Of a stretch of DNA of 64,000 nucleotides, positions 1 to 64,000 are shown in pieces. A model generated the notes under the pieces. It was given only the letters and a program-made list of their open reading frames with translations, was not told where the DNA came from and made no database searches. The stretch spans positions 5,805,501 to 5,869,500 of the forward strand of contig NZ_CP108106.1 in assembly GCF_041435195.1 (NCBI RefSeq), read 5' to 3'. Numbering within the stretch: the stretch's first letter is position 1; every line of letters starts with the position of its first letter. Source of the DNA: Streptomyces sp. NBC_00224 (GTDB lineage: Bacteria > Actinomycetota > Actinomycetes > Streptomycetales > Streptomycetaceae). Made by a program: the position numbers and the translations under genes.

Positions 1-424
1 GGAGCCGTTGGCGCAGCAGTTCGCCCTTCGGCGAGTCGAGCAGCTCGCGCAGGGCGGGCGAGACGGCCATCTCACCCGGGCCGGGCAGGGCGCTCAGACC
101 GGGCGGCACGGCGGGGTGCTTGCCCTCGGGGCGCAGCAGGAGTCCGCCGAGGGACTCGCCGCGGTACTGGGTGCCCACCATGTCGAAGAGCACCGAGCTG
201 TCGGAGCGCTCGAACGGCTTCTTGCTGCCGGAGGCGGCGGGCACCCGGGCGTCGCCGCGCGCGCTGCTCGCCTGGTTGACATGCGGGATCGACGCGGCCG
301 CGAAGAGCAGCGCGACCCCGAGCCCCACGCCGAGCGCGGTCAGCAGCGTACGGATCCAGCCCTCGCGGCCGCCGGTGAAGGCGAACTTGGCGCCGAGCGC
401 CAGCTCGCGGACGCGGCGGGTCAC
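1..424 (-). CDS. FtsX-like ABC transporter permease, N-terminal part (runs off left edge)
   Basis: Reading leftwards from GTG at 424, the first 141 residues are visible. They begin with a basic cytoplasmic stretch (VTRRVRELALGAKFAFTGG), then a hydrophobic helix (LLTALGVGLGVALLFAAASIP at about residues 30-50), then an extracytoplasmic segment. This is the N-terminal arrangement of MacB/FtsX permeases, whose usual four helices and large periplasmic-type domain would continue beyond the window. The GTG overlaps the TGA of the ATP-binding gene by four bases (GTGA), so translation is probably coupled and the two proteins form one transporter. Substrate unknown; lipid, peptide or drug export are typical for the family. 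The family call rests on a partial sequence plus context. Confidence 0.8.
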   Translation of the reverse strand, partial: MTRRVRELALGAKFAFTGGREGWIRTLLTALGVGLGVALLFAAASIPHVNQASSARGDARVPAASGSKKPFERSDSSVLFDMVGTQYRGESLGGLLLRPEGKHPAVPPGLSALPGPGEMAVSPALRELLDSPKGELLRQRL

Positions 425-1140
425 CGGGCACCGGCCGGGGCGGGCGTGAGATCGCGGGAGCGGCCGTCGCGGACGGTGATCTCGCGGTCCGAGTAGGCGG
501 CGACCCGGGTCTCGTGGGTGACCAGGACCACGGCCGCGCCGGTGTCCCGGGCGGCCTCGGTGAACAGTCGCATCACCAGCTCGCCGCTGAGCGAGTCCAG
601 GGCGCCGGTCGGCTCGTCGGCGAAGACCACCCGGGGCGCGGTGACCAGGGCGCGGGCGACGGCGACGCGCTGGCCCTGGCCGCCGGATATCTGGTCGGGC
701 CGCCGCCGGGCGACTCCGTCGACCTCCAGGCGCTCCAGCCAGTGCATCGCCGCGCGGTCGGCGTCCTTGCGGCGCACCCCGTCGAGCCGCAGCGGCAGCG
801 CCACGTTCTCGGCGCAGGTGAGCTCGGGCACGAGCTGGCCGAACTGGAACACGAACCCGAAGTCGCGGCGGCGCAGGGCCGAGCGCCGGGTGTCGTTCAT
901 CGCGGTCACGTCGCGCCCGTCGTACGTGATGGTCCCCGCGTCGGGCCGGACGATCCCGGCGAGACAGTGCAGCAGCGTGGACTTCCCGGACCCCGAGGGC
1001 CCCATGACGGCGACGACCTCACCGGGGGAGAGGGTGAAGTCCGCGCCGTCGAGGGCGGGTGTGGAGCCGAAGGCCTTGCGCAGCCCGCTCGCGCTGAGCA
1101 GGGGGCCGGACGACGGGCCGGATGACGAGCCGAGTGACAT
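421..1140 (-). CDS. ABC transporter ATP-binding protein (MacB/LolD type)
   Basis: 239 residues, a single nucleotide-binding domain. Visible motifs are Walker A (GPSGSGKST), the Q-loop (FVFQFGQLVPELT), the signature ISGGQGQRVAVARAL, Walker B (VVFADEPTGALD) and the switch histidine (LVTHE). The DEPTGALD form and the length are typical of the LolD/MacB/FtsE group that energises FtsX-like permeases. I chose ATG at 1140 because the reading frame upstream of it looks non-coding and crosses a palindromic operator. No convincing Shine-Dalgarno precedes it. The next gene is an FtsX permease overlapping by four bases. Such pairs in Streptomyces are often repressed by a PadR or TetR regulator; none is visible here and it may lie to the left. 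Confidence 0.92.
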   Translation of the reverse strand: MSLGSSSGPSSGPLLSASGLRKAFGSTPALDGADFTLSPGEVVAVMGPSGSGKSTLLHCLAGIVRPDAGTITYDGRDVTAMNDTRRSALRRRDFGFVFQFGQLVPELTCAENVALPLRLDGVRRKDADRAAMHWLERLEVDGVARRRPDQISGGQGQRVAVARALVTAPRVVFADEPTGALDSLSGELVMRLFTEAARDTGAAVVLVTHETRVAAYSDREITVRDGRSRDLTPAPAGAR

Positions 1141-1150
1141 GAGGAGGACT

Positions 1151-1193
1151 ATACGCACTAGGTATACGCGGTGTGTATACCCCTGGTGCATAG
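1151..1193. promoter_or_regulatory. Palindromic operator/promoter region of the ABC transporter
   Basis: The core at 1161-1181 is GGTATAC, seven bases, GTATACC. It sits inside a longer imperfect inverted repeat in which TACGCACTAG on the left mirrors CTGGTGCATA on the right. The element lies 20-40 bases upstream of the ATP-binding gene start, where a repressor would block RNA polymerase. The symmetry is seen directly; the identity of the binding protein is unknown. Confidence 0.55.
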
Positions 1194-1399
1194 CGCCTGG
1201 GGGAACATGACATTCCCATGCAAAAACGGGCAGGATCCTGGGTTCTGGCAACCCTCAGGGCCATTTGTCAGTCGGTTCCCATGGACCGGGTGCTGATTCT
1301 CACGTACGGAAAAGACGTGATGGGCTCCCCTTTGTCCACACGTGCGGTGTTAGTTTTCTGAGCTGATCTGGCGAGTCAAGAAGGCGAGCGACTGAGGTT

Positions 1400-3784
1400 A
1401 TGGGCCGAGCGGAAGAGCGGCGGGCCCGGCAGCGCGGTGCGCGCCGGACCACGCAGAAGAAGGGCGGGCGGATACGCAGGCTCTTCACCTGGAAGAAGAT
1501 GCTCGGCACCTTCTTCGGCCTCGTCCTGCTCACGATGGGCGGCTTCTACATCATCTATCTGATGACGCCGATCCCTGAGGCGAACGCCCAGGCGCAGCTG
1601 CAGAGCAACGTCTACAAGCTCTCCAACGGCAAGATCATCGCCCGCACCGGGCAGCTCAACCGTGAGGTCGTCGGGCTCGACAAGATCCCCGAGAAGGTCC
1701 AGCTGGACTTCGTCGCCGCCGAGAACATGTCCTTCTACAAGGACTCCGGCGTCGACTTCAAGGGCACCGCCCGAGGCCTGCTGAACACCCTCTCCGGCAA
1801 GGGCAAGCAGGGTGGCTCGACCATCACCCAGCAGTACGTCAAGAACTTCTACCTGAGCCAGGACCAGACGGTCACCCGCAAGCTCAAGGAGCTGGTGATC
1901 TCCCTCAAGGTCGACCAGAAGTACGACAAGAAGGAGATCCTGGCCGGGTACATCAACACCAGTTTCTACGGCCGCAACTCCTACGGCATCCAGGCCGCGG
2001 CGCAGGCGTACTACGGGGTGGACTCCACCAAGCTGACCACCGAGCAGGGCGCCTATCTGGCGGCGCTGCTCCAGGCGCCCAGCCAGTACGACTGGGCGGT
2101 GGCCACGGAGACCGGCAAGAAGCTGGTGACCAACCGCTGGAACTACGTCCTCGACAACATGGTCAAGATGAAGGAACTGGACGCGGCCCAGCGGGCGGCG
2201 ATGAAGTTCCCGGTGCCGATCGAGCCCAAGCCCGACCCCGGCATGGAGGGCCAGACCGGCTACATGGTCCGGGCCGCCAAGGAAGAGCTCGTCCACAACG
2301 GCATCAGCGAAGCGGATCTGGCCAAGGGCGGCTGGACCATCACGCTCAACATCGACCCCAAGAAGCAGCAGCTCCTTGAGGGCGCGGTGAAGCAGGAGCT
2401 GACCAGCAAGCTGGACAAGAAGAAGAAGGTCGACCAGGACGTCCAGGCCGGCGCCGTCTCGGTGGACCCGAAGACCGGTTCGGTCGTCGCGCTGTACGGC
2501 GGCCAGGACTATATGAAGCACCAGATCAGCAACGCGAAGACGGCCACCTACCAGCCCGCCTCGACCTTCAAGCCGCTGATCCTCGCCGCCGCGCTCAACG
2601 ACAAGGCCGAGACGCAGGACGGCAAGGAGATCCGGGCCAACACGATCTACAACGGCGACAACAAGCGCCCGGTGAAGGGCAAGGGCGGCGACAGCTACGC
2701 GCCGCCCAACGAGGACGACCAGAGCTACGGCCCCATCACCGTGCAGACGGCGATGAACAAGTCCGTCAACAGCGTCTTCGCGCAGATGGGCGTGGACGTG
2801 GGGCTTCCGAAGCTGCGGGACACAGCCGTCGCGCTCGGCCTCAACCACATGAAGGGCGTCGGCGCCCATCCCGCCATGACCCTGGGCTCGTACGGCGCGA
2901 GCCCGATGGAGATGGCCGGCGCGTACGCCACGCTCGACAACCACGGCAAGAAGGTCACGCCGTCCATCGTCAAGTCGGCCCAGCACAAGACGGCCAAGTA
3001 CAACAGGCCGGACCCGATCGGCGACCAGGTGGTCAGCCGTGAGGCGGCCGACGCCGTCACCTCGGTGCTCACCGGCGTGGTCGACGACGGTACGGCCAAG
3101 AGGTCGGTGCGGGACGCGTCCAACCGCGACGGGCAGGTGGTCGCGGGCAAGACCGGTACCTCCGACGACAACAAGTCGGCCTGGTTCACCGGCTACACGC
3201 CCTCGCTGGTGACCTCCGTCGGTCTGTGGGGCGAGGCCGCCGGGCCGCGTACGGTGAAGATCGACGGCAAGGAGACCACGGTCGGCAAGGGCAGCCAGGT
3301 CTCCCTCAAGGACGTCGCCGACATCGACGGCCGGGTCGCCGGTGGCTCCATTCCGGCGAGGATCTGGGCCGCGTACACCTTCGACGCGGTCGGCAGTAGC
3401 GACTCCGAGTTCGACCTGGACACCGACCAGGGCGCGGCCAAGCAGCCGGACGAGACCCCGGCGACCACGCCGTCCAACACCCCGTCCAACACGCCCTCGC
3501 ACACCCCGTCGCACACCCCGAGCCGGACACCGTCGCGCACGCCGAGCCACACCCCGTCGCGCACGCCGACGACCGGCGGCACCAACGGGCAGCCCACCAA
3601 CGGCGGCACCACCACCGGTCAGACCAACGGCGGTACCACCGGCCAGCCCACCAACGGCGGCACGACCACCGGTCAGACCAACGGCGGCACCACCACCGGC
3701 ACGACCGACGGCGGGACGACCACGGGAACGGCCGACGGCGGGACGAACCAGGGCACCATCCAGGGCGGCGGCAACACGCCGTAG
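1400..3784 (+). CDS. Bifunctional class A penicillin-binding protein (transglycosylase/transpeptidase)
   Basis: 794 residues. An Arg/Lys-rich cytoplasmic start is followed by one membrane anchor (about residues 33-55). A GT51 glycosyltransferase domain follows, with Glu108 in AAENMSF and the GGSTITQQ motif. The transpeptidase domain has nucleophile Ser388 in ASTFKPL, the SVN motif at Ser455-Asn457 and KTGT at Lys584. The enzyme polymerises lipid II and cross-links peptidoglycan outside the membrane. The last 110 or so residues are low complexity: TPS-type repeats (about 695-730), then GGTTTG/TNGG repeats. Such tails vary quickly between strains and probably span or contact the wall. The start at 1400 is supported by the family-like basic N-terminus, although GAGG lies only two bases from ATG. 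A strong terminator follows. Confidence 0.95.
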   Translation: MGRAEERRARQRGARRTTQKKGGRIRRLFTWKKMLGTFFGLVLLTMGGFYIIYLMTPIPEANAQAQLQSNVYKLSNGKIIARTGQLNREVVGLDKIPEKVQLDFVAAENMSFYKDSGVDFKGTARGLLNTLSGKGKQGGSTITQQYVKNFYLSQDQTVTRKLKELVISLKVDQKYDKKEILAGYINTSFYGRNSYGIQAAAQAYYGVDSTKLTTEQGAYLAALLQAPSQYDWAVATETGKKLVTNRWNYVLDNMVKMKELDAAQRAAMKFPVPIEPKPDPGMEGQTGYMVRAAKEELVHNGISEADLAKGGWTITLNIDPKKQQLLEGAVKQELTSKLDKKKKVDQDVQAGAVSVDPKTGSVVALYGGQDYMKHQISNAKTATYQPASTFKPLILAAALNDKAETQDGKEIRANTIYNGDNKRPVKGKGGDSYAPPNEDDQSYGPITVQTAMNKSVNSVFAQMGVDVGLPKLRDTAVALGLNHMKGVGAHPAMTLGSYGASPMEMAGAYATLDNHGKKVTPSIVKSAQHKTAKYNRPDPIGDQVVSREAADAVTSVLTGVVDDGTAKRSVRDASNRDGQVVAGKTGTSDDNKSAWFTGYTPSLVTSVGLWGEAAGPRTVKIDGKETTVGKGSQVSLKDVADIDGRVAGGSIPARIWAAYTFDAVGSSDSEFDLDTDQGAAKQPDETPATTPSNTPSNTPSHTPSHTPSRTPSRTPSHTPSRTPTTGGTNGQPTNGGTTTGQTNGGTTGQPTNGGTTTGQTNGGTTTGTTDGGTTTGTADGGTNQGTIQGGGNTP

Positions 3785-3804
3785 CCCACGCCCGTGACAC
3801 GCAG

Positions 3805-3838
3805 GTCGGCCCCCCACCCATCAGGGCGGGGGGCCGAC
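3805..3838 (+). terminator. Terminator between the convergent PBP and SpoIIE genes
   Basis: An 11-base perfect inverted repeat (GTCGGCCCCCC at 3805-3815 and its complement at 3828-3838) with a 12-base loop. It lies between two genes that converge, so it can serve both. There is no T-tract, as is usual for Streptomyces terminators. Confidence 0.8.
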
Positions 3839-3878
3839 GCGTTTCACCTGCCGCCCGGCAACGGGCCGGGCGATCGCC

Positions 3879-5978
3879 TCAGGGGCGGGTCGCCAGCTCG
3901 AACCAGACCACCTTGCCGCCGGAGAGCCGGGTCGCGCCCCACCGCCTGGCCAGCCGGTTCACCAGGAACAGACCGCGCCCGCCCTCGTCGGTGTCCCGCG
4001 CCCGCCGCTGCCGGGGCAGCTGCGGCGAGTCGTCGCCGACCTCGCAGCGCAGGACGTCCGTCTTGAGCAGCCGCAGGGTCACCGGGCGCTCCGCGTACCG
4101 CACGGCGTTGGTGACGACCTCGCTGACCAGCAGCTCCACCGAGTCCGTGAGCTCCTCAAGACCCCAGCGGGCCAGGGCGCGCCGGGCCAGTCGGCGGGCC
4201 CGGCCGGGTGCCGAGTCCTCCGGGTCCAGGAACCAGTACGCCACGTCGCTCGGCGCGATCCCGTCGAAGCGGGCGGCGAGCAGCGCGATGTCGTCGTCCC
4301 GGTCGCCGGGGCCCAGCATGTCCAGGACGTCGTCGCAGAGCGCTTCGAGCGGCGGCGGGTGGTCCGGGCCGGTCAGCTGGGCGGTGGCGGCGAGGCGCTC
4401 GCGGAGCTGCTCGATGCCGGTCCACACGTCCCGCAGCCGGGACTCCACCAGGCCGTCCGTGTACAGGAGCAGGGTGGCGCCCGCCGGGGCGTCCAGCTCG
4501 ACCGCCTCGAAGTCGACCCCGCCCACGCCGATCGGCGCGCCCGGCGGCACCCGCAGCACCTCGGCGCGCCCGCCCAGGTGCAGCAGGACCGGCGGCGGAT
4601 GTCCGGCGTTGGCGATGGTGATCCGGTGGGCGACCGGGTCGTACACCGCGTACAGGCAGGTCGCCATCCGGTCGGTGCCGAGCCGCTGGGCCTGCTCGTC
4701 GAGGTGGTGCAGCACTTCCTGGGGCGGCAGGTCGAGCCCGGCCAGGGTCTGCGCGGTGGTGCGCAGCTGGCCCATGATCGCGGCCGAGGTCATCGAGTGG
4801 CCCATGACGTCGCCGACGACCAGCGCGACCCGGCTGCCGGGCAGCGGGATCGCGTCGTACCAGTCACCGCCGACCCGGGCGGTCTCGGCGGCCGGCAGAT
4901 AGCGCGAGGCGAGCCGCACGCCGGTCGGCTGGGGCAGCGAGTCCGGCAGCATGGTCCGCTGGAGCTCGTCGGCGATGTACGCCTCGCGCCCGTACAGCAC
5001 GGCCTTGTCGATGCCGAGCGCGGTGTGGGTGGCCAACTGGGCCGCCACCAGCAGGTCGTTCGCCTCGAAGGCGGGCCGCTCCAGGCCGCGTACGAACACG
5101 GCGGCGCCGATCACGCGGCGCCGGCCCCGGAGCGGGGCGAGTATGGTCCGGTGGCCGCCCGGGACCGGGCGGTCGGGGCCGAGCAACTCGGCCAGGGCGA
5201 GCCGGGCGGGCACGGAGTCGCCGAAGACCGGCCGCACCCCGCGCAGCACCTCGGCGAGGGCGCCGCCGGTGCGGACCTCGCAGAGCTCGGCGGCCGGCGT
5301 CAGATCGGTCTGGGCGTTCAGCAGGGACAGGGCGTCGATCGCCTCCGGCTCCTGGAGGGACTCATCGACTAAACGCAGCCGGTCGGTTCGGCGCAGCCGC
5401 AGCACGAAGGGGCTGGCGGGCCGCTCGTCCCCGACCGGAAGCGGGTCGCGCAGATGCACGAGTATCGCGTCCGAGAAGGTCGGGACGGTGGCCCGGCACA
5501 GCCCGAGCACGATCTCGTCGAGGTCTATGCCGCGCGCGATCCTGCGGGTCGCGGCGCCCACGAACCGCAGCCGGTCGCCCTCGCGGCGGGCCACGGCCGC
5601 ACTGTCCCCGCCGATGGGGATCTCGCCGCCGCTGCCGGCCCCGGGAGCGCCGGAGGCCGGGCCGCCGGGCACGTCGTCGCCCGGGGACTGGGAGGGACCC
5701 CGTCCGGGCGGCACCCCCATCGCGCTCGCGGTCGCCGCCGCGCCCAGATCACGGGCGAGGTCGCGCGAGCCCGGCTCGGGCTGGCCGGGCACGGAGGCGG
5801 TGGCCGCGCGGGCCTGGCCCCGCCGGGCGGCCGGAGCCGTGGCCTGGGGAGCGGGCACTGCGGAGTGCGCGGCGGAGCCCGCGCCCGGCTCGTCCGGGCG
5901 CGGCCGGGCCGCCTCAGGAGGCCGGGCCAGCTGCTCCTGGTGCCGGCTCTCGTGCGAAGTGGGCTGGTGCTCCGTCAC
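3879..5978 (-). CDS. SpoIIE-type PP2C phosphatase with GAF and HATPase domains
   Basis: 699 residues from GTG at 5978. The first 120 or so residues are Ala/Pro/Gly-rich and probably disordered. A GAF-like domain covers about residues 125-300. The SpoIIE/RsbU PP2C domain follows (about 310-540), with metal-binding signatures GGDWYDAI and GDVMGHS and a C-terminal DDDIALLAARF. The end is a GHKL/RsbW-type ATPase (about 560-695) with N-box ELLVSEVVTNAVRYA and DEGGRGLFLV. Proteins of this build dephosphorylate anti-anti-sigma factors and may also act as anti-sigma kinases, linking small-molecule or redox sensing to stress or developmental sigma factors. No sigma partner gene is adjacent. An in-frame ATG at 6122 would add 48 residues of unconvincing sequence, so I prefer 5978. 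Confidence 0.9.
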   Translation of the reverse strand: MTEHQPTSHESRHQEQLARPPEAARPRPDEPGAGSAAHSAVPAPQATAPAARRGQARAATASVPGQPEPGSRDLARDLGAAATASAMGVPPGRGPSQSPGDDVPGGPASGAPGAGSGGEIPIGGDSAAVARREGDRLRFVGAATRRIARGIDLDEIVLGLCRATVPTFSDAILVHLRDPLPVGDERPASPFVLRLRRTDRLRLVDESLQEPEAIDALSLLNAQTDLTPAAELCEVRTGGALAEVLRGVRPVFGDSVPARLALAELLGPDRPVPGGHRTILAPLRGRRRVIGAAVFVRGLERPAFEANDLLVAAQLATHTALGIDKAVLYGREAYIADELQRTMLPDSLPQPTGVRLASRYLPAAETARVGGDWYDAIPLPGSRVALVVGDVMGHSMTSAAIMGQLRTTAQTLAGLDLPPQEVLHHLDEQAQRLGTDRMATCLYAVYDPVAHRITIANAGHPPPVLLHLGGRAEVLRVPPGAPIGVGGVDFEAVELDAPAGATLLLYTDGLVESRLRDVWTGIEQLRERLAATAQLTGPDHPPPLEALCDDVLDMLGPGDRDDDIALLAARFDGIAPSDVAYWFLDPEDSAPGRARRLARRALARWGLEELTDSVELLVSEVVTNAVRYAERPVTLRLLKTDVLRCEVGDDSPQLPRQRRARDTDEGGRGLFLVNRLARRWGATRLSGGKVVWFELATRP

Positions 5979-6215
5979 GCGTCGGGTTCCGTCCGTCCGG
6001 AGTGAGACATCCACCGTGCTGGAAGCAGGGCAAGGATGCGCGAGGCAGTCGCTTCGTGCGGTATACCCGCTCCATGGGCGGCCGCGACACCGCTCACGTC
6101 CCGACCCCCCTTGAGGTGACATACGGTCAATTTGCGCCCTGGGTTCCCTCGTTGTCGATGCGCAGCCTTGCGGAGGACGATCCTACGTTTGAACCCCGGG
6201 GGCGCATCAAGGGTC

Positions 6216-6890
6216 TCACGACGGCATATGCGCCGGGGTGCGATCCCAGTCCGCCGGGAGCGCCGGAACCGGCCACCGCGGATCGGGCCGCCACTCCTCC
6301 CACCCGTCCGAGAACGGCCTGCCCCACGCCCGGATCACCTCGACCGCCGCCGCCCCTGCCGCCCGGACCCGCCGGGCCTGGGCCGCGTCCATCAGCCCCA
6401 CCCGCTGGGCCTGCGCGAACTCGTCCTCGTCCCGCCACTGCCAGGTGCGGTCCGGGTAGACGGAGATGTCGAGAAAGTGGTCCTCGGAGTCGATCCCGCC
6501 CGACCACCGCGTGCGCGGCTCCTCCAGGTTCACGTACCAGCTCCGGAAGCGCCAGCCCCGCTCCCAGAACAGCCAGACCGACCAGGGGTCGCCGGGGCGC
6601 GCCAGCTTGAGCACCCCGGTGCCGAACCAGCGCGCGCGCTCCGTGGTGCGCGGGGCGGTGTAGCGGGTGGCGAGGGGCTCCTCGTGGACGGGGGTGCCGT
6701 CCACGAGCACGGGCTTGACGCACTCGGTGCCCGGCGCCATCCACACGGCGAGCAGTTCGTCGGTGTCCTGGACGACGGTCACCGGGCGGCAGATGTGGAC
6801 GTGGCTGTTCGGGCCGGGGGCATTGCCGCGGTAGCGCCAGAGGATCTGGTCCCCCGGCGCCCAGTGGTTCATGCCTCCGGTACCTGTCAT
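6216..6890 (-). CDS. DUF402 family protein (FomD-like nucleotide hydrolase fold)
   Basis: 224 residues. The DUF402 core is recognisable: RSWYVNLEEPRTRW, then DSEDHFLDI, then PDRTWQWRDEDEF. The conserved Asp/Glu residues are those that bind divalent metal in FomD and related nucleoside phosphatases. A cytoplasmic phosphohydrolase acting on a nucleotide conjugate is the family expectation, but the substrate cannot be told. The start at ATG 6890 has a -10 hexamer TAGGAT six bases upstream, which suggests a leaderless transcript. A second in-frame ATG (residue 7) has GGAGG only one base away and is less likely. Confidence 0.82.
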   Translation of the reverse strand: MTGTGGMNHWAPGDQILWRYRGNAPGPNSHVHICRPVTVVQDTDELLAVWMAPGTECVKPVLVDGTPVHEEPLATRYTAPRTTERARWFGTGVLKLARPGDPWSVWLFWERGWRFRSWYVNLEEPRTRWSGGIDSEDHFLDISVYPDRTWQWRDEDEFAQAQRVGLMDAAQARRVRAAGAAAVEVIRAWGRPFSDGWEEWRPDPRWPVPALPADWDRTPAHMPS

Positions 6891-6896
6891 GCGCAG

Positions 6897-6902
6897 ATCC
6901 TA
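6897..6902 (-). promoter_or_regulatory. -10 hexamer TAGGAT, probable leaderless promoter of the DUF402 gene
   Basis: On the minus strand TAGGAT is followed by six bases and then ATG, so transcription would start at or next to the start codon. The spacing is seen; the leaderless mode is inferred. Confidence 0.5.
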
Positions 6903-6988
6903 GGAGCACGGTCAAGACCGCGCTGCGACCCGCGTCACGGCCGCGGTCATCGCCCGGTCATCGCTCCGGCACCGGCACCGTCCGCGCC

Positions 6989-8380
6989 TCACGGCCGGGT
7001 CATCCGCAGTACGTCCAGGGCCTCGTCCAGCTGCGCCTCGGTGAGGTCGCCGCGCTCCACGTACCCGCCCGCCAGGACCACTTCGCGGATCGTCCTGCGC
7101 TCGGCCAGCGACTTCTTGGCGACCTTCGCCGCCTCCTCGTACCCGATGTACTTGTTGAGCGGGGTGACGACCGACGGCGAGGACTCCGCGTACTCCCGCG
7201 CCCGCTCGCGGTTCGCGGTGATCCCGTCGACGGTGCGGTCGGCGAGCAGTCGGGAGACGCTCGCGAGCAGCCGGATCGACTCCAGCAGGTTCCTGGCGAT
7301 GACCGGGAGCATCACGTTCAGCTCGAAGTTGCCCGCCGCACCCGCCGCCGCGACCGTCGCGTCGTTGCCGGTCACCTGCGCGGCGACCATCAGCACGGCC
7401 TCCGGGATGACCGGGTTGACCTTGCCGGGCATGATCGAGGAGCCCGGCTGGAGGTCGGGCAGGTTGATCTCGGCCAGTCCGGTGCGCGGCCCCGACGCCA
7501 TCCAGCGCAGATCGTTGGAGATCTTGGTGAGCGAGACGCCGACCGTGCGGAGCTGGCCGGACGTCTCCACCAGGCCGTCCCGCGCCCCCTGCGCCTCGAA
7601 GTGGTCGCGGGCCTCGGTGAGCGGAAGGCCGGTCGCCCGCGCCACCTCCGCGATCACGGCCGCCGAGAACCCGGGCGGGGTGTTGATGCCGGTGCCGACG
7701 GCGGTGCCGCCCAGCGGGAGCTCGGCGAGCCGGGGCAGCGAGGCCCGCAGCCGCTCCACGCCGTAGCGCATGGCCGCCGCGTAGCCGCCGAACTCCTGGC
7801 CGAGGGTGACCGGGGTGGCGTCCATCAGATGCGTACGCCCGGACTTCACCACGTCCGCGAACTCGGCGGCCTTGCGCTCCAGGGCCTCGGCGAGGTGTTC
7901 CAGGGCCGGGATCAGATCGCCGGTGACGGCGGCCGTGGCGGCGATGTGGATGGAGGAGGGGAAGACGTCGTTGGACGACTGCGAGGCGTTGACATGGTCG
8001 TTGGGGTGGACGTCCCGGCCGAGGCGCTCGCTCGCCAGGGTCGCCACCACCTCGTTCATGTTCATGTTGGACGAGGTGCCCGAGCCGGTCTGGAAGACGT
8101 CGACCGGGAAGTGCTCGTCCCACCGCCCCTCGGCGACCTCCGCGGCCGCCTCCTGGACCGCCCCCGCGATGTCCTTGTCCAGCACGCCCAGTTCGGCGTT
8201 GACCTTGGCGGCGGCCGCCTTGATCCTGGCCAGCGCCTCGATGTGGGCGCGCTCCAGACGCTGTCCGGAGACGGGGAAGTTCTCCACCGCCCGCTGCGTC
8301 TGGGCCCGCCACTTGGCGTGCGCGGGGACCCGCACCTCGCCCATGGAGTCGTGCTCGACGCGGTACTCACTGTCGTTCAT
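6989..8380 (-). CDS. fumC: Class II fumarate hydratase (iron-independent)
   Basis: 463 residues, cytoplasmic. It interconverts fumarate and L-malate in the TCA cycle. The superfamily signature [11 protein letters not shown] is present with catalytic Ser315 on the mobile loop. [14 protein letters not shown] and [11 protein letters not shown] match the other two conserved regions of the fumarase/aspartase superfamily. The first region reads as fumarase rather than aspartase or argininosuccinate lyase. ATG 8380 is chosen because AAGGAGG stands nine bases upstream. The gene is divergent from the SGNH esterase. A second, unrelated fumarase (class I) lies about 4.7 kb away, an arrangement I recall as normal in Streptomyces. 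Class II enzymes need no metal cofactor and typically serve when iron is short or oxidants are present. Confidence 0.95.
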
Positions 8381-8487
8381 GTTCTTGAACCTCCTTGTAA
8401 AGATGAGCACTTGTCTTGTTCTAGCTATTCCCAAGGGGCCCTACCGGCCAGTAAATACCGGTGGTAACTCATCACCGGGGAGGCGCA

Positions 8488-10002
8488 ATGAGGCGCACCA
8501 GGAACAGACTTCGCTGTACGTTCGCGGCCGCCGTGGCCGCGGCGGCCGCGTTCGGGGGCATGACGGCGACAGCGACGGCCGCACCCGCGGCGACGGTACA
8601 GTCCACCCCCCTTCCGCCCGAGCTTGAGAAGATCCGCGCCGCCGAGGCGCTCAAGCTGTACGGGGATTCCGCCGAGCGGCCCATGGACCAGCGCAGGACC
8701 GGGCTCATCTCGCTCGGCGACAGCGAGATCTCCGGCGAGGGCGTCGGCACCTACGAGGCCGGCACCAACGGCCCCGACAACTGGTGCCACCGGGCGCCGG
8801 ACTCCGCGATCCACCGCACCGGGATCCCTGCCGACGAGACGTACAACGTGGCTTGTTCGGGCGCGTACACCGGCAATATCCGGATAGGCGGCTCGAAGCA
8901 GTACGCGGACGAGCTCGTGCAGAGCGACAGCCTGGCCATCAAGGCCCGCAACACCCGCATCAAGATGGTGCTGCTTGTCGCCGGGGCCAACGACGACCTC
9001 CAGTTCGGGCCGGTGATGACCGACTGCGTGGAGCGGTACCTGCTGCTCCAGGGCCCGTGCGAGTCGAAGTACGCGCCCGGCTGGCAGGCGCGGGTCGACG
9101 GCCTGGTGCCCAAGGTCGAGCAGACGGTCACCGACCTGAAGAGCGTGATGCGCGACGCCGGGTACGCCGACGGCGACTACAAGCTGGTCGTGATGGGCTA
9201 CCCGAGCCCGATCGGCCCCGACTTCCACGACAACCCGAACTTCCCGGGCAAGCTCGTCTGCGGCGGCCTCGGCTACGACTCCGACACCGTCTGGGGCCGC
9301 AACACCGCCGTCCCGGCCTTCGAGCGCGGGATGCGCAAGGCGGCGGCCGACACCGGCGCGGTCTACCTCGACAACTCGCGGCTCTTCAACGGCCACGAGG
9401 TGTGCATGGAGGACACCTGGGCGCGCGGCCTCTACATCGACCTGTCCAAGCCGGGCCTGCCGGACTCCAACTCGGTGCGCCAGTCCTTCCACCCCAACTA
9501 CCGGGGCCACGGCGCCTTCGCGTCCTGCCTCACCCAGATCTACGACTCGGGGCAGCGTGAGGCCAGTTGCGCCGACCCGGCGTCCACCGGTTCGCCGGTG
9601 CTCTACCCGCTCGCCTGGGACGACGCGTACCAGCCGCTGAAGAACGCGTCGACCGGCAGCTGTCTGGACGTGAGCGGCGCGTCCAGCGCCAACAACACCG
9701 CCGTCGTCGGCTGGGACTGCCACGGCGGCCGCAACCAGAACTGGTGGTACGACGGCACCCGCAAGTCGGTCCACACCCAGCTCACCCAGGACCGCTGCCT
9801 GGACGTGCCGGGCGCGAACTACTCGGCCGGGGCCAAGCTGATCATCTGGAACTGCCACGGCGGCGCCAACCAGGAGTTCGTCAGGGACGGCTCCACCCTG
9901 CGCCCGGCGGCGGCCACCGGCCTGTGCGCCACGCTGGCGGCGGCCAAGGACCCGCTGACGCTGCGCCCGTGCGACGGCTCCCCGTCGCAGCGCTTCGCGT
10001 AA
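8488..10002 (+). CDS. Secreted SGNH/GDSL esterase with C-terminal ricin-type lectin domain
   Basis: 504 residues. A Sec-type signal peptide is clear (MRRTRNRLR, then an Ala-rich core, then TATAAPA near residues 30-34). The SGNH hydrolase domain carries Ser79 in SLGDSEISGEG and the catalytic His335 in SFHPNYRGH; VAGAND supplies the block III Asn. A ricin-B-type beta-trefoil begins near residue 380, with QxW-like repeats NQNWWYD, NQEFVRD and SQRF. An extracellular ester hydrolase anchored to a carbohydrate substrate (plant polymer, acetylated glycan or lipid) is likely. ATG 8488 follows GGGGAGG by four bases and starts an ideal signal peptide; the GTG at 8461 would spoil it. Confidence 0.9.
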   Translation: MRRTRNRLRCTFAAAVAAAAAFGGMTATATAAPAATVQSTPLPPELEKIRAAEALKLYGDSAERPMDQRRTGLISLGDSEISGEGVGTYEAGTNGPDNWCHRAPDSAIHRTGIPADETYNVACSGAYTGNIRIGGSKQYADELVQSDSLAIKARNTRIKMVLLVAGANDDLQFGPVMTDCVERYLLLQGPCESKYAPGWQARVDGLVPKVEQTVTDLKSVMRDAGYADGDYKLVVMGYPSPIGPDFHDNPNFPGKLVCGGLGYDSDTVWGRNTAVPAFERGMRKAAADTGAVYLDNSRLFNGHEVCMEDTWARGLYIDLSKPGLPDSNSVRQSFHPNYRGHGAFASCLTQIYDSGQREASCADPASTGSPVLYPLAWDDAYQPLKNASTGSCLDVSGASSANNTAVVGWDCHGGRNQNWWYDGTRKSVHTQLTQDRCLDVPGANYSAGAKLIIWNCHGGANQEFVRDGSTLRPAAATGLCATLAAAKDPLTLRPCDGSPSQRFA

Positions 10003-10032
10003 CGGCGGCCTCCACATAACCGTCCCCTCCCT

Positions 10033-10051
10033 TTAGGTTAGGCTGTCCTAA
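10033..10051 (+). promoter_or_regulatory. Iron box (DmdR/IdeR-type operator)
   Basis: TTAGGTTAGGCTGTCCTAA is a 19-base interrupted palindrome matching the actinobacterial DmdR1/IdeR iron-box consensus (TTAGGTTAGGCT-N-ACCTAA, recalled) at all but about one or two positions. It sits 21 bases before the GTG of the acylase fusion and just ahead of its AGGGAGGGG ribosome site. A Fe2+-loaded regulator bound here would block the promoter, so the gene should be derepressed by iron starvation. Confidence 0.85.
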
Positions 10052-10072
10052 CTTATAGGGAGGGGATCGGGC

Positions 10073-12679
10073 GTGAGCGCCGAGGTCTATCGCGACACCT
10101 GGGGCGTCCCGCACCTGCGGGCGGCCGACGCCCGTGAGCTGGCGTACGCGCAAGGGCGGGTCACCGCCGTGGACCGAGCCTGGCAGCTGGAGGTCGAACG
10201 GCACCGGGTGCAGGGCACCACGGCCGCCTTCCTCGGCCCCGACGCGGTCGGCTGGGACGTCTTCGCCCGCCGCGCCCGCCTGGCCGACACGGCCCGCCGG
10301 TGCTTCGAGGCGCTGGACGCGGAGACGGCGGACTGGGTCACGGCGTACGTGGCGGGGGTCAACGACGGGCTCGCGGGCGGGGCCGCCGGTCGGCCCGGCT
10401 TCGCGGAGTCGGGCCTGGCGCCCGGCCGCTGGGAACCGTGGACGCCGCTGGGCGTCTGGCTCTCCACCCACATCCTCTTCGCCGGTTTCCCCACCAAGCT
10501 CTGGCGCGAGCGGGCGGTCGCGGCGCTCGGCGCGGGCGCGGTGGAACTCTTCGCCACCGACGGCCCCGGCACCTCCGGCTCCAACGGCTGGCTGGTCACC
10601 GGCGAGCACACCGCCACCGGCGCCGCGATCATCGCGGGCGACCCGCACCGCTTCATCGAGGACCCCGGCGTCTACCAGCAGATCCGCCTCTCCTGCCCGG
10701 AGTTCGACGTCGTCGGCCTCGCCGTCCCCGGCGTCCCCGGCATCGCCCACTTCGGCCACACCGGCTCGGTCGCCTGGGCCATCACCAACGCCATGGCCGA
10801 CTACCAGGACCTCTACCGCGAACGCCTGCGCCGCGACGGTACGGACGTGGCCGCGCTCGGCCCCGACGGCTGGGCCCCGGCGTCCGTCCACGTCGAGACG
10901 GTGGAGGTGGCGGGCGCGGCCCCGGTGACGGTCGAGGTGATCGAGACGGACCGGGGCCCGGTGATCATCGGCGGCCCCGACGCGGCCGACGCCATCAGCC
11001 TGCGCCACCCGCCCCGCGTCACCGCCGCCCTCGGCTTCGCCGCGCTCCCGGCGCTGCTGCGCGCCCGGACCGCCGACGACGTCGACCGCGCCTTCGACGA
11101 GTGGGTCGAGCCGGTCAACGTGGTCCAGGCCGCCGACACCCGGGGCGGCCATCTGCACCGTGTGGCGGGCCGCGTACCGCTGCGCCACGACATCAACCGC
11201 GTACGGGTCGTACCGGCGTGGGAGGCGGCCCACGCGTGGCAGGGCTGGGCCCCGATGCCGCGCGCGGAGGTGTCCGGGACGGCCGTGATGGCCAACCAGC
11301 GGGGCCTGGCGGCGCCGCTGGGCGTGGAGTTCGCGCCCCCGTACCGCGCGGACCGCATAACGGCCCTGCTGGCCGCCTCGCGCGCGTGGACGGCTCCGCG
11401 GATGTCGGCGATCCACACGGACACGGACCTGGCGTCGGCACGCCCGCTGCTGGGACTGCTGACGGACCTCAAGGGCCTGACTCCCCGGGCGGAGACCCTC
11501 CGGGACCGTCTGACGACGGGCTGGGACCGCCGCATGGAGGCGGATTCGACGGACGCGATGGCGTACGCGACGGTGCGGGAGCGGGTCGTACGCCACCTGG
11601 CGACCCACCCGTCCTTCGCCGACCTGGCCGAACTCCCGCCCCTGCCCGACCTGTTCCTGCCCTGGCTGGCGCTGACGCCGAGGATCGCGTTCGCGCTGGA
11701 GACGATCCTGACGACGTCGATGCTGCCCGAGCTCGACCGGGTGGAGCTGGTGCGGGTGGCGCTGGAGGAAGTGGCGGCGGAGGGCGTGGAGTTCGGGCCG
11801 TGGGGCGAGGCGCACCGGCTCGCGCCGTGGCAGGCGCTGCCGGCGCCCCAGGAGTGGCCGGGCCTGGCGGGCGACCACGACTGCGTCCTGTCCACGAGCA
11901 GCGTCCCCGGCCTCACACACCGCAGCGCCCGGGGCCCGGCCGCGCGGTACGTCTGGGACCTGGCCCGCCGCGAGGACAGCCTCTGGGTGGTCCCGTTCGG
12001 CGCGTCGGGCGCACCGGACAGCCCCCACCACCGCGACCAGCTCCCGCTGTGGGTGGCGGGGGAGCTGGCGCCGGTGGTGACCGACTGGAGCGACCTGAGG
12101 AGAGAGACGTTGTACGAGCGGAGTGCCCACGCGTACGAGGAGAAGGTCGCCGGCTTCGGAACGGTCCGGCTGCGCCCGCTGGACCCGCCGGAGGACGCGG
12201 ACCTGATCCACTCGTGGGTCACCCAGGAACGGGCCCGGTTCTGGGGGATGCTGGACGCGGACCGCGCGTACGTGGAGGAGACCTACGCGTACGTCGACTC
12301 CCTCCCCACGCACCACGCGTTCCTGCTCCTGCTGGACGACGAGCCGGTGGGGCTGTTCCAGACGTACGAGCCGGGCGCCGATCCGCTGGGGGAGTGCTAC
12401 GAGGTGCGCCCGGGCGACGTCGGCATCCACATCCTGGTGGCCCCCGCACCGGGCCCGGCGCGCCCCGGCTTCACGGGCGCCCTGATGAGAACCCTGATCA
12501 ACTACGTCCTCTCCGACCCCGCCCACCAGCGGATCGTGGTGGAACCGGACGTACGGAACGAGAAGTCGATCGAGCGGATGGTGCGGTCGGGGTTCGTGCT
12601 GGGGGAGGAAGTGGACAAGCCGGAGAAGCGGGCCCGCCTGGCGTTCCTGGAGAGGCCCCCCACCCCGCCCGTTACCTGA
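10073..12679 (+). CDS. Iron-regulated fusion: penicillin-acylase-type Ntn hydrolase + IucB-like siderophore N-acyltransferase
   Basis: 868 residues. Residues 1 to about 675 form a penicillin amidase/PvdQ-type Ntn hydrolase. The chain begins with the family opening (VYRDTWGVPHLRA, then AYAQGRVTAVDRAWQLE). The nucleophile is probably Ser170 in SGSNGWLV, where autocleavage would free the beta chain, and NPVNVVQAAD-like and GTAVMANQR segments follow. Unlike secreted acylases it has no signal peptide, so it should be cytosolic. Residues of about 700-865 match the IucB/RhbD-type acetyltransferase of siderophore pathways (RFWGML, PVGLFQTYEP, DVGIHILVAP, VVEPDVRNEKSIERMVRSGF). With the iron box this implies hydroxamate siderophore tailoring or salvage. 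Separate amidase and acetyltransferase genes have been reported with some desferrioxamine clusters (recollection). A TTG at 12110 preceded by GAGGAG might yield the second domain alone. Confidence 0.85.
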   Translation: MSAEVYRDTWGVPHLRAADARELAYAQGRVTAVDRAWQLEVERHRVQGTTAAFLGPDAVGWDVFARRARLADTARRCFEALDAETADWVTAYVAGVNDGLAGGAAGRPGFAESGLAPGRWEPWTPLGVWLSTHILFAGFPTKLWRERAVAALGAGAVELFATDGPGTSGSNGWLVTGEHTATGAAIIAGDPHRFIEDPGVYQQIRLSCPEFDVVGLAVPGVPGIAHFGHTGSVAWAITNAMADYQDLYRERLRRDGTDVAALGPDGWAPASVHVETVEVAGAAPVTVEVIETDRGPVIIGGPDAADAISLRHPPRVTAALGFAALPALLRARTADDVDRAFDEWVEPVNVVQAADTRGGHLHRVAGRVPLRHDINRVRVVPAWEAAHAWQGWAPMPRAEVSGTAVMANQRGLAAPLGVEFAPPYRADRITALLAASRAWTAPRMSAIHTDTDLASARPLLGLLTDLKGLTPRAETLRDRLTTGWDRRMEADSTDAMAYATVRERVVRHLATHPSFADLAELPPLPDLFLPWLALTPRIAFALETILTTSMLPELDRVELVRVALEEVAAEGVEFGPWGEAHRLAPWQALPAPQEWPGLAGDHDCVLSTSSVPGLTHRSARGPAARYVWDLARREDSLWVVPFGASGAPDSPHHRDQLPLWVAGELAPVVTDWSDLRRETLYERSAHAYEEKVAGFGTVRLRPLDPPEDADLIHSWVTQERARFWGMLDADRAYVEETYAYVDSLPTHHAFLLLLDDEPVGLFQTYEPGADPLGECYEVRPGDVGIHILVAPAPGPARPGFTGALMRTLINYVLSDPAHQRIVVEPDVRNEKSIERMVRSGFVLGEEVDKPEKRARLAFLERPPTPPVT
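12097..12112 (+). promoter_or_regulatory. Possible internal ribosome site and TTG start for the acyltransferase domain
   Basis: Inside the fusion, GAGGAGAG (12097-12104) is followed five bases later by TTG at 12110, in frame at codon 680 and exactly at the domain boundary. This looks like the relic of a former intergenic start, or a working internal start that makes a free acyltransferase. Confidence 0.4.
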
Positions 12680-13033
12680 ACCCTCCGGGGGTGGGTGGGG
12701 GGTTGAGGCGGTTTCCCGGGGGCTGCGCCCCCGGACCCCGGGCGGGGCTGCGCCCCTGCGGCCCCGGACCCCTCGTTTGTCTGCGGGTCGGTGAGGGCTG
12801 GTCGCGCAGTTCCCCGCGCCCCTAAAGGCAGAACGGGGCCCGGCCAAATCCAGTCCGGCGGCACGAAATTCAGCCCCTCCGGCGTTTGAGGAGCGGGGTC
12901 CGGGGCGGAGCCCCGAAGCGGGGTGCAGGGGCCGCAGGCCCCGCGAGCGGGTGCAGGGGCGCAGCCCCGCCCGGGGGTCCGGGGGCGTAGCCCCCGGGAG
13001 ACCACCCTCACCCCTCACCCACCCCCGGAGGGT
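12680..13033. repeat. Long imperfect inverted repeat with nested GC hairpins between convergent genes
   Basis: Arms at about 12680-12759 and 12953-13033 are near-identical inverted copies: each reads CCCTCCGGGGGTGGGTG, then GGGGGCTNCGCCCCCGGACCCC, outward from its own gene's stop. Between them are more GGGGC-NNN-GCCCC hairpins, a CAGCCCCTCCGGCGTTTGAGG unit and one copy of the dispersed GGTCGCGCAGTTCCCCGCGC repeat. No gene is supported here. It probably acts as a bidirectional terminator or mRNA 3'-end stabiliser for the acylase fusion and the class I fumarase. Confidence 0.75.
12775..12827 (+). repeat. Dispersed intergenic repeat, copy A
   Basis: Contains GTTTGTCTGCGGG, a short variable spacer, then GGTCGCGCAGTTCCCCGCGC followed by CCCT. 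The same unit recurs in this window near 18803, 61501, 61557 and 61646, always outside genes. Confidence 0.8.
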
Positions 13034-13067
13034 CTAGGTGAAGGGGCGGGGTGGGGCCAAACAACCG

Positions 13068-14747
<1,680 letters not shown>

Positions 14748-14896
14748 TCCTCACTCGGCAGACAGCGGCTGACCTCCATTGGCACAGCACCCTCAAGCGT
14801 ATGCCGCCGCCACGCCCCCGATCCTGTGAGGTAAGGCTCAGTTGCGCCCAGGGCACCACCGCCCCGTACCCCTAGTCGCGATCTATCGCGTTTCGG

Positions 14897-14902
14897 TACG
14901 CT
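14897..14902 (+). promoter_or_regulatory. -10 hexamer TACGCT, probable leaderless promoter of the DUF1707 gene
   Basis: TACGCT followed by six bases and the GTG start at 14909, with no ribosome-binding sequence between. The predicted transcript begins at the start codon. Confidence 0.5.
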
Positions 14903-14908
14903 GGCTCC

Positions 14909-15616
14909 GTGGACCTCGAAAAGCACGACGCCAAGCCGCAGCCCGTGGATCCCGCCCGGTCCGCCCCCCTGCGCGCCTCCGACGCCGACCGCGACCGGGT
15001 CGCCGACATCCTGCGCGAGGCCCTCGCGGAGGGCCGCCTGGACGCGGAGGAGCACGCCGAGCGCATCGACGGCGTCTACCGCGCCAAGACGATGGGCGAG
15101 CTGGAGCCGCTGGTACGGGACCTGCCCGCGGCGGCCGACGGCGCGCACCGGTTCGGCGCGCCCTCGTCCGCGTCGTCCACGCCCGCGTATGCGACCGCAC
15201 ACGCTCCGGACGAGGCCGTGGGACCGGTCGCCGCCGAGAGTCTGGTCGCCGTCTTCTCCAGTTCGACCCGCAAGGGCCGCTGGCGCATCGGCCGCCGTAC
15301 GAACGCGTTCGCGCTCTTCGGCAGCGTCGAGATCGATCTCACCGAGGCCTATTTCGAACAGCGGCTTTCCGTCATCAACGCCACCTCGATCTTCGGCAAC
15401 GTGGAGGTCCGGGTCCCCGAGAACCTCACCCTGCGGGGCAGCGGCACCGGCATCTTCGGCAACTTCGAAGTGGACACGCTGGAGGCCGAACACCCCGAGG
15501 CGCCCGTGGTCGTCGTCAACGGATACTCGGTATTCGGCAACATCGAGGCCAAGCCCAAGCGCGGCAAGCGGATCGCCGACCTCCACGGCCGCCTGCGCAA
15601 ACACCTCGACTCCTGA
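14909..15616 (+). CDS. DUF1707 protein with LiaF-like C-terminal domain
   Basis: 235 residues. A DUF1707 domain at about residues 20-70 (LRASDADRDRVADILREALAEGRL, then ERIDGVYRAKTMGEL) is a helical module widespread in actinobacteria. The C-terminal half carries repeated FG-x-V/I-E motifs (FALFGSVEIDL, SIFGNVEVRV, GIFGNFEVD, SVFGNIEAK) typical of the beta-helix-like LiaF/DUF2154 domain that senses cell-wall stress. The loop between them is Ala/Ser-rich. No membrane segment is present, so it should act in the cytoplasm, perhaps binding a membrane partner. Function unproven. GTG 14909 is chosen from the start of the conserved domain and the promoter spacing; it lies 161 bases from the class I fumarase, divergently. 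Confidence 0.85.
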   Translation: MDLEKHDAKPQPVDPARSAPLRASDADRDRVADILREALAEGRLDAEEHAERIDGVYRAKTMGELEPLVRDLPAAADGAHRFGAPSSASSTPAYATAHAPDEAVGPVAAESLVAVFSSSTRKGRWRIGRRTNAFALFGSVEIDLTEAYFEQRLSVINATSIFGNVEVRVPENLTLRGSGTGIFGNFEVDTLEAEHPEAPVVVVNGYSVFGNIEAKPKRGKRIADLHGRLRKHLDS

Positions 15617-15765
15617 CGCGTCGCGTCCGCACACTTCCAGTCATCGGCGGACGATCGGAATTCCGGACATCGGAACTCAGTGCATAGGCACGCGCACAGC
15701 GGGTAGGGACTGTCGCATCGTCGCTCGCTCGCGAAGCCGTTGTCAGCCGTCGTCAGGAGTTGGCC

Positions 15766-16122
15766 GTGCTGCATCCGCCGCATCAGTCCCTGCAGGTCGC
15801 CGTCGCAGTCCCGCCCCAGCGCGGCCCAGCTCGGGAGGACCAGGCGGGCCCGTGGCACACGGAGGCGGTCTGCCGCCGGGACGAGGCGGGGCTGTTCTTC
15901 GCCCCCTCCAAGGAGCCGACGGCCGCGCGCCTGTCGCGCGAGGAGGCCGCCAAGCGCGTCTGCGCCCGCTGCCCCGTCATGGTCGAGTGCCGCGAGCACG
16001 CCCTGCTGATGCCCGAGCCCTACGGGGTGTGGGGCGGTCTGACGGCGGCTGAGCGGCGCGTGGTGCTGGCCCGTCGGCGCCGGCGCGAGGTCGAGCTGAA
16101 GAAGTCCGCGTCCGCCGCCTGA
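15766..16122 (+). CDS. wblI: WhiB-family iron-sulfur transcription factor
   Basis: 118 residues. Four cysteines in the WhiB pattern bind a [4Fe-4S] cluster: Cys36, Cys66, Cys69 and Cys75 (C-x29-C-x2-C-x5-C). The G(V/I)WGG turn is present as GVWGGL, followed by a basic tail (RRVVLARRRRREVELKK) that contacts DNA or sigma region 4. Such proteins respond to NO/O2 and act with the main sigma factor. GTG 15766 is preceded by AGGAG at six bases; TTG at 15760 is possible but too close to that site. The name wblI rests on recalled synteny (class I fumarase, DUF1707, wblI, glpX). It ends on a strong terminator shared with glpX. Confidence 0.88.
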   Translation: MLHPPHQSLQVAVAVPPQRGPAREDQAGPWHTEAVCRRDEAGLFFAPSKEPTAARLSREEAAKRVCARCPVMVECREHALLMPEPYGVWGGLTAAERRVVLARRRRREVELKKSASAA

Positions 16123-16127
16123 CGTGC

Positions 16128-16190
16128 GCGTACGTACGTGAAGGGGCGCCCCCGTCCGCACAACGGGGGCGCCCCTTCACGTACGTACGC
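16128..16190. terminator. Perfect 28-bp-stem bidirectional terminator
   Basis: Arms at 16128-16155 and 16163-16190 are perfect complements with a seven-base loop. Each arm carries a GTACGTAC end and a GGGGCGCCCC core. It stands between the convergent WhiB and glpX genes, starting five bases after the WhiB stop and ending 11 bases before the glpX stop. Confidence 0.92.
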
Positions 16191-16201
16191 GGTCGGGACC
16201 G

Positions 16202-17233
16202 CTACTTCGCGCGATCGAAGTCGATCTGGCTGTACGCGCGGAGCTTGGACAGCTTGTGGGTGGAGTCGATCTGGCGGATCGTGCCCGACTTCGACCGCAT
16301 GACCAGGGACTGGGTGGTGGCGGTCTCGCCGCGGTAGCGGACGCCGCGCAGGAGCTCGCCGTCGGTGATGCCGGTGGCGACGAAGAAGACGTTGTCGCCG
16401 GAGACGAGGTCGCCGGTCGACAGCACCCGGTCGAGGTCGTGGCCCGCGTCCAGCGCACGCCGGCGCTCGGCGTCGTCCTTGGGCCAGAGCTTGCCCTGGA
16501 TGGTGCCGCCGAGGCACTTGATGGCGCAGGCGGAGATGATGCCTTCGGGCGTGCCGCCGATGCCCATCAGCAGATCCACACCGGTGCCTTCACGTACGGC
16601 CATGATGGATCCGGCCACATCGCCGTCGGAGATGAACTTGATGCGGGCGCCGGTCTCCCGGATCTCCTTGACGATGCCTTCGTGACGCGGCCGGTCGAGG
16701 ATGACGACCGTGACGTCCTCGGGCGAGGAGTTCTTGGCCTTCGCGACACGCCGGATGTTCACCGACACGGGCGCGTTGATGTCGACGAAGTCGGCGGCCT
16801 CGGGCCCGGTGACGAGCTTGTCCATGTAGAACACGGCCGACGGGTCGAACATCGTCCCGCGGTCGGCCGCGGCGAGGACCGCGATGGCGTTGGGCATGCC
16901 CTTGGCGTTGAGGGTGGTGCCGTCGATGGGGTCGACGGCGATGTCGACCTCGGGGCCGGTGCCGTCACCGATGCGCTCACCGTTGTAGAGCATGGGAGCT
17001 TCGTCCTTCTCCCCCTCTCCGATGACGACGACGCCGTTCATGGAGACGGTGGAGACCAGGGTGCGCATGGCGTTGACCGCGGCGCCGTCCGCGCCGATCT
17101 TGTCACCGCGCCCGACCCAGCGGCCCGCTGCCATGGCGGCGGCCTCGGTGACCCGGACCAGTTCCAGGGCGAGGTTGCGATCGGGGGCCTCGGGCGAGAC
17201 CTCAAGTTGGGGCGGCAGGTTGTGCTCGGTCAT
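16202..17233 (-). CDS. glpX: Class II fructose-1,6-bisphosphatase
   Basis: 343 residues. It hydrolyses fructose 1,6-bisphosphate to fructose 6-phosphate in gluconeogenesis. GlpX hallmarks are visible: [33 protein letters not shown], the metal-binding DPIDGTT, and GTPEG near residue 215. Cytosolic and Mn2+/Mg2+-dependent in the family. ATG 17233 has AAAGGTG eight bases upstream; the open frame further upstream is not conserved-looking. It is divergent from the DUF4245 gene and converges on the WhiB gene. I recall it as the main FBPase in streptomycetes; no other is seen here. Confidence 0.95.
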
Positions 17234-17324
17234 CGGAGCGCACCTTTCTGTACGGCGACGGCCGGGAAAAGAGGGTGCTTGGACTCTATCGTTACGTCGA
17301 CAAAATGAGCAGAGGGGGCCACGT

Positions 17325-17345
17325 ATGAGCACCGACATGACCTGA
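17325..17345 (+). other. Six-codon mini-ORF in front of the DUF4245 gene
   Basis: ATG at 17325 encodes MSTDMT then TGA, preceded by AGAGGGGG at about seven bases and ending 12 bases before the GTG of the next gene. It could be a translated leader or chance. Confidence 0.25.
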
Positions 17346-17357
17346 GACCATGGGTGC

Positions 17358-17891
17358 GTGGCAGGAACACGTGGCAAGCAGAGTGTGCGGAACATGCTGC
17401 AGTCGTTGGCGGTGATCGGCATCGCCGTGGCTGTGATGTACATGTTCATCCCGCACGACGGCAAGAAGGACCCGGTCAAGGCGGTCGACTACCGCGTCGA
17501 GCTCCTGACGGTCCGGCGCGCCGCGCCGTACCCGGTGGCGGCGCCGGTCGGGCTCCCGGACCAGGACAAGTGGAAGGCGACCTCGGTCACGTACGACGGC
17601 CAGGCCGACAACGCCTGGCACCTGGGCTTCCTGGACCCCGCGAAGGAGTACGTGGCGATCGAGCAGTCCTCGGCGCCCAACCGGGACAAGTTCGTGCGGT
17701 CCGTCGCCAAGCAGGCGGCGAAGACCGACCGCACCCAGCAGATCGCGGGCGCGACCTGGCGCCGCTGGGAGGGCCCCAAGTACGACGCGCTCGTCCGCGA
17801 GGACAAGGGCTCCACGACCGTGGTGACCGGAACGGCGGGCTTCGCGCAGCTGGAGCGGATGGCGGCGGCGCTGGAGCTGAAGAAGGCGTGA
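17358..17891 (+). CDS. DUF4245 family membrane-anchored protein
   Basis: 177 residues. A short cytoplasmic start is followed by one hydrophobic anchor ([20 protein letters not shown], residues 13-32), then a soluble extracytoplasmic domain with WHLGFLDP and [11 protein letters not shown], the conserved stretch of DUF4245. The family occurs in actinobacteria beside glpX and has no established biochemical role that I know of. GTG 17358 fits the domain start; no strong ribosome site is visible. It diverges from glpX and ends at a shared terminator. Confidence 0.85.
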
Positions 17892-17925
17892 CGACTGTCT
17901 GACGACCCGCTGATGTCGTACGGCG

Positions 17926-17961
17926 AAGGCCGCCGCACCCCGCTGGGGGTGCGGCGGCCTT
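17926..17961. terminator. 16-bp-stem bidirectional terminator
   Basis: AAGGCCGCCGCACCCC at 17926-17941 pairs perfectly with 17946-17961 across a four-base loop, between the convergent DUF4245 and nitroreductase genes. Confidence 0.88.
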
Positions 17962-17981
17962 CCGCGTTTCCGGGCCGGGGC

Positions 17982-18572
17982 TCAGACGGTGGTGACGACC
18001 TCGTCGTACGACAGGCGCGGGCTGCGCGGGTACGACGCGTCCTCGCCCGGCTTGCCGATGTTGACGACCATCAGCGGGGTGTGGTCGCCGTCCAGGAACT
18101 CCTTCTGGATCCCGGCGCCGTCGAAGCCGGTCATCGGGCCGGCGGCCAGCCCGGCGGCGCGGACGCCGACGATGAAGTAGGCGGCCTGGAGCGCGGCGTT
18201 CAGACCGGCGGCGTTCTCGCGGACCGGGCGCTCGCTGAAGAACGCGTCCTTGACCTGCGGCCAGGCCGGGAACAGCGTCGGCAGCTCCTCGTGGAACTCG
18301 TTGTCGGCGGCGAGGATGGCGACCAGCGGGGCGGTGGCGGTCTTGGCCCGATTGCCCTCGGCCATGTGCCCCAGCAGCCGCTCGCGCGCCTCGGTCGAAC
18401 GCACCAGCACGATCCGCAGCGGCGTCTGGTTGAAGGCGGTCGGCCCGAACTTGACCAGGTCGTAGATCGCCTGCACCTGCTCCTCGCTCACCGGCTCGTC
18501 GGTGAACGTGTTGGCAGTACGGGCCTCACGGAAGAGGAGGTCCTGAGCGGCGGAGTCAAGGGCGAGAGACAT
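17982..18572 (-). CDS. RutE-like nitroreductase family oxidoreductase (malonic semialdehyde reductase type)
   Basis: 196 residues. The sequence matches the RutE/HadB-type flavin reductases: RTANTFTDEPVSEEQVQAIYDLVKFGPTAFNQTPLRIVLV at the FMN-binding N-terminus, PAWPQVKDAFFSERPVRENAAGLN in the middle, and MTGFDGAGIQKEFL. The fold is the FMN/NAD(P)H nitroreductase dimer. RutE reduces malonic semialdehyde in pyrimidine degradation, but no other rut gene is nearby, so the physiological substrate (quinone, nitro compound or aldehyde) is open. ATG 18572 is preceded by GGAAGG at a good distance. The upstream AT-rich near-palindrome suggests its own regulator. Confidence 0.88.
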   Translation of the reverse strand: MSLALDSAAQDLLFREARTANTFTDEPVSEEQVQAIYDLVKFGPTAFNQTPLRIVLVRSTEARERLLGHMAEGNRAKTATAPLVAILAADNEFHEELPTLFPAWPQVKDAFFSERPVRENAAGLNAALQAAYFIVGVRAAGLAAGPMTGFDGAGIQKEFLDGDHTPLMVVNIGKPGEDASYPRSPRLSYDEVVTTV

Positions 18573-18934
18573 TACGTACCTTCCGGACTTACGGGGATTC
18601 CGCTTGTGGGGGAATCAAGCGGAGATGCCACCGTACGACGGAGTTAGGTTAAGTTTCAACTAAACGGGGGGCTGGGTGACTGGCCTCACAGGAGGTCGCC
18701 TGCGGGTTCGGCGGGGGTTGGTCCCGCCCGCGCACGTCACAGCCCCGCGCCCCTTGAATCCTGCTGCGCGACATCCCCTGGGCGCCCCGGAGGGGCGCAT
18801 TCAGGGGCGCGGGGAACTGCGCGACCAGCCACGGACGGCCCGCAGACGAACGCAACCCGCAGCGGGGTGCAGGGGGCGGAGCCCACGGGAAACCCACCTC
18901 CGCCCCCGGAGGCCACGCGGCGGAGCCGCAAACG
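18573..18934. other. Intergenic region with candidate operator and repeat copy B
   Basis: No gene is supported. At 18643-18665 lies an AT-rich near-palindrome (GTTAGGTTAAGTTTCAACTA, continuing AAC) about 70 bases upstream of the nitroreductase. It resembles MarR-type operators (TAGTTGAAACT half) and its left half also resembles an iron-box half-site, so its owner is unclear. The rest is GC-rich and contains the dispersed repeat in inverted orientation. Confidence 0.5.
18803..18850 (-). repeat. Dispersed intergenic repeat, copy B
   Basis: Inverted copy of the unit found near 12775: on the minus strand a GTTCGTCTGCGGG start, a spacer, then GGTCGCGCAGTTCCCCGCGC and CCCT. It lies in the gap between the nitroreductase and xseB genes. 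Confidence 0.8.
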
Positions 18935-19231
18935 TCACCCCTCGGCCTCCAGCGCCGCATCCAACCGCGCCCGAGCCCCCTCCAGCCACCGCCGGCACAC
19001 CTTCGCCAGCGCCTCCCCCCGCTCCCACAGCGCCAGCGACTCCTCCAGGGTCGTGCCCCCGGCCTCCAGCCGCCGTACGACGTCGATCAGCTCGTCCCGG
19101 GCCTGCTCGTACCCGAGCGACTCGGACGACGCCGACGAACCGGAGCCCGACACGTCCGAGCCGGACGCGGACGCGTCCGCCCCCGACGCCGCACCCTCGT
19201 CGTCCCCACCCGTCCCAACCTTCGCTGCCAT
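18935..19231 (-). CDS. xseB: Exodeoxyribonuclease VII small subunit
   Basis: 98 residues. The C-terminal 60 residues are the XseB helical hairpin ([35 protein letters not shown], ending in [10 protein letters not shown]). The first 38 are a Gly/Ser/Ala/Asp-rich extension, longer than in the enterobacterial protein (about 80 residues). XseB coats the large subunit to form exonuclease VII, which degrades single-stranded DNA in repair. It follows xseA by ten bases in the same operon. An alternative ATG at 19249 would overlap xseA; 19231 is preferred, though neither has a strong ribosome site. Confidence 0.93.
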
Positions 19232-19241
19232 ACCCGTCACC

Positions 19242-20456
19242 CTACGCATCCGTCCCGACGACAACCGTGAACTCACCCTCGGCCACCCTGGCCCGCAACT
19301 CCTCGCCCCCGGCGACCTCCCCCGGGGCCCGCACCACCGCCCCGTCCGCCCGCTGGAGCACCGCGTACCCCCGCTCCAGCGTCGCCGCCGGCGACAGCGC
19401 GACCACGCGCGCGCGGGTGTGCGCCAGCTCGGAGTCGGCCCGGTCGAGGAGGTGGCCGAGGACCCGGCGCGAGCGGTCCACCAGCGCGTCCACCTCGTCC
19501 GCCCGGTCGTCCACCATCCGGTGCGGCCGCTCCATCCAGGGGCGGCCGAGCATCCCGGCCAGTCCCCGCTCCTCCCGGTCGACGAGGCCGACGACATGGC
19601 GCCGCGCCCGGTCCCGCAGCATCCTCACCCGGTCCAGCTCCTCCCCGACGTCGGGGACGACCTTCTTCGCCGCGTCCGTCGGCGTCGACGCCCGCAGATC
19701 CGCGACCAGGTCGAGCAGCGGCGAGTCCGGCTCGTGCCCGATCGCCGAGACGACCGGCGTACGGCACTCGGCCACCGTCCGCACCAGCTGCTCGTCGGAG
19801 AACGGCAGCAGATCCTCCACGCTGCCCCCGCCCCGCGCCACGATGATCACGTCGACCTCCGCGAGGCCGTCCAGCTCCTTCACCGCCTGGACGACCTGCG
19901 GCACCGCGTGCACCCCCTGCACCGCCACGTTGCGCACCTCGAACCGCACCGCGGGCCAGCGCCGCCGCGCGTTCTCCAGTACGTCCCGCTCGGCCGCCGA
20001 GGCGCGGCCGACGACCAGCCCGACGAGCTGCGGCAGGAACGGCAGCGGCCGCTTGCGGTCGAGCGCGAACAACCCCTCCGCCGCGAGCGACTTCTTCAAC
20101 TGCTCAAGCCGGGCGAGCAGTTCACCGATGCCGACGGGCCGTATCTCCGCGGCCCGCAGCGACAGCTGGCCGCGCGGCGCGTACCACTCCGGCTTCGCGT
20201 GCACCACGACCCGGGCGCCCTCGGCGACGACGTCCGCCACCGCGTCGAAGACCTGCCGGTAGCAGGTGACCGACACCGAGATGTCGTGCGACGGGTCACG
20301 CAGCGTCAGGAACACCACCCCCGCGCCCGGCCGCCGCGAGAGCTGGGTGATCTGCCCCTCGACCCACACCGCCCCCAGCCGGTCGATCCAGCCGCCGATG
20401 AGCCGCGACACCTCACCGACCGGCAGCGGCGCCTGAGCACTCGTATTCAGACCCAT
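19242..20456 (-). CDS. xseA: Exodeoxyribonuclease VII large subunit
   Basis: 404 residues. The N-terminal OB-fold ([25 protein letters not shown]) binds single-stranded DNA. The catalytic domain has [20 protein letters not shown] and the conserved [21 protein letters not shown], which hold the metal-ligand and catalytic residues of the family. A long helical region (about 270-360) matches the coiled-coil that binds small subunits. It cleaves single-stranded DNA from both ends to oligonucleotides. First gene of the xseA-xseB operon; ATG 20456 gives a full-length N-terminus. Confidence 0.95.
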
Positions 20457-20524
20457 GTACGCAGGCTAACGGCCCCCACTGACACCGGCCCCGCCCACGG
20501 GGCCCGGCCCGCGGCCGAGTCCCG

Positions 20525-21910
20525 CTACCCCACCCGCCCGAACCGCTCCGCCCCCTGCACCATCAGCACCCCCACCCCCAGCACCAGCCAGACGAGCCCG
20601 ACCACCTGCGCCGTGCGGGTGGCCTCCCACATCACCGCCACGATCACCGCCGCGCCGAGCAGCGGAAGCACCACATGCGTCAGCCAGTTGGGCGCGCCCT
20701 CCCGGCGGCGTACCGCGTACCAGCCGATCACCGACGCGTGCAGCAGCAGGAACGCCGTCAGCGCGCCCATGTCGACCACCGAGACCAGGTGGTCCATGCC
20801 GTCGTCGCGCCGGGCCGCCCAGACCGCCGCCACCATCGTCACCACGGCCGCCACCAGCAGCGCCGCGCGCGGTACGCCCGAGTCCGTGCGCGACAGGACC
20901 TTCGGCAGCCGCCGCTCGCGCGCCATCGCGAAGACGAGCCGCCCCGCCGCGGCCTGCCCGGCCAGCGCCGCGAACGCCGCCCCGATCGCCTTGCTCACCG
21001 CCACCAGATCGTGCAGCCAGGTGCCCACGGACGCCTCGACCATGTCGTAGAAGGCCGAGCCCTGCCTGCCCGGATCGGCCGCGAGCGCGGCCGACGAGGT
21101 CGGTGCGAGCAGCGCCGCCAGATACGTCTGCGCCACGAACAGCACGCCCGCCAGCGCCAGACAGAACAGCACCGCGCGCGCGACCTTCTCCGAGCCCCCC
21201 GTCACCTCCTCCGCGAAGGAGGCGATCGCGTCGAAGCCCAGGTACGAGAGCACCGCCACCGACACCGCACTGAGCACCGCCGCGAGCGAGAACCCGGCGT
21301 CCCCGCCGAGCGGCGACAGCCAGTCGCGCTCGGCCCCGTCCCGTACGAGCACGACGACCGCCGCGACCACGAACACCAGCAGGACGACGATCTCCATCGC
21401 GAGCACCGCGAACCCGACCCGCGCCGCCGCTCGTACCCCCCAGAGGTTGAGCGCCGTGGTGATCACCACGGCCAACGCGGTCCACACCCACCGGGACACC
21501 TCCGGGACCAGCGAGTGCATCGCGATTCCGGAGAAGAGGTACGCGACGGCCGGGATCAGCAGATAGTCGAGCATCGCCATCCAGCCCGCGATGAACCCCG
21601 CTCCCTCGCCGAGCCCCGCGCGCGCGTAGGCGAAGACCGAGCCCGCCTGTGGGGCGACGCGCACCATCTGGGCGTAGCTGAATGCGGTGAACGCCATGGC
21701 GACGGTCGACACGACGTAGACCAGCGCTACGGCGCCGTGGGACTTCGCGTCGAGCGTGCCGAAGATGCCGACGGGCGCCATCGGGGCGATGAACAGCAGC
21801 CCGTACACGACAAGGTCACGGAACCCGAGGCTGCGCCGCAGCCCGCCGTCCCGAGGCACCCGCCGCCCGCTCTCCTCGCTCGCCCCGCTCTCCTCACGCC
21901 GCGCACTCAT
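20525..21910 (-). CDS. APC-superfamily amino acid/polyamine permease
   Basis: 461 residues, about 12 hydrophobic helices. The first helix [23 protein letters not shown] is the unwound substrate/Na+ site region typical of APC transporters, and [23 protein letters not shown] is the conserved helix 6/loop motif (F-D-x-I-x-x-x-x-EE). It imports an amino acid, polyamine or similar solute by proton symport or exchange. Specificity cannot be read from sequence. It diverges from ispH; the N-terminus is hydrophilic for 30 residues as expected. The ribosome site is weak. Confidence 0.9.
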
Positions 21911-21978
21911 GCGGCCAGTCTCGTCGGCCGGACGATCTTTGGCCCGTCGGGCAGGGCAGGGGTGTCGGACCCCGGCCG

Positions 21979-21984
21979 TACCAT
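21979..21984 (+). promoter_or_regulatory. -10 hexamer TACCAT, possible leaderless promoter of ispH
   Basis: TACCAT ends seven bases before the ATG at 21992. This spacing supports a transcript that starts at the codon and argues for 21992 over the ATG at 21983, which overlaps the hexamer. Confidence 0.4.
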
Positions 21985-21991
21985 GGAGCGC

Positions 21992-22972
21992 ATGACTGCA
22001 ACGCCTGCCCGCCGTGTCCTGCTCGCAGCACCCCGTGGCTACTGCGCGGGTGTGGACCGCGCCGTGATCGCCGTCGAGAAGGCCCTGGAGCAGTACGGGT
22101 CACCGATCTACGTCCGGCACGAGATCGTCCACAACAAGTACGTCGTGCAGACCCTGGAGAAGAAGGGCGCGATCTTCGTCGAGGAGACGGCGGAGGTCCC
22201 CGAGGGCTCGATCGTCATGTTCTCGGCGCACGGCGTGGCGCCGACCGTGCACGAGGAGGCGGCCGAGCGGAAGCTCGCCACCATCGACGCGACCTGCCCC
22301 CTGGTCACCAAGGTGCACAAGGAGGCCGTCCGGTTCGCCAACGAGGACTACGACATCCTCCTGATCGGCCACGAGGGCCACGAGGAGGTCATCGGCACCT
22401 CCGGCGAGGCCCCCGACCACATCACGCTGGTCGACGGCCCCGAGGACGTGGCGAACGTCGAGGTCCGCGACGACTCGAAGGTCGTCTGGCTCTCCCAGAC
22501 GACGCTCTCGGTCGACGAGACCATGGAGACGGTGGACGCGCTCAAGCAGAAGTTCCCGCTGCTCATCTCCCCGCCGAGCGACGACATCTGCTACGCGACG
22601 CAGAACCGCCAGATCGCGGTGAAGCAGATGGGCGCGGACGCGGACCTGGTCATCGTCGTCGGCTCCAAGAACTCCTCGAACTCGGTCCGTCTGGTCGAGG
22701 TCGCCCTCGGCGCGGGCGCGCGCGACGCCCATCTGGTGGACTTCGCCGACGAGATCGACGAGGCGTGGCTGGAGGGCGTGAGCACGGTCGGCCTCACCTC
22801 CGGCGCGTCCGTCCCCGAGGTCCTGGTCGAGGGCGTACTGGAGTGGCTCGCCCAGCGCGGCTTCGAGGACGTCGAGCTCGTCAAGGCGGCGGAGGAGTCG
22901 ATCACGTTCTCGCTGCCGAAGGAGCTCCGCCGCGATCTGCGCGCGGAGGCGGCGGAGCTGTCCGGGAAGTAG
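21992..22972 (+). CDS. ispH: 4-hydroxy-3-methylbut-2-enyl diphosphate reductase (IspH/LytB)
   Basis: 326 residues. Last step of the MEP pathway, giving IPP and DMAPP from HMBPP. Three cysteines that hold the [4Fe-4S] cluster are present in their family contexts: [24 protein letters not shown] and [11 protein letters not shown]. The catalytic-glutamate region reads GTSGEAPD and the substrate loop [14 protein letters not shown]. Cytosolic and oxygen-sensitive. ATG 21992 begins MTATPARRV and fits a leaderless promoter; ATG 21983 would add three residues. Monocistronic in appearance, between a divergent permease and ppgK downstream. Confidence 0.96.
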
Positions 22973-23057
22973 CGGTACAACGGTCCCGCGGCACCCGGAA
23001 GGCAGTGTGGAACGCCTGGTCATGGGCGTTCTACGGGTGACTGTCAGTGCCCGGCCG

Positions 23058-23063
23058 TAACGT
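23058..23063 (+). promoter_or_regulatory. -10 hexamer TAACGT, probable leaderless promoter of ppgK
   Basis: TAACGT, seven bases, then ATG at 23071, with no ribosome-binding site in between. Confidence 0.5.
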
Positions 23064-23070
23064 GGTGTCC

Positions 23071-23811
23071 ATGAACGTGTTCGGAGTGGACATCGGCGGG
23101 TCCGGGATCAAGGGCGCTCCCGTGGACCTGGAGCGCGGCGACCTGACCCAGGAGCGGTACAAGGTCCTGACCCCGCACCCCGCGACGCCCGAAGCGGTGG
23201 CGGACGGCGTCGCGGAGGTGGTCGGCCAGTTCGGCTGGTCGGGCCCGGTCGGCATCACCTTCCCGGGGGTCGTCACGGGCAACACGATCAGAACGGCGGC
23301 CAATGTCGCCCGCGAGTGGATAGGCGTGGACGGGGCGCGGCTGCTCGGCGACCGCCTGGGCGGCCTGCCGGTGACGGTGATGAACGACGCGGACGCGGCG
23401 GGCGTGGCCGAGATGAGCTTCGGCGCGGGCCGGGGCCGCAAGGGCACGGTGATCCTGCTGACGTTCGGTACGGGCATCGGCAGCGCGCTCTTCCTCGACG
23501 GCCGCCTGGTGCCCAACACCGAGCTCGGCCATCTGGAGCTGCACGGCCACGACGCGGAGAAGCGTGCCTCGACCAAGGCCAAGGAGGACGAGGACCTGAC
23601 CTGGTCCCACTGGGCCCACCGCGTCCAGAAGTACCTGGCCCACGTCGAGATGCTGTTCTCGCCGGAGCTCTTCATCATCGGCGGGGGCGTGAGCCGCAAG
23701 GCCGACAAGTTCCTGCCGCTGATCGAGGGGATCCGGGCGGAGCTGGTCCCGGCGGAGCTGCAGAACAACGCGGGGATCGTGGGGGCGGCGATGACGGCGG
23801 CCCGCCGGTAG
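23071..23811 (+). CDS. ppgK: Polyphosphate glucokinase (ROK family)
   Basis: 246 residues. It phosphorylates glucose using polyphosphate (and often ATP). The ROK/actin-like ATPase motifs are clear: phosphate 1 [12 protein letters not shown], catalytic Asp in VMNDADAAG, phosphate 2 [13 protein letters not shown], and the glucose loop [12 protein letters not shown]. The short length, with the zinc-cysteine motif of other ROK kinases missing, matches actinobacterial PPGK rather than GlkA. The [21 protein letters not shown] segment is also PPGK-like. ATG 23071 is chosen over GTG 23047 because the ROK domain begins there and a -10 box precedes it. Confidence 0.93.
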
Positions 23812-23830
23812 CGACGGCGCCGCGTTCTGG

Positions 23831-24424
23831 CTACCGCCGGGGCCCGGGTCCGGCGGGCCGCGTCCTGCGCCGCCCCATCAGCCGCAGCTTCCGTACGCTC
23901 GCGATCAGGCCCGCCACCAGCGTGCCGCCGTACAGCCAGCCGGCGTGCAGGGCCAGGGCGGTGACCACGGCCATGGCCTGGCCGCCGAAGCCGCCGGAGC
24001 CGCCCGCGATGGGCACGATGCCGAACGCGAAGGCGATCGGGACGCTGATGGGCGCACTCACCAGGTCGGCGGGACGCACCCAGAGCGCGGTGACGGCGCT
24101 CACCGGCAGGAACAGCACGCCGTACACGGCGGGCGAGCCGTCGAAGATCAGCCAGTCCAGGCAGCCGAGCAGAAACATGACGGCCGCCGCGAACAGCCCT
24201 CCGCCGAGCCCCGTGAGTCGGGGCTGGGGAAGCCGGCGCAGGGCCAGTACGAACGGCGGGGCGGGGCGGGCCGCCACCCGGTACACGGCGGCCGCCTCCC
24301 CGGCGGCGGCCTGCGGCCCGAGCGGCGCCCGCCCGGAGGTACGGCCGGGCGCGCGTCCGGCCGGGCCGTCGGCCGTGCGTGCTCGCTGTCCGGGCTGCGG
24401 GGTGCGCGTCCTGTATTGCTCCAC
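23831..24424 (-). CDS. DUF6542-type four-helix membrane protein
   Basis: 197 residues from GTG 24424. The N-terminal 60 residues are Arg/Pro/Ala-rich and cytoplasmic. Four hydrophobic helices follow: FAAAVMFLLGCLDWLI, VYGVLFLPVSAVTALWV, ISVPIAFAFGIVPIAGG and AMAVVTALALHAGWLYGGTLVAGLIA. This matches a small conserved Streptomyces membrane family (DUF6542, recalled) of unknown role. Start evidence is the leaderless-type -10 box TACGTT six bases upstream; the open frame further upstream looks non-coding. It converges with ppgK (19-base gap) and diverges from ychF. Confidence 0.75.
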   Translation of the reverse strand: MEQYRTRTPQPGQRARTADGPAGRAPGRTSGRAPLGPQAAAGEAAAVYRVAARPAPPFVLALRRLPQPRLTGLGGGLFAAAVMFLLGCLDWLIFDGSPAVYGVLFLPVSAVTALWVRPADLVSAPISVPIAFAFGIVPIAGGSGGFGGQAMAVVTALALHAGWLYGGTLVAGLIASVRKLRLMGRRRTRPAGPGPRR

Positions 24425-24430
24425 CGCACC

Positions 24431-24436
24431 AACGTA
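24431..24436 (-). promoter_or_regulatory. -10 hexamer TACGTT, probable leaderless promoter of the DUF6542 gene
   Basis: Minus-strand TACGTT, six bases, then GTG at 24424. Confidence 0.45.
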
Positions 24437-24672
24437 GGTCGCAACAGGGGAGGAACCACCCGTGGGACACGCCCTTTGGGTGAGCTTGGCGTTGCGTTCG
24501 ACGCGAAACCGCCCCTGGAGGCGGTAAGGCGGGGTCGGCGCCGACCCGGTGAGGGCCGTCGCCGACGGCACGGCGCGCCCGTAAACTGGTGAGTCGGCCC
24601 CCATCCGCGGGGGCGTCGGCCCCCGGCCCGGGGGCGGACGGACCACCACCCTCGTACCGGGAAGTCGCCAAC

Positions 24673-25761
<1,089 letters not shown>

Positions 25762-25809
25762 CTAGTCGTGTACTGGGCGTTAACTGATTAGTCAAACGTG
25801 CAGGTAAGA

Positions 25810-25839
25810 AGGGGTCGGACTCCGTTGAGTCCGACCCCT
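25810..25839 (+). terminator. Terminator after ychF
   Basis: AGGGGTCGGACTC at 25810-25822 pairs perfectly with 25827-25839 across the loop CGTT. It lies 49 bases after the ychF stop. Confidence 0.85.
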
Positions 25840-25894
25840 CCGTCGTCACCGTGCTGGATGGGTGCTGGATGGTCTGACGCGGGGTCAGTGGCGA

Positions 25895-26158
25895 TCAGGT
25901 CTCGTAAACGGTGGACCGGTGTCCCACGTGAACGACCCAGATCACCAGCTCCCCGTTGTCGATCGTGTAGACGACGCGGTAGTCGCCGACGCGCAGGCGG
26001 CGACGTTCGGGCTGGGACACGAGTGCGGTGGTGTTGAAGCCGAGGGGGTCGGTTTCCAACTCGGTCAGCTTGGCCAGGATGCGCAGCGCCATGTCGCGAG
26101 GGATCTTCCGGAGTTCGGCCTGCGCCTCGGGGCGGAAGACGGTTCGGTACTCACTCAC
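25895..26158 (-). CDS. RelE/ParE-superfamily toxin
   Basis: 87 residues. The small alpha/beta fold of RelE-type mRNA interferases is recognisable: YRTVFRPEAQAELRKIPRDMALRILAKLTEL, then RRRLRVGDYRVVYTIDNGELVIWVVHVGHR. The RxGxYRVVY and HVGHR motifs contain the basic and His/Arg residues used in ribosome-dependent cleavage. Free toxin would halt translation until neutralised. The ATG lies inside the antitoxin gene (eight-base overlap), the usual antitoxin-first order of these modules. Confidence 0.9.
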   Translation of the reverse strand: MSEYRTVFRPEAQAELRKIPRDMALRILAKLTELETDPLGFNTTALVSQPERRRLRVGDYRVVYTIDNGELVIWVVHVGHRSTVYET

Positions 26159-26420
26159 TGCGCGCCAGCGTCTCCCTCATGATGTCCTCGATCGGGATGC
26201 CGGGTGCGGGGTTGGCTACGCGCTCGTCGATGATCCGATTGATCTCGCGCTCTTCCCACTCCTGGTACTTGCGCAGTACGTCGATGGAGACGACGGCGGC
26301 GACTTCCTTGCCCCGGCGCGTGATCACTGTGGGCACATCGTCGCGGTCTGCGCGCTCCACGACCTCCGCCAAGTGTGCACGCACGTCGCGGATGGACTCT
26401 ATGGGCAGTGGCTGCGTCAT
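26151..26420 (-). CDS. Phd/YefM-family antitoxin
   Basis: 89 residues. The N-terminal YefM/Phd DNA-binding fold reads MTQPLPIESIRDVRAHLAEVVERADRDDVPTVITRRGKEVAAVVSIDVL. The C-terminal acidic helix (EWEEREINRIIDERVANPAPGIPIEDIMRETLARSE) is the toxin-neutralising tail. It should repress its own promoter and do so better with toxin bound. ATG 26420 follows a -10 box by seven bases. The open frame extends upstream into degraded Uma2 sequence, which is not part of this gene. Confidence 0.9.
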   Translation of the reverse strand: MTQPLPIESIRDVRAHLAEVVERADRDDVPTVITRRGKEVAAVVSIDVLRKYQEWEEREINRIIDERVANPAPGIPIEDIMRETLARSE

Positions 26421-26427
26421 GCGCTCA

Positions 26428-26433
26428 AGCGTA
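26428..26433 (-). promoter_or_regulatory. -10 hexamer TACGCT, probable leaderless promoter of the toxin-antitoxin operon
   Basis: Minus-strand TACGCT, seven bases, then the antitoxin ATG. Confidence 0.45.
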
Positions 26434-26445
26434 CCGAGTGTCCCA

Positions 26446-26455
26446 TGTGTACACA
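26446..26455. promoter_or_regulatory. TGTGTACACA palindrome, candidate YefM-type operator
   Basis: A perfect ten-base palindrome with a TGTACA core, 26 bases upstream of the antitoxin start and just behind its -10 box. TGTACA cores are known in yefM-yoeB operators of other bacteria, which supports autoregulation. Confidence 0.55.
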
Positions 26456-26459
26456 ACGG

Positions 26460-26654
26460 GCCGGTGGTGGCGGACAGGATCCCCTCGACGCGGTCGCGCG
26501 TGCTGGATGTGCGGCGCTGGGGCGACAAGCATGAAGACCAGCACTCCGTCGATCAGCTCGGTATGGCGGGGGGTGTCTCCGGGAGGCTGTCCAGGTCCTC
26601 CGCGAACCAGCCTTCCGCGCGCGGCGGGCGCATCCAGTCGGGCAGTGCGGTCAT
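26460..26654 (-). pseudogene. Broken Uma2-family (DUF820) nuclease remnant
   Basis: ATG 26654 opens MTALPDWMRPPRAEGWFAED, continuing LDSLPETPP, which matches the start of Streptomyces Uma2 proteins. The frame then ends at a stop. In the next frame the expected continuation appears (RHTELIDGVLVFM), and in a third frame SPQRR follows. So there are at least two frameshifts, and the rest of the gene (about 150 residues with the PD-(D/E)xK-like core) is gone, replaced by the toxin-antitoxin pair. Decay or replacement, not a working gene. Confidence 0.7.
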
Positions 26655-26752
26655 GGCTTCACCGTACCGGCTCCGGGCCGACGAGAGCCGGGTCTTCCCC
26701 GGGACCGGATCGGGGCCGGTCGCCGCCCCCCGACTGTGATCGAATTCCAACC

Positions 26753-27619
26753 GTGACCCCATTCGCCATACCCTCCCGCCCCCTCCGTATCGCCGCCGCC
26801 CAGGCCCCCGTCGCCGCCGGTGATGTCGTCGCCAATGCCGACACCGCCGCCCGGCTCGTCCGGGCCGCCGGGGGCGGTGGGGCACGGGTCGTCGTGCTTG
26901 CCGAGAAATTCCTCACCGGGTACGAGCCCGAGCTCATCCGGGCCGATCCCGAGCGGTGCGCCGTGAACGGGCTCGGCGACCCCCGCCTCGCTCCCGTCGT
27001 GGCCGCCTGTCGGGAGAGCGGGGTGGTCGCGGTCGTCGGGGCCGCGGTGTACGACGGCGGGGAGCTGTTCGTATCCGCTCTGGTCGTCGACGGAGGCGGG
27101 GTCCGCGCGCGGTACGACAAGCAGACGCTGTTCAAGGCGGAGCGGGCCGTGTATCGGCATGGGGCTGCTGGTCTCACCCTTGACGTGGATGGGTGGCGGC
27201 TCGGGCTCGGGGTCTGTTACGACTCCGGCTTTCCCGAGCACGCTCGGGCGGCGGCGCTGGACGGCTGCCACGCGTACGTGGTGGGCGCGCTGTTCGGTGT
27301 CGGCAACGGGTACCACGAGTCGCGGATCTGGTTCCCCGCCCGGGCCTTCGACAACACGGTGTACGCGGTGCTCGCCAACCACGTCGGACGGACGGGGGAG
27401 TGGGAGACCTGCGGGAGCAGTGCGGTGTGGGGGCCGGACGGACGGGTTGTGGCGGAAGCGGGCGCCCGGGACGAGGAGATCGTCTTCGCCGATCTGACCC
27501 CCGACGCCCTGCACGCTGCCCGCGAGGCTGAGCCGATGCTGCGGGATCTGTGGGATACCTCAGTGATGCCCAGGCGTGCGGTACGGGCGGCGGCTACTCC
27601 ACCCGTACCGCCCCCCTAG
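26753..27619 (+). CDS. Carbon-nitrogen hydrolase (nitrilase superfamily)
   Basis: 288 residues. The Glu-Lys-Cys triad is Glu51 (VVLAEKFLTGYE), Lys123 (ARYDKQTLF) and Cys155 (GLGVCYDSGFPE). The rest follows the alpha-beta-beta-alpha nitrilase fold (HESRIWFPARAFDNTVYAVLANHVG, GSSAVWGPDGRVVAEAG). It cleaves a C-N bond in an amide, nitrile or N-carbamoyl substrate; the branch (aliphatic amidase, carbamoylase or omega-amidase) is not clear. Cytosolic. GTG 26753 begins next to the domain; the upstream part of the frame looks non-coding and overlaps the Uma2 remnant. It converges with the threonine-synthase-like gene, 11 bases apart. Confidence 0.87.
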   Translation: MTPFAIPSRPLRIAAAQAPVAAGDVVANADTAARLVRAAGGGGARVVVLAEKFLTGYEPELIRADPERCAVNGLGDPRLAPVVAACRESGVVAVVGAAVYDGGELFVSALVVDGGGVRARYDKQTLFKAERAVYRHGAAGLTLDVDGWRLGLGVCYDSGFPEHARAAALDGCHAYVVGALFGVGNGYHESRIWFPARAFDNTVYAVLANHVGRTGEWETCGSSAVWGPDGRVVAEAGARDEEIVFADLTPDALHAAREAEPMLRDLWDTSVMPRRAVRAAATPPVPPP

Positions 27620-27630
27620 GCTCCAGCCCG

Positions 27631-28782
27631 TCAACCCGCCGCCAACCCCGTCTTCAGCCCCGCCCCGCACAGCGGAACCACCGCGTCACGCCCCCCGAGG
27701 GAGGACGGCGACGCGGTGACCGCCGCCCAGCACGCCACCCCCGTCGACTCGACGAACAGCCCGCGGCCGGCGAGGTCGCGCTGGGCCGCGCGGATCTGGT
27801 CCTCGGTCACCGTCAGGAACGTGCCGCCCGATTCGCGTACCGCTCGCAGGATCTGGCGGCCCCGGGGCGGGCGTGGGATCGCGATGCCCTCGGCCAGTGT
27901 GTCGGCCGCCTCCGCGTCCGCGGGATCCTCCGCCCCCGCCCGGAACGCCGCCGCCAGCGGCGACACCGCCTCCGCCTGGACCGCGACCAGGGCGGGGCGC
28001 TCGGGGATCAGGCCGTGCGCGTACAGCTCGGCCGTGGCGAGTGCGGCGCCGAGCAGCAGGGTGCCGTTGCCGACCGGGACGACGATCGCGCCGGGCAGCC
28101 TGCCGCCCAGCTCCTCCCACAGCTCGTAGACATACGTCTTGGTGCCGTGCAGGAAGTACGGGTTGAAGACGTGCGAGGCGTAGAACGTGCCGGGGGTGTC
28201 GGCGGCCGCGCGGGCGACGCGGGCGGTGGCCTCCCGGTCGCCGGGGACGCGCTCGACCCGGGCCCCGTGCGCCCCGATCTGCTCGACCTTCTTCGGCGAG
28301 GTGGCCTCGGGCACGTACACGGTGCACGGCAGCCCGGCCCGGGCCAGATACGCGGCGAACGACGTGCCCGCGTTGCCGCTGCTGTCGGCGATCACGCGCT
28401 CGGGCGCCAGCCGCCGGGCCAGCTCGGCGAGCACGACCGCGCCCCGGTCCTTGAAGGACAGCGTCGGCATCAGGAAGTCCAGCTTGGCCGAGACCGTGTC
28501 GGTGAGCGGCACCAGCGGTGTGCACCCCTCGCCCAGGGTGACCGGCGGCGGCCCGTCGAGCGGCAGGGCCTCCGCGTACCGCCACAGCGAACCGACGCGC
28601 CCCGCAAGCGACTTCAGCTCCACGGCCCCGGCGGCGAAGTCCAGGTCCCACGGGCCCCCACAGGCCGGGCAGCACCAGGGGGCGGCGGCCTCGACGGGGG
28701 CCCGGGTGCCGTCCCGGGGGCAGCGGTATGCCGCCGCGCTCGCGCCGGAGGGCTGGGAAGGGTGCGTGTTCGTGCGTGTCAT
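27631..28782 (-). CDS. Threonine-synthase-like PLP-dependent enzyme
   Basis: 383 residues. Fold type II PLP enzyme. The PLP Lys is Lys111 in TLSFKDRGAVV; the phosphate-binding loop is VGNGTLLLGAAL, and DSSGNAGTSFAAY matches the threonine synthase substrate loop. The N-terminus has a Cys-rich ribbon (YRCPRDG, then WCCPACGGPWDLDF) seen in class I threonine synthases. Such enzymes convert O-phosphohomoserine to threonine, but streptomycetes have their main thrC in a hom-thrC-thrB cluster, so this may be a paralogue with another substrate. ATG 28782 gives the complete ribbon. Confidence 0.85.
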   Translation of the reverse strand: MTRTNTHPSQPSGASAAAYRCPRDGTRAPVEAAAPWCCPACGGPWDLDFAAGAVELKSLAGRVGSLWRYAEALPLDGPPPVTLGEGCTPLVPLTDTVSAKLDFLMPTLSFKDRGAVVLAELARRLAPERVIADSSGNAGTSFAAYLARAGLPCTVYVPEATSPKKVEQIGAHGARVERVPGDREATARVARAAADTPGTFYASHVFNPYFLHGTKTYVYELWEELGGRLPGAIVVPVGNGTLLLGAALATAELYAHGLIPERPALVAVQAEAVSPLAAAFRAGAEDPADAEAADTLAEGIAIPRPPRGRQILRAVRESGGTFLTVTEDQIRAAQRDLAGRGLFVESTGVACWAAVTASPSSLGGRDAVVPLCGAGLKTGLAAG

Positions 28783-28931
28783 ACGGCGACCCTAGAACGT
28801 CGCTTGTGACGTCGAGTCAGGTCGGGTGGCTCACGGGTGCTCGCCCGCCCCGAACCCGGCCGGGCCGCCGCCCGGCCGCTGCCCGGACGCACTCCGTCCG
28901 CTTCGGCGCCGACCCCCCGTCGGCTCCCGCG

Positions 28932-28937
28932 TACGAT
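28932..28937 (+). promoter_or_regulatory. -10 hexamer TACGAT upstream of the septum-formation-type gene
   Basis: A good -10 match 41 bases upstream of the GTG at 28979. The leader also holds a GAGGAG ribosome site, so this gene is expressed with a leader, unlike many neighbours. Confidence 0.4.
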
Positions 28938-28978
28938 TCGCGCAGCAGTTCGCTGACCTCGACGAGGAGCCCTCACCC

Positions 28979-30241
28979 GTGGACATACCGCCGCCGCCCG
29001 CGCCCGAGCCGCCTCCGCAGCCGGGCCAGGGCCACGGCCCCGGCTGGCCGCCGCCCCTACCAGGGCCGCAGCAGCCCTGGTACCCGTATCCGCAGGCGTA
29101 CCCGCAGCCGTTCCAGGAGCCGGTCAAGACCAGCGGTCTGGCCATCGCCTCGCTGGTCACCGGCATCGTCTGCTGTGTGCCGCCGCTCGGTCTGGTCCTG
29201 GGCGTGCTCGCCCTGGGGCGGATCAGGAAGAGGGGGCAGGGCGGTAAGGGCATGGCGATCACCGGTGTGGTGCTCTCCGCGATCAGTACGGTCCTGGCGG
29301 TCGTCCTCGTGGTGAGCGGCGCGGTGAGCGCGTTCTGGGACGGGTTCCGCGACGGTATCGACGAGGTCAAGAGCACGCGCAGCACCATGGACCTGCGCAA
29401 GGGCGACTGCTTCGACGTCCCCGGCGGCGAGCTGGAGCGCGAGGTCGTGAACGTGACCGTCGTGCCGTGTGCCGGGCCGCACGACGGCGAGGTCTCCGGC
29501 TCCTTCAAGCTGGACGGCTCCTCCTTCCCGGGCGACAAGGCGATCACCGCGCTCGCCGACCGCAAGTGCTGGGCCGTCGAGCAGGAGTACGCGATGGACA
29601 GCTGGGCGCTGCCGGTCGAGGCCGAGTCGTACTACTACACACCGAGCAGCCGCAGCTGGCGGCTCGGCGACCACTCGGTCACCTGCTCCTTCGCCACCAC
29701 GAGCGGCAAGCTCAAGGGCTCGGTGCGCAATGACGCCCGCCGTCTGGACGCCGACCAGATGACCTATCTGCGCTCCGCCAACGCCTATGACCGGGTGCTG
29801 GCCGCAGGCCCCGACCGGGACCGGGTCGAGGACGACCTGCCCGCCTTCAAGAAGTGGGCCGGGCAGGTCTCCCAGGTGCTGGGCCAGGAGAGCGCCCGGC
29901 TGCGCGAGCGCAGCTGGCCCGCCGCCGCGGACGCGCGGGTGCGCGCCCGCGCCAAGGAGACCGAGCTGGCGGGCAAGGAGTGGGCGAAGGCGGCCGGGGC
30001 CGCCGACACCGACGCCTTCTACCTCCACTCGGGCGCGGCGGACCGCGCCCTGCGGCAGGCCACCGAGGTCGCCGCGCGGGGCGCCCTGCACCTGGCCACC
30101 ACACCGCCCGCGACCGACTCCGGGGACAGCGGCGGCGGTTCGGGCGGCGCCGACGGCGGTACGGACAGCGGCGGCACCGAGGACGGGTCGAGCTCGGGAA
30201 CGGGGAGCGGAACCGGAGGCGACGGTTCCAAGGCGGTCTGA
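28979..30241 (+). CDS. DUF4190 / septum-formation-domain membrane protein
   Basis: 420 residues. A Pro-rich cytoplasmic start (IPPPPAPEPPPQ and on) precedes two hydrophobic segments (GLAIASLVTGIVCCVPPLGLVLGVLAL and GMAITGVVLSAISTVLAVVLVVSG), the DUF4190 arrangement. An extracytoplasmic domain then has the pattern of Septum_form proteins: LRKGDCFDVPGG, VVPCAGPHDGEVSGSF, RKCW, TCSFATTSG, with paired cysteines. The tail is Gly/Ser/Asp-rich. Role unknown; related domains occur in proteins near division or envelope genes in actinobacteria. GTG 28979 has GAGGAG at nine bases. Confidence 0.82.
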   Translation: MDIPPPPAPEPPPQPGQGHGPGWPPPLPGPQQPWYPYPQAYPQPFQEPVKTSGLAIASLVTGIVCCVPPLGLVLGVLALGRIRKRGQGGKGMAITGVVLSAISTVLAVVLVVSGAVSAFWDGFRDGIDEVKSTRSTMDLRKGDCFDVPGGELEREVVNVTVVPCAGPHDGEVSGSFKLDGSSFPGDKAITALADRKCWAVEQEYAMDSWALPVEAESYYYTPSSRSWRLGDHSVTCSFATTSGKLKGSVRNDARRLDADQMTYLRSANAYDRVLAAGPDRDRVEDDLPAFKKWAGQVSQVLGQESARLRERSWPAAADARVRARAKETELAGKEWAKAAGAADTDAFYLHSGAADRALRQATEVAARGALHLATTPPATDSGDSGGGSGGADGGTDSGGTEDGSSSGTGSGTGGDGSKAV

Positions 30242-30376
30242 GGCGGGTAGTCCTACCGGCGGTATCCCCTGGGCACGGGCAGGTCATCACTTCGAGTGAA
30301 ACTGTGGCCTTGGCTTGCGGCGCACAACCCACGGTTGCCACGCTGTTGCAGTCTGTCAACCTGATGGGAGTGGCCA

Positions 30377-31129
30377 GTGACTTTCGGTGAGCAGCCGGCT
30401 TATCTGCGCGTAGCCAGCGATCTCCGGCAGAAAATCGTCAGTGGTTCACTGCCGCCGCATACCCGCCTCCCCTCGCAGGCCCGCATCCGCGAGGAGTACG
30501 GCGTCTCCGACACGGTCGCCCTGGAGGCCCGCAAGGTCCTGATGGCCGAGGGTCTGGTCGAGGGCCGCTCCGGGTCGGGTACGTATGTGAGGGAGCGCCC
30601 CGTCCCGCGCCGCGTGGCCCGCTCCGGGTTCCGCCCGGCCAAGGGGGCCAGCCCGTTCCGCCAGGAGCAGGCCGAGGACGGCACCCGGGGCACCTGGGAG
30701 TCGAGCAGTGAGCAGGAGGACGCGTCCGCCGAGATCGCCGAGCGGCTCGGCATCCCCCCTGGAGACCGGGTGATGCGCACCCGGTACCTGTACCGGGACG
30801 CGGGTGAGCAGATGATGCTCTCCACGTCCTGGGAGCCGCTCGCGGTGACCGGGCGCACGCCCGTGATGCTCCCCGAGGAGGGGCCGCTCGGGGGGTGCGG
30901 CGTCGTCGAGCGGATGGCCGCGATCGACGTGGTGGTGGACAACGTGGTGGAGGAGGTCGGCGCACGCCCGGGGCTTGCGGAGGAGCTCCTGGCGCTCGGC
31001 GGCGTCCCGGGCCATGTGGTGCTCGTCATCGAGCGGACGTACTACGCGTCGGGGCGCGCGGTGGAGACGGCCGACGTCGTCGTCCCCGCCGACCGGTACC
31101 GGATCGCCTACCACCTTCCGGTGAAGTAG
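30377..31129 (+). CDS. GntR-family regulator with UTRA ligand domain (HutC subfamily)
   Basis: 250 residues. The winged helix at residues 5-75 (AYLRVASDLRQKIVSGSLPPHTRLPSQARIREEYGVSDTVALEARKVL, then EGRSGSGTYVRERP) is a textbook GntR domain. The C-terminal UTRA domain (about 110-245) has RYLYRDAGEQMMLSTSWEPL and ERTYYASGRAVETADVVVPADRYRIAYHL. UTRA proteins sense sugars, amino acids or other small ligands. Target unknown; the nearest genes give no clear pathway. GTG 30377 follows GGGAG at seven bases. A GGTTG/CAACC inverted repeat at about 30332-30360 upstream may be an operator. Confidence 0.9.
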   Translation: MTFGEQPAYLRVASDLRQKIVSGSLPPHTRLPSQARIREEYGVSDTVALEARKVLMAEGLVEGRSGSGTYVRERPVPRRVARSGFRPAKGASPFRQEQAEDGTRGTWESSSEQEDASAEIAERLGIPPGDRVMRTRYLYRDAGEQMMLSTSWEPLAVTGRTPVMLPEEGPLGGCGVVERMAAIDVVVDNVVEEVGARPGLAEELLALGGVPGHVVLVIERTYYASGRAVETADVVVPADRYRIAYHLPVK

Positions 31130-31197
31130 GTGACGTAGCTGAAGCGGGTGAAGTAGCGGTGTCGGCGGTGGGCTGATCCGGCGTCAACTCCCGTAAC

Positions 31198-31225
31198 GGG
31201 GGCGCACTCGAAGGAGTGCGCCCCC
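31198..31225 (+). terminator. Terminator after the GntR gene
   Basis: GGGGGCGCACTC at 31198-31209 pairs perfectly with 31214-31225; loop GAAG. Confidence 0.85.
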
Positions 31226-31373
31226 GCTGTCTTGCCCTTGCGTGGCCGGATCCGTCTCTCTTTGTGTAAACGCGGATCCGCTGAGTGAAGGTCAGGCGTA
31301 GGCTCGGGCATATGCGGAATGCGGTTTCCTGGGGATCTTCACAGACCTGCACGCCGACAGCGGGAGGGGCGCG

Positions 31374-31553
31374 ATGAACGACGGTGGCGTGGTGCTTTCC
31401 TGGCAGGTCATACGGCAGGACGACAACGGCAACCGCTACCGCGTCGGCAGGTACGCCACCCGGGCCGAGGCCCAGAAGATCGTCGACAGCCTCGATGACC
31501 TGGGACATCACCGGCTCTACTGGGTCGAGAGGATCACCCAGCCGGCGCAGTAG
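31374..31553 (+). CDS. 59-residue SPOR-like small protein
   Basis: A short gene: MNDGGVVLSWQVIRQDDNGN is followed by RYRVGRYATRAEAQKIVDSLDDLG and a VERITQ end. The pattern of Y-R-V-G-x-(Y)-x-T-x-A-E-A-x-x-(I/V) is that of SPOR-type peptidoglycan-binding repeats, and I recall similar proteins being conserved in Streptomyces. There is no signal peptide, so it is probably cytoplasmic. CGGGAGGGG stands six bases before ATG, a strong ribosome site. It sits between the GntR and Nudix genes. Confidence 0.8.
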   Translation: MNDGGVVLSWQVIRQDDNGNRYRVGRYATRAEAQKIVDSLDDLGHHRLYWVERITQPAQ

Positions 31554-31630
31554 CGGGGCGCCCCGGTGGGTGCGGACGGGGGCGCGGGCCGGACGACGGC
31601 CCGCCGGACCGGACCCCGCCGGGAGCGGGT

Positions 31631-31636
31631 TACGCT
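31631..31636 (+). promoter_or_regulatory. -10 hexamer TACGCT, probable leaderless promoter of the Nudix gene
   Basis: TACGCT, seven bases, then ATG at 31644, with no ribosome site between. Confidence 0.5.
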
Positions 31637-31643
31637 CCGGCGC

Positions 31644-32072
31644 ATGGACGTTCGTGTGGTGGTCGCCGGAGCCGTGTTCGACAGGGGCAGGCTGCTCGCC
31701 GCGCGCCGCAGCGCCCCGCCCGAGCTGGCCGGGCGCTGGGAGCTGCCCGGCGGCAAGGTGGAGCCGGGTGAGCACCCCGAGGACGCCCTGGTGCGCGAGT
31801 TGCGCGAGGAACTGGGCGTGGAGGCCCGGCCGCTGGAGCGGATCCCGGGGGAGTGGCCGCTGAAGCCGGGCCTGGTGCTGCGGGTGTGGACCGCCCGTCT
31901 GGTCTCCGGCGAGCCCCGGCCCCTGGAGGACCACGACGCCCTGCGCTGGCTCGCCCCCGACGAGACGGACGAGGTCGACTGGCTGCCGCAGGACCGGCCT
32001 GCGGTGGCGGAGGCCGCGCGCATGCTGGCGGCGGGCATCAGGGCGGCGCGGGAGGGCGCGGCGGGCCGCTGA
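31644..32072 (+). CDS. Nudix hydrolase, MutT-like
   Basis: 142 residues. A complete Nudix box (G-x5-E-x7-REUxEExGU) is seen as GGKVEPGEHPEDALVRELRE followed by ELGV. The N-terminus VVVAGAVFDRGRLLAARRSAPPELAGRWELPGGK is typical of MutT/8-oxo-dGTP diphosphatases, as is DALRWLAPDE near the C-terminus. It probably sanitises oxidised nucleotides or hydrolyses a related nucleoside diphosphate derivative. ATG 31644 agrees with a leaderless promoter and the domain start. Confidence 0.9.
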   Translation: MDVRVVVAGAVFDRGRLLAARRSAPPELAGRWELPGGKVEPGEHPEDALVRELREELGVEARPLERIPGEWPLKPGLVLRVWTARLVSGEPRPLEDHDALRWLAPDETDEVDWLPQDRPAVAEAARMLAAGIRAAREGAAGR

Positions 32073-32194
32073 GCGTCCCTCCGTCCCCGTACGCCCCTAC
32101 GCCGTTCGTGCCACCATGCGCCCCATCAGGGGATAGCTGACCCCAAATATCGGGTATGTGGCTATTAATCCTTCTAAACCCCCCGAAGAATCGG

Positions 32195-32605
32195 ATGCGG
32201 GTGAGCGGCGTGATCGACACCTCCGGCGGCTGTGCCGAGTGGACCTTCCCGGCGGAGGCCAACGCCGTGCGCACCGCGCGCCACGCCGTCCGGGACACGC
32301 TGCGCGGCTGGGCGCTGGACCCGGCCGTCAGCGATGTGGCGGTGCTGCTGGTCAGTGAGCTCGTGACCAATTCCCTGCGGTACGCGTCGGGGCCCATCGG
32401 CGTCCGGATGGGACGGCTGGACCCCGGCGCCCTGCTGGTGGAGGTCTCCGACCCGCTGCCGGAAGAGCCCGTTCAGCGGGACACCGGACCGGACGACGAA
32501 GGGGGCCGGGGGCTTCAGTTGGTGGCTTGTTCTGCACGGCGCTGGGGGACCAGGCGCGGCAGGACGGGCAAGACCGTGTGGTTCGAGCTGGCTCTGCCGG
32601 GTTAG
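32195..32605 (+). CDS. Anti-sigma-type ATPase (HATPase_c, RsbW-like)
   Basis: 136 residues, a single GHKL domain. Motifs are the N-box VAVLLVSELVTNSLRYASG, G1-like VEVSDPLPEE, and DEGGRGLQLVACSARRWG with GKTVWFELALPG at the end. Streptomyces encode dozens of such proteins, which phosphorylate anti-anti-sigma factors or bind sigma factors. It lies 168 bases upstream of a SpoIIE phosphatase whose own C-terminal domain is clearly similar (ELLVSELVTNALRY, DEGGRGLQLVG), so the two may share a target. A GTG at 32201 is an alternative start; neither start has a strong ribosome site. Confidence 0.85.
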   Translation: MRVSGVIDTSGGCAEWTFPAEANAVRTARHAVRDTLRGWALDPAVSDVAVLLVSELVTNSLRYASGPIGVRMGRLDPGALLVEVSDPLPEEPVQRDTGPDDEGGRGLQLVACSARRWGTRRGRTGKTVWFELALPG

Positions 32606-32773
32606 AAGGAGGTAGGGACGAACGATCACCACCTCTTCGGACGCCGAAGTCGGAAGACGGCCGGAAAAGAACGAGACCGGGATGTGATCGTGAACGCCGT
32701 GCCGGTGGGGGCCGTAGTACTGAATACTGCGGTCAAGGCCGGTCCGGTGCGGTGAGCTGGAGGGGACGGTCGC

Positions 32774-35338
32774 GTGAGCGAGATACCTGAGACGGCTGGC
32801 GGCGTCGTGTGGCAGAGCAGCCCGCCTGGCTCGATCTATGACTACATCAGGGTCGCCTCGTTCTCGATCGGGCCCGACGGGCTGATCGAGCAATGGAGTC
32901 TGCGGGCCGAGGAGCAGTTCGGCCTGTCCGCCCGCGAGGTCGTGGGAATCGACCCGGTCGACGCCTTCATGCCGCCTGAGCTGCGCTCCCAAGGTCACCG
33001 ACGGGTCACCGAGATCCTGGACGGGCGCGAGTGGACCGGCCTGGTCCCGTTCCGCACGCCGGAGAGGGACGGCCGGCACGGGCTCGCCGAGCTGTATGTG
33101 ATGCCGAGCGAGACGGCGGCCGGGGAGCGCGGCGCGCTCTGTATCGTCGTCGACGTCCGGGCGCTGCGCGGCATAGAGACGGATCTCGCGGCCTCGCAGG
33201 CCATTTTCGGCCAATCTCCCTTCGGCTTCCTGCTGTTCGGGACGGACCTCACCGTCCTGCGCGCCAACAGGCGCTTCGCCACCGTCTTCGGCGGCGAACC
33301 CGACGAGCACCGCGGCCGCACCGTCCACGACTACCTGAACCGCGCCGAGGCCGACCGGATGGCCGCCGCCCTCCAGCGCGTCCTCGACACCGGCGAGGCC
33401 GTCACCGACCTCCAGCTCGTCGGCACCGCGCCCGGCGACCCGGCCCGCCGCCACTGGTCGATCAACCTCTACCGGGTGCACAGCGGCACCGGCCGGCCCA
33501 TCGGCGTCGCCAGCCTCGGCATCGATGTGACCCGCCGTCACAACGCCGCCCGCGAAGCCGCCGACGCCCGTCGCAACCTCGCCCTGCTCAACGAGGCGGG
33601 CAACCGGATCGGGAACTCCCTCGACCTGGAGACCACCGCCCGCGAACTCCTCGACGTCGCCGTCCCCGGCTTCTGCGACCTGGCCTCCGTCGACCTCTAC
33701 CAGGCACTGCTCGCCGGGGACGAAGCCATCCAGAGCCGCGCCGACGGCAGCGCCGAGCTGCGCCGGGTCGCCTTCGCCAGCGCGGTCTCGGACGCACCGC
33801 CCACCCTCACCGGCGCCACCGCCCCGATCGCGTCCGTCTCCGTGGGAGACGTCCATCGCTACCCCTTCCACTCGCCCTGCGCCGGCGCCCTGCGCACCGG
33901 CCGCCTCCACGCCGTACCGGGCGGCGAGGGCAGCCTGGTGCACACCACGCTCGCCGTCCCGATGGTCGCCCACGACACCGTCGTCGGCCTCGTCCAGTTC
34001 TCCCGCGCCAAGGGCAGCGAGCCCTTCGGCGACCGCGACCGCGCCCTCGCCACCGAACTCGCCTCCCGCGCCGCCGTCTGCATCGACAACGCCCGCCTCT
34101 ACCGGAGGGAGCACGAGCGCGCGCTGATACTGCAGCGCTCCCTGCTCCCGCCCGGCGACCCCGAGGCCGCCGGGCTGGACATCGCCTGCCGCTATCTGCC
34201 GGGCAACGCCGCCACCGAGGTCGGCGGCGACTGGTTCGACGTCATCGAACTCCCCGGCCACCGCACCGCCCTGGTGGTCGGCGACGTGATGGGCCGCGGT
34301 CTGCGGGCCGCCGTCGCCATGGGTGAACTGCGCACCGCCGTACGGACCCTGGCCATGCTCGACCTGGAGCCCGCCGAGGTGCTCTCGCACCTGGACGAGA
34401 TCGCCCGGGGCCTGGGCGACCCCGGCGGCCCCGACCGCGCGGGTGGCGGGAACCGGCGCGGCCGCCCCGGCTCCCGCGCCGCCCACAAGTCCCGCGAGGC
34501 CGACCTCTCCGAGGTCTATCTGGCGACCTGTGTGTACGCCGTGTACGACCCGGTGACGCGGCGCTGCTCCATCGCCAACGCGGGCCATCTGCCGCCGGTC
34601 CTGGTCGAGCCCGGAGAGCCCGCGCTGTTCCTGGACATGCCGCCCGGGCTGCCGCTCGGCGTGGGCGGGGAGCCGTTCGAGGAGATCGAGGTCGACCTCC
34701 CCGAGGGCGCCCTGCTCGCGCTCTACACCGACGGTCTCGTCGAGTCCCGCGACCACCCCCTGGACGAGGGCCTGCGGGCCTTCCGCAAGGCCATCAGCGA
34801 CCCGGTCGCGGGCCTGGAGGACGTCTGCGACCAGGTCCTCAACACCCTCGACACCCGCCACGGCGAGGACGACATCGCCCTGCTCATGGCCCGTATCCAG
34901 GGCCTGCCCACGGACGCCGTCGGCGACTGGCGGCTGCCGCGCTCGCCGCGCTCGGTCGGCCGCGCCCGCGAGCTCGCCCGCACCCAGCTGCTCGCCTGGG
35001 ACCTCGACGACCTCGTCGACACCACCGAGCTGCTGGTCAGTGAACTCGTCACCAACGCCCTGCGGTACGGCGAGGGCGAGGTGCGGCTCCGGCTGCTGCG
35101 GGACCGCACCCTCGTGTGCGAGGTGTGGGACGCGGGTCTGGTCCAGCCGAGACGGCGGCGGGCCCGGGACACGGACGAGGGTGGCCGGGGGCTCCAGCTC
35201 GTCGGCCTGCTGAGCGCGGCGTGGGGCTCGCGCCGCACCCCGCGCGGCAAGACGGTCTGGTTCGAACTCGCCCTTCCGGACGGGGAGTCCAGCCCCGTGG
35301 CCGAGCTGACGGAGGAGCAGCTGCTCAGCATGTTCTGA
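32774..35338 (+). CDS. PAS-PAS-GAF-SpoIIE phosphatase with C-terminal HATPase
   Basis: 854 residues. Two PAS-like sensor domains (about 15-130 and 135-255; FGQSPFGFLLFGTDLTVLRANRRFATVFG opens the second) precede a GAF domain (about 270-435) and a SpoIIE/PP2C domain (about 440-700). The last has GGDWFDVIEL and GDVMGRGLRAAVAMGELR for metal binding and GEDDIALLMARI at its end. A short Arg/Ala-rich insertion (about 555-580) interrupts it. The HATPase (about 720-850) ends GKTVWFELALPDGE. It is probably a multi-input switch acting on anti-anti-sigma factors. GTG 32774 follows GGAGGGG. No membrane segment. Confidence 0.92.
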   Translation: MSEIPETAGGVVWQSSPPGSIYDYIRVASFSIGPDGLIEQWSLRAEEQFGLSAREVVGIDPVDAFMPPELRSQGHRRVTEILDGREWTGLVPFRTPERDGRHGLAELYVMPSETAAGERGALCIVVDVRALRGIETDLAASQAIFGQSPFGFLLFGTDLTVLRANRRFATVFGGEPDEHRGRTVHDYLNRAEADRMAAALQRVLDTGEAVTDLQLVGTAPGDPARRHWSINLYRVHSGTGRPIGVASLGIDVTRRHNAAREAADARRNLALLNEAGNRIGNSLDLETTARELLDVAVPGFCDLASVDLYQALLAGDEAIQSRADGSAELRRVAFASAVSDAPPTLTGATAPIASVSVGDVHRYPFHSPCAGALRTGRLHAVPGGEGSLVHTTLAVPMVAHDTVVGLVQFSRAKGSEPFGDRDRALATELASRAAVCIDNARLYRREHERALILQRSLLPPGDPEAAGLDIACRYLPGNAATEVGGDWFDVIELPGHRTALVVGDVMGRGLRAAVAMGELRTAVRTLAMLDLEPAEVLSHLDEIARGLGDPGGPDRAGGGNRRGRPGSRAAHKSREADLSEVYLATCVYAVYDPVTRRCSIANAGHLPPVLVEPGEPALFLDMPPGLPLGVGGEPFEEIEVDLPEGALLALYTDGLVESRDHPLDEGLRAFRKAISDPVAGLEDVCDQVLNTLDTRHGEDDIALLMARIQGLPTDAVGDWRLPRSPRSVGRARELARTQLLAWDLDDLVDTTELLVSELVTNALRYGEGEVRLRLLRDRTLVCEVWDAGLVQPRRRRARDTDEGGRGLQLVGLLSAAWGSRRTPRGKTVWFELALPDGESSPVAELTEEQLLSMF

Positions 35339-35429
35339 CCCGGGGGCGCTCATCCCCGGGGCGGCACGCCGTAGGGCCGTCGACCGCCGACGCGCCGCCC
35401 CTGCGTCGGGCCGCTTCGACCTCCCGCCC

Positions 35430-36146
35430 CTACGTCGTCGCCTTCAGTGCCGCCAGCCGTGCCTCCACCTCCGCCGTGTCGCCCGGGGCGTCCAGCTGCT
35501 CGAACTGGGCGTCCAGGAACGAGGCGGCGAGCTCCCGCGTGCCCCGCGCCCGTGCCTCCTCGCGCCGCACCTTGTCCTCGAAGCGGGGTATCTCGCCGGC
35601 CGGGTCGAGCAGAGCGACGCTCTCCAGTCCGTCCAGCAGTTGGCTCCGCGCCCGCGCCGCGTCGGCCGGGGCCGCCAACTCGCCCTGCTCCGCTCTCAGT
35701 ACGTCCAGCTGGGACTTCATCCGGGCCAGGCCGGACTTGAGTCTGTCCACCACCTCCGTCTGCGCGGCGATCGTCGGCTCCGCCGCCCGCGCCTCGTTCT
35801 CCGACTGCACCTGTCTGCCCAACGCCACTTTGGCGAGGCGGTCGAACCGGTCGGCGTCGTCCGCGGAGCCGTCCGCGCGCAGCCCGTCGGCCTTCCTGCT
35901 GGCCGCGACCGCCTGGTCGCCCCACTCCTTGGCGGCGGCCAGGTCCTCCACCCGGTCCTGCTCCATCAGGCGCACGTCGCCGACGGCCGAGGCCACGGCC
36001 TGCTCCGCCTCCGCGATGGTGCTCGTGTACTCCCGTATCAGCTGGTCCAGCATCTTCTGCGGGTCCTCGGCCTGGTCGAGGAGCGCGTTGACGTTGGCCT
36101 TCGCCAGCCGGCCGACCCGGCCCAGTACCGACTGCCTGTCGTTCAT
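35430..36146 (-). CDS. pspA: PspA/IM30-family membrane-stress protein
   Basis: 238 residues, almost entirely helical coiled coil. The ESCRT-III-like opening is typical (VLGRVGRLAKANVNALLDQAEDPQKMLDQLI, then REYTSTIAEAEQAVASAVGDVRLME). PspA assembles on damaged inner membranes and protects the proton gradient; in streptomycetes it also helps against envelope stress. ATG 36146 overlaps the TGA of the upstream TPM-domain gene (ATGA) and has AAGGAG at eight bases, so the two are translationally coupled and likely work together. Confidence 0.93.
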   Translation of the reverse strand: MNDRQSVLGRVGRLAKANVNALLDQAEDPQKMLDQLIREYTSTIAEAEQAVASAVGDVRLMEQDRVEDLAAAKEWGDQAVAASRKADGLRADGSADDADRFDRLAKVALGRQVQSENEARAAEPTIAAQTEVVDRLKSGLARMKSQLDVLRAEQGELAAPADAARARSQLLDGLESVALLDPAGEIPRFEDKVRREEARARGTRELAASFLDAQFEQLDAPGDTAEVEARLAALKATT

Positions 36147-38245
36147 GGCTCTTCTCCTTGCGCCGGTCCGCTTCCTGCTTCTGGAACACCGCCCGTTCCT
36201 GCTTCTGATACACCGCCCGGCCCGTTCAGGTTCCCGTTCAGGTTCCCATTCTTCTCGAAGGTCCCCGGGCCGTGCTCGTAGGCCTGTACGTCCGCTTCCG
36301 CGAGGCTCCACGCCTGCTGCGCCAGGGCGTCCGCCCGCCGCACCTCGGCGAGGCCGCCCGGCGCGTCCGGCCCGGCCGTCTCGTCGGCCTGTGCGAGGTG
36401 GCGCCGGGCCTCCGCGAGCCGGGTGCGGGCCGCGCTGCCGACCGCGTCCCGGTGGGTGGTGACGTAGGCGTCCGCCGCCGCGACGGCCGAGCCGGCCGTG
36501 AGCACCGCCCAATCCAGGAGCGCGCGGGAGCGTGCCGCGCCGCCCTTGCGCTCCCGTACGCCCGCAAGGGCCGTGTCCAGGGCCTCATCCAGGGCCTCCT
36601 CCGCCTCCCCGACCCGGCGCAGCGCGTCGATCGGGTCGTACGGGCTGGCCGCCCGCGCCCGCCCGACGCCCACGAGCACCGTCTCGGCCCGGGCGACCCG
36701 ATCGCGCAGGCCGACGGGGGACCCAGGGGCGCCTTCTGGCAGCCCGCGCGCCTGCGACGTGCCTTCCAGTCCTTCCAGCAGGCCTCGCGCCTCCGTCAGG
36801 GCCGCCTCCGTCCCGGTGAGCGCGGCGGGCAACCGCTCCTCGGCGTCCGCGAGTTCCCGGCCCCGCCGGTCGATCGCGTCCACCAGCGTGGCCGTCCGGG
36901 CGACGGCGCCCTCGGCGGCGCGCACTTGCGCCGCGGCCTCGCCCCGGTCCTCCGCGTCGAGGGCCTGGCGGGCCGCGTTGAGGCAGGCAGTGGCGGAGAC
37001 CAGGTGTTCCTTGGCCTCCTCGACATGGGTCGCGACCGGCGCGGTCGCGGACTCCGCGTACCGCTGGTGCAGCGCGGTCAGCGTCGAGTCCGCCGCGGCC
37101 GTACGCCCGGTGAGCGTGCGGAAGGCCGTCTCGACGGCTTCCAGCGCCCGCGGGGCGTCGCGCTCCAGGTCGCGCAGCGCGTCGAAGGACTCCGACTCGG
37201 CGTCGAGCCGCCGCCCGGCCGCCGCGCACCGCGAGACGATCTCCCGCAGCATCCGCCGCCGAGCCGCCCCGCCCTCCTCCGGCAGCTCCGGCTCGTCGGG
37301 CGGGGCGGGGCCCTCCGGCAGGGCGAGCCCCTCCGGCGGCGGGTCGTCGTCGAGCTGCTGGCGCAGCCGGAACGCGGTGGCCAGTTCGGACCTGGCGTAC
37401 GCGAGGGCCTGCGCGAACGGCCGGGCCGCCTCATCCCCGAACTGTGCGACGGCGAAACCCAGTTCCTCGTCACTCGTACGGATGGCGTCATCGGTGGCGA
37501 CCAGGGTCCGGTCCGCCTCGGCCTCCAAGGCGGCGAGGTCCTGCGGCGGCGCCGGATCCCGCTCCCACCCCTGCGCACCCGCGCCCTGGGCGCTCGCGGG
37601 TGTGGTCCGGGTGGCGGCCCGCCGCTTCCTGCGCGCGTACGCGTACCCGGCGACCGCGCCCGCGGCGGCGAGGACGACGACCGGCAGGACGTAGTCGCTG
37701 GCCGAGAAGGAGCCGTCGTGCCGGGTGGGTTCGGCCAGGGCGGCGTCCAGCCCCTCGGCCGCGCCGATCGCGGCCCCCGCCCAGTCGCCGCGCCGCAGGG
37801 CGGGCTCGACCGACTCGCGGGCCACCGCGCCGAGCGTCTGGTCGCTGAGCCGGAAGTACTGGTCGACCGAGTACGCGTACTGCCGCGACCCGGTGGCGAC
37901 GGCCAGCAGGACGTCGTCTCGGCCGAGCCCGTTCTTCTGCGCGGTGGTGTCGGCCCAGTCCTGGGCGGTGCGGCCGGAGAAGTCGTCCACGTACACCGCG
38001 AAGAGCTGGACGAGGCGGTCCTCGTGGAGGCGGTCGAGCGCGGCGGTCACCTGCGGCGCGCGGCCGGCGAGCGCGTGCGCGTGGTCGGTGATCAGCCCGT
38101 TCGAGGCGAGCGTCACCGGGTCCTCGGCGTGCGCGGACCCCGCGCCGGGCAGTGCCGTCCAGCACGTGGCCAGCAACACGGCCACGAGGGCCCGGACGGC
38201 CCGGGCGGCAATGCGGGGCCCGGTGCGACTGACACGCGGCGTCAC
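36143..38245 (-). CDS. TPM-domain membrane protein, coupled to PspA
   Basis: 700 residues. A signal-like segment (ALVAVLLATCWTALPGAGSAHA, about residues 18-40) precedes a TPM_phosphatase domain (about 45-165; DHAHALAGRAPQVTAALDRLHEDRLVQLFAVYVDDFSG, GSRQYAYSV). One transmembrane helix follows (VLPVVVLAAAGAVAGYAYA, about 187-205). The remaining 490 residues are an Ala/Glu/Arg-rich helical region, probably a long cytoplasmic coiled coil, ending in repeats of NGNLNG and GG(V)PEAG. With PspA directly downstream and overlapping, an envelope-stress sensor or PspA recruiter is a reasonable inference. GTG 38245 follows a leaderless-type -10 box. Confidence 0.85.
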   Translation of the reverse strand: MTPRVSRTGPRIAARAVRALVAVLLATCWTALPGAGSAHAEDPVTLASNGLITDHAHALAGRAPQVTAALDRLHEDRLVQLFAVYVDDFSGRTAQDWADTTAQKNGLGRDDVLLAVATGSRQYAYSVDQYFRLSDQTLGAVARESVEPALRRGDWAGAAIGAAEGLDAALAEPTRHDGSFSASDYVLPVVVLAAAGAVAGYAYARRKRRAATRTTPASAQGAGAQGWERDPAPPQDLAALEAEADRTLVATDDAIRTSDEELGFAVAQFGDEAARPFAQALAYARSELATAFRLRQQLDDDPPPEGLALPEGPAPPDEPELPEEGGAARRRMLREIVSRCAAAGRRLDAESESFDALRDLERDAPRALEAVETAFRTLTGRTAAADSTLTALHQRYAESATAPVATHVEEAKEHLVSATACLNAARQALDAEDRGEAAAQVRAAEGAVARTATLVDAIDRRGRELADAEERLPAALTGTEAALTEARGLLEGLEGTSQARGLPEGAPGSPVGLRDRVARAETVLVGVGRARAASPYDPIDALRRVGEAEEALDEALDTALAGVRERKGGAARSRALLDWAVLTAGSAVAAADAYVTTHRDAVGSAARTRLAEARRHLAQADETAGPDAPGGLAEVRRADALAQQAWSLAEADVQAYEHGPGTFEKNGNLNGNLNGPGGVSEAGTGGVPEAGSGPAQGEEP

Positions 38246-38252
38246 ATTTGTG

Positions 38253-38258
38253 AGCGTA
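38253..38258 (-). promoter_or_regulatory. -10 hexamer TACGCT, probable leaderless promoter of the TPM-pspA operon
   Basis: Minus-strand TACGCT, seven bases, then GTG at 38245. Confidence 0.5.
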
Positions 38259-38383
38259 TGGCGGTATCTGCCGCTCCGCGACCGGGCGGGAGCCGCCGGA
38301 CCGGGGAATCCGCGCCCCGCTCGTTAGGCAGCACGCCACCGGGAGGTCATACTTCCACGGCACACTGACAGTCAGGGGTACAC

Positions 38384-39442
38384 GTGCGGACAGCTATATC
38401 GGCCGGAGTGGAAGGCCTGCGCCGGTGGCTCCGGCGCCCGGCGCGGACGTGGGTGCGGCGTGCCGCGCTGGCGGCCGTGCTCCTGGTGATGGCGCCCATG
38501 GTGGTCGGCGCGGTGGCGCTGCGCAGCAGCTACGCGGGCGACCCCGGCGACGGCACCAGAACGCGCGGCCGGGACGCCATCTGGCTCGGCCACGCCTGGG
38601 TCGACGGCCGCAAGGGCGACCGCGACCTGGACGCCTTCGCCGCGCGCGTACGGGAGACGGGGATACACGACCTGTACGTCCACGCCGGACCCCTGGAGCA
38701 CGACGGGTCGCTGCCCGCTGCCCGCTTCCCCAAGGCGCGCTGGCTGGTCGACGGCGTGCACCGCAGGCTGCCCGGCGTGCGCGTCCAGGCCTGGCTCGGC
38801 GACAAGCTCGCCACCGAGGGCCCCAGGGGGCTGCGTCTGGAGCGTCCGGCCACCCGCGCCGCGATGGTGGACTCGTCCCGCCGGGCCCTGGCGGGCGGCG
38901 GGTTCGACGGCGTGCACTTCGACCTGGAGCCGATGCCCTCGGGCAACCGTCACTTCCTCGAACTGCTCGACGCGGTGCGGCCCGTGACGCGCGCGCACCA
39001 CGCGACGCTGTCGGTCGCCGCGCACCAGATCGACCCGGTGCCCAGGCTGCACTCGGCCGCCCGCAAGATCGCCGGGCACCCCAAGTGGTGGTCGCAGGCG
39101 TACTTCGGGCAGGTGGCCAAGCGCGTCGACCAGATCGCCGTCATGTCGTACGACACCTCGATGCCGCTGGAGAGCCTCTACGGCGGCTATGTCGCCCAGC
39201 AGGCCTCGCTGGCGCTCGAAGTGACGCCCAAGGACACCGATCTGCTGATGGGGCTGCCGTTCTTCCAGACGGAGACCATGGGCCACCACGCCTCGGCCGA
39301 GACGGTCAAGGCGGCCGTGCGTGGAGTGCGTCTGGGGCTCGGCCGCACCGACCGCCACCGCGAGCACTTCGGCGTGGCCCTCTATGTCGACTTCACCGCG
39401 CGCGACCGGGACTGGGCCGCGTACGACAAGGACTGGAACTAG
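38384..39442 (+). CDS. Exported GH18-like (TIM-barrel) protein
   Basis: 352 residues. A basic start and one membrane segment (AALAAVLLVMAPMVVGAVAL, about 27-46) place the rest outside. The motif GGGFDGVHFDLEPMPSGN resembles the GH18 active-site strand FDGxDxDxE, with Asp and Glu spaced as for catalysis, and DQIAVMSYDTSM matches the later GH18 strand. The length and the RVDQIAVMSYD pattern fit a family of uncharacterised actinobacterial glycoside-hydrolase-like proteins. It could act on a cell-wall or extracellular glycan. GTG 38384 has AGGGG at five bases. A strong terminator follows. Confidence 0.75.
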   Translation: MRTAISAGVEGLRRWLRRPARTWVRRAALAAVLLVMAPMVVGAVALRSSYAGDPGDGTRTRGRDAIWLGHAWVDGRKGDRDLDAFAARVRETGIHDLYVHAGPLEHDGSLPAARFPKARWLVDGVHRRLPGVRVQAWLGDKLATEGPRGLRLERPATRAAMVDSSRRALAGGGFDGVHFDLEPMPSGNRHFLELLDAVRPVTRAHHATLSVAAHQIDPVPRLHSAARKIAGHPKWWSQAYFGQVAKRVDQIAVMSYDTSMPLESLYGGYVAQQASLALEVTPKDTDLLMGLPFFQTETMGHHASAETVKAAVRGVRLGLGRTDRHREHFGVALYVDFTARDRDWAAYDKDWN

Positions 39443-39454
39443 TAGTACGGCAGC

Positions 39455-39490
39455 GGCGGGGCCCGGCATCCACTGATGCCGGGCCCCGCC
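39455..39490. terminator. 16-bp-stem bidirectional terminator
   Basis: GGCGGGGCCCGGCATC at 39455-39470 pairs perfectly with 39475-39490; loop CACT. It serves the GH18-like gene and, from the other side, the sdh operon. Confidence 0.9.
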
Positions 39491-39509
39491 CCGTTTCGCG
39501 CGGCCGCGG

Positions 39510-40283
39510 CTAACTCCCGGACCGGCGCCCGATCTTGTTGCCCAGCCAGACCAGCGGGTCGTACTTGCGGTCCACCGCCCGCTCCTTGAGCGGGATCAGC
39601 GCATTGTCGGTGATCTTGATGTGCTCGGGGCAGACCTCCGTGCAGCACTTGGTGATGTTGCAGTAGCCCAGGCCGTGCTCGTCCTGGGCGGTGCGCTTGC
39701 GGTCCAGGCCCGTCTCGTCCGCCGCGTCCAGCGGATGCATGTCCAGCTCCGCGATCCGCATCAGGAAGCGCGGGCCCGCGAAGGCGGCCTTGTTCTCCTC
39801 GTGGTCGCGCACCACGTGGCAGGTGTCCTGGCACAGGAAGCACTCGATGCACTTGCGGAACTCCTGCGAGCGCTCCACATCGACCTGCTGCATCCGGTAC
39901 TCGCCGGCCGCGACCCCCTTCGGGGGAACGAAGGCGGGAACTTCCCGGGCCTTCTCGTAGTTGAAGGTGACGTCGGTCACCAGGTCGCGGACGACCGGGA
40001 ACGCCCGCAGCGGGGTGACCGTGATCGTCTCCTCTTGCGAGAAGACCGACATCCGGGTCATGCACAGCAGCCGGGGCCGCCCGTTGATCTCCGCCGAGCA
40101 CGAACCGCACTTGCCCGCCTTGCAGTTCCAGCGCACGGCCAGGTCCGGGACCTGGGTCGCCTGGAGCCGGTGGATGATGTCGAGGACCACCTCGCCCTCG
40201 TTCACCTCCACCTTGAAGTCCTCCAGGGCGCCGCCGCCGGTGTCGCCCCGCCAGACCCGGAAGCTCGCGTCATACGTGGTCAC
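39510..40283 (-). CDS. sdhB: Succinate dehydrogenase/fumarate reductase iron-sulfur subunit
   Basis: 257 residues. The [2Fe-2S] ferredoxin site reads WNCKAGKCGSCSAEINGRPRLLC. The second domain carries CIECFLCQDTC and CNITKCCTEVCPEHI for the [4Fe-4S] and [3Fe-4S] clusters. It passes electrons from the flavoprotein to the membrane quinone site. The sequence is of the mycobacterial Sdh1-like type with a single membrane anchor protein. GTG 40283 overlaps the flavoprotein stop (GTGA). Last gene of the operon. Confidence 0.95.
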   Translation of the reverse strand: MTTYDASFRVWRGDTGGGALEDFKVEVNEGEVVLDIIHRLQATQVPDLAVRWNCKAGKCGSCSAEINGRPRLLCMTRMSVFSQEETITVTPLRAFPVVRDLVTDVTFNYEKAREVPAFVPPKGVAAGEYRMQQVDVERSQEFRKCIECFLCQDTCHVVRDHEENKAAFAGPRFLMRIAELDMHPLDAADETGLDRKRTAQDEHGLGYCNITKCCTEVCPEHIKITDNALIPLKERAVDRKYDPLVWLGNKIGRRSGS

Positions 40284-42208
40284 TCGTAGAGCTCCTCTTC
40301 GGCGAGGTACTTGACCAGCTCCTCCTTCTCGAAGAGGGCGAGCAGGTCGGCACGGATGGGTTCGGTCTCTTCGCGTACGAGCCGGATCTGGCCCCGGACC
40401 GGGTCGGTGGCCGCGAGCTCCGCGGTGGGGTCGGCCAGCCGGCACAGCAGGTTCGCGCGCCGCCAGCCGCGGTCCATCGCGGGCCAGTCCTCGCGGGTGT
40501 GGCCGCCCCGGCTCTCGGTGCGCTCCAGGGCCGCGCGCGCCACGCACTCGCTGACCAGGAGCATGTTCCGCAGGTCGAGGGCGAGGTGCCAGCCCGGGTT
40601 GAACTGGCGGTGCCCCTCCACCCCGGCCCGCCGGGCCCGTACGCGCAGCTCGGCCAGCTTCTCCAGGGCCTGCCGCATCTCAGCGTCCCGGCGGATGATG
40701 CCGACGAGGTCGTTCATGGCCTGCTGGAGCTCCTGGTGGAGGGTGTACGGGTTCTCCGGCGCCGCGCCCTCCTGGGGCTCGGCGCTGAACGGCCGCAGCG
40801 CCTCCGCCGCCGCCAGGTCCACCTGGGTCTCGTCGACGCCCGGGCGGGCGCCGGCCAGGGCCGAGGCGTACTCGGCGGCGTGCAGCCCCGCGCGGCGGCC
40901 GAAGACCAGCAGGTCGGAGAGGGAATTGCCGCCCAGGCGGTTGGAGCCGTGCATCCCGCCGGCCACCTCGCCCGCGGCGAACAGACCGGGCACCCCGCGC
41001 GCGGCCGCGGTGTCCGACTCGACGGCGATGCCGCCCATCACGTAGTGGCAGGTCGGGCCGACCTCCATCGGCTCGGCCGTGATGTCGACGTCGGCCAGCT
41101 CCTTGAACTGGTGGTGCATGGAGGGCAGCCGGCGCCGGATGACCTCGGCGGGCATCCGCGTCGACACGTCGAGGAAGACGCCGCCGTGCGGGGAGCCGCG
41201 GCCCGCCTTCACCTCGGAGTTGATGGCGCGGGCCACCTCGTCGCGGGGGAGCAGCTCGGGCGGGCGGCGGTTGTGGTCCGGGTCCTCGTACCAGCGGTCG
41301 CCCTCCGCCTCGGACTCCGCGTACTTCTCCTTGAAGACGTCCGGCACGTAGTCGAACATGAAGCGCTTGCCCTCGGAGTTGCGCAGCACCCCGCCGTCGC
41401 CGCGGACCGACTCGGTGACCAGGATGCCCTTGACCGAGGGCGGCCAGACCATGCCCGTGGGGTGGAACTGCACGAACTCCATGTTCAGCAGCGGGGCCCC
41501 GGCGAGCAGCGCGAGCGCGTGGCCGTCGCCGGTGTACTCCCACGAGTTCGAGGTCACCTTGAAGGACTTGCCGATGCCGCCGGTCGACAGGACCACGGCC
41601 GGGGCCTCCAGGACGAAGAACCGGCCGGAGTCGCGCTCGTAGCAGAAGGCGCCCGAGACGCGGTCGCCTTCCTTCAGTACGCGGGTGACCGTGCACTCCT
41701 GGAAGACCTTCAACCGGGCCTCGTAGTCGCCGAATTCGCGCTTGTCGTCCTGCTGGAGCGAGACGATCTTCTGCTGGAGGGTGCGGATGAGCTCCAGGCC
41801 GGTGCGGTCACCGACATGGGCCAGGCGCGGGTACTCGTGGCCGCCGAAGTTGCGCTGGGAGATCCGGCCGTCCGGCGTACGGTCGAAGAGGGCGCCCCAG
41901 GTCTCCAGCTCCCACACCCGGTCGGGCGCCTCGCGCGCGTGGAGCTCGGCCATCCGCCACTGGTTGAGGAACTTGCCGCCGCGCATGGTGTCGCGGAAGT
42001 GGACCTGCCAGTTGTCGCCGGAGTTCACATTGCCCATGGAGGCGGCGATGCCGCCCTCGGCCATCACCGTGTGGGCCTTGCCGAAGAGGGACTTGCAGAT
42101 CACCGCGGTGCGGGCGCCCTGTTCCCGGGCCTCGATGGCGGCCCGCAGGCCCGCACCGCCCGCGCCCACCACGACGACGTCCCACTGCTGCCGTTCGAGC
42201 TGCGTCAT
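40280..42208 (-). CDS. sdhA: Succinate dehydrogenase/fumarate reductase flavoprotein subunit
   Basis: 642 residues. The FAD dinucleotide fold opens VVVVGAGGAGLRAAIEAREQG; KAHTVMAEGGIAASMGNV contains the family's covalent-FAD region. FVQFHPTGM, the GGIAVESDTAAARGVPGLFAAGE stretch and GGNSLSDLLVFGRRAG are the substrate/FAD domain hallmarks. It oxidises succinate to fumarate at the cytoplasmic face. ATG 42208 overlaps the TGA of the membrane subunit (ATGA), and its own stop overlaps sdhB, so all three genes are translationally coupled. Confidence 0.96.
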   Translation of the reverse strand: MTQLERQQWDVVVVGAGGAGLRAAIEAREQGARTAVICKSLFGKAHTVMAEGGIAASMGNVNSGDNWQVHFRDTMRGGKFLNQWRMAELHAREAPDRVWELETWGALFDRTPDGRISQRNFGGHEYPRLAHVGDRTGLELIRTLQQKIVSLQQDDKREFGDYEARLKVFQECTVTRVLKEGDRVSGAFCYERDSGRFFVLEAPAVVLSTGGIGKSFKVTSNSWEYTGDGHALALLAGAPLLNMEFVQFHPTGMVWPPSVKGILVTESVRGDGGVLRNSEGKRFMFDYVPDVFKEKYAESEAEGDRWYEDPDHNRRPPELLPRDEVARAINSEVKAGRGSPHGGVFLDVSTRMPAEVIRRRLPSMHHQFKELADVDITAEPMEVGPTCHYVMGGIAVESDTAAARGVPGLFAAGEVAGGMHGSNRLGGNSLSDLLVFGRRAGLHAAEYASALAGARPGVDETQVDLAAAEALRPFSAEPQEGAAPENPYTLHQELQQAMNDLVGIIRRDAEMRQALEKLAELRVRARRAGVEGHRQFNPGWHLALDLRNMLLVSECVARAALERTESRGGHTREDWPAMDRGWRRANLLCRLADPTAELAATDPVRGQIRLVREETEPIRADLLALFEKEELVKYLAEEELYE

Positions 42209-43026
42209 CAGAAGAACCTCGGATCGTCGAACGCCCCGGTGGCGAGGAAGTACACGTACAGGTCGGCCAGCGAGACACTGATCAACGAGGCCCAGGCGAG
42301 CAGCATGTGATGGCGGTTCAGCTTCCCCGCCCAGCCCCACAGCCGGTAGCGCACCGGATGCTTGGAGAAGTGCCGCAGCTTGCCGCCGACGATGTGCCGG
42401 CAGGAATGGCAGGAGAGGGTGTACGCCCAGATCAGCACGATGTTGACGGTGAAGATCAGGGTGCCGAGGCCCATGTGGCCCCACCGGTACTGCTCGTCGC
42501 GGTAGGCGAGCACCGCGTCGTACGTGAGGAACGCGGCGACCGGCAGCGCGAAGTAGAACGTGTACCGGTGGATGTTCTGGATGACGAGCGGGAAGCGGGT
42601 CTCGCCCGAGTACTTCTTGTGCGGCTCGGCCACCGCGCAGGCGGGCGGCGAGGCCCAGAAGCCCCGGTAGTAGGCCTTGCGGTAGTAGTAGCAGGTGCCG
42701 CGGAAGGCGAGCGGGAAGATCAGGATCAGCAGGGCGGGGGAGAGGCCCCACCAGCTGCCGATGAGGTCGGCGTTCGGGCCGCCCCGCATCGGGACGCAGT
42801 TGTCGGCGACGCACGGCGAGTAGAAGGGCGAGACGTACGGAGCCGCGTAGTAGTCGTCGTTCACGAAGGCCCGCCAGGTCGAGTAGACGACGAAGGCGAG
42901 CAGTCCGGCGGCGGTCACGGCCGGCGCCAGCCACCAGCGGTCGGTGCGCAGATGGCGGGGCGCGATGGCGGCGCGCGAGGCGTCGTGAACGCCGGTCAGC
43001 GGTTGGGGTTCGGTGCCTGTGGCCAA
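42208..43026 (-). CDS. sdhC: Succinate dehydrogenase membrane anchor (single-subunit, five-helix type)
   Basis: 272 residues. Five hydrophobic helices are visible (about 33-48, 97-110, 152-168, 185-205 and 240-262), with charged or histidine-rich loops. His residues in NIHRYTFYF and SCHSCRHIVGG are candidates for haem and quinone contacts; the CHSC motif is a feature of this family. The protein anchors SdhAB and reduces menaquinone. The start is TTG at 43026: GGAG stands six bases upstream and no ATG/GTG fits. First gene of the sdhCAB operon. Confidence 0.88.
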   Translation of the reverse strand: MATGTEPQPLTGVHDASRAAIAPRHLRTDRWWLAPAVTAAGLLAFVVYSTWRAFVNDDYYAAPYVSPFYSPCVADNCVPMRGGPNADLIGSWWGLSPALLILIFPLAFRGTCYYYRKAYYRGFWASPPACAVAEPHKKYSGETRFPLVIQNIHRYTFYFALPVAAFLTYDAVLAYRDEQYRWGHMGLGTLIFTVNIVLIWAYTLSCHSCRHIVGGKLRHFSKHPVRYRLWGWAGKLNRHHMLLAWASLISVSLADLYVYFLATGAFDDPRFF

Positions 43027-43047
43027 CAGTGGCTCCAGTCGCGTGAG

Positions 43048-43335
43048 TCAGGGGGCGCGCCGGGCGCGGGCGCCCAGACCTTCGTCGTCCGAGTCCGTCC
43101 ACAGTGAGGCGTCGTACGGCGTGTCCGGGATGGTGACCAGGTCGGGGCGGGCCTCGGCGGTATGGGGAGCGGTCTCGCGCAGCAGCGCGACGCTCTCGCG
43201 CAGATGGTCGGTGTCGGTCCGTACCCGCCGGATGTCCAGGCCGCCTTCGCCGACCTGTTTCTCCAGCCGCCCCACCGACCTGACCAGGTCGTCGAGACAG
43301 CGCTGGACCGACGTCAACTCGTCGTGCAGGGACAT
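43048..43335 (-). CDS. Small coiled-coil protein of unknown function
   Basis: 95 residues. The first 65 form a heptad-rich helix (LHDELTSVQRCLDDLVRSVGRLEKQVG, then RTDTDHLRESVALLRE); the tail is acidic (DASLWTDSDDEG). I do not recognise a family. It lies 21 bases upstream of the sdhC start on the same strand, so it may be the first gene of the sdh transcript. ATG 43335 is preceded by GGAAGGTAGGG; a GTG at 43356 would add seven residues. Confidence 0.65.
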   Translation of the reverse strand: MSLHDELTSVQRCLDDLVRSVGRLEKQVGEGGLDIRRVRTDTDHLRESVALLRETAPHTAEARPDLVTIPDTPYDASLWTDSDDEGLGARARRAP

Positions 43336-43646
43336 GGCGTGCCCTACCTTCCGCACTAGCGGGCGGTGACCGGTCGTTCCGGAGGGCGACCTCCGGATCC
43401 CCCCGAAAGGTCATGCGCCTGAGAGTGTCGCGCGTCACTTCCGTGGTTGTGAAGGTGTGTGCACCGGGTTCCGGGGGCGCGCACTACCTCTTGCGCGCCG
43501 TCATTGCGCCGCACGGGTGGGATCCGGCCGCCGTCGCGCCGTGTCGCCGTACGGGCGGGGGTGCCGTCCTCTTCAGTGGGTGGGCAATACGTGTGATCAT
43601 CGCGAAATGCCATCAAACAAACAAAAACTGACGAAGAGGTACAAAC
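43336..43646. other. Divergent intergenic region before the long peptide-binding lipoprotein gene
   Basis: No gene is supported. A GGCGCGCA hairpin lies at 43476-43483/43492-43499. The last 60 bases are unusually AT-rich (CAAACAAACAAAAACTG near 43613-43630), as expected of a promoter/leader, and GAGG stands eight bases before ATG 43647. I cannot assign a -35/-10 pair with confidence. Confidence 0.4.
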
Positions 43647-46175
43647 ATGCCCCACGTCGGCGTTCAGCGCGGGAGGGCATCCCGGGCGATCCGCACCGTC
43701 GCCGCGATCCGCACCGTCGCGTCGCTCCGGTCCGTCGCGCTCCTCACCTCCGGTGTACTGGCGCTCCCCGCACTGACCGGCTGCTCCTCGGGCGACGACG
43801 CGGCCGGCGCGGTCGTGGCCCCCCAGGACATCGGCGCGGCGGCCCGGCCCCAGGTCGCCGACGGGGGCACCCTGCGCTGGGCCGTCGACGCGATGCCCCA
43901 GACGCTCAACGTCTTCCAGGCCGACGCCGACGCCGCCACCGCGCGGATCACCGGCGCGGTGCTGCCGTCCCTCTTCACCCTGGACGAGCGCGGCCGTCCG
44001 CAGCGCAATCCGGACTATCTGGAGCGCGCGGAGATCGTGCAGCGCGAGCCCAAGCAGGTCGTGCTCTACAAGCTCAACCAGAAGGCGGTGTGGAGCGACG
44101 GCCGGGAGATCGGCGCGCCCGACTTCGTCGCCCAGTGGCGTGCGCTCAGCGGCCGCGACACGGCGTTCTGGACCGCGCGCAACGCGGGATACGAGCGGAT
44201 CGAGAAGATCGAGAAGGGCGCGAACGACCTGGAGGTCAAGGTCACCTTCGCCAAGCCGTACGCGGACTGGCGCGCCCTGTTCAGCCCGCTCTACCCGAAG
44301 GACGTCACCGGTACGCCGGACGCCTTCAACGACGGCGCCCGCACCAAGCTGAAGGCCACCGCCGGACCGTTTCTCCTGAAGGCCTCGGACCGCGACAAGG
44401 GCACCTTCACGCTGGCCCGCAACCCGCGCTGGTGGGGCCGGCCCAGCAAGCTCGACGAACTGGTCTTCCGGGCCGTTCCGCGCGACAAGCGGGTCGCCGC
44501 CCTCGCCGACGGCAGCCTGGACGTGGCCGAGATCGACCGGTCCGGCGCCGACCGCATCACCCTGGCCGAGCGCGACAAGGGCGCGGGCCGCGGCAACGAC
44601 GGCCCCGGGCTCGCCCACGGCCCCGGCGCCGCGATCACTCCGGCCTCCGCACTGCGCTCCTGGGCGGTCGCGCACGGCTCCGACGAGGAGCGGGCCGAGA
44701 CCGAGCTGCGGGCGCGCAAGCAGACCCGCGAGGCCGTCGAGCGGTACGCGGAGGAGCAGGCGGGCCTGGCCGGGCTCAGCATCCGCAGGTCCCTGGAGCC
44801 CGCCTACACCCAGCTCGCCCTCAACGGCAGCTCCGGCCCGCTCGCCGACGAACGGGTGCGCCGGGCGGTGGCCCGGGCGCTGGACCGCCAGGAGCTCGCC
44901 GAGATCGTGCTCAAGCCGCTCGGGCTGCCCGTCCGGCCGCCCGGCAGCCATCTGGCGCTGGCGGGCCAGCCGGCGTACGCCGACAACAGCGACGCGCTCG
45001 GCGGCCAGGACACGCACGAGGCGCAGGCTCTGCTCGCGGACGCGGGCTGGACCCCGGGCGGCGCCCGCCAGAAGCCCGACACCACCAAGGCGGGCAGCAA
45101 GGCGTCCGGCGCCAACGCGGACGACGACGCCAAGCGGGAGAGCGCCGGGGACGCGGGCGGCTCGAACGACGACGGCACGTACATCGTCGGCGACGACAAG
45201 GGCAGGAGGGCCCGGCCGGGCCCCGGTCTCTACTTCCTGGGCGGCGCGAAGGTCGGTGAGGGCCCCTATTACGCGGACGAGGAGAGGCCCCGGTCGGGCT
45301 CCGGCGCGCAGGACGAGCGGGACGAGCGGGACGGCGCGGCCGGGAGCGACGACAGGCCCGGCGACAACCGGCCCGGCGGCTCCGGTCCGGGCGCCGACAC
45401 GCATGTGCTCGCCCCGGCCCGTGCCGCCGCCCTCCAGGAGATCGCCCTGATGCGCCAGGCCGACGCGCTGGACGACGCCGGCCACGGCCACCGGGACGAG
45501 GCCGGCAAGAGGAAGGACGGGGAGGACGCCCACCGGACCGAGGCCCAGCGCCACGGCGGCGCCCCCGGCGCGTACGCCCCCAAGGGCACCGCGGCCCCCG
45601 CGGCGGGCGGCCCGCTCGGCAAGGACGGCAAGCCGCTCACCCTGCGCTTCGTGCTCCCCTCGGGCGCGGGCTCCGAGCAGCTGCGGGCGGTGGGCGACCG
45701 GATCGCCCAGATGCTGAAGGCCGTCGGGATCAGCACCGAGATCTCCAAGGTGGCCGACGACAGCTACTTCAAGGACCACATCGCCTCGGGAGACTTCGAT
45801 CTGGCGCTGTACTCCTGGCCCGGCACCGCCTACCCGGCCACCGACGACCGGCCGGTCTTCGCCAAGCCGGAGGCCGCCTCGGACGGCTCACTGGTGGTCG
45901 AGCAGAACTACACCCGGGTCGGCACCGACCACATCGACCAGCTTTTCGACCAGGCGGTCGGGGAGCTCGACGAGGACGAGGCCCGCGATCTGGTGCGCAA
46001 GGCGGACGCCAGGATCTGGGCGGCGGCCGGATCCATTCCCCTCTACCAGCGCCCCCAGCTGGTCGCGGTGAAGCCGAACGTGGCCAATGCCGGGGCCTTC
46101 GGGTTCGCCGCACCGTACTTCCAGGACATCGGCTTCAAGAAGGCGGAAAGCGCTCCGAAGGGGCCGAAGAAGTAG
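43647..46175 (+). CDS. Family 5 peptide-binding lipoprotein with a large internal insertion
   Basis: 842 residues against about 540-600 for the family. Lipobox LTGC puts the lipid on Cys46. The SBP_bac_5 fold begins at GTLRWAVDAMPQTLNVFQAD, and the C-terminal lobe (about 675-835) has the usual FDLALYSWPGTAYPATDDRPVF and a SIPLYQRPQLVAVK end. Between them, about residues 470-665 are low complexity and rich in Gly, Asp, Lys, Arg and Ala. Such a segment, probably disordered, would loop out at the binding cleft or hinge. No permease or ATPase follows, so it must share a transporter or act as a receptor. Upstream GAGG supports ATG 43647. Confidence 0.85.
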   Translation: MPHVGVQRGRASRAIRTVAAIRTVASLRSVALLTSGVLALPALTGCSSGDDAAGAVVAPQDIGAAARPQVADGGTLRWAVDAMPQTLNVFQADADAATARITGAVLPSLFTLDERGRPQRNPDYLERAEIVQREPKQVVLYKLNQKAVWSDGREIGAPDFVAQWRALSGRDTAFWTARNAGYERIEKIEKGANDLEVKVTFAKPYADWRALFSPLYPKDVTGTPDAFNDGARTKLKATAGPFLLKASDRDKGTFTLARNPRWWGRPSKLDELVFRAVPRDKRVAALADGSLDVAEIDRSGADRITLAERDKGAGRGNDGPGLAHGPGAAITPASALRSWAVAHGSDEERAETELRARKQTREAVERYAEEQAGLAGLSIRRSLEPAYTQLALNGSSGPLADERVRRAVARALDRQELAEIVLKPLGLPVRPPGSHLALAGQPAYADNSDALGGQDTHEAQALLADAGWTPGGARQKPDTTKAGSKASGANADDDAKRESAGDAGGSNDDGTYIVGDDKGRRARPGPGLYFLGGAKVGEGPYYADEERPRSGSGAQDERDERDGAAGSDDRPGDNRPGGSGPGADTHVLAPARAAALQEIALMRQADALDDAGHGHRDEAGKRKDGEDAHRTEAQRHGGAPGAYAPKGTAAPAAGGPLGKDGKPLTLRFVLPSGAGSEQLRAVGDRIAQMLKAVGISTEISKVADDSYFKDHIASGDFDLALYSWPGTAYPATDDRPVFAKPEAASDGSLVVEQNYTRVGTDHIDQLFDQAVGELDEDEARDLVRKADARIWAAAGSIPLYQRPQLVAVKPNVANAGAFGFAAPYFQDIGFKKAESAPKGPKK

Positions 46176-46482
46176 CAGAAGAGATCAGCGATCGTACTGA
46201 GAAGTAGCAGGTCAGAACCTCAGAACTGGCTCAAGTCCCTTGCCCGCCGGTCCGCCGGCGGGCAAGGTCGTACCTGCCCTTGACCCGGCCTTGAGGCTGC
46301 CTCGACCAGGGCTGCCTCGTAGTTCCCCGCACCCCGCAGAACGATCATAGGTTCGGCCCGGGAGGCCTCCGGCGCGCCAGCCCCGTACCATAGGACTAGC
46401 CGTGGCGTGTTCGCGCCCGGCGGGCGGACGAGGCTTCGACCGTCTGACGCCTGATTCCCGATCGAGAGAAGCGCCAGCCAGC
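46176..46482. other. Intergenic region before typA
   Basis: Apart from the terminator at 46238-46267, this stretch shows a CATAGGACTAG segment near 46390 that could contain the typA -10 box, and two GGCTGCCTCG copies near 46295 and 46310. I see no gene. Confidence 0.4.
46238..46267 (+). terminator. Terminator after the long lipoprotein gene
   Basis: CCTTGCCCGCCGG at 46238-46250 pairs perfectly with 46255-46267; loop TCCG. Confidence 0.8.
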
Positions 46483-48393
46483 ATGCCCACGCGCCACGAC
46501 ATCCGCAATGTCGCCATCGTCGCCCACGTCGACCACGGTAAGACGACCATCGTCGACGCCATGCTCAAGCAGGCGGGCGCCTTCGCCGCGCACGCCGCGG
46601 AGTCGCTCGACGACCGCATGATGGACAGCAACGACCTGGAGCGTGAGAAGGGCATCACGATCCTGGCCAAGAACACGGCCGTGAAGTACCACCCGAAGGA
46701 TGGCGGCGACGTCATCACCATCAACATCATCGACACCCCGGGCCACGCCGACTTCGGTGGCGAGGTCGAGCGTGGACTGTCGATGGTGGACGCGGTGGTC
46801 CTGCTCGTGGACGCCTCCGAGGGCCCGCTGCCGCAGACCCGCTTCGTGCTCCGCAAGGCGCTCCAGCAGCGGCTGCCCGTCATCCTCTGCATCAACAAGA
46901 CGGACCGCCCGGACTCCCGGATCGACGAGGTCGTCAACGAGACGTACGACCTCTTCCTCGACCTGGACGCCGACGAGGACCAGATCGAGTTCCCGATCGT
47001 CTACGCCTGTGGCCGTGACGGCATCGCCTCGCTGACCAAGCCGGAGAACGGCACGGTCCCGGCCGACTCGACCAGCCTGGAGCCGTTCTTCACCGCCATC
47101 CTGGAGCACGTCCCGGCCCCGACGTACGAGGACGACGCGCCGCTCCAGGCCCACGTCACCAACCTCGACGCCGACAACTTCCTCGGCCGTATCGCGCTGG
47201 TCCGTGTCGAGCAGGGCGAGCTGCGCAAGGGCCAGACGGTCGCCTGGATCAAGCGTGACGGCAGCATCTCGAACGTCCGCATCACCGAGCTGATGATGAC
47301 CGAGGCGCTCACCCGTAAGCCCGCGGAGGTCGCCGGCCCCGGTGACATCTGCGCCGTCGCGGGTATCCCCGACATCATGATCGGCGAGACCCTGGCCGAC
47401 CCGGAGAACCCGATCGCGCTGCCGCTGATCACGGTGGACCAGCCGGCCATCTCCATGACCATCGGTACCAACACCTCGCCGCTGGTCGGCCGTGGTGGCG
47501 GCGGTAAGGGCGCCGACGCCAAGTCGTCGTCCGTCAAGCAGCGCAAGGTCACCGCCCGCCAGGTCAAGGACCGCCTCGACCGCGAGCTGATCGGTAACGT
47601 CTCGCTGCGTGTCCTGGACACCGAGCGCCCGGACGCCTGGGAGGTCCAGGGCCGTGGTGAGCTCGCGCTCGCCATCCTGGTCGAGCAGATGCGCCGCGAG
47701 GGCTTCGAGCTGACCATCGGCAAGCCGCAGGTGGTCACCAAGCAGGTCGACGGCAAGACCCACGAGCCGGTCGAGCGCCTCACGGTGGACGTCCCCGAGG
47801 AGCACATGGGCGCGGTCACGCAGCTCATGGGCGTCCGCAAGGGCCGCATGGACAACATGGCGAACCACGGCTCCGGCTGGGTCCGCATGGAGTTCGTCGT
47901 ACCGTCGCGTGGCCTGATCGGCTTCCGCACCGAGTTCCTCACCAACACCCGTGGTACGGGCATCGCCCACTCCATCCACGAGGGCCACGAGCCGTGGTTC
48001 GGCACCCTGACGACCCGTAACAACGGTTCGCTCGTCGCCGACCGCGCCGGTTCGGTCACCCCCTTCGCGATGATCAACCTCCAGGAGCGCGGTGTCCTCT
48101 TCACCGAGCCCGGCACCGAGGTCTACGAGGGCATGATCGTCGGCGAGAACTCGCGCGCCGACGACATGGACGTGAACATCACCAAGGAGAAGAAGCTCAC
48201 CAACATGCGTGCGGCTTCCGCGGACAACACGGAGAACGTGGTCCCGCCGCGCAACCTCTCCCTGGAGCAGTCCCTGGAGTTCTGCCGCGACGACGAGTGC
48301 GTCGAGGTGACCCCGGAGGCCGTGCGCATCCGCAAGGTCGTCCTGGACCAGAAGGAGCGCGGCCGTACGGCCTCGCGCGCCAAGCACGGCTGA
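46483..48393 (+). CDS. typA: Ribosome-associated GTPase TypA/BipA
   Basis: 636 residues. The elongation-factor G domain shows G1 AHVDHGKTT, G2 region REKGITI, G3 DTPGHADFGGEVER and G4 NKTD. Domain II, EF-G-like domains and the BipA-specific C-terminal domain follow (SRGLIGFRTEFLTNTRGTGI, ITKEKKLTNMRAASADN, LEFCRDDECVEVTPEAVRIRK). BipA promotes 50S assembly and stress or low-temperature growth in other bacteria. A Gly-rich stretch GRGGGGKGADAKSSSVKQRK (about 338-357) is an actinobacterial insertion. ATG 46483 is the first residue of the conserved N-terminus. Confidence 0.96.
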   Translation: MPTRHDIRNVAIVAHVDHGKTTIVDAMLKQAGAFAAHAAESLDDRMMDSNDLEREKGITILAKNTAVKYHPKDGGDVITINIIDTPGHADFGGEVERGLSMVDAVVLLVDASEGPLPQTRFVLRKALQQRLPVILCINKTDRPDSRIDEVVNETYDLFLDLDADEDQIEFPIVYACGRDGIASLTKPENGTVPADSTSLEPFFTAILEHVPAPTYEDDAPLQAHVTNLDADNFLGRIALVRVEQGELRKGQTVAWIKRDGSISNVRITELMMTEALTRKPAEVAGPGDICAVAGIPDIMIGETLADPENPIALPLITVDQPAISMTIGTNTSPLVGRGGGGKGADAKSSSVKQRKVTARQVKDRLDRELIGNVSLRVLDTERPDAWEVQGRGELALAILVEQMRREGFELTIGKPQVVTKQVDGKTHEPVERLTVDVPEEHMGAVTQLMGVRKGRMDNMANHGSGWVRMEFVVPSRGLIGFRTEFLTNTRGTGIAHSIHEGHEPWFGTLTTRNNGSLVADRAGSVTPFAMINLQERGVLFTEPGTEVYEGMIVGENSRADDMDVNITKEKKLTNMRAASADNTENVVPPRNLSLEQSLEFCRDDECVEVTPEAVRIRKVVLDQKERGRTASRAKHG

Positions 48394-48414
48394 GCATAAG
48401 CCGGTTGGGCTCCA

Positions 48415-48453
48415 CGGCCCGGTTCTCCGCGATCTTCGCGGGGAGCCGGGCCG
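48415..48453 (+). terminator. Terminator after typA
   Basis: A 17-base stem with G-U pairs (48415-48431 with 48437-48453), loop ATCTT, 22 bases after the typA stop. Confidence 0.8.
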
Positions 48454-48717
48454 TTGTCGTACGGTGGTCCGCGCGGGTCGGTGAGCACTGCCTTCCGACG
48501 GCCCCGCGGTCAAGTCGTTTTCCCCTACATCCTGTTCGGATATCGAGCACCGCTCTCCGGAAGATGTGTTAACGGTCCGTTTCGGGCGTGTCTGTCTGTG
48601 CTCTGTTTGTCCGGATTTCGGACTGTTGGCCTGAGCTGATGTTGTCAAAACGAGACCCTTTAAGTGTGGTTTACAGCCCGGCCGTACTTAATAGTTGGCT
48701 CCATTGAGCTCGGGTCA

Positions 48718-48771
48718 ATGGGTCACGCACTGTGGGGAGTGCCGACTCACGAGCACACTCGGGGCGCTTAA
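48718..48771 (+). CDS. Putative leader peptide (17 residues)
   Basis: ATG at 48718 encodes MGHALWGVPTHEHTRGA and stops two bases before the hairpin at 48774. Three of its 17 residues are His and two are Thr. The preceding GAGCTCGGG is only a weak ribosome site. Its position, rather than its sequence, is the argument for a regulatory role; it could also be chance. Confidence 0.35.
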   Translation: MGHALWGVPTHEHTRGA

Positions 48772-48773
48772 TC

Positions 48774-48804
48774 GATCGCCGTCAGGGGTGTCGGCGATCT
48801 TTTT
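48774..48804 (+). terminator. Leader terminator/attenuator before the first peptide-binding lipoprotein gene
   Basis: GATCGCCG at 48774-48781 pairs with 48792-48799 over a ten-base loop and is followed by TTTTT, rare in this GC-rich genome. It lies 43 bases before ATG 48848, inside the probable leader. The loop's AGGGG (48784-48788) can also pair with CCCCT at 48808-48812, giving a possible pseudoknot or alternative fold. Confidence 0.7.
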
Positions 48805-48847
48805 GTGCCCCTCATGTTGTGACAAGTGGACTCATGAGGAGGAACCC

Positions 48848-50470
48848 ATGCGTGGTGCCAAGAGCGCCAAGTGGGTCGCGGGTGCGGCGGTTGTTGCCCT
48901 GGCTGCGACCGCCTGTGGTGGCGGCGACGGTGACAGTAAGGGCAAGGGGGGCAGTTCGGGCGGCGTGATCTCCATGGAGATCGGCGAGCCGCAGAACCTG
49001 CTCGTGCCCTCGAACACCTACGAGACCGAGGGTGGCGAGGTCGTCAAGGCCGTCTTCACCGGTCTGACCAAGCTGAACGAGAAGAACGAGGTCGTCAACG
49101 ACCTGGCCCAGTCGATCGAGACCAAGGACTCCAAGGTCTGGACGATCAAGCTGAAGCCCGGCTACACCTTCCACAACGGTGAGGCCGTCACGGCGAAGTC
49201 CTTCGTCGACGCCTGGAACTACGGCGCCAACCAGGACAACGCGCAGCAGACGAACCCGCTCTTCTCGCACATCGCGGGCTTCAAGGACTTGAACCCCGGC
49301 AAGGGCAAGAAGGTCGCCACGAAGGAGCTGTCGGGCCTCAAGGCCGTCGACGACAACACCCTTCAGGTGACCCTGGAGACGCCGTTCTCCGCCTTCACCT
49401 CGCAGCTCTCCTTCTCGGCGTTCATGCCGCTCCCGAAGGTGTTCTTCGACAACCCGAAGGCCTTCGGCGAGGCGCCGATCGGCAACGGCCCGTACAAGAT
49501 GTCGGGCAGCTTCAAGCACAACGACAAGATCTCCGTCGTCAAGTACGACAAGTACCCGGAGGCCTCGAAGTACGAGGTCAAGGGGATCAACTTCAAGATC
49601 TACTCGAACTCCGACACGTCCTACAAGGACCTGGTCGCGGGCAACCTGGACATCGACGACTCGATCCCGACGTCCGGCCTGGCCACGTACAAGAAGGACC
49701 TCGGCGAGCGCGCGATCGACGAGTCGGACTCCGGTGTCGGCTACATCGGCTTCCCGCTGAAGTACAACGAGGCCTTCAAGAACAAGGACCTCCGCAAGGC
49801 GCTCTCGATGGCCATCGACCGCAAGACGATCGCCGAGAAGATCTTCCTCGGCTCGCGCATGCCGGCCGATGACTTCATCAGCCCGATCATCACCGGCTAC
49901 CGCCCGGGCATCTGCGGTGACGCGTGCAAGCTGGACGCGGCCAAGGCCAAGGAGCTCTACAAGAAGAGCGGCGGCCTGCCGAACGACACGCTGGAGATCG
50001 GCTACAACGCCGACGGCGACCACAAGGGCTGGATCGAGGCGGTCGCCAACCAGATCCAGCAGAACCTCGGCATCAAGGTCACCGCGAAGCCGTTCGAGCA
50101 GTTCCAGACCATCCTGAACGACCTGGACGCCAAGAAGTACAGCGGCGGCTTCCGTATGGGCTGGAACATGGACTACCCGAACGCCGAGAACTACCTGCGC
50201 CCGATCTTCTCGAAGGACGCCATCGAGAACGGCTCGAACTACGCGGGCTACACGAACGAGAACTTCGAGAAGCTCCTCGTTCAGGGCGACCAGGGCAAGA
50301 CTCCGGAGGAGGCTGTCAAGGGCTACCAGGCGGCCGACGACATCCTGCTCGACGAGATGCCGTACATCCCGGTGTACTTCTACAAGCTCAACGCTGGCTA
50401 CAGCTCGAAGATCAAGAGCATGAAGATCGCCGGTGGCGACGTCCTCTGGGACACCGTCAAGCTCAGCTGA
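48848..50470 (+). CDS. Oligopeptide ABC transporter substrate-binding lipoprotein (first operon)
   Basis: 540 residues. A signal with lipobox ATAC places the lipidated Cys at 23. The SBP family 5 fold is complete: GEPQNLLVPSNTYETEGGEVVKAVFTGL, VWTIKLKPGYTFHNGEAVTAKSFVDAWNYG, PIGNGPYKM and LRKALSMAIDRKTIAEKIF, with GICGDACKLD probably forming a disulphide. It captures peptides outside the membrane for the downstream permeases. GAGGAGG before ATG is a strong ribosome site. Together with the next four genes it forms an Opp/Dpp operon, in the region where Streptomyces bldK-type peptide importers map; that identity is inference. Confidence 0.93.
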   Translation: MRGAKSAKWVAGAAVVALAATACGGGDGDSKGKGGSSGGVISMEIGEPQNLLVPSNTYETEGGEVVKAVFTGLTKLNEKNEVVNDLAQSIETKDSKVWTIKLKPGYTFHNGEAVTAKSFVDAWNYGANQDNAQQTNPLFSHIAGFKDLNPGKGKKVATKELSGLKAVDDNTLQVTLETPFSAFTSQLSFSAFMPLPKVFFDNPKAFGEAPIGNGPYKMSGSFKHNDKISVVKYDKYPEASKYEVKGINFKIYSNSDTSYKDLVAGNLDIDDSIPTSGLATYKKDLGERAIDESDSGVGYIGFPLKYNEAFKNKDLRKALSMAIDRKTIAEKIFLGSRMPADDFISPIITGYRPGICGDACKLDAAKAKELYKKSGGLPNDTLEIGYNADGDHKGWIEAVANQIQQNLGIKVTAKPFEQFQTILNDLDAKKYSGGFRMGWNMDYPNAENYLRPIFSKDAIENGSNYAGYTNENFEKLLVQGDQGKTPEEAVKGYQAADDILLDEMPYIPVYFYKLNAGYSSKIKSMKIAGGDVLWDTVKLS

Positions 50471-50498
50471 GCGATCCAGCCCGTGATCCAACGGGCTG

Positions 50499-50544
50499 AG
50501 GGTGGGCAGGGGGAGTCCATGAAGGGTCTCTCCCTGCCCACCCT
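50499..50544 (+). other. Intercistronic hairpin between binding-protein and permease genes (first operon)
   Basis: A 17-base stem (50499-50515 with 50528-50544) with one G-T mismatch, preceded by a smaller hairpin AGCCCGT/ACGGGCT at 50478-50497. It can stabilise the upstream mRNA or terminate part of the transcripts so that more binding protein than permease is made. Confidence 0.7.
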
Positions 50545-50616
50545 GTCTGCCGTCCAGCCGTCCGCACTGCCACCCCTCACCGGCACCGGGCGAGTCAGCA
50601 CCCCTCTGGAGAACCG

Positions 50617-51543
50617 ATGGGCCGATTCGTCGTGCGCCGTATCTTGCAGGCAATCCCTGTACTGATAGGCGTTACGTTCCTCATCTTCTACCTGGTCTTC
50701 GCACTCAAGGGCGACCCGATCCAGGCCCTGGCGGGCGAGAAGCGCGCCGACCCCAACATCGCGGCGATGCTGCGCGAGCAGTACCACCTCAACGACCCGA
50801 AGATCGTCCAGTACTGGCACTACATCAGTGGTGTCTTCACCGGTGATCTCGGTACGACGTACACCGGGCGCTCGATCTCGGAGATCGTCAGCGAGCGCTT
50901 CCCGATCACCCTCAAGCTGGCGCTCACCGCGTTCGGCATCGAGGCGGTCATCGGTATCGTCGCCGGTATCTTCGCGGCCCTGAAGAAGGGCAAGTTCCTC
51001 GACAACCTGGTCCTCATCAGCACGCTGCTGCTGATCTCGATCCCGGTGTTCGTCCTCGGCAACGTGCTCCAGCTGGAGTTCGGCGTCAAGTGGAAGATCA
51101 CGCCGGTCGCGGGCGTCGACGACGGCTGGCCCACCAGCTACGTCCTCCCCGCCTTCGTGCTGGCCTCGACCTCCATGGCGTACATCGCGCGACTCACCCG
51201 CGCGAGCATGATGGAGTCGATCCGCGCGGACTACGTGCGCACCGCGATCGCCAAGGGCCTGCCCCGGCGCCGGGTGATCGGTATCCACACGCTGCGCAAC
51301 TCGCTCATCCCCGTCGTCACCTTCCTGGGCATGGACCTGGGTGCGCTGATGGGCGGCGCGATCATCACGGAGCGGGTCTTCAACCTGCCCGGTATCGGCG
51401 GACAGCTGGCCCAGTCCGTCTATCTGCGCGAGCGTCCCGTGGTGGTCGGAATCGTCACCCTGCTCGTCCTGATCTACCTGGTGGCCAATCTCGTCGTAGA
51501 CCTTCTCTACGCCGTGCTCGACCCGAGGATTCGCTATGAGTGA
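50617..51543 (+). CDS. Oligopeptide ABC transporter permease, DppB/OppB type (first operon)
   Basis: 308 residues, six helices. The family start FVVRRILQAIPVLIGVTFLIFYLV and the EAA-type cytoplasmic loop (RADYVRTAIAKGLPRRRVIGIHTLRNSLIPVV) are clear. It forms half of the transmembrane channel with the next gene product. GGAG precedes ATG. Its stop overlaps the next gene by eight bases (ATGAGTGA). Confidence 0.95.
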   Translation: MGRFVVRRILQAIPVLIGVTFLIFYLVFALKGDPIQALAGEKRADPNIAAMLREQYHLNDPKIVQYWHYISGVFTGDLGTTYTGRSISEIVSERFPITLKLALTAFGIEAVIGIVAGIFAALKKGKFLDNLVLISTLLLISIPVFVLGNVLQLEFGVKWKITPVAGVDDGWPTSYVLPAFVLASTSMAYIARLTRASMMESIRADYVRTAIAKGLPRRRVIGIHTLRNSLIPVVTFLGMDLGALMGGAIITERVFNLPGIGGQLAQSVYLRERPVVVGIVTLLVLIYLVANLVVDLLYAVLDPRIRYE

Positions 51544-52477
51544 GAAGACCATGGAGAAGGCCGCCACGGCCGACGCGACGGTGAGCGACAAGGCGGCCGA
51601 GGCCGAGGAGAAGGCGGCGGCCCGCCAGGCGAGCCTGCTGCGCGACGGCTGGCTGGACCTGCGCAAGCGGCCCATGTTCCTCATCTCCGGCTTCGTGATC
51701 GTGATCCTGCTGGCACTGGCGATCGCCCCCGGCCTCTTCACCTCGCGCAGCCCCTTCAGCGACGGCTTCTGCCAGCTGCAGAACTCGATGGAGCCGCCCA
51801 GCTCCGGCCACCTCTTCGGCTATGACCTCCAGGGCTGCGACATCTACACGCGTACGGTCTTCGGCACCCGGAACTCGATCATCGTCGGTGTGGCCACCAC
51901 GCTGATGACGACGTTCTTCGGCGCGCTGCTCGGCATGATCGCGGGTCTGCGCGGCGGCTGGCTCGACGCGGTCCTCTCCCGGGTCACCGAGGTCTTCTTC
52001 GCGCTGCCGCTCATCGTCGGCGCGCTGCTGATCATGTCGATCATCGGGGGCGGCGACCCCTGGTCGGTGTCGTTCATCCTGGCGGTGCTGGGCTGGCCGC
52101 AGGTCTACCGGATCATGCGCGGCGAGGTCATCGCCAACAAGCACAACGACTATGTGATGGCGGCGAAGGCGCTGGGCGCGGACACCAAGCGGATCGCGTT
52201 CCGGCACGTCCTGCCGAACACGCTCGCCCCGGTCATCGTCGTCACGACGATGAACCTCGGTGTCTACATCTCGGCCGAGTCGGCGCTCTCCTACCTCGGT
52301 ATCGGCATCCAGCACCCCAACATCTCCTGGGGTCTGATGATCAGTGACGTGCAGGACCGGTTCCTCACCTCCCCGCACGCCCTGCTCTTCCCCGCCGCCG
52401 TGCTCAGCATCACCGTGCTGGCGTTCATCATGCTCGGCGACGTGGTCCGCGACGCCTTCGACCCGAAGATGCGCTAG
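51536..52477 (+). CDS. Oligopeptide ABC transporter permease, DppC/OppC type (first operon)
   Basis: 313 residues. An Ala/Glu/Lys-rich cytoplasmic extension (residues 1-35) leads into the OppC domain, with LFGYDLQGCDIYTRTVFGTRNSIIVGV and the EAA loop MAAKALGADTKRIAFRHVLPNTLAPVIV. It pairs with the DppB-type subunit. Two Cys (FCQLQ and GCD) in the first extracytoplasmic loop are shared with the second operon's protein (KCDLS and GCD) and may be linked. The ATG overlaps the upstream stop, so translation is coupled. Confidence 0.95.
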   Translation: MSEKTMEKAATADATVSDKAAEAEEKAAARQASLLRDGWLDLRKRPMFLISGFVIVILLALAIAPGLFTSRSPFSDGFCQLQNSMEPPSSGHLFGYDLQGCDIYTRTVFGTRNSIIVGVATTLMTTFFGALLGMIAGLRGGWLDAVLSRVTEVFFALPLIVGALLIMSIIGGGDPWSVSFILAVLGWPQVYRIMRGEVIANKHNDYVMAAKALGADTKRIAFRHVLPNTLAPVIVVTTMNLGVYISAESALSYLGIGIQHPNISWGLMISDVQDRFLTSPHALLFPAAVLSITVLAFIMLGDVVRDAFDPKMR

Positions 52478-52491
52478 GGAGGGCGTACTCC

Positions 52492-53547
52492 ATGACCATC
52501 ATTGAGAAAACGGCGGGTGTACCCGCCCCGCGCGCCGAGAGCGACAGCACTCCGCTCCTGGAAGTCCGCGATCTGCACGTCGAGTTCCACACCCGGGACG
52601 GCATCGCCAAGGCCGTCAACGGTGTCAACTACACCGTCGCGGCCGGCGAGACCCTCGCCGTCCTCGGCGAGTCCGGCTCCGGAAAGTCCGTGACCGCGCA
52701 GGCGATCATGGGCATCCTGGACATGCCCCCGGGCCGCATTCCGCAGGGCGAGATCCTCTTCCGCGGCCAGGACATGCTGAAGATGTCCGGCGAGGAGCGG
52801 CGGAAGATCCGCGGCCAGAAGATCGCGATGATCTTCCAGGACGCGCTCTCCTCCCTCAACCCGGTCCTCACCGTGGGCTACCAGCTCGGCGAGATGTTCC
52901 GGGTCCACCAGGGCGCCTCCCGCAAGGTGGCCAAGGCCAAGTCCATCGAGCTGATGGACAAGGTCAAGATCCCCGCGGCCGCCGCGCGGGTCAACGACTA
53001 CCCCCACCAGTTCTCCGGGGGTATGCGCCAGCGCATCATGATCGCGATGGCGCTCGCCCTGGAGCCCGACCTGATCATCGCGGACGAGCCGACCACCGCG
53101 CTCGACGTGACGGTCCAGGCCCAGGTCATGGACCTGCTCGCGGAGCTCCAGCGCGAGTTCCAGATGGGTCTGATCCTGATCACCCACGACCTCGGCGTGG
53201 TCGCCGACGTCGCGGACAAGATCGCCGTGATGTACGCGGGCCGGATCGTGGAGACCGCACCGGTGCACGAGCTGTACAAGCGCCCGGCGCACCCGTACAC
53301 CCGGGGTCTGCTCGACTCGATCCCGCGCCTGGACCAGAAGGGCCAGGAGCTGTACGCGATCAAGGGTCTGCCGCCCAACCTGCTGAAGGTCCCGGCCGGT
53401 TGCGCCTTCAACCCGCGCTGCCCCAAGGCGGACGACATCTGCCGTACGGACGCGCCGGTGCTGCACCAGGTCACCGAACGGGACGGCGCGGAGCTGACCG
53501 GCCGCGGCAGCGCCTGCCACTTCTGGAAGGAGACGATCCATGGCTGA
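52492..53547 (+). CDS. Oligopeptide ABC transporter ATP-binding protein, DppD/OppD type (first operon)
   Basis: 351 residues. Walker [12 protein letters not shown]-loop [12 protein letters not shown], signature [15 protein letters not shown], Walker [15 protein letters not shown] and the H-loop ITHD are intact. The C-terminal oligopeptide extension has the conserved cysteines (GCAFNPRCPKADDICRTD and ACHFW), which can hold an iron-sulfur cluster in relatives. Central segments are almost identical to the corresponding gene of the second operon (59499). GGAGGG lies nine bases before ATG. Confidence 0.95.
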   Translation: MTIIEKTAGVPAPRAESDSTPLLEVRDLHVEFHTRDGIAKAVNGVNYTVAAGETLAVLGESGSGKSVTAQAIMGILDMPPGRIPQGEILFRGQDMLKMSGEERRKIRGQKIAMIFQDALSSLNPVLTVGYQLGEMFRVHQGASRKVAKAKSIELMDKVKIPAAAARVNDYPHQFSGGMRQRIMIAMALALEPDLIIADEPTTALDVTVQAQVMDLLAELQREFQMGLILITHDLGVVADVADKIAVMYAGRIVETAPVHELYKRPAHPYTRGLLDSIPRLDQKGQELYAIKGLPPNLLKVPAGCAFNPRCPKADDICRTDAPVLHQVTERDGAELTGRGSACHFWKETIHG

Positions 53548-54688
53548 GCTTGCCAAGAAGGACGAGGCCGTGGACGCGACTCCCGGCGTCACCGACGTCG
53601 TGAAGAAGGACGCCTCGACGACGACCGAGGTCGAGGCTCTCCTCGACGTCAAGGTCGACCGCGGCGAGCCGATCCTGCAGGTGCGCAACCTGGTCAAGCA
53701 CTTCCCGCTGACCCAGGGCATCCTCTTCAAGAAGCAGATCGGCGCGGTCAAGGCCGTGGACGGGGTCTCCTTCGACCTCTACCAGGGCGAGACCCTCGGC
53801 ATCGTGGGCGAGTCCGGCTGTGGCAAGTCCACCGTCGCCAAGCTGCTGATGACGCTGGAGCGGGCGACCGCCGGCGAGGTCTTCTACAAGGGCCAGGACA
53901 TCACCAAGATGTCCGGGCGCGCGCTGAAGGCCGTCCGCCGCAACATCCAGATGGTGTTCCAGGACCCGTACACGTCCCTGAACCCGCGGATGACGGTCGG
54001 CGACATCATCGGCGAGCCCTTCGAGATCCACCCCGAGGTGGCTCCCAAGGGCGACCGGCGCCGCAAGGTCCAGGAGCTCCTGGACGTGGTGGGCCTCAAC
54101 CCGGAGTACATCAACCGGTACCCGCACCAGTTCTCGGGCGGTCAGCGCCAGCGCATCGGCATCGCCCGCGGCCTCGCGCTCAACCCCGAGATCATCATCT
54201 GCGACGAGCCGGTCTCCGCGCTCGACGTGTCGGTCCAGGCGCAGGTCATCAACCTGATGGCGAAGCTGCAGGACGAGTTCAACCTCTCCTACCTCTTCAT
54301 CGCGCACGACCTCTCCATCGTCCGGCACATCTCCGACCGCGTCGGTGTGATGTACCTCGGCAAGATCGCCGAGATCGGCTCGGACGAGGAGATCTACGAG
54401 CACCCGACGCACCCGTACACCCAGGCGCTGCTCTCCGCGGTGCCGGTGCCGGACCCGGCGGCGCGCGAGCACCGGGAGCGGATCATCCTCACCGGTGACG
54501 TCCCGTCGCCGGCCAACCCGCCGTCGGGCTGCCGCTTCCGCACCCGCTGCTGGAAGGCGGAGGAGCGCTGCTCCACCGAGATGCCGCTGCTCGCGGTGCC
54601 CGAGCGCTTCCGGGGTCAGGACACCCCGGCCGCGCACGAGTCGGCGTGCCACTTCGCCGAGGAGAAGGACGTCGTGGGCGCGGCCTGA
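53540..54688 (+). CDS. Oligopeptide ABC transporter ATP-binding protein, DppF/OppF type (first operon)
   Basis: 382 residues. An N-terminal acidic/Lys extension of about 45 residues, absent from the second operon's copy, precedes the ATPase: Walker [30 protein letters not shown], signature [17 protein letters not shown], Walker [19 protein letters not shown]. The Cys-rich C-terminus ([19 protein letters not shown]) is the OppF type. The ATG overlaps the DppD-type gene by eight bases. Last gene of the operon; a terminator follows at 54713. Confidence 0.95.
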   Translation: MAELAKKDEAVDATPGVTDVVKKDASTTTEVEALLDVKVDRGEPILQVRNLVKHFPLTQGILFKKQIGAVKAVDGVSFDLYQGETLGIVGESGCGKSTVAKLLMTLERATAGEVFYKGQDITKMSGRALKAVRRNIQMVFQDPYTSLNPRMTVGDIIGEPFEIHPEVAPKGDRRRKVQELLDVVGLNPEYINRYPHQFSGGQRQRIGIARGLALNPEIIICDEPVSALDVSVQAQVINLMAKLQDEFNLSYLFIAHDLSIVRHISDRVGVMYLGKIAEIGSDEEIYEHPTHPYTQALLSAVPVPDPAAREHRERIILTGDVPSPANPPSGCRFRTRCWKAEERCSTEMPLLAVPERFRGQDTPAAHESACHFAEEKDVVGAA

Positions 54689-54712
54689 CCGCGTCCACCC
54701 TCGTCGTACGGA

Positions 54713-54750
54713 AAGGGGCGCCCGGAACTTCACGGTTCCGGGCGCCCCTT
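54713..54750 (+). terminator. Terminator of the first oligopeptide operon
   Basis: AAGGGGCGCCCGGAAC at 54713-54728 pairs perfectly with 54735-54750; loop TTCACG. Confidence 0.9.
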
Positions 54751-54813
54751 CCGCGTGCCCGCGCCCCGGTAATTGCGTTGCCGCTGGGGTGACTTGGGCC
54801 CGACAGTGGGCGG

Positions 54814-55725
54814 ATGGAGAACGTGACCGCGGTCAGGGCCGCCACGACAGAGGACGCGGAGGCGGTCTGCGCGCTGCTGAACGCCGTCGACGAGATCGAG
54901 ATCGGGGCGCCCGAGACCGCGCTGAACGAGGTCGAGGAGGACCTGGCGAAGGCGCGGGAGGCGTGGGTGGCCGTCGAGGGCGGGCGCACCGTGGCGTACG
55001 CGGCGATCCTCGACGCGGGCGCGGACGGTGGCGTCGACATCGACCACTATGTGCTGCCCGACCGTCAGGACGCGGGCCTGCGCCTGCTCGACCTGGCCGA
55101 GCGGCGCTCGCGCGAGCTCGCCGCCGAGGCGGGCGCGGGCCACGCGGTGGTCCACCTCCACCTCAACGCGGCCCCCACCATGGACACCGCGCTGCTCACC
55201 GGGCGCGGCTGGCGCACGGTGCGCCGCCACAACGTCCTGACCCGCCCGATCTCCCCCGGGGCCGACCCGGCCCCCGAGCCGCCCGCCGGGGTGCGGCTGC
55301 GCCTCTGCGCGGACGACGCCGACCGCCGGGCCGCGCACCGCCTCCACCAGGAGACGTTCGCCCGCCACTTCGACTTCCGCCCGCAGGGCTACGAGGAGTG
55401 GCTGCGGCAGGTCGCCCCCGACTGGTCGCTCCTATGGATCGCGGCCGTCGACGGCGTCGGCGACGCGGCGGTCCTGATCACCCGCGACGACCGCGAGGGC
55501 ATGGGCTGGATCCGCACCCTCGGCGTCCGCGAACAGGCTCGCGGCCGCGGCCTGGCCAGCCACCTCCTGCGCCACGCCTTCGCCACGTACGCGCTCCGCG
55601 GCCGCGACACGATCGGCCTGGGCGTCGACACGGAGAACGTCACGGGGGCGCTGCGGCTGTACGAGTCGCACGGCATGGGGGTGCACTACGCGGTGGACAC
55701 ATGGGAGGTGCGGCTGGCGGTGTGA
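54814..55725 (+). CDS. Tandem GNAT acetyltransferase
   Basis: 303 residues with two GNAT-like halves, as in the mycothiol synthase MshD group. The N-terminal half (VTAVRAATTEDAEAVCALLNAVDEIEIG) is probably degenerate. The C-terminal half has the acetyl-CoA loop VREQARGRGLASHLLRHAF and the family end VDTENVTGALRLYESHGM. The acceptor is unknown. It is a single gene between two oligopeptide operons. ATG 54814 has no ribosome site but a GACAGT -10-like hexamer six bases upstream. Confidence 0.85.
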   Translation: MENVTAVRAATTEDAEAVCALLNAVDEIEIGAPETALNEVEEDLAKAREAWVAVEGGRTVAYAAILDAGADGGVDIDHYVLPDRQDAGLRLLDLAERRSRELAAEAGAGHAVVHLHLNAAPTMDTALLTGRGWRTVRRHNVLTRPISPGADPAPEPPAGVRLRLCADDADRRAAHRLHQETFARHFDFRPQGYEEWLRQVAPDWSLLWIAAVDGVGDAAVLITRDDREGMGWIRTLGVREQARGRGLASHLLRHAFATYALRGRDTIGLGVDTENVTGALRLYESHGMGVHYAVDTWEVRLAV

Positions 55726-55835
55726 ACCCCGCGCGGCTCGTTCCCTCGCCCATCCGGGTGCGGTGAACGTGCGCTCTGTCCTCTCCTGGGGTGATATTTG
55801 CCCGTAAGTGAGACTTGGGACTCTAGGAGGACTCC

Positions 55836-57464
55836 ATGCGCGGAGCCACGCATGCCAAGTGGGCCGCATGTGCGGTGGCCGTCGCCCTCGCGGCGACGGC
55901 CTGCGGGGGCGGAGACAGCGGCGGTGGCAGTGGTGCCTCCGGCATCGTGAGCTCGTCCTGGGGCGATCCGCAGAACCCGCTGGAACCCGCCAACACCAAC
56001 GAGGTGCAGGGCGGCAAGGTCCTCGACATGCTCTTCCGGGGGCTCAAGCGGTACGACCCGAAGACCGGCGCGGCCAAGGACATGCTCGCCGAGAAGATCG
56101 AGACCACCGACTCGACCAGCTTCACCATCACGGTCAAGGACGGCTGGACCTTCTCCAACGGCGAGAAGGTCACCGCGAAGTCCTTCGTGGACGCCTGGAA
56201 CTACGGCGCCAACCTCAAGCACAACCAGAAGAACGCGTACTTCTTCGGATACATCGAGGGGTACGACAAGACGCACCCCGACAAGGGCGACGCCAGCGCG
56301 GAGACGCTCTCCGGGCTGAAGGTCACCGGCGAGCGCACCTTCTCCGTCAAGCTCAACCAGAAGTTCTCCACCTGGCCCGACACCCTCGGCTACGCCGCCT
56401 TCGCCCCGCTGCCCAGGGCGTTCTTCGACAACCACTCCGCCTGGCTGTCCAAGCCGATCGGCAACGGCCCGTACACGGTGAACTCGTACACCAAGGGCTC
56501 CAAGCTGGAGATGCGCAAGTGGGACGGCTACCCGGGCACCGACAAGGCGCAGAACGGCGGGGTCGACCTCAAGGTCTACACCGACAACAACACCGCCTAC
56601 ACCGATCTGACCGCCGGCAACCTCGACCTCGTCGACGACGTGCCCGCCTCCCAGCTCAAGAACGTCAAGGCCGACCTCGGCGACCGGTACATCAACACCC
56701 CGGCCGGCATCATCCAGACGCTCGCGTTCCCGTACTACGACGAGGCCTGGAACACCCCGGGCGCGGCGAAGGTCCGCAAGGGCCTGTCGATGGCGATCAA
56801 CCGCGAGCAGATCACCGACACGATCTTCCAGAAGACCCGCACCCCGGCCACCGACTGGACCTCGCCGGTGCTCGGCGCGGACGGCGGCTACAAGGCGGGG
56901 CTCTGCGGCGACGCCTGCAAGTACGACCCGGCGGGCGCGAAGAAGCTGGTCCAGGAGGGCGGCGGGATCCCCGGCGGCCAGGTGAAGATCTCGTACAACG
57001 CGGACACCGGCTCGCACAAGGAGTGGGTCGACGCCATCTGCAACAGCGTCAACAACGCGCTGGGCAACGACAAGGCGTGCGTCGGCAACCCGGTCGGCAC
57101 CTTCGCCGACTTCCGCAACCAGATCACCCAGAACAAGATGTCCGGCCCGTTCCGGGCGGGCTGGCAGATGGACTACCCGCTGGTCCAGAACTTCCTGCAG
57201 CCGCTGTACTACACCAACGCCTCGTCCAACGACGGCAAGTGGACCAACGCCGAGTTCGACAAGCTGGTCAACGAGGCCAACGCCGAGACGGACAAGGCCA
57301 AGGCGGTCGACCTCTTCCAGAAGGCCGAAGAGGTGCTGCGGGACCAGATGGGCGCCATCCCGCTCTGGTACCAGAACGGCAGCGCCGGCTACTCGACCCG
57401 GGTCTCCAACGTCGCGCTGAACCCGTTCAGCGTCCCCGTCTACAACGAGATCAAGGTCAGCTGA
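55836..57464 (+). CDS. Oligopeptide ABC transporter substrate-binding lipoprotein (second operon)
   Basis: 542 residues, same build as the first operon's protein: lipobox ATAC with Cys23, WGDPQNPLEPANTNEVQGGKVLDMLFRGL, FTITVKDGWTFSNGEKVTAKSFVDAWNYG, PIGNGPYTV, VRKGLSMAINREQITDTIF, GLCGDACKYD. Sequence between the conserved blocks differs enough to suggest different peptide preferences. AGGAGG stands five bases before ATG. A short leader without the terminator of operon one precedes it. Confidence 0.93.
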   Translation: MRGATHAKWAACAVAVALAATACGGGDSGGGSGASGIVSSSWGDPQNPLEPANTNEVQGGKVLDMLFRGLKRYDPKTGAAKDMLAEKIETTDSTSFTITVKDGWTFSNGEKVTAKSFVDAWNYGANLKHNQKNAYFFGYIEGYDKTHPDKGDASAETLSGLKVTGERTFSVKLNQKFSTWPDTLGYAAFAPLPRAFFDNHSAWLSKPIGNGPYTVNSYTKGSKLEMRKWDGYPGTDKAQNGGVDLKVYTDNNTAYTDLTAGNLDLVDDVPASQLKNVKADLGDRYINTPAGIIQTLAFPYYDEAWNTPGAAKVRKGLSMAINREQITDTIFQKTRTPATDWTSPVLGADGGYKAGLCGDACKYDPAGAKKLVQEGGGIPGGQVKISYNADTGSHKEWVDAICNSVNNALGNDKACVGNPVGTFADFRNQITQNKMSGPFRAGWQMDYPLVQNFLQPLYYTNASSNDGKWTNAEFDKLVNEANAETDKAKAVDLFQKAEEVLRDQMGAIPLWYQNGSAGYSTRVSNVALNPFSVPVYNEIKVS

Positions 57465-57472
57465 CGCCCGCG

Positions 57473-57513
57473 GAGGTGCGGCCCGGCGCGCGCCCCGCGC
57501 CGGGCCGGACCTC
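57473..57513 (+). other. Intercistronic hairpin between binding-protein and permease genes (second operon)
   Basis: An 18-base stem with one mismatch (57473-57490 with 57496-57513), loop CGCCC, starting nine bases after the lipoprotein stop. Same position as the hairpin in the first operon but different sequence. Confidence 0.72.
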
Positions 57514-57552
57514 TTCCCGGCCCCTCGGATTCCCAGACCCTCGGAGCAGTTC

Positions 57553-58476
57553 ATGGGACGTTATGTGATCCGGCGTCTGCTGCAGATGATTCCGGTCTTC
57601 TTCGGCGCCACGCTGCTGATCTTCCTGATGGTCAACGTCATGGGCGACCCCATCGCGGGGCTGTGCGGCGACAAGGCCTGTGACCCGGCGACCGCCTCCC
57701 GCCTCAAGCGGGAGTTCGGTCTCGACAAGCCGGTCTGGCAGCAGTACGCGACCTATATGGGGAACGTGTTCACCGGTGACTTCGGGACCGCGTTCAACGG
57801 CCAGAAGGTCACCGAGCTGATGTCGACCGCCTTCCCCGTCACCATCCGGCTCACGATCATCGCGATCCTCTTCGAGATCGTCATCGGCATCACCCTCGGC
57901 GTGATCACCGGTCTGCGGCGCGGCCGCCCCATCGACACCGCGGTGCTGATCCTCACCCTGGTGGTCATCGCGATCCCGACCTTCGTCACCGGTCTGGTGC
58001 TCCAGCTGCTGCTCGGCGTCGAGTGGAAGTGGATCAAGCCCTCGGTGACCCCGGAGGCGCCGTTCGACGAGCTCCTGATCCCCGGCCTGGTCCTCGCCTC
58101 GGTCTCGCTCGCGTACGTCACCCGGCTCACCCGGACCTCGATCGCGGAGAACTCCCGCGCCGACTACGTCCGTACCGCCGTGGCCAAGGGCCTCCCCAGA
58201 CACCGGGTGATCACCCGCCATCTGCTGCGCAACTCGCTGATCCCGGTGGTCACCTTCATCGGTACGGACGTGGGCGCCCTGATGGGCGGGGCGATCGTGA
58301 CCGAGCGGATCTTCAACATCCACGGCGTCGGCTACCAGCTCTACCAGGGCATCCTGCGCCAGAGCACGCAGACCGTCGTCGGCTTCGTGACCGTTCTGGT
58401 GCTGGTGTTCCTGGTGGCGAATCTCGTCGTCGACCTCCTGTACGCCGTACTCGACCCGAGGATCCGCTATGCCTGA
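57553..58476 (+). CDS. Oligopeptide ABC transporter permease, DppB/OppB type (second operon)
   Basis: 307 residues. YVIRRLLQMIPVFFGATLLIFLMVNVMGDP is the family start; the EAA loop is RADYVRTAVAKGLPRHRVITRHLLRNSLIPVV. A Cys pair in the first loop (CGDKACDPATA) is not in the first operon's protein. GGAG precedes ATG; the stop overlaps the next gene by eight bases (ATGCCTGA). Confidence 0.95.
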   Translation: MGRYVIRRLLQMIPVFFGATLLIFLMVNVMGDPIAGLCGDKACDPATASRLKREFGLDKPVWQQYATYMGNVFTGDFGTAFNGQKVTELMSTAFPVTIRLTIIAILFEIVIGITLGVITGLRRGRPIDTAVLILTLVVIAIPTFVTGLVLQLLLGVEWKWIKPSVTPEAPFDELLIPGLVLASVSLAYVTRLTRTSIAENSRADYVRTAVAKGLPRHRVITRHLLRNSLIPVVTFIGTDVGALMGGAIVTERIFNIHGVGYQLYQGILRQSTQTVVGFVTVLVLVFLVANLVVDLLYAVLDPRIRYA

Positions 58477-59485
58477 GCCCGACTTCGACGAAGGTGCGAT
58501 CTCCGCGACCGGCGCGGGCGGCGTCGGCCAGGGAGCCATCGCCCCCACCGGCACCGGCGCCGCGATGGACCTCGCCATCAGCGAGGGCGCCACGCTCGAA
58601 AAGACGCCGGGAGGGCCGGAAGGCACCGGCCCGGCGGGCAAGCCCCGCAGTCTCTGGGGCGACGCCTGGCGGGATCTGCGGCGCAACCCCGTCTTCATCG
58701 TCTCCGGCCTGATCATCGTCTTCCTGGTCGTCATCTCGCTGTGGCCGTCCCTGATCGCCTCCGGCAACCCGCTCAAGTGCGACCTCTCCAAGGCCCAGCT
58801 GAGCTCCCGGCCCGGCCACCCCTTCGGCTACGACGGCCAGGGCTGCGACGTCTACACCCGGACCGTGTACGGGGCGAGGACCTCGGTCACCGTGGGCGTC
58901 TGCACCACCCTCGGGGTCGCGCTCTTCGGCTCGGTCCTCGGCGGGCTCGCCGGGTTCTTCGGCGGCGGCTGGGACGCGCTGCTCTCCCGGATCACCGACA
59001 TCTTCTTCGGCATCCCGGTGGTGCTGGGCGGTCTGGTGTTCCTGTCCGTGGTCACCTCGACCACCGTCTGGCCGGTGATCGGCTTCATGATCCTGCTCGG
59101 CTGGCCGCAGATCGCCCGGATCGCGCGCGGCTCGGTGATCACCGCGAAACAGAACGACTACGTCCAGGCGGCCCGCGCGCTCGGCGCCTCCAACTCCCGG
59201 ATGCTGCTGCGCCACATCACGCCCAACGCGGTGGCCCCGGTGATCGTCGTGGCGACCATCGCGCTCGGTACGTACATCTCCCTCGAAGCCACGCTCTCCT
59301 ACCTCGGCGTCGGGCTGAAGCCGCCGTCCGTCTCCTGGGGCATCGACATCTCGGCCGCCTCCCAGTACATCCGCAACGCGCCGCACATGCTGCTGTGGCC
59401 GGCCGGGGCGCTGGCGGTCACGGTGCTCGCGTTCATCATGCTCGGCGACGCGGTGCGCGACGCCCTCGACCCCAAGCTGCGCTGA
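58469..59485 (+). CDS. Oligopeptide ABC transporter permease, DppC/OppC type (second operon)
   Basis: 338 residues. A Gly/Ala-rich cytoplasmic extension of about 60 residues precedes the OppC domain (FGYDGQGCDVYTRTVYGARTSVTVGV; EAA loop QAARALGASNSRMLLRHITPNAVAPVIV). Longer at the N-terminus than the first operon's copy. Coupled to the upstream permease by overlap. Confidence 0.95.
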   Translation: MPEPDFDEGAISATGAGGVGQGAIAPTGTGAAMDLAISEGATLEKTPGGPEGTGPAGKPRSLWGDAWRDLRRNPVFIVSGLIIVFLVVISLWPSLIASGNPLKCDLSKAQLSSRPGHPFGYDGQGCDVYTRTVYGARTSVTVGVCTTLGVALFGSVLGGLAGFFGGGWDALLSRITDIFFGIPVVLGGLVFLSVVTSTTVWPVIGFMILLGWPQIARIARGSVITAKQNDYVQAARALGASNSRMLLRHITPNAVAPVIVVATIALGTYISLEATLSYLGVGLKPPSVSWGIDISAASQYIRNAPHMLLWPAGALAVTVLAFIMLGDAVRDALDPKLR

Positions 59486-59498
59486 GGAGTTGGACGCC

Positions 59499-60473
59499 AT
59501 GCTGCTCGAAGTGCGCGACCTCCAGGTCGAGTTCAAGACCAGGGACGGCATCGCCAAGGCCGTCAACGGGGTCACCTACTCGGTGGCGGCCGGGGAGACG
59601 CTGGCGGTGCTCGGCGAGTCCGGCTCCGGCAAGTCGGTGACCGCACAGGCCGTGATGGGCATCCTGGACATGCCGCCCGGCCGGATCACCGGCGGCGAGA
59701 TCGTCTTCCAGGGCCAGGACCTGCTGAAGCTCAAGGAGGACGCGCGGCGCAAGGTGCGCGGCTCCGGGATGGCGATGGTCTTCCAGGACGCGCTGTCCTC
59801 GCTCAACCCGGTGCTGAGCGTGGGCGCGCAGCTCGCCGAGATGTTCACCGTGCACAAGGGGATGTCCCGCACCGACGCCAAGGCCAAGGCCGTGGAGCTG
59901 ATGGACCGGGTGCGGATCCCGGCCGCAAAGGAGCGGGTCGGTCAGTACCCGCACCAGTTCTCCGGCGGTATGCGCCAGCGCATCATGATCGCCATGGCGA
60001 TGGCCCTGGAGCCCGCGCTGATCATCGCGGACGAGCCGACCACCGCGCTCGACGTGACCGTCCAGGCCCAGGTGATGGATCTGCTCGCGGAGCTCCGGCG
60101 CGAGATGAACATGGGGCTGATCCTGATCACCCACGACCTCGGGGTGGTCGCGGACGTCGCGGACCGCATCGCGGTGATGTACGCGGGCCGGATCGTCGAG
60201 GAGGCCCCGGTCCACGAGATCTACAAGGCCCCCGCGCACCCGTACACGCGCGGCCTGCTCGACTCGATCCCGCGCCTGGACCAGAAGGGCCAGGAGCTGT
60301 ACGCGATCAAGGGCCTGCCGCCCAATCTGATGCACATCCCGTCCGGCTGCGCCTTCCATCCGCGCTGCCCGATGGCGCAGGACGTGTGCCGCACGGACGT
60401 ACCGCCGCTGGCAAACGTCTCCGAGGGCCGCAGAAGCGCGTGCCACTTCTGGAAGGAGTGCCTGAATGGCTGA
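59499..60473 (+). CDS. Oligopeptide ABC transporter ATP-binding protein, DppD/OppD type (second operon)
   Basis: 324 residues. Complete ATPase with [52 protein letters not shown] and ITHD, and the Cys-rich end ([23 protein letters not shown]). ATG 59499 has GAGGAG at nine bases; TTG 59490 is less likely. Highly similar to the first operon's gene, including runs such as [20 protein letters not shown]. Confidence 0.95.
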
Positions 60474-61494
60474 GGCGATTCTGGAAGTGCGCGACCTGGT
60501 CAAGCACTACCCGCTGACCCAGGGCATCCTCTTCAAGAAGCAGGTCGGCGCGGTGAAGGCGGTCGACGGGGTCTCCTTCGACCTGGCGGCCGGCGAGACC
60601 CTGGGCATCGTCGGGGAGTCCGGCTGCGGCAAGTCGACGGTCGCCAGGATGCTGGTGAACCTGGAGCGCCCGACGGCGGGCCAGATCAAGTACAAGGGCA
60701 CCGACATCACCAAGATGTCCGGCAAGGCCCTCAGATCCGTCCGCCGCAACATCCAGATGGTGTTCCAGGACCCGTACACCTCGCTCAACCCGCGGATGAC
60801 GGTCGGGGACATCATCGGCGAGCCGTACGAGATCCACCCCGAGGTGGCTCCCAAGGGCGACCGGCGCCGCAAGGTGCAGGACCTGCTGGACGTGGTGGGC
60901 CTCAACCCGGAGTACATCAACCGGTACCCGCACCAGTTCTCCGGCGGCCAGCGCCAGCGCATCGGCATCGCCCGCGGCCTCGCCCTCCAGCCCGAGATCA
61001 TCGTGGCGGACGAGCCGGTCTCCGCGCTCGACGTCTCGGTCCAGGCGCAGGTGGTCAACCTCCTGGAACGCCTCCAGAACGAGTTCTCCCTGTCGTACGT
61101 CTTCATCGCGCACGACCTGTCGATCGTGCGGCACATCTCGGACCGGGTCGGGGTGATGTACCTGGGCCGGATCGTGGAGATCGGCCGGGACGCCGAGATC
61201 TACGACCACCCCACGCACCCGTACACCCAGGCGCTGCTCTCGGCGGTCCCGGTGCCGGACCCGTCCGCGCGCGAGCACCGCGAACGGATCATCCTGACCG
61301 GGGATGTGCCGTCCCCGGCGAACATCCCCTCGGGCTGCCGGTTCCGTACGCGCTGCTGGAAGGCGCAGGAGCGCTGCACGCTGGAGGTGCCGGAGCTGGC
61401 GGTCCCGGCGGTGTTCCGCCTGGTGGAGGGTCCAGCGCAGCACCCTTCCGCGTGCCACTTCGCGGAGGAGAAGCAGGTGGTTCCACCGGAGTGA
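60466..61494 (+). CDS. Oligopeptide ABC transporter ATP-binding protein, DppF/OppF type (second operon)
   Basis: 342 residues. [60 protein letters not shown] and IAHD; Cys-rich end [15 protein letters not shown] and ACHF. It lacks the 45-residue N-terminal extension of its paralogue. The middle of the gene is nearly identical to the first operon's gene at the DNA level (compare about 60825-60960 with 54018-54150). Overlaps the upstream gene by eight bases. Confidence 0.95.
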
Positions 61495-61500
61495 GTTTCG

Positions 61501-61545
61501 GCTGCGGGCCGTGGGTGGCTGGTCGCGCAGTTCCCCGCGCCCCTT
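61501..61545 (+). repeat. Dispersed intergenic repeat, copy C
   Basis: GCTGCGGGCC, spacer, then GGTCGCGCAGTTCCCCGCGC and CCCT. First of three copies packed between the second oligopeptide operon and the convergent third one. Confidence 0.8.
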
Positions 61546-61556
61546 ATCGGGCCGGT

Positions 61557-61610
61557 GTTTGTCTGCGGGGTGTGGTGGGTTGCTCGCGCAGTTCCCCGCG
61601 CCCCTGAAGG
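61557..61610 (+). repeat. Dispersed intergenic repeat, copy D
   Basis: Direct repeat of copy C with the full GTTTGTCTGCGG start and one change (TGCTCGCGCAG for GGTCGCGCAG). Confidence 0.8.
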
Positions 61611-61645
61611 GCTCGGCTTCGCCGTCGCCCTCCGCCCGTACCCCC

Positions 61646-61695
61646 TAGGGGCGCGGGGAACTGCGCGACCAGCCACGCACGGTCCGCAGACGAAG
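61646..61695 (-). repeat. Dispersed intergenic repeat, copy E (inverted)
   Basis: Inverted copy; with C or D it forms a long hairpin with a 27-base arm, able to terminate transcription from both sides between convergent operons. Confidence 0.8.
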
Positions 61696-61781
61696 GTGGA
61701 CACGCCAGAGCCCGCGTCCGTGGCGTAACGGGGTGTACGGACGCGGGCCCCGCTCCGAAGCGGAGGCACTACGAACTCGGG

Positions 61782-62924
<1,143 letters not shown>

Positions 62925-62976
62925 GATGTGTTCTCGACTCCTGGTCGGCCGGTCGGCGGAAGGGTCAGCGACCGGG

Positions 62977-64000
62977 TCAGCGCAGCCGCGGCCGGATCTG
63001 CTCGGTGAAGATGGTCGACTTCTGATCGGGCGTCAGATGGCATGCGGCACCGTGCGGTTCGTCGTCCGGGATCGCCGGGCGCACCGTGCGGCACACACCG
63101 CCCGCCACCTGGTCCGGGAAGGCGCACCGCGGATGGAAGGGGCACCCCGGCGGCGGCGCGAGCAGGCTCGGCGGCGCCCCCGGGATCGGCACCAGCGGCA
63201 GGTCGACGGGCGAGTCGAGCCGGGGGATCGAGCCGAGCAGCCCCCAGCTGTAGGGGTGGCGGGGCGCGCGCATGATCTCCCGTACCGTGCCGCGCTCCAC
63301 ACAGCGTCCCGCGTACATCACCATCACGTCGTCCGCGGTCTTGGCCACCACACCGAGGTCGTGGGTGATGATGATGATCGCGGAGCCGGTCTCCCGCTGG
63401 AGGTCCTTGAGCAGGTCGAGGATCTGCGCCTGGACGGTCACGTCGAGCGCGGTCGTCGGCTCGTCCGCGATGATCAGCTCCGGGTCGCAGACCAGCGCCA
63501 TCGCGATCATCGCGCGCTGGCGCATCCCGCCCGAGAACTGGTGCGGATAGTCGTCGACCCGCAGCTTGGGCTGCGGGATGCCGACCTTGGTGAGCATCTG
63601 GACGGCCCGCTCCCGGGCCTCCTTGCGGGAGGCGCCCATGTGCTTCATGTACGGCTCGGCGATCTGGCGGCCCACCGTGTAGTACGGCGAGAGCGCGGCC
63701 AGCGAGTCCTGGAAGATCATCGCCATCTTCTTGCCGCGCAGCTGGGCGAGCCGGCGCTCCGAGGCGCCGGTCAGCTCCTGCCCGTCGAGCAGGATCTCGC
63801 CCCGGATCGTGGTGTTGCGCGGGTTGTGCAGGCCGAGGACGGCGAGGTTGGTGACCGACTTGCCGGAGCCCGACTCGCCGACGATGCCCAGCGTCGAGCC
63901 GCGCGCCAGGTCGAAGGAGAGCCCGTCGACCGCCTTGACGGTGCCGTCCTCGGTGGCGAAGTGGACGTACAGGTCGCGGACCGAGAGGAAGCCGCGGGAC
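62977..64000 (-). CDS. Oligopeptide ABC transporter ATP-binding protein, DppD/OppD type, 5' end outside window
   Basis: 341 residues visible; the start codon lies beyond 64000. The frame enters at [20 protein letters not shown] and contains Walker [12 protein letters not shown]-loop [20 protein letters not shown], signature [15 protein letters not shown], Walker [15 protein letters not shown] and ITHD. The C-terminus has [16 protein letters not shown] and ACHL. Permease and binding-protein genes of this third unit are expected to the right. Confidence 0.95.

Follow-up and report, generated by a model that had tools for sequence, protein, structure and literature searches.

Judged from its sequence, the gene at positions 10073-12679 of the window (the whole 64,000-nucleotide stretch of Streptomyces sp. 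NBC_00224 DNA that was analysed) is very probably a fused form of the DesG/DesH pair of desferrioxamine B biosynthesis. The pair was described in 2025 from S. coelicolor, in which desG (a penicillin-amidase-family gene) and desH (an acyltransferase gene) form an operon under iron control that lies apart from the des cluster (SCO4049/SCO4050; PMC12161575). Both genes are reported to be needed for normal desferrioxamine B levels, with inactivation of desG and desH lowering desferrioxamine B about 1000-fold and 16-fold, respectively, and raising desferrioxamine E, and the authors propose that DesG takes succinyl off N-hydroxy-N-succinylcadaverine and that DesH acetylates the product (PMC12161575). 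The domains, their order, the putative iron box and the co-occurrence pattern of the fusion gene fit the pair as described in that paper. The initial annotation of this DNA had suggested that one enzyme could swap the acyl arms of a siderophore, an idea close to the published mechanism (succinyl off, acetyl on). It had also thought the fusion undescribed, which is not the case: desGH fusions in S. atratus and Micrococcus are named in PMC12161575, with the remark that closeness could favour acetylation before re-succinylation, and the S. atratus locus is fused in the present set too (L070).

The window's gene and the S. coelicolor pair thus share an amidase followed by an Acetyltransf_8 domain, an iron box, a des cluster elsewhere in the genome and the same proposed acyl swap. 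They differ in that the S. coelicolor pair consists of two separate genes, whereas here a single fused gene (as in S. atratus) sits between fumarases and keeps a ribosome site and a start inside its frame. There is also no desJ-type gene among the immediate neighbours of the fused gene, unlike in S. coelicolor, where the two genes are accompanied by desJ, which is paralogous to the ferrioxamine reductase gene (PMC12161575).

Results

The fused desGH gene (10073..12679, plus strand) is one open frame with a GTG start, a TGA stop, 868 encoded amino acids and a third-codon-position G+C content of 0.96. Pfam places a Penicil_amidase match at residues 3-676 (511.5 bits) and an Acetyltransf_8 match at residues 704-848 (163.9 bits against a cut-off of 27), delimiting a predicted DesG half of the penicillin-acylase-type Ntn-hydrolases (10079..12100, plus strand) and a predicted DesH half of the IucB/DesC-type GNAT acyltransferases (12182..12616, plus strand). 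The search rule of PMC12161575, PF01804 and PF13523 within 1 kb, finds both domains here in one frame; five amidase-family genes are present in the genome, and an Acetyltransf_8 domain adjoins this one only. These results bear out much of the initial annotation, which had read the frame as an acylase fused to a hydroxamate-siderophore-type (IucB-like) acyltransferase: both domains score over cut-off, and the family search does not place the second outside the IucB/DesC type. The strong ribosome site that it had marked before the start is likewise present (AGGGAGGGG, 10057..10065, plus strand), and its view that the hydrolase lacks a signal peptide agrees with Kyte-Doolittle means over 19 residues, which for windows starting at residues 1-60 reach at most 0.62 in DesGH as against 1.45 in a secreted-looking neighbour. 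By this measure, which is not a signal-peptide predictor, DesGH has no hydrophobic N-terminus within residues 1-60.

Ser170 (codon 10580..10582, plus strand), already singled out as a nucleophile candidate, aligns with residue 1 of solved acylase beta chains and is the predicted nucleophile and first beta-chain residue of the hydrolase. It is invariant, together with Gly169, Asn171, His192 and Asn408, in 42 of 42 aligned fused sequences, as are His786 and Asp826 of the transferase half, which we take to be the catalytic residues of DesH. Structure prediction, which had been put forward as a check, gave a model of the fused protein with a mean pLDDT of 83.8 and a pTM of 0.74 (built from 42 sequences), whose predicted fold is best matched by D-succinylase at ranks 1-4, followed by cephalosporin and glutaryl acylases and then by MacQ, penicillin G acylases and PvdQ. 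The D-succinylase of Cupriavidus (7eby) and the glutaryl-7-ACA/cephalosporin acylases have in common with DesGH the Ntn-hydrolase layout with a serine at the start of the beta chain; they differ in their natural substrates and in having no transferase half, and are only about 20-33% identical to it. A D-succinylase-like fold would be that of an enzyme removing dicarboxylic acyl groups, as the published model requires, and so supports that model without proving it. The closest solved sequence to the DesG half is 35sz, titled 'penicillin acylase family protein' with no named function, which does not figure among the 50 proteins listed by the fold search; for the transferase half, the solved protein closest in sequence is the desferrioxamine enzyme DfoC.

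PvdQ of pyoverdine maturation, which is periplasmic, had been proposed as the nearest functional parallel. It shares with DesGH the hydrolase superfamily and a siderophore context, but it has no transferase half, it appears only at rank 43 of the fold matches, which D-succinylase heads, and the NCBIfam PvdQ model gives DesGH 45.3 bits against a cut-off of 950. A PvdQ-like role was rejected on this score and on the lack of a hydrophobic N-terminus.

Upstream of the gene lies a near-palindromic putative iron box, an operator of the DmdR/DtxR type (TTAGGTTAGGCTGTCCTAA, 10033..10051, no strand assigned). This 19-base element, noted in the initial annotation, is an exact match to the searched pattern; its 3' end is 21 bases before the GTG start, with the ribosome site in between. 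Chance was rejected as its origin: the pattern had no match in 100 shuffles of the window, a slightly looser one (at most 2 mismatches) has 8 matches in the 9.18-Mb genome (three contigs) as against 0 for a reversed-pattern control, and a box with at most 3 mismatches stands within 400 bases upstream of desG in 92 of 100 non-duplicate loci as against 1 of 432 control stretches. The other 8 loci have no box within 3 mismatches. Two of the eight genomic places are in the des cluster at 3.70 Mb, and four further ones are found at positions 2231703, 2593997, 2994107 and 3169981 of the main contig (G000:C1). The fused genes of Kribbella (L087, L092, L098, L099, L105, L106, L110, L111 and L114) have a diverged box, with 3 mismatches in eight of the nine loci and 5 in L092; production of desferrioxamines B and D1 has been reported for K. 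speibonae (PMC7411998).

The des cluster at 3.70 Mb, 2.1 Mb from the fused gene, has in a row a binding-protein gene and members of the families expected for DesA, DesB, DesC and DesD, and the consecutive PF00282, PF13434, PF13523 and PF04183 matches (L017) identify desABCD-type genes in the same genome. The description of the fusion as cluster-free accordingly holds for its position and fails for the genome, and linkage to des clusters, another suggested check, proved to be occasional, with des genes near desG in 8 of 80 named loci within the flanks covered. The two fumarases noted beside the gene were both confirmed by Pfam: a class II fumarase (FumC; 6989..8434, minus strand; Lyase_1, FumaraseC_C) and a class I fumarase (13068..14747, minus strand; Fumerase, Fumerase_C). 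Both are placed outside the system, as is a GDSL-type hydrolase with a ricin-B-type lectin domain (8461..10002, plus strand; Pfam). A functional link to the fumarases was rejected, as this neighbourhood recurs in only 2 of the 80 named loci, flanks being short in some: S. melanogenes (L050) and Streptomyces sp. CBMA152 (L103).

Elsewhere in the genome, a stand-alone DesH-like transferase of 222 residues (L019:8402-9070, minus strand; about G000:C1:698401-699069) has an exact iron box of its own (699143-699161) and no amidase-family match nearby. It nests among the DesH rows of the transferase tree and is 63% identical to the DesH of L035, so a further DesH, uncoupled from DesG, may be present in the genome. 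At about 6.63 Mb (L018, G000:C1) lies a second siderophore-like cluster, in which two IucA/IucC genes surround an Acetyltransf_8 domain.

Across the genus, DesG is strongly matched (E at most 1e-100) in 177 of 295 genomes and DesD is present in 242, and every one of the 177 has DesD (176 under a stricter DesD limit, the exception being G224); the association has a Fisher p of 1e-25, a statistic that ignores kinship. The 65 genomes with DesD and no strong DesG indicate that the DesG/DesH pair is accessory. In these counts 51 genomes whose only matches were weaker than 1e-100, some of which may be fragments, were not taken as having DesG. In a transferase tree of 43 sequences, 34 of them DesH rows picked from 100, the C-terminal half of DesGH groups with the DesH rows, apart from 7 DesC rows, which are united in a single fully supported clade at the end of a long branch (2.37). 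The idea that this half is DesC was rejected on these grounds. It shares its Pfam family with the DesC/DfoC-type acyltransferases, whereas the genome encodes its DesC separately, within the des cluster. In the tree the DesC branch joins among the DesH rows at a poorly placed point, which we ascribe to its length.

The fusion itself is widespread. A search for homologues of the same build, as had been advised, gave both Pfam domains in 120 of 120 protein relatives listed among 3624 found, and named fused loci come from Streptomyces, Kribbella, Microbispora, Nonomuraea, Thermoactinospora, Salinispora and Glycomyces. Our sample of 100 loci was assembled from the best 80 of the 578 matches that a fused query gave and the top 30 of the genus matches, 10 of the 110 being dropped as duplicates; it holds 60 fused and 40 split loci (59 and 41 before L084 was relabelled fused by hand), proportions that reflect a sample biased to fused forms and are not a frequency. 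Within the genus, at least 18 of the 177 strong-DesG genomes have a row that extends at least to residue 852 within an open frame no shorter than 873, one of them (G161) being flagged with a TGA. G079 (C1:5298576 and 1107751) and G128 (C2:5840596 and 1897381) each have a match to DesG alone besides a fused one, so one genome can contain both arrangements.

The DesG tree intermingles fused and split forms. A quick tree of all 100 rows implies 13 changes between them. A bootstrapped tree, restricted to 62 rows by manual removal of 8 on long branches and 30 near-copies, implies 11, with 10-11 in the bootstraps; well-supported branches alone force at least 4 in each tree, and such counts do not separate fusion from fission. 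A single fused clade was rejected on the 62-row tree (p-AU 0.00045). The window's gene stands with those of S. melanogenes and Streptomyces sp. CBMA152, all three being fused and set between the same fumarases.

The junction offers a simple route between the two forms. In 39 of the 40 split loci desG and desH overlap by 4 to 17 bases (L100 has no overlapping start), and a ribosome-like site of at least 4 bases precedes the overlapping start in 37, with none in L039, L046 and L100. Since the split genes overlap by so few bases, a small indel would suffice to bring desH in frame with desG. Read by eye, L095 (fused) and its sister row L121 (split) show a single-base difference in the spacer ahead of the start, and the junction of the window's gene resembles the split form of L040 minus four bases.

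Within the window's frame, a ribosome-site-like AGGAG (12098..12102, plus strand) is followed by an in-frame TTG at residue 680 (12110..12112, plus strand), a possible start for free DesH. TTG is a weak start; at the same codon L050 has GTG, and L103 has GTG one codon nearer the ribosome-like site. A junction site of at least 5 bases with an in-frame start occurs in 27 of the 60 fused genes, the window's included, as against 2.6% of 1329 control windows taken from the same genes; at 4 bases or more the figures are 35 of 60 and 12.4%. The other 33 fused genes have no junction ribosome-like site of 5 bases or more. In the window, L050 and L103 the site is spelled by the rare arginine codons AGG AGA, and over all fused genes AGG/AGA account for 33 of 184 junction arginine codons as against 171 of 4575 elsewhere.

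Discussion

We consider it likely that DesGH, as a single polypeptide, performs an iron-controlled succinyl-to-acetyl swap serving desferrioxamine B. This reading rests on the combination of the domains, the iron box, the desABCD-type genes, the co-occurrence with DesD, the grouping with DesH, the matches to D-succinylase and DfoC, and the phenotype of the S. coelicolor mutants. Under iron limitation, a DmdR-type repressor would leave the iron box and DesGH would be made in the cytosol, where the DesG half is expected to cleave itself before Ser170 and to remove succinyl from the N-hydroxy-N-succinylcadaverine made by DesC, the substrate proposed by others. The DesH half would then transfer acetyl from acetyl-CoA onto the freed N-hydroxycadaverine, and joining the halves should favour this acetylation before DesC re-succinylates the intermediate. 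With more acetylated end unit at hand, DesD, encoded 2.1 Mb away, would make acetyl-capped linear desferrioxamine B, and not only the cyclic, all-succinyl E.

Among the alternatives, it is conceivable, if improbable, that the fusion installs other caps (aryl or fatty acyl) on desferrioxamines, with DesG loading or trimming the acyl group and DesH transferring it. PMC12161575 gives this as the first proposal made for DesG, and reports capped desferrioxamines of all three kinds from strains that have desGH. In S. coelicolor, however, the mutants lose the acetyl-capped product, and according to the account of that species in PMC12161575 no aryl forms are known there; the best fold matches, moreover, are enzymes that remove dicarboxylic acyl groups, with the penicillin G acylases lower.

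Still less probable, in our estimation, is a recycling enzyme that would hydrolyse ferrioxamines, or fragments of them, after import and put acyl groups back on the diamine pieces. Amidase chemistry under iron control would fit such a task, as would the company of desJ in S. coelicolor, but the desG and desH mutants of that organism lose desferrioxamine B and gain E, which is a synthesis phenotype (PMC12161575). A role for DesGH with the second siderophore-like cluster at 6.63 Mb, in place of desferrioxamine, is scarcely credible despite the presence of that cluster in the genome, given that the transferase encoded there is distant from DesH (branch 3.35), that no iron box within 2 mismatches is found there and that DesG goes with DesD across the genus.

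The recurrence of the fusion invites a further idea. A ribosome site and an in-frame start kept at the junction suggest that free DesH might still be made, although the kept site may be a mere relic. Repeated fusion and splitting by overlap indels could act as a tunable switch that sets how closely succinyl removal is coupled to acetyl addition, with free DesH made in addition from an internal start in many fused genes, the window's included. We regard this as rather doubtful; if true, one gene yields both a coupled enzyme and a spare acetyltransferase. The breadth and recurrence of the fusion, the gene overlap and the retained internal start were not found in the open-licence papers searched, supplements aside.

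Desferrioxamine B is used as a drug against iron overload, and only in 2025 was the choice between it and the cyclic E assigned to DesG and DesH (PMC12161575). Strains of S. globisporus with identical des clusters make either E or B (PMC12525621), and the term desG has no occurrence in the main text of that paper. S. globisporus 1912-4Crt (L060) has a fused desGH off the cluster with a perfect iron box, which suggests a test for this puzzle. More generally, as DesGH is a single polypeptide, the unproven step of the pathway, in which succinyl would be taken off and acetyl then put on, becomes testable with one purified protein.
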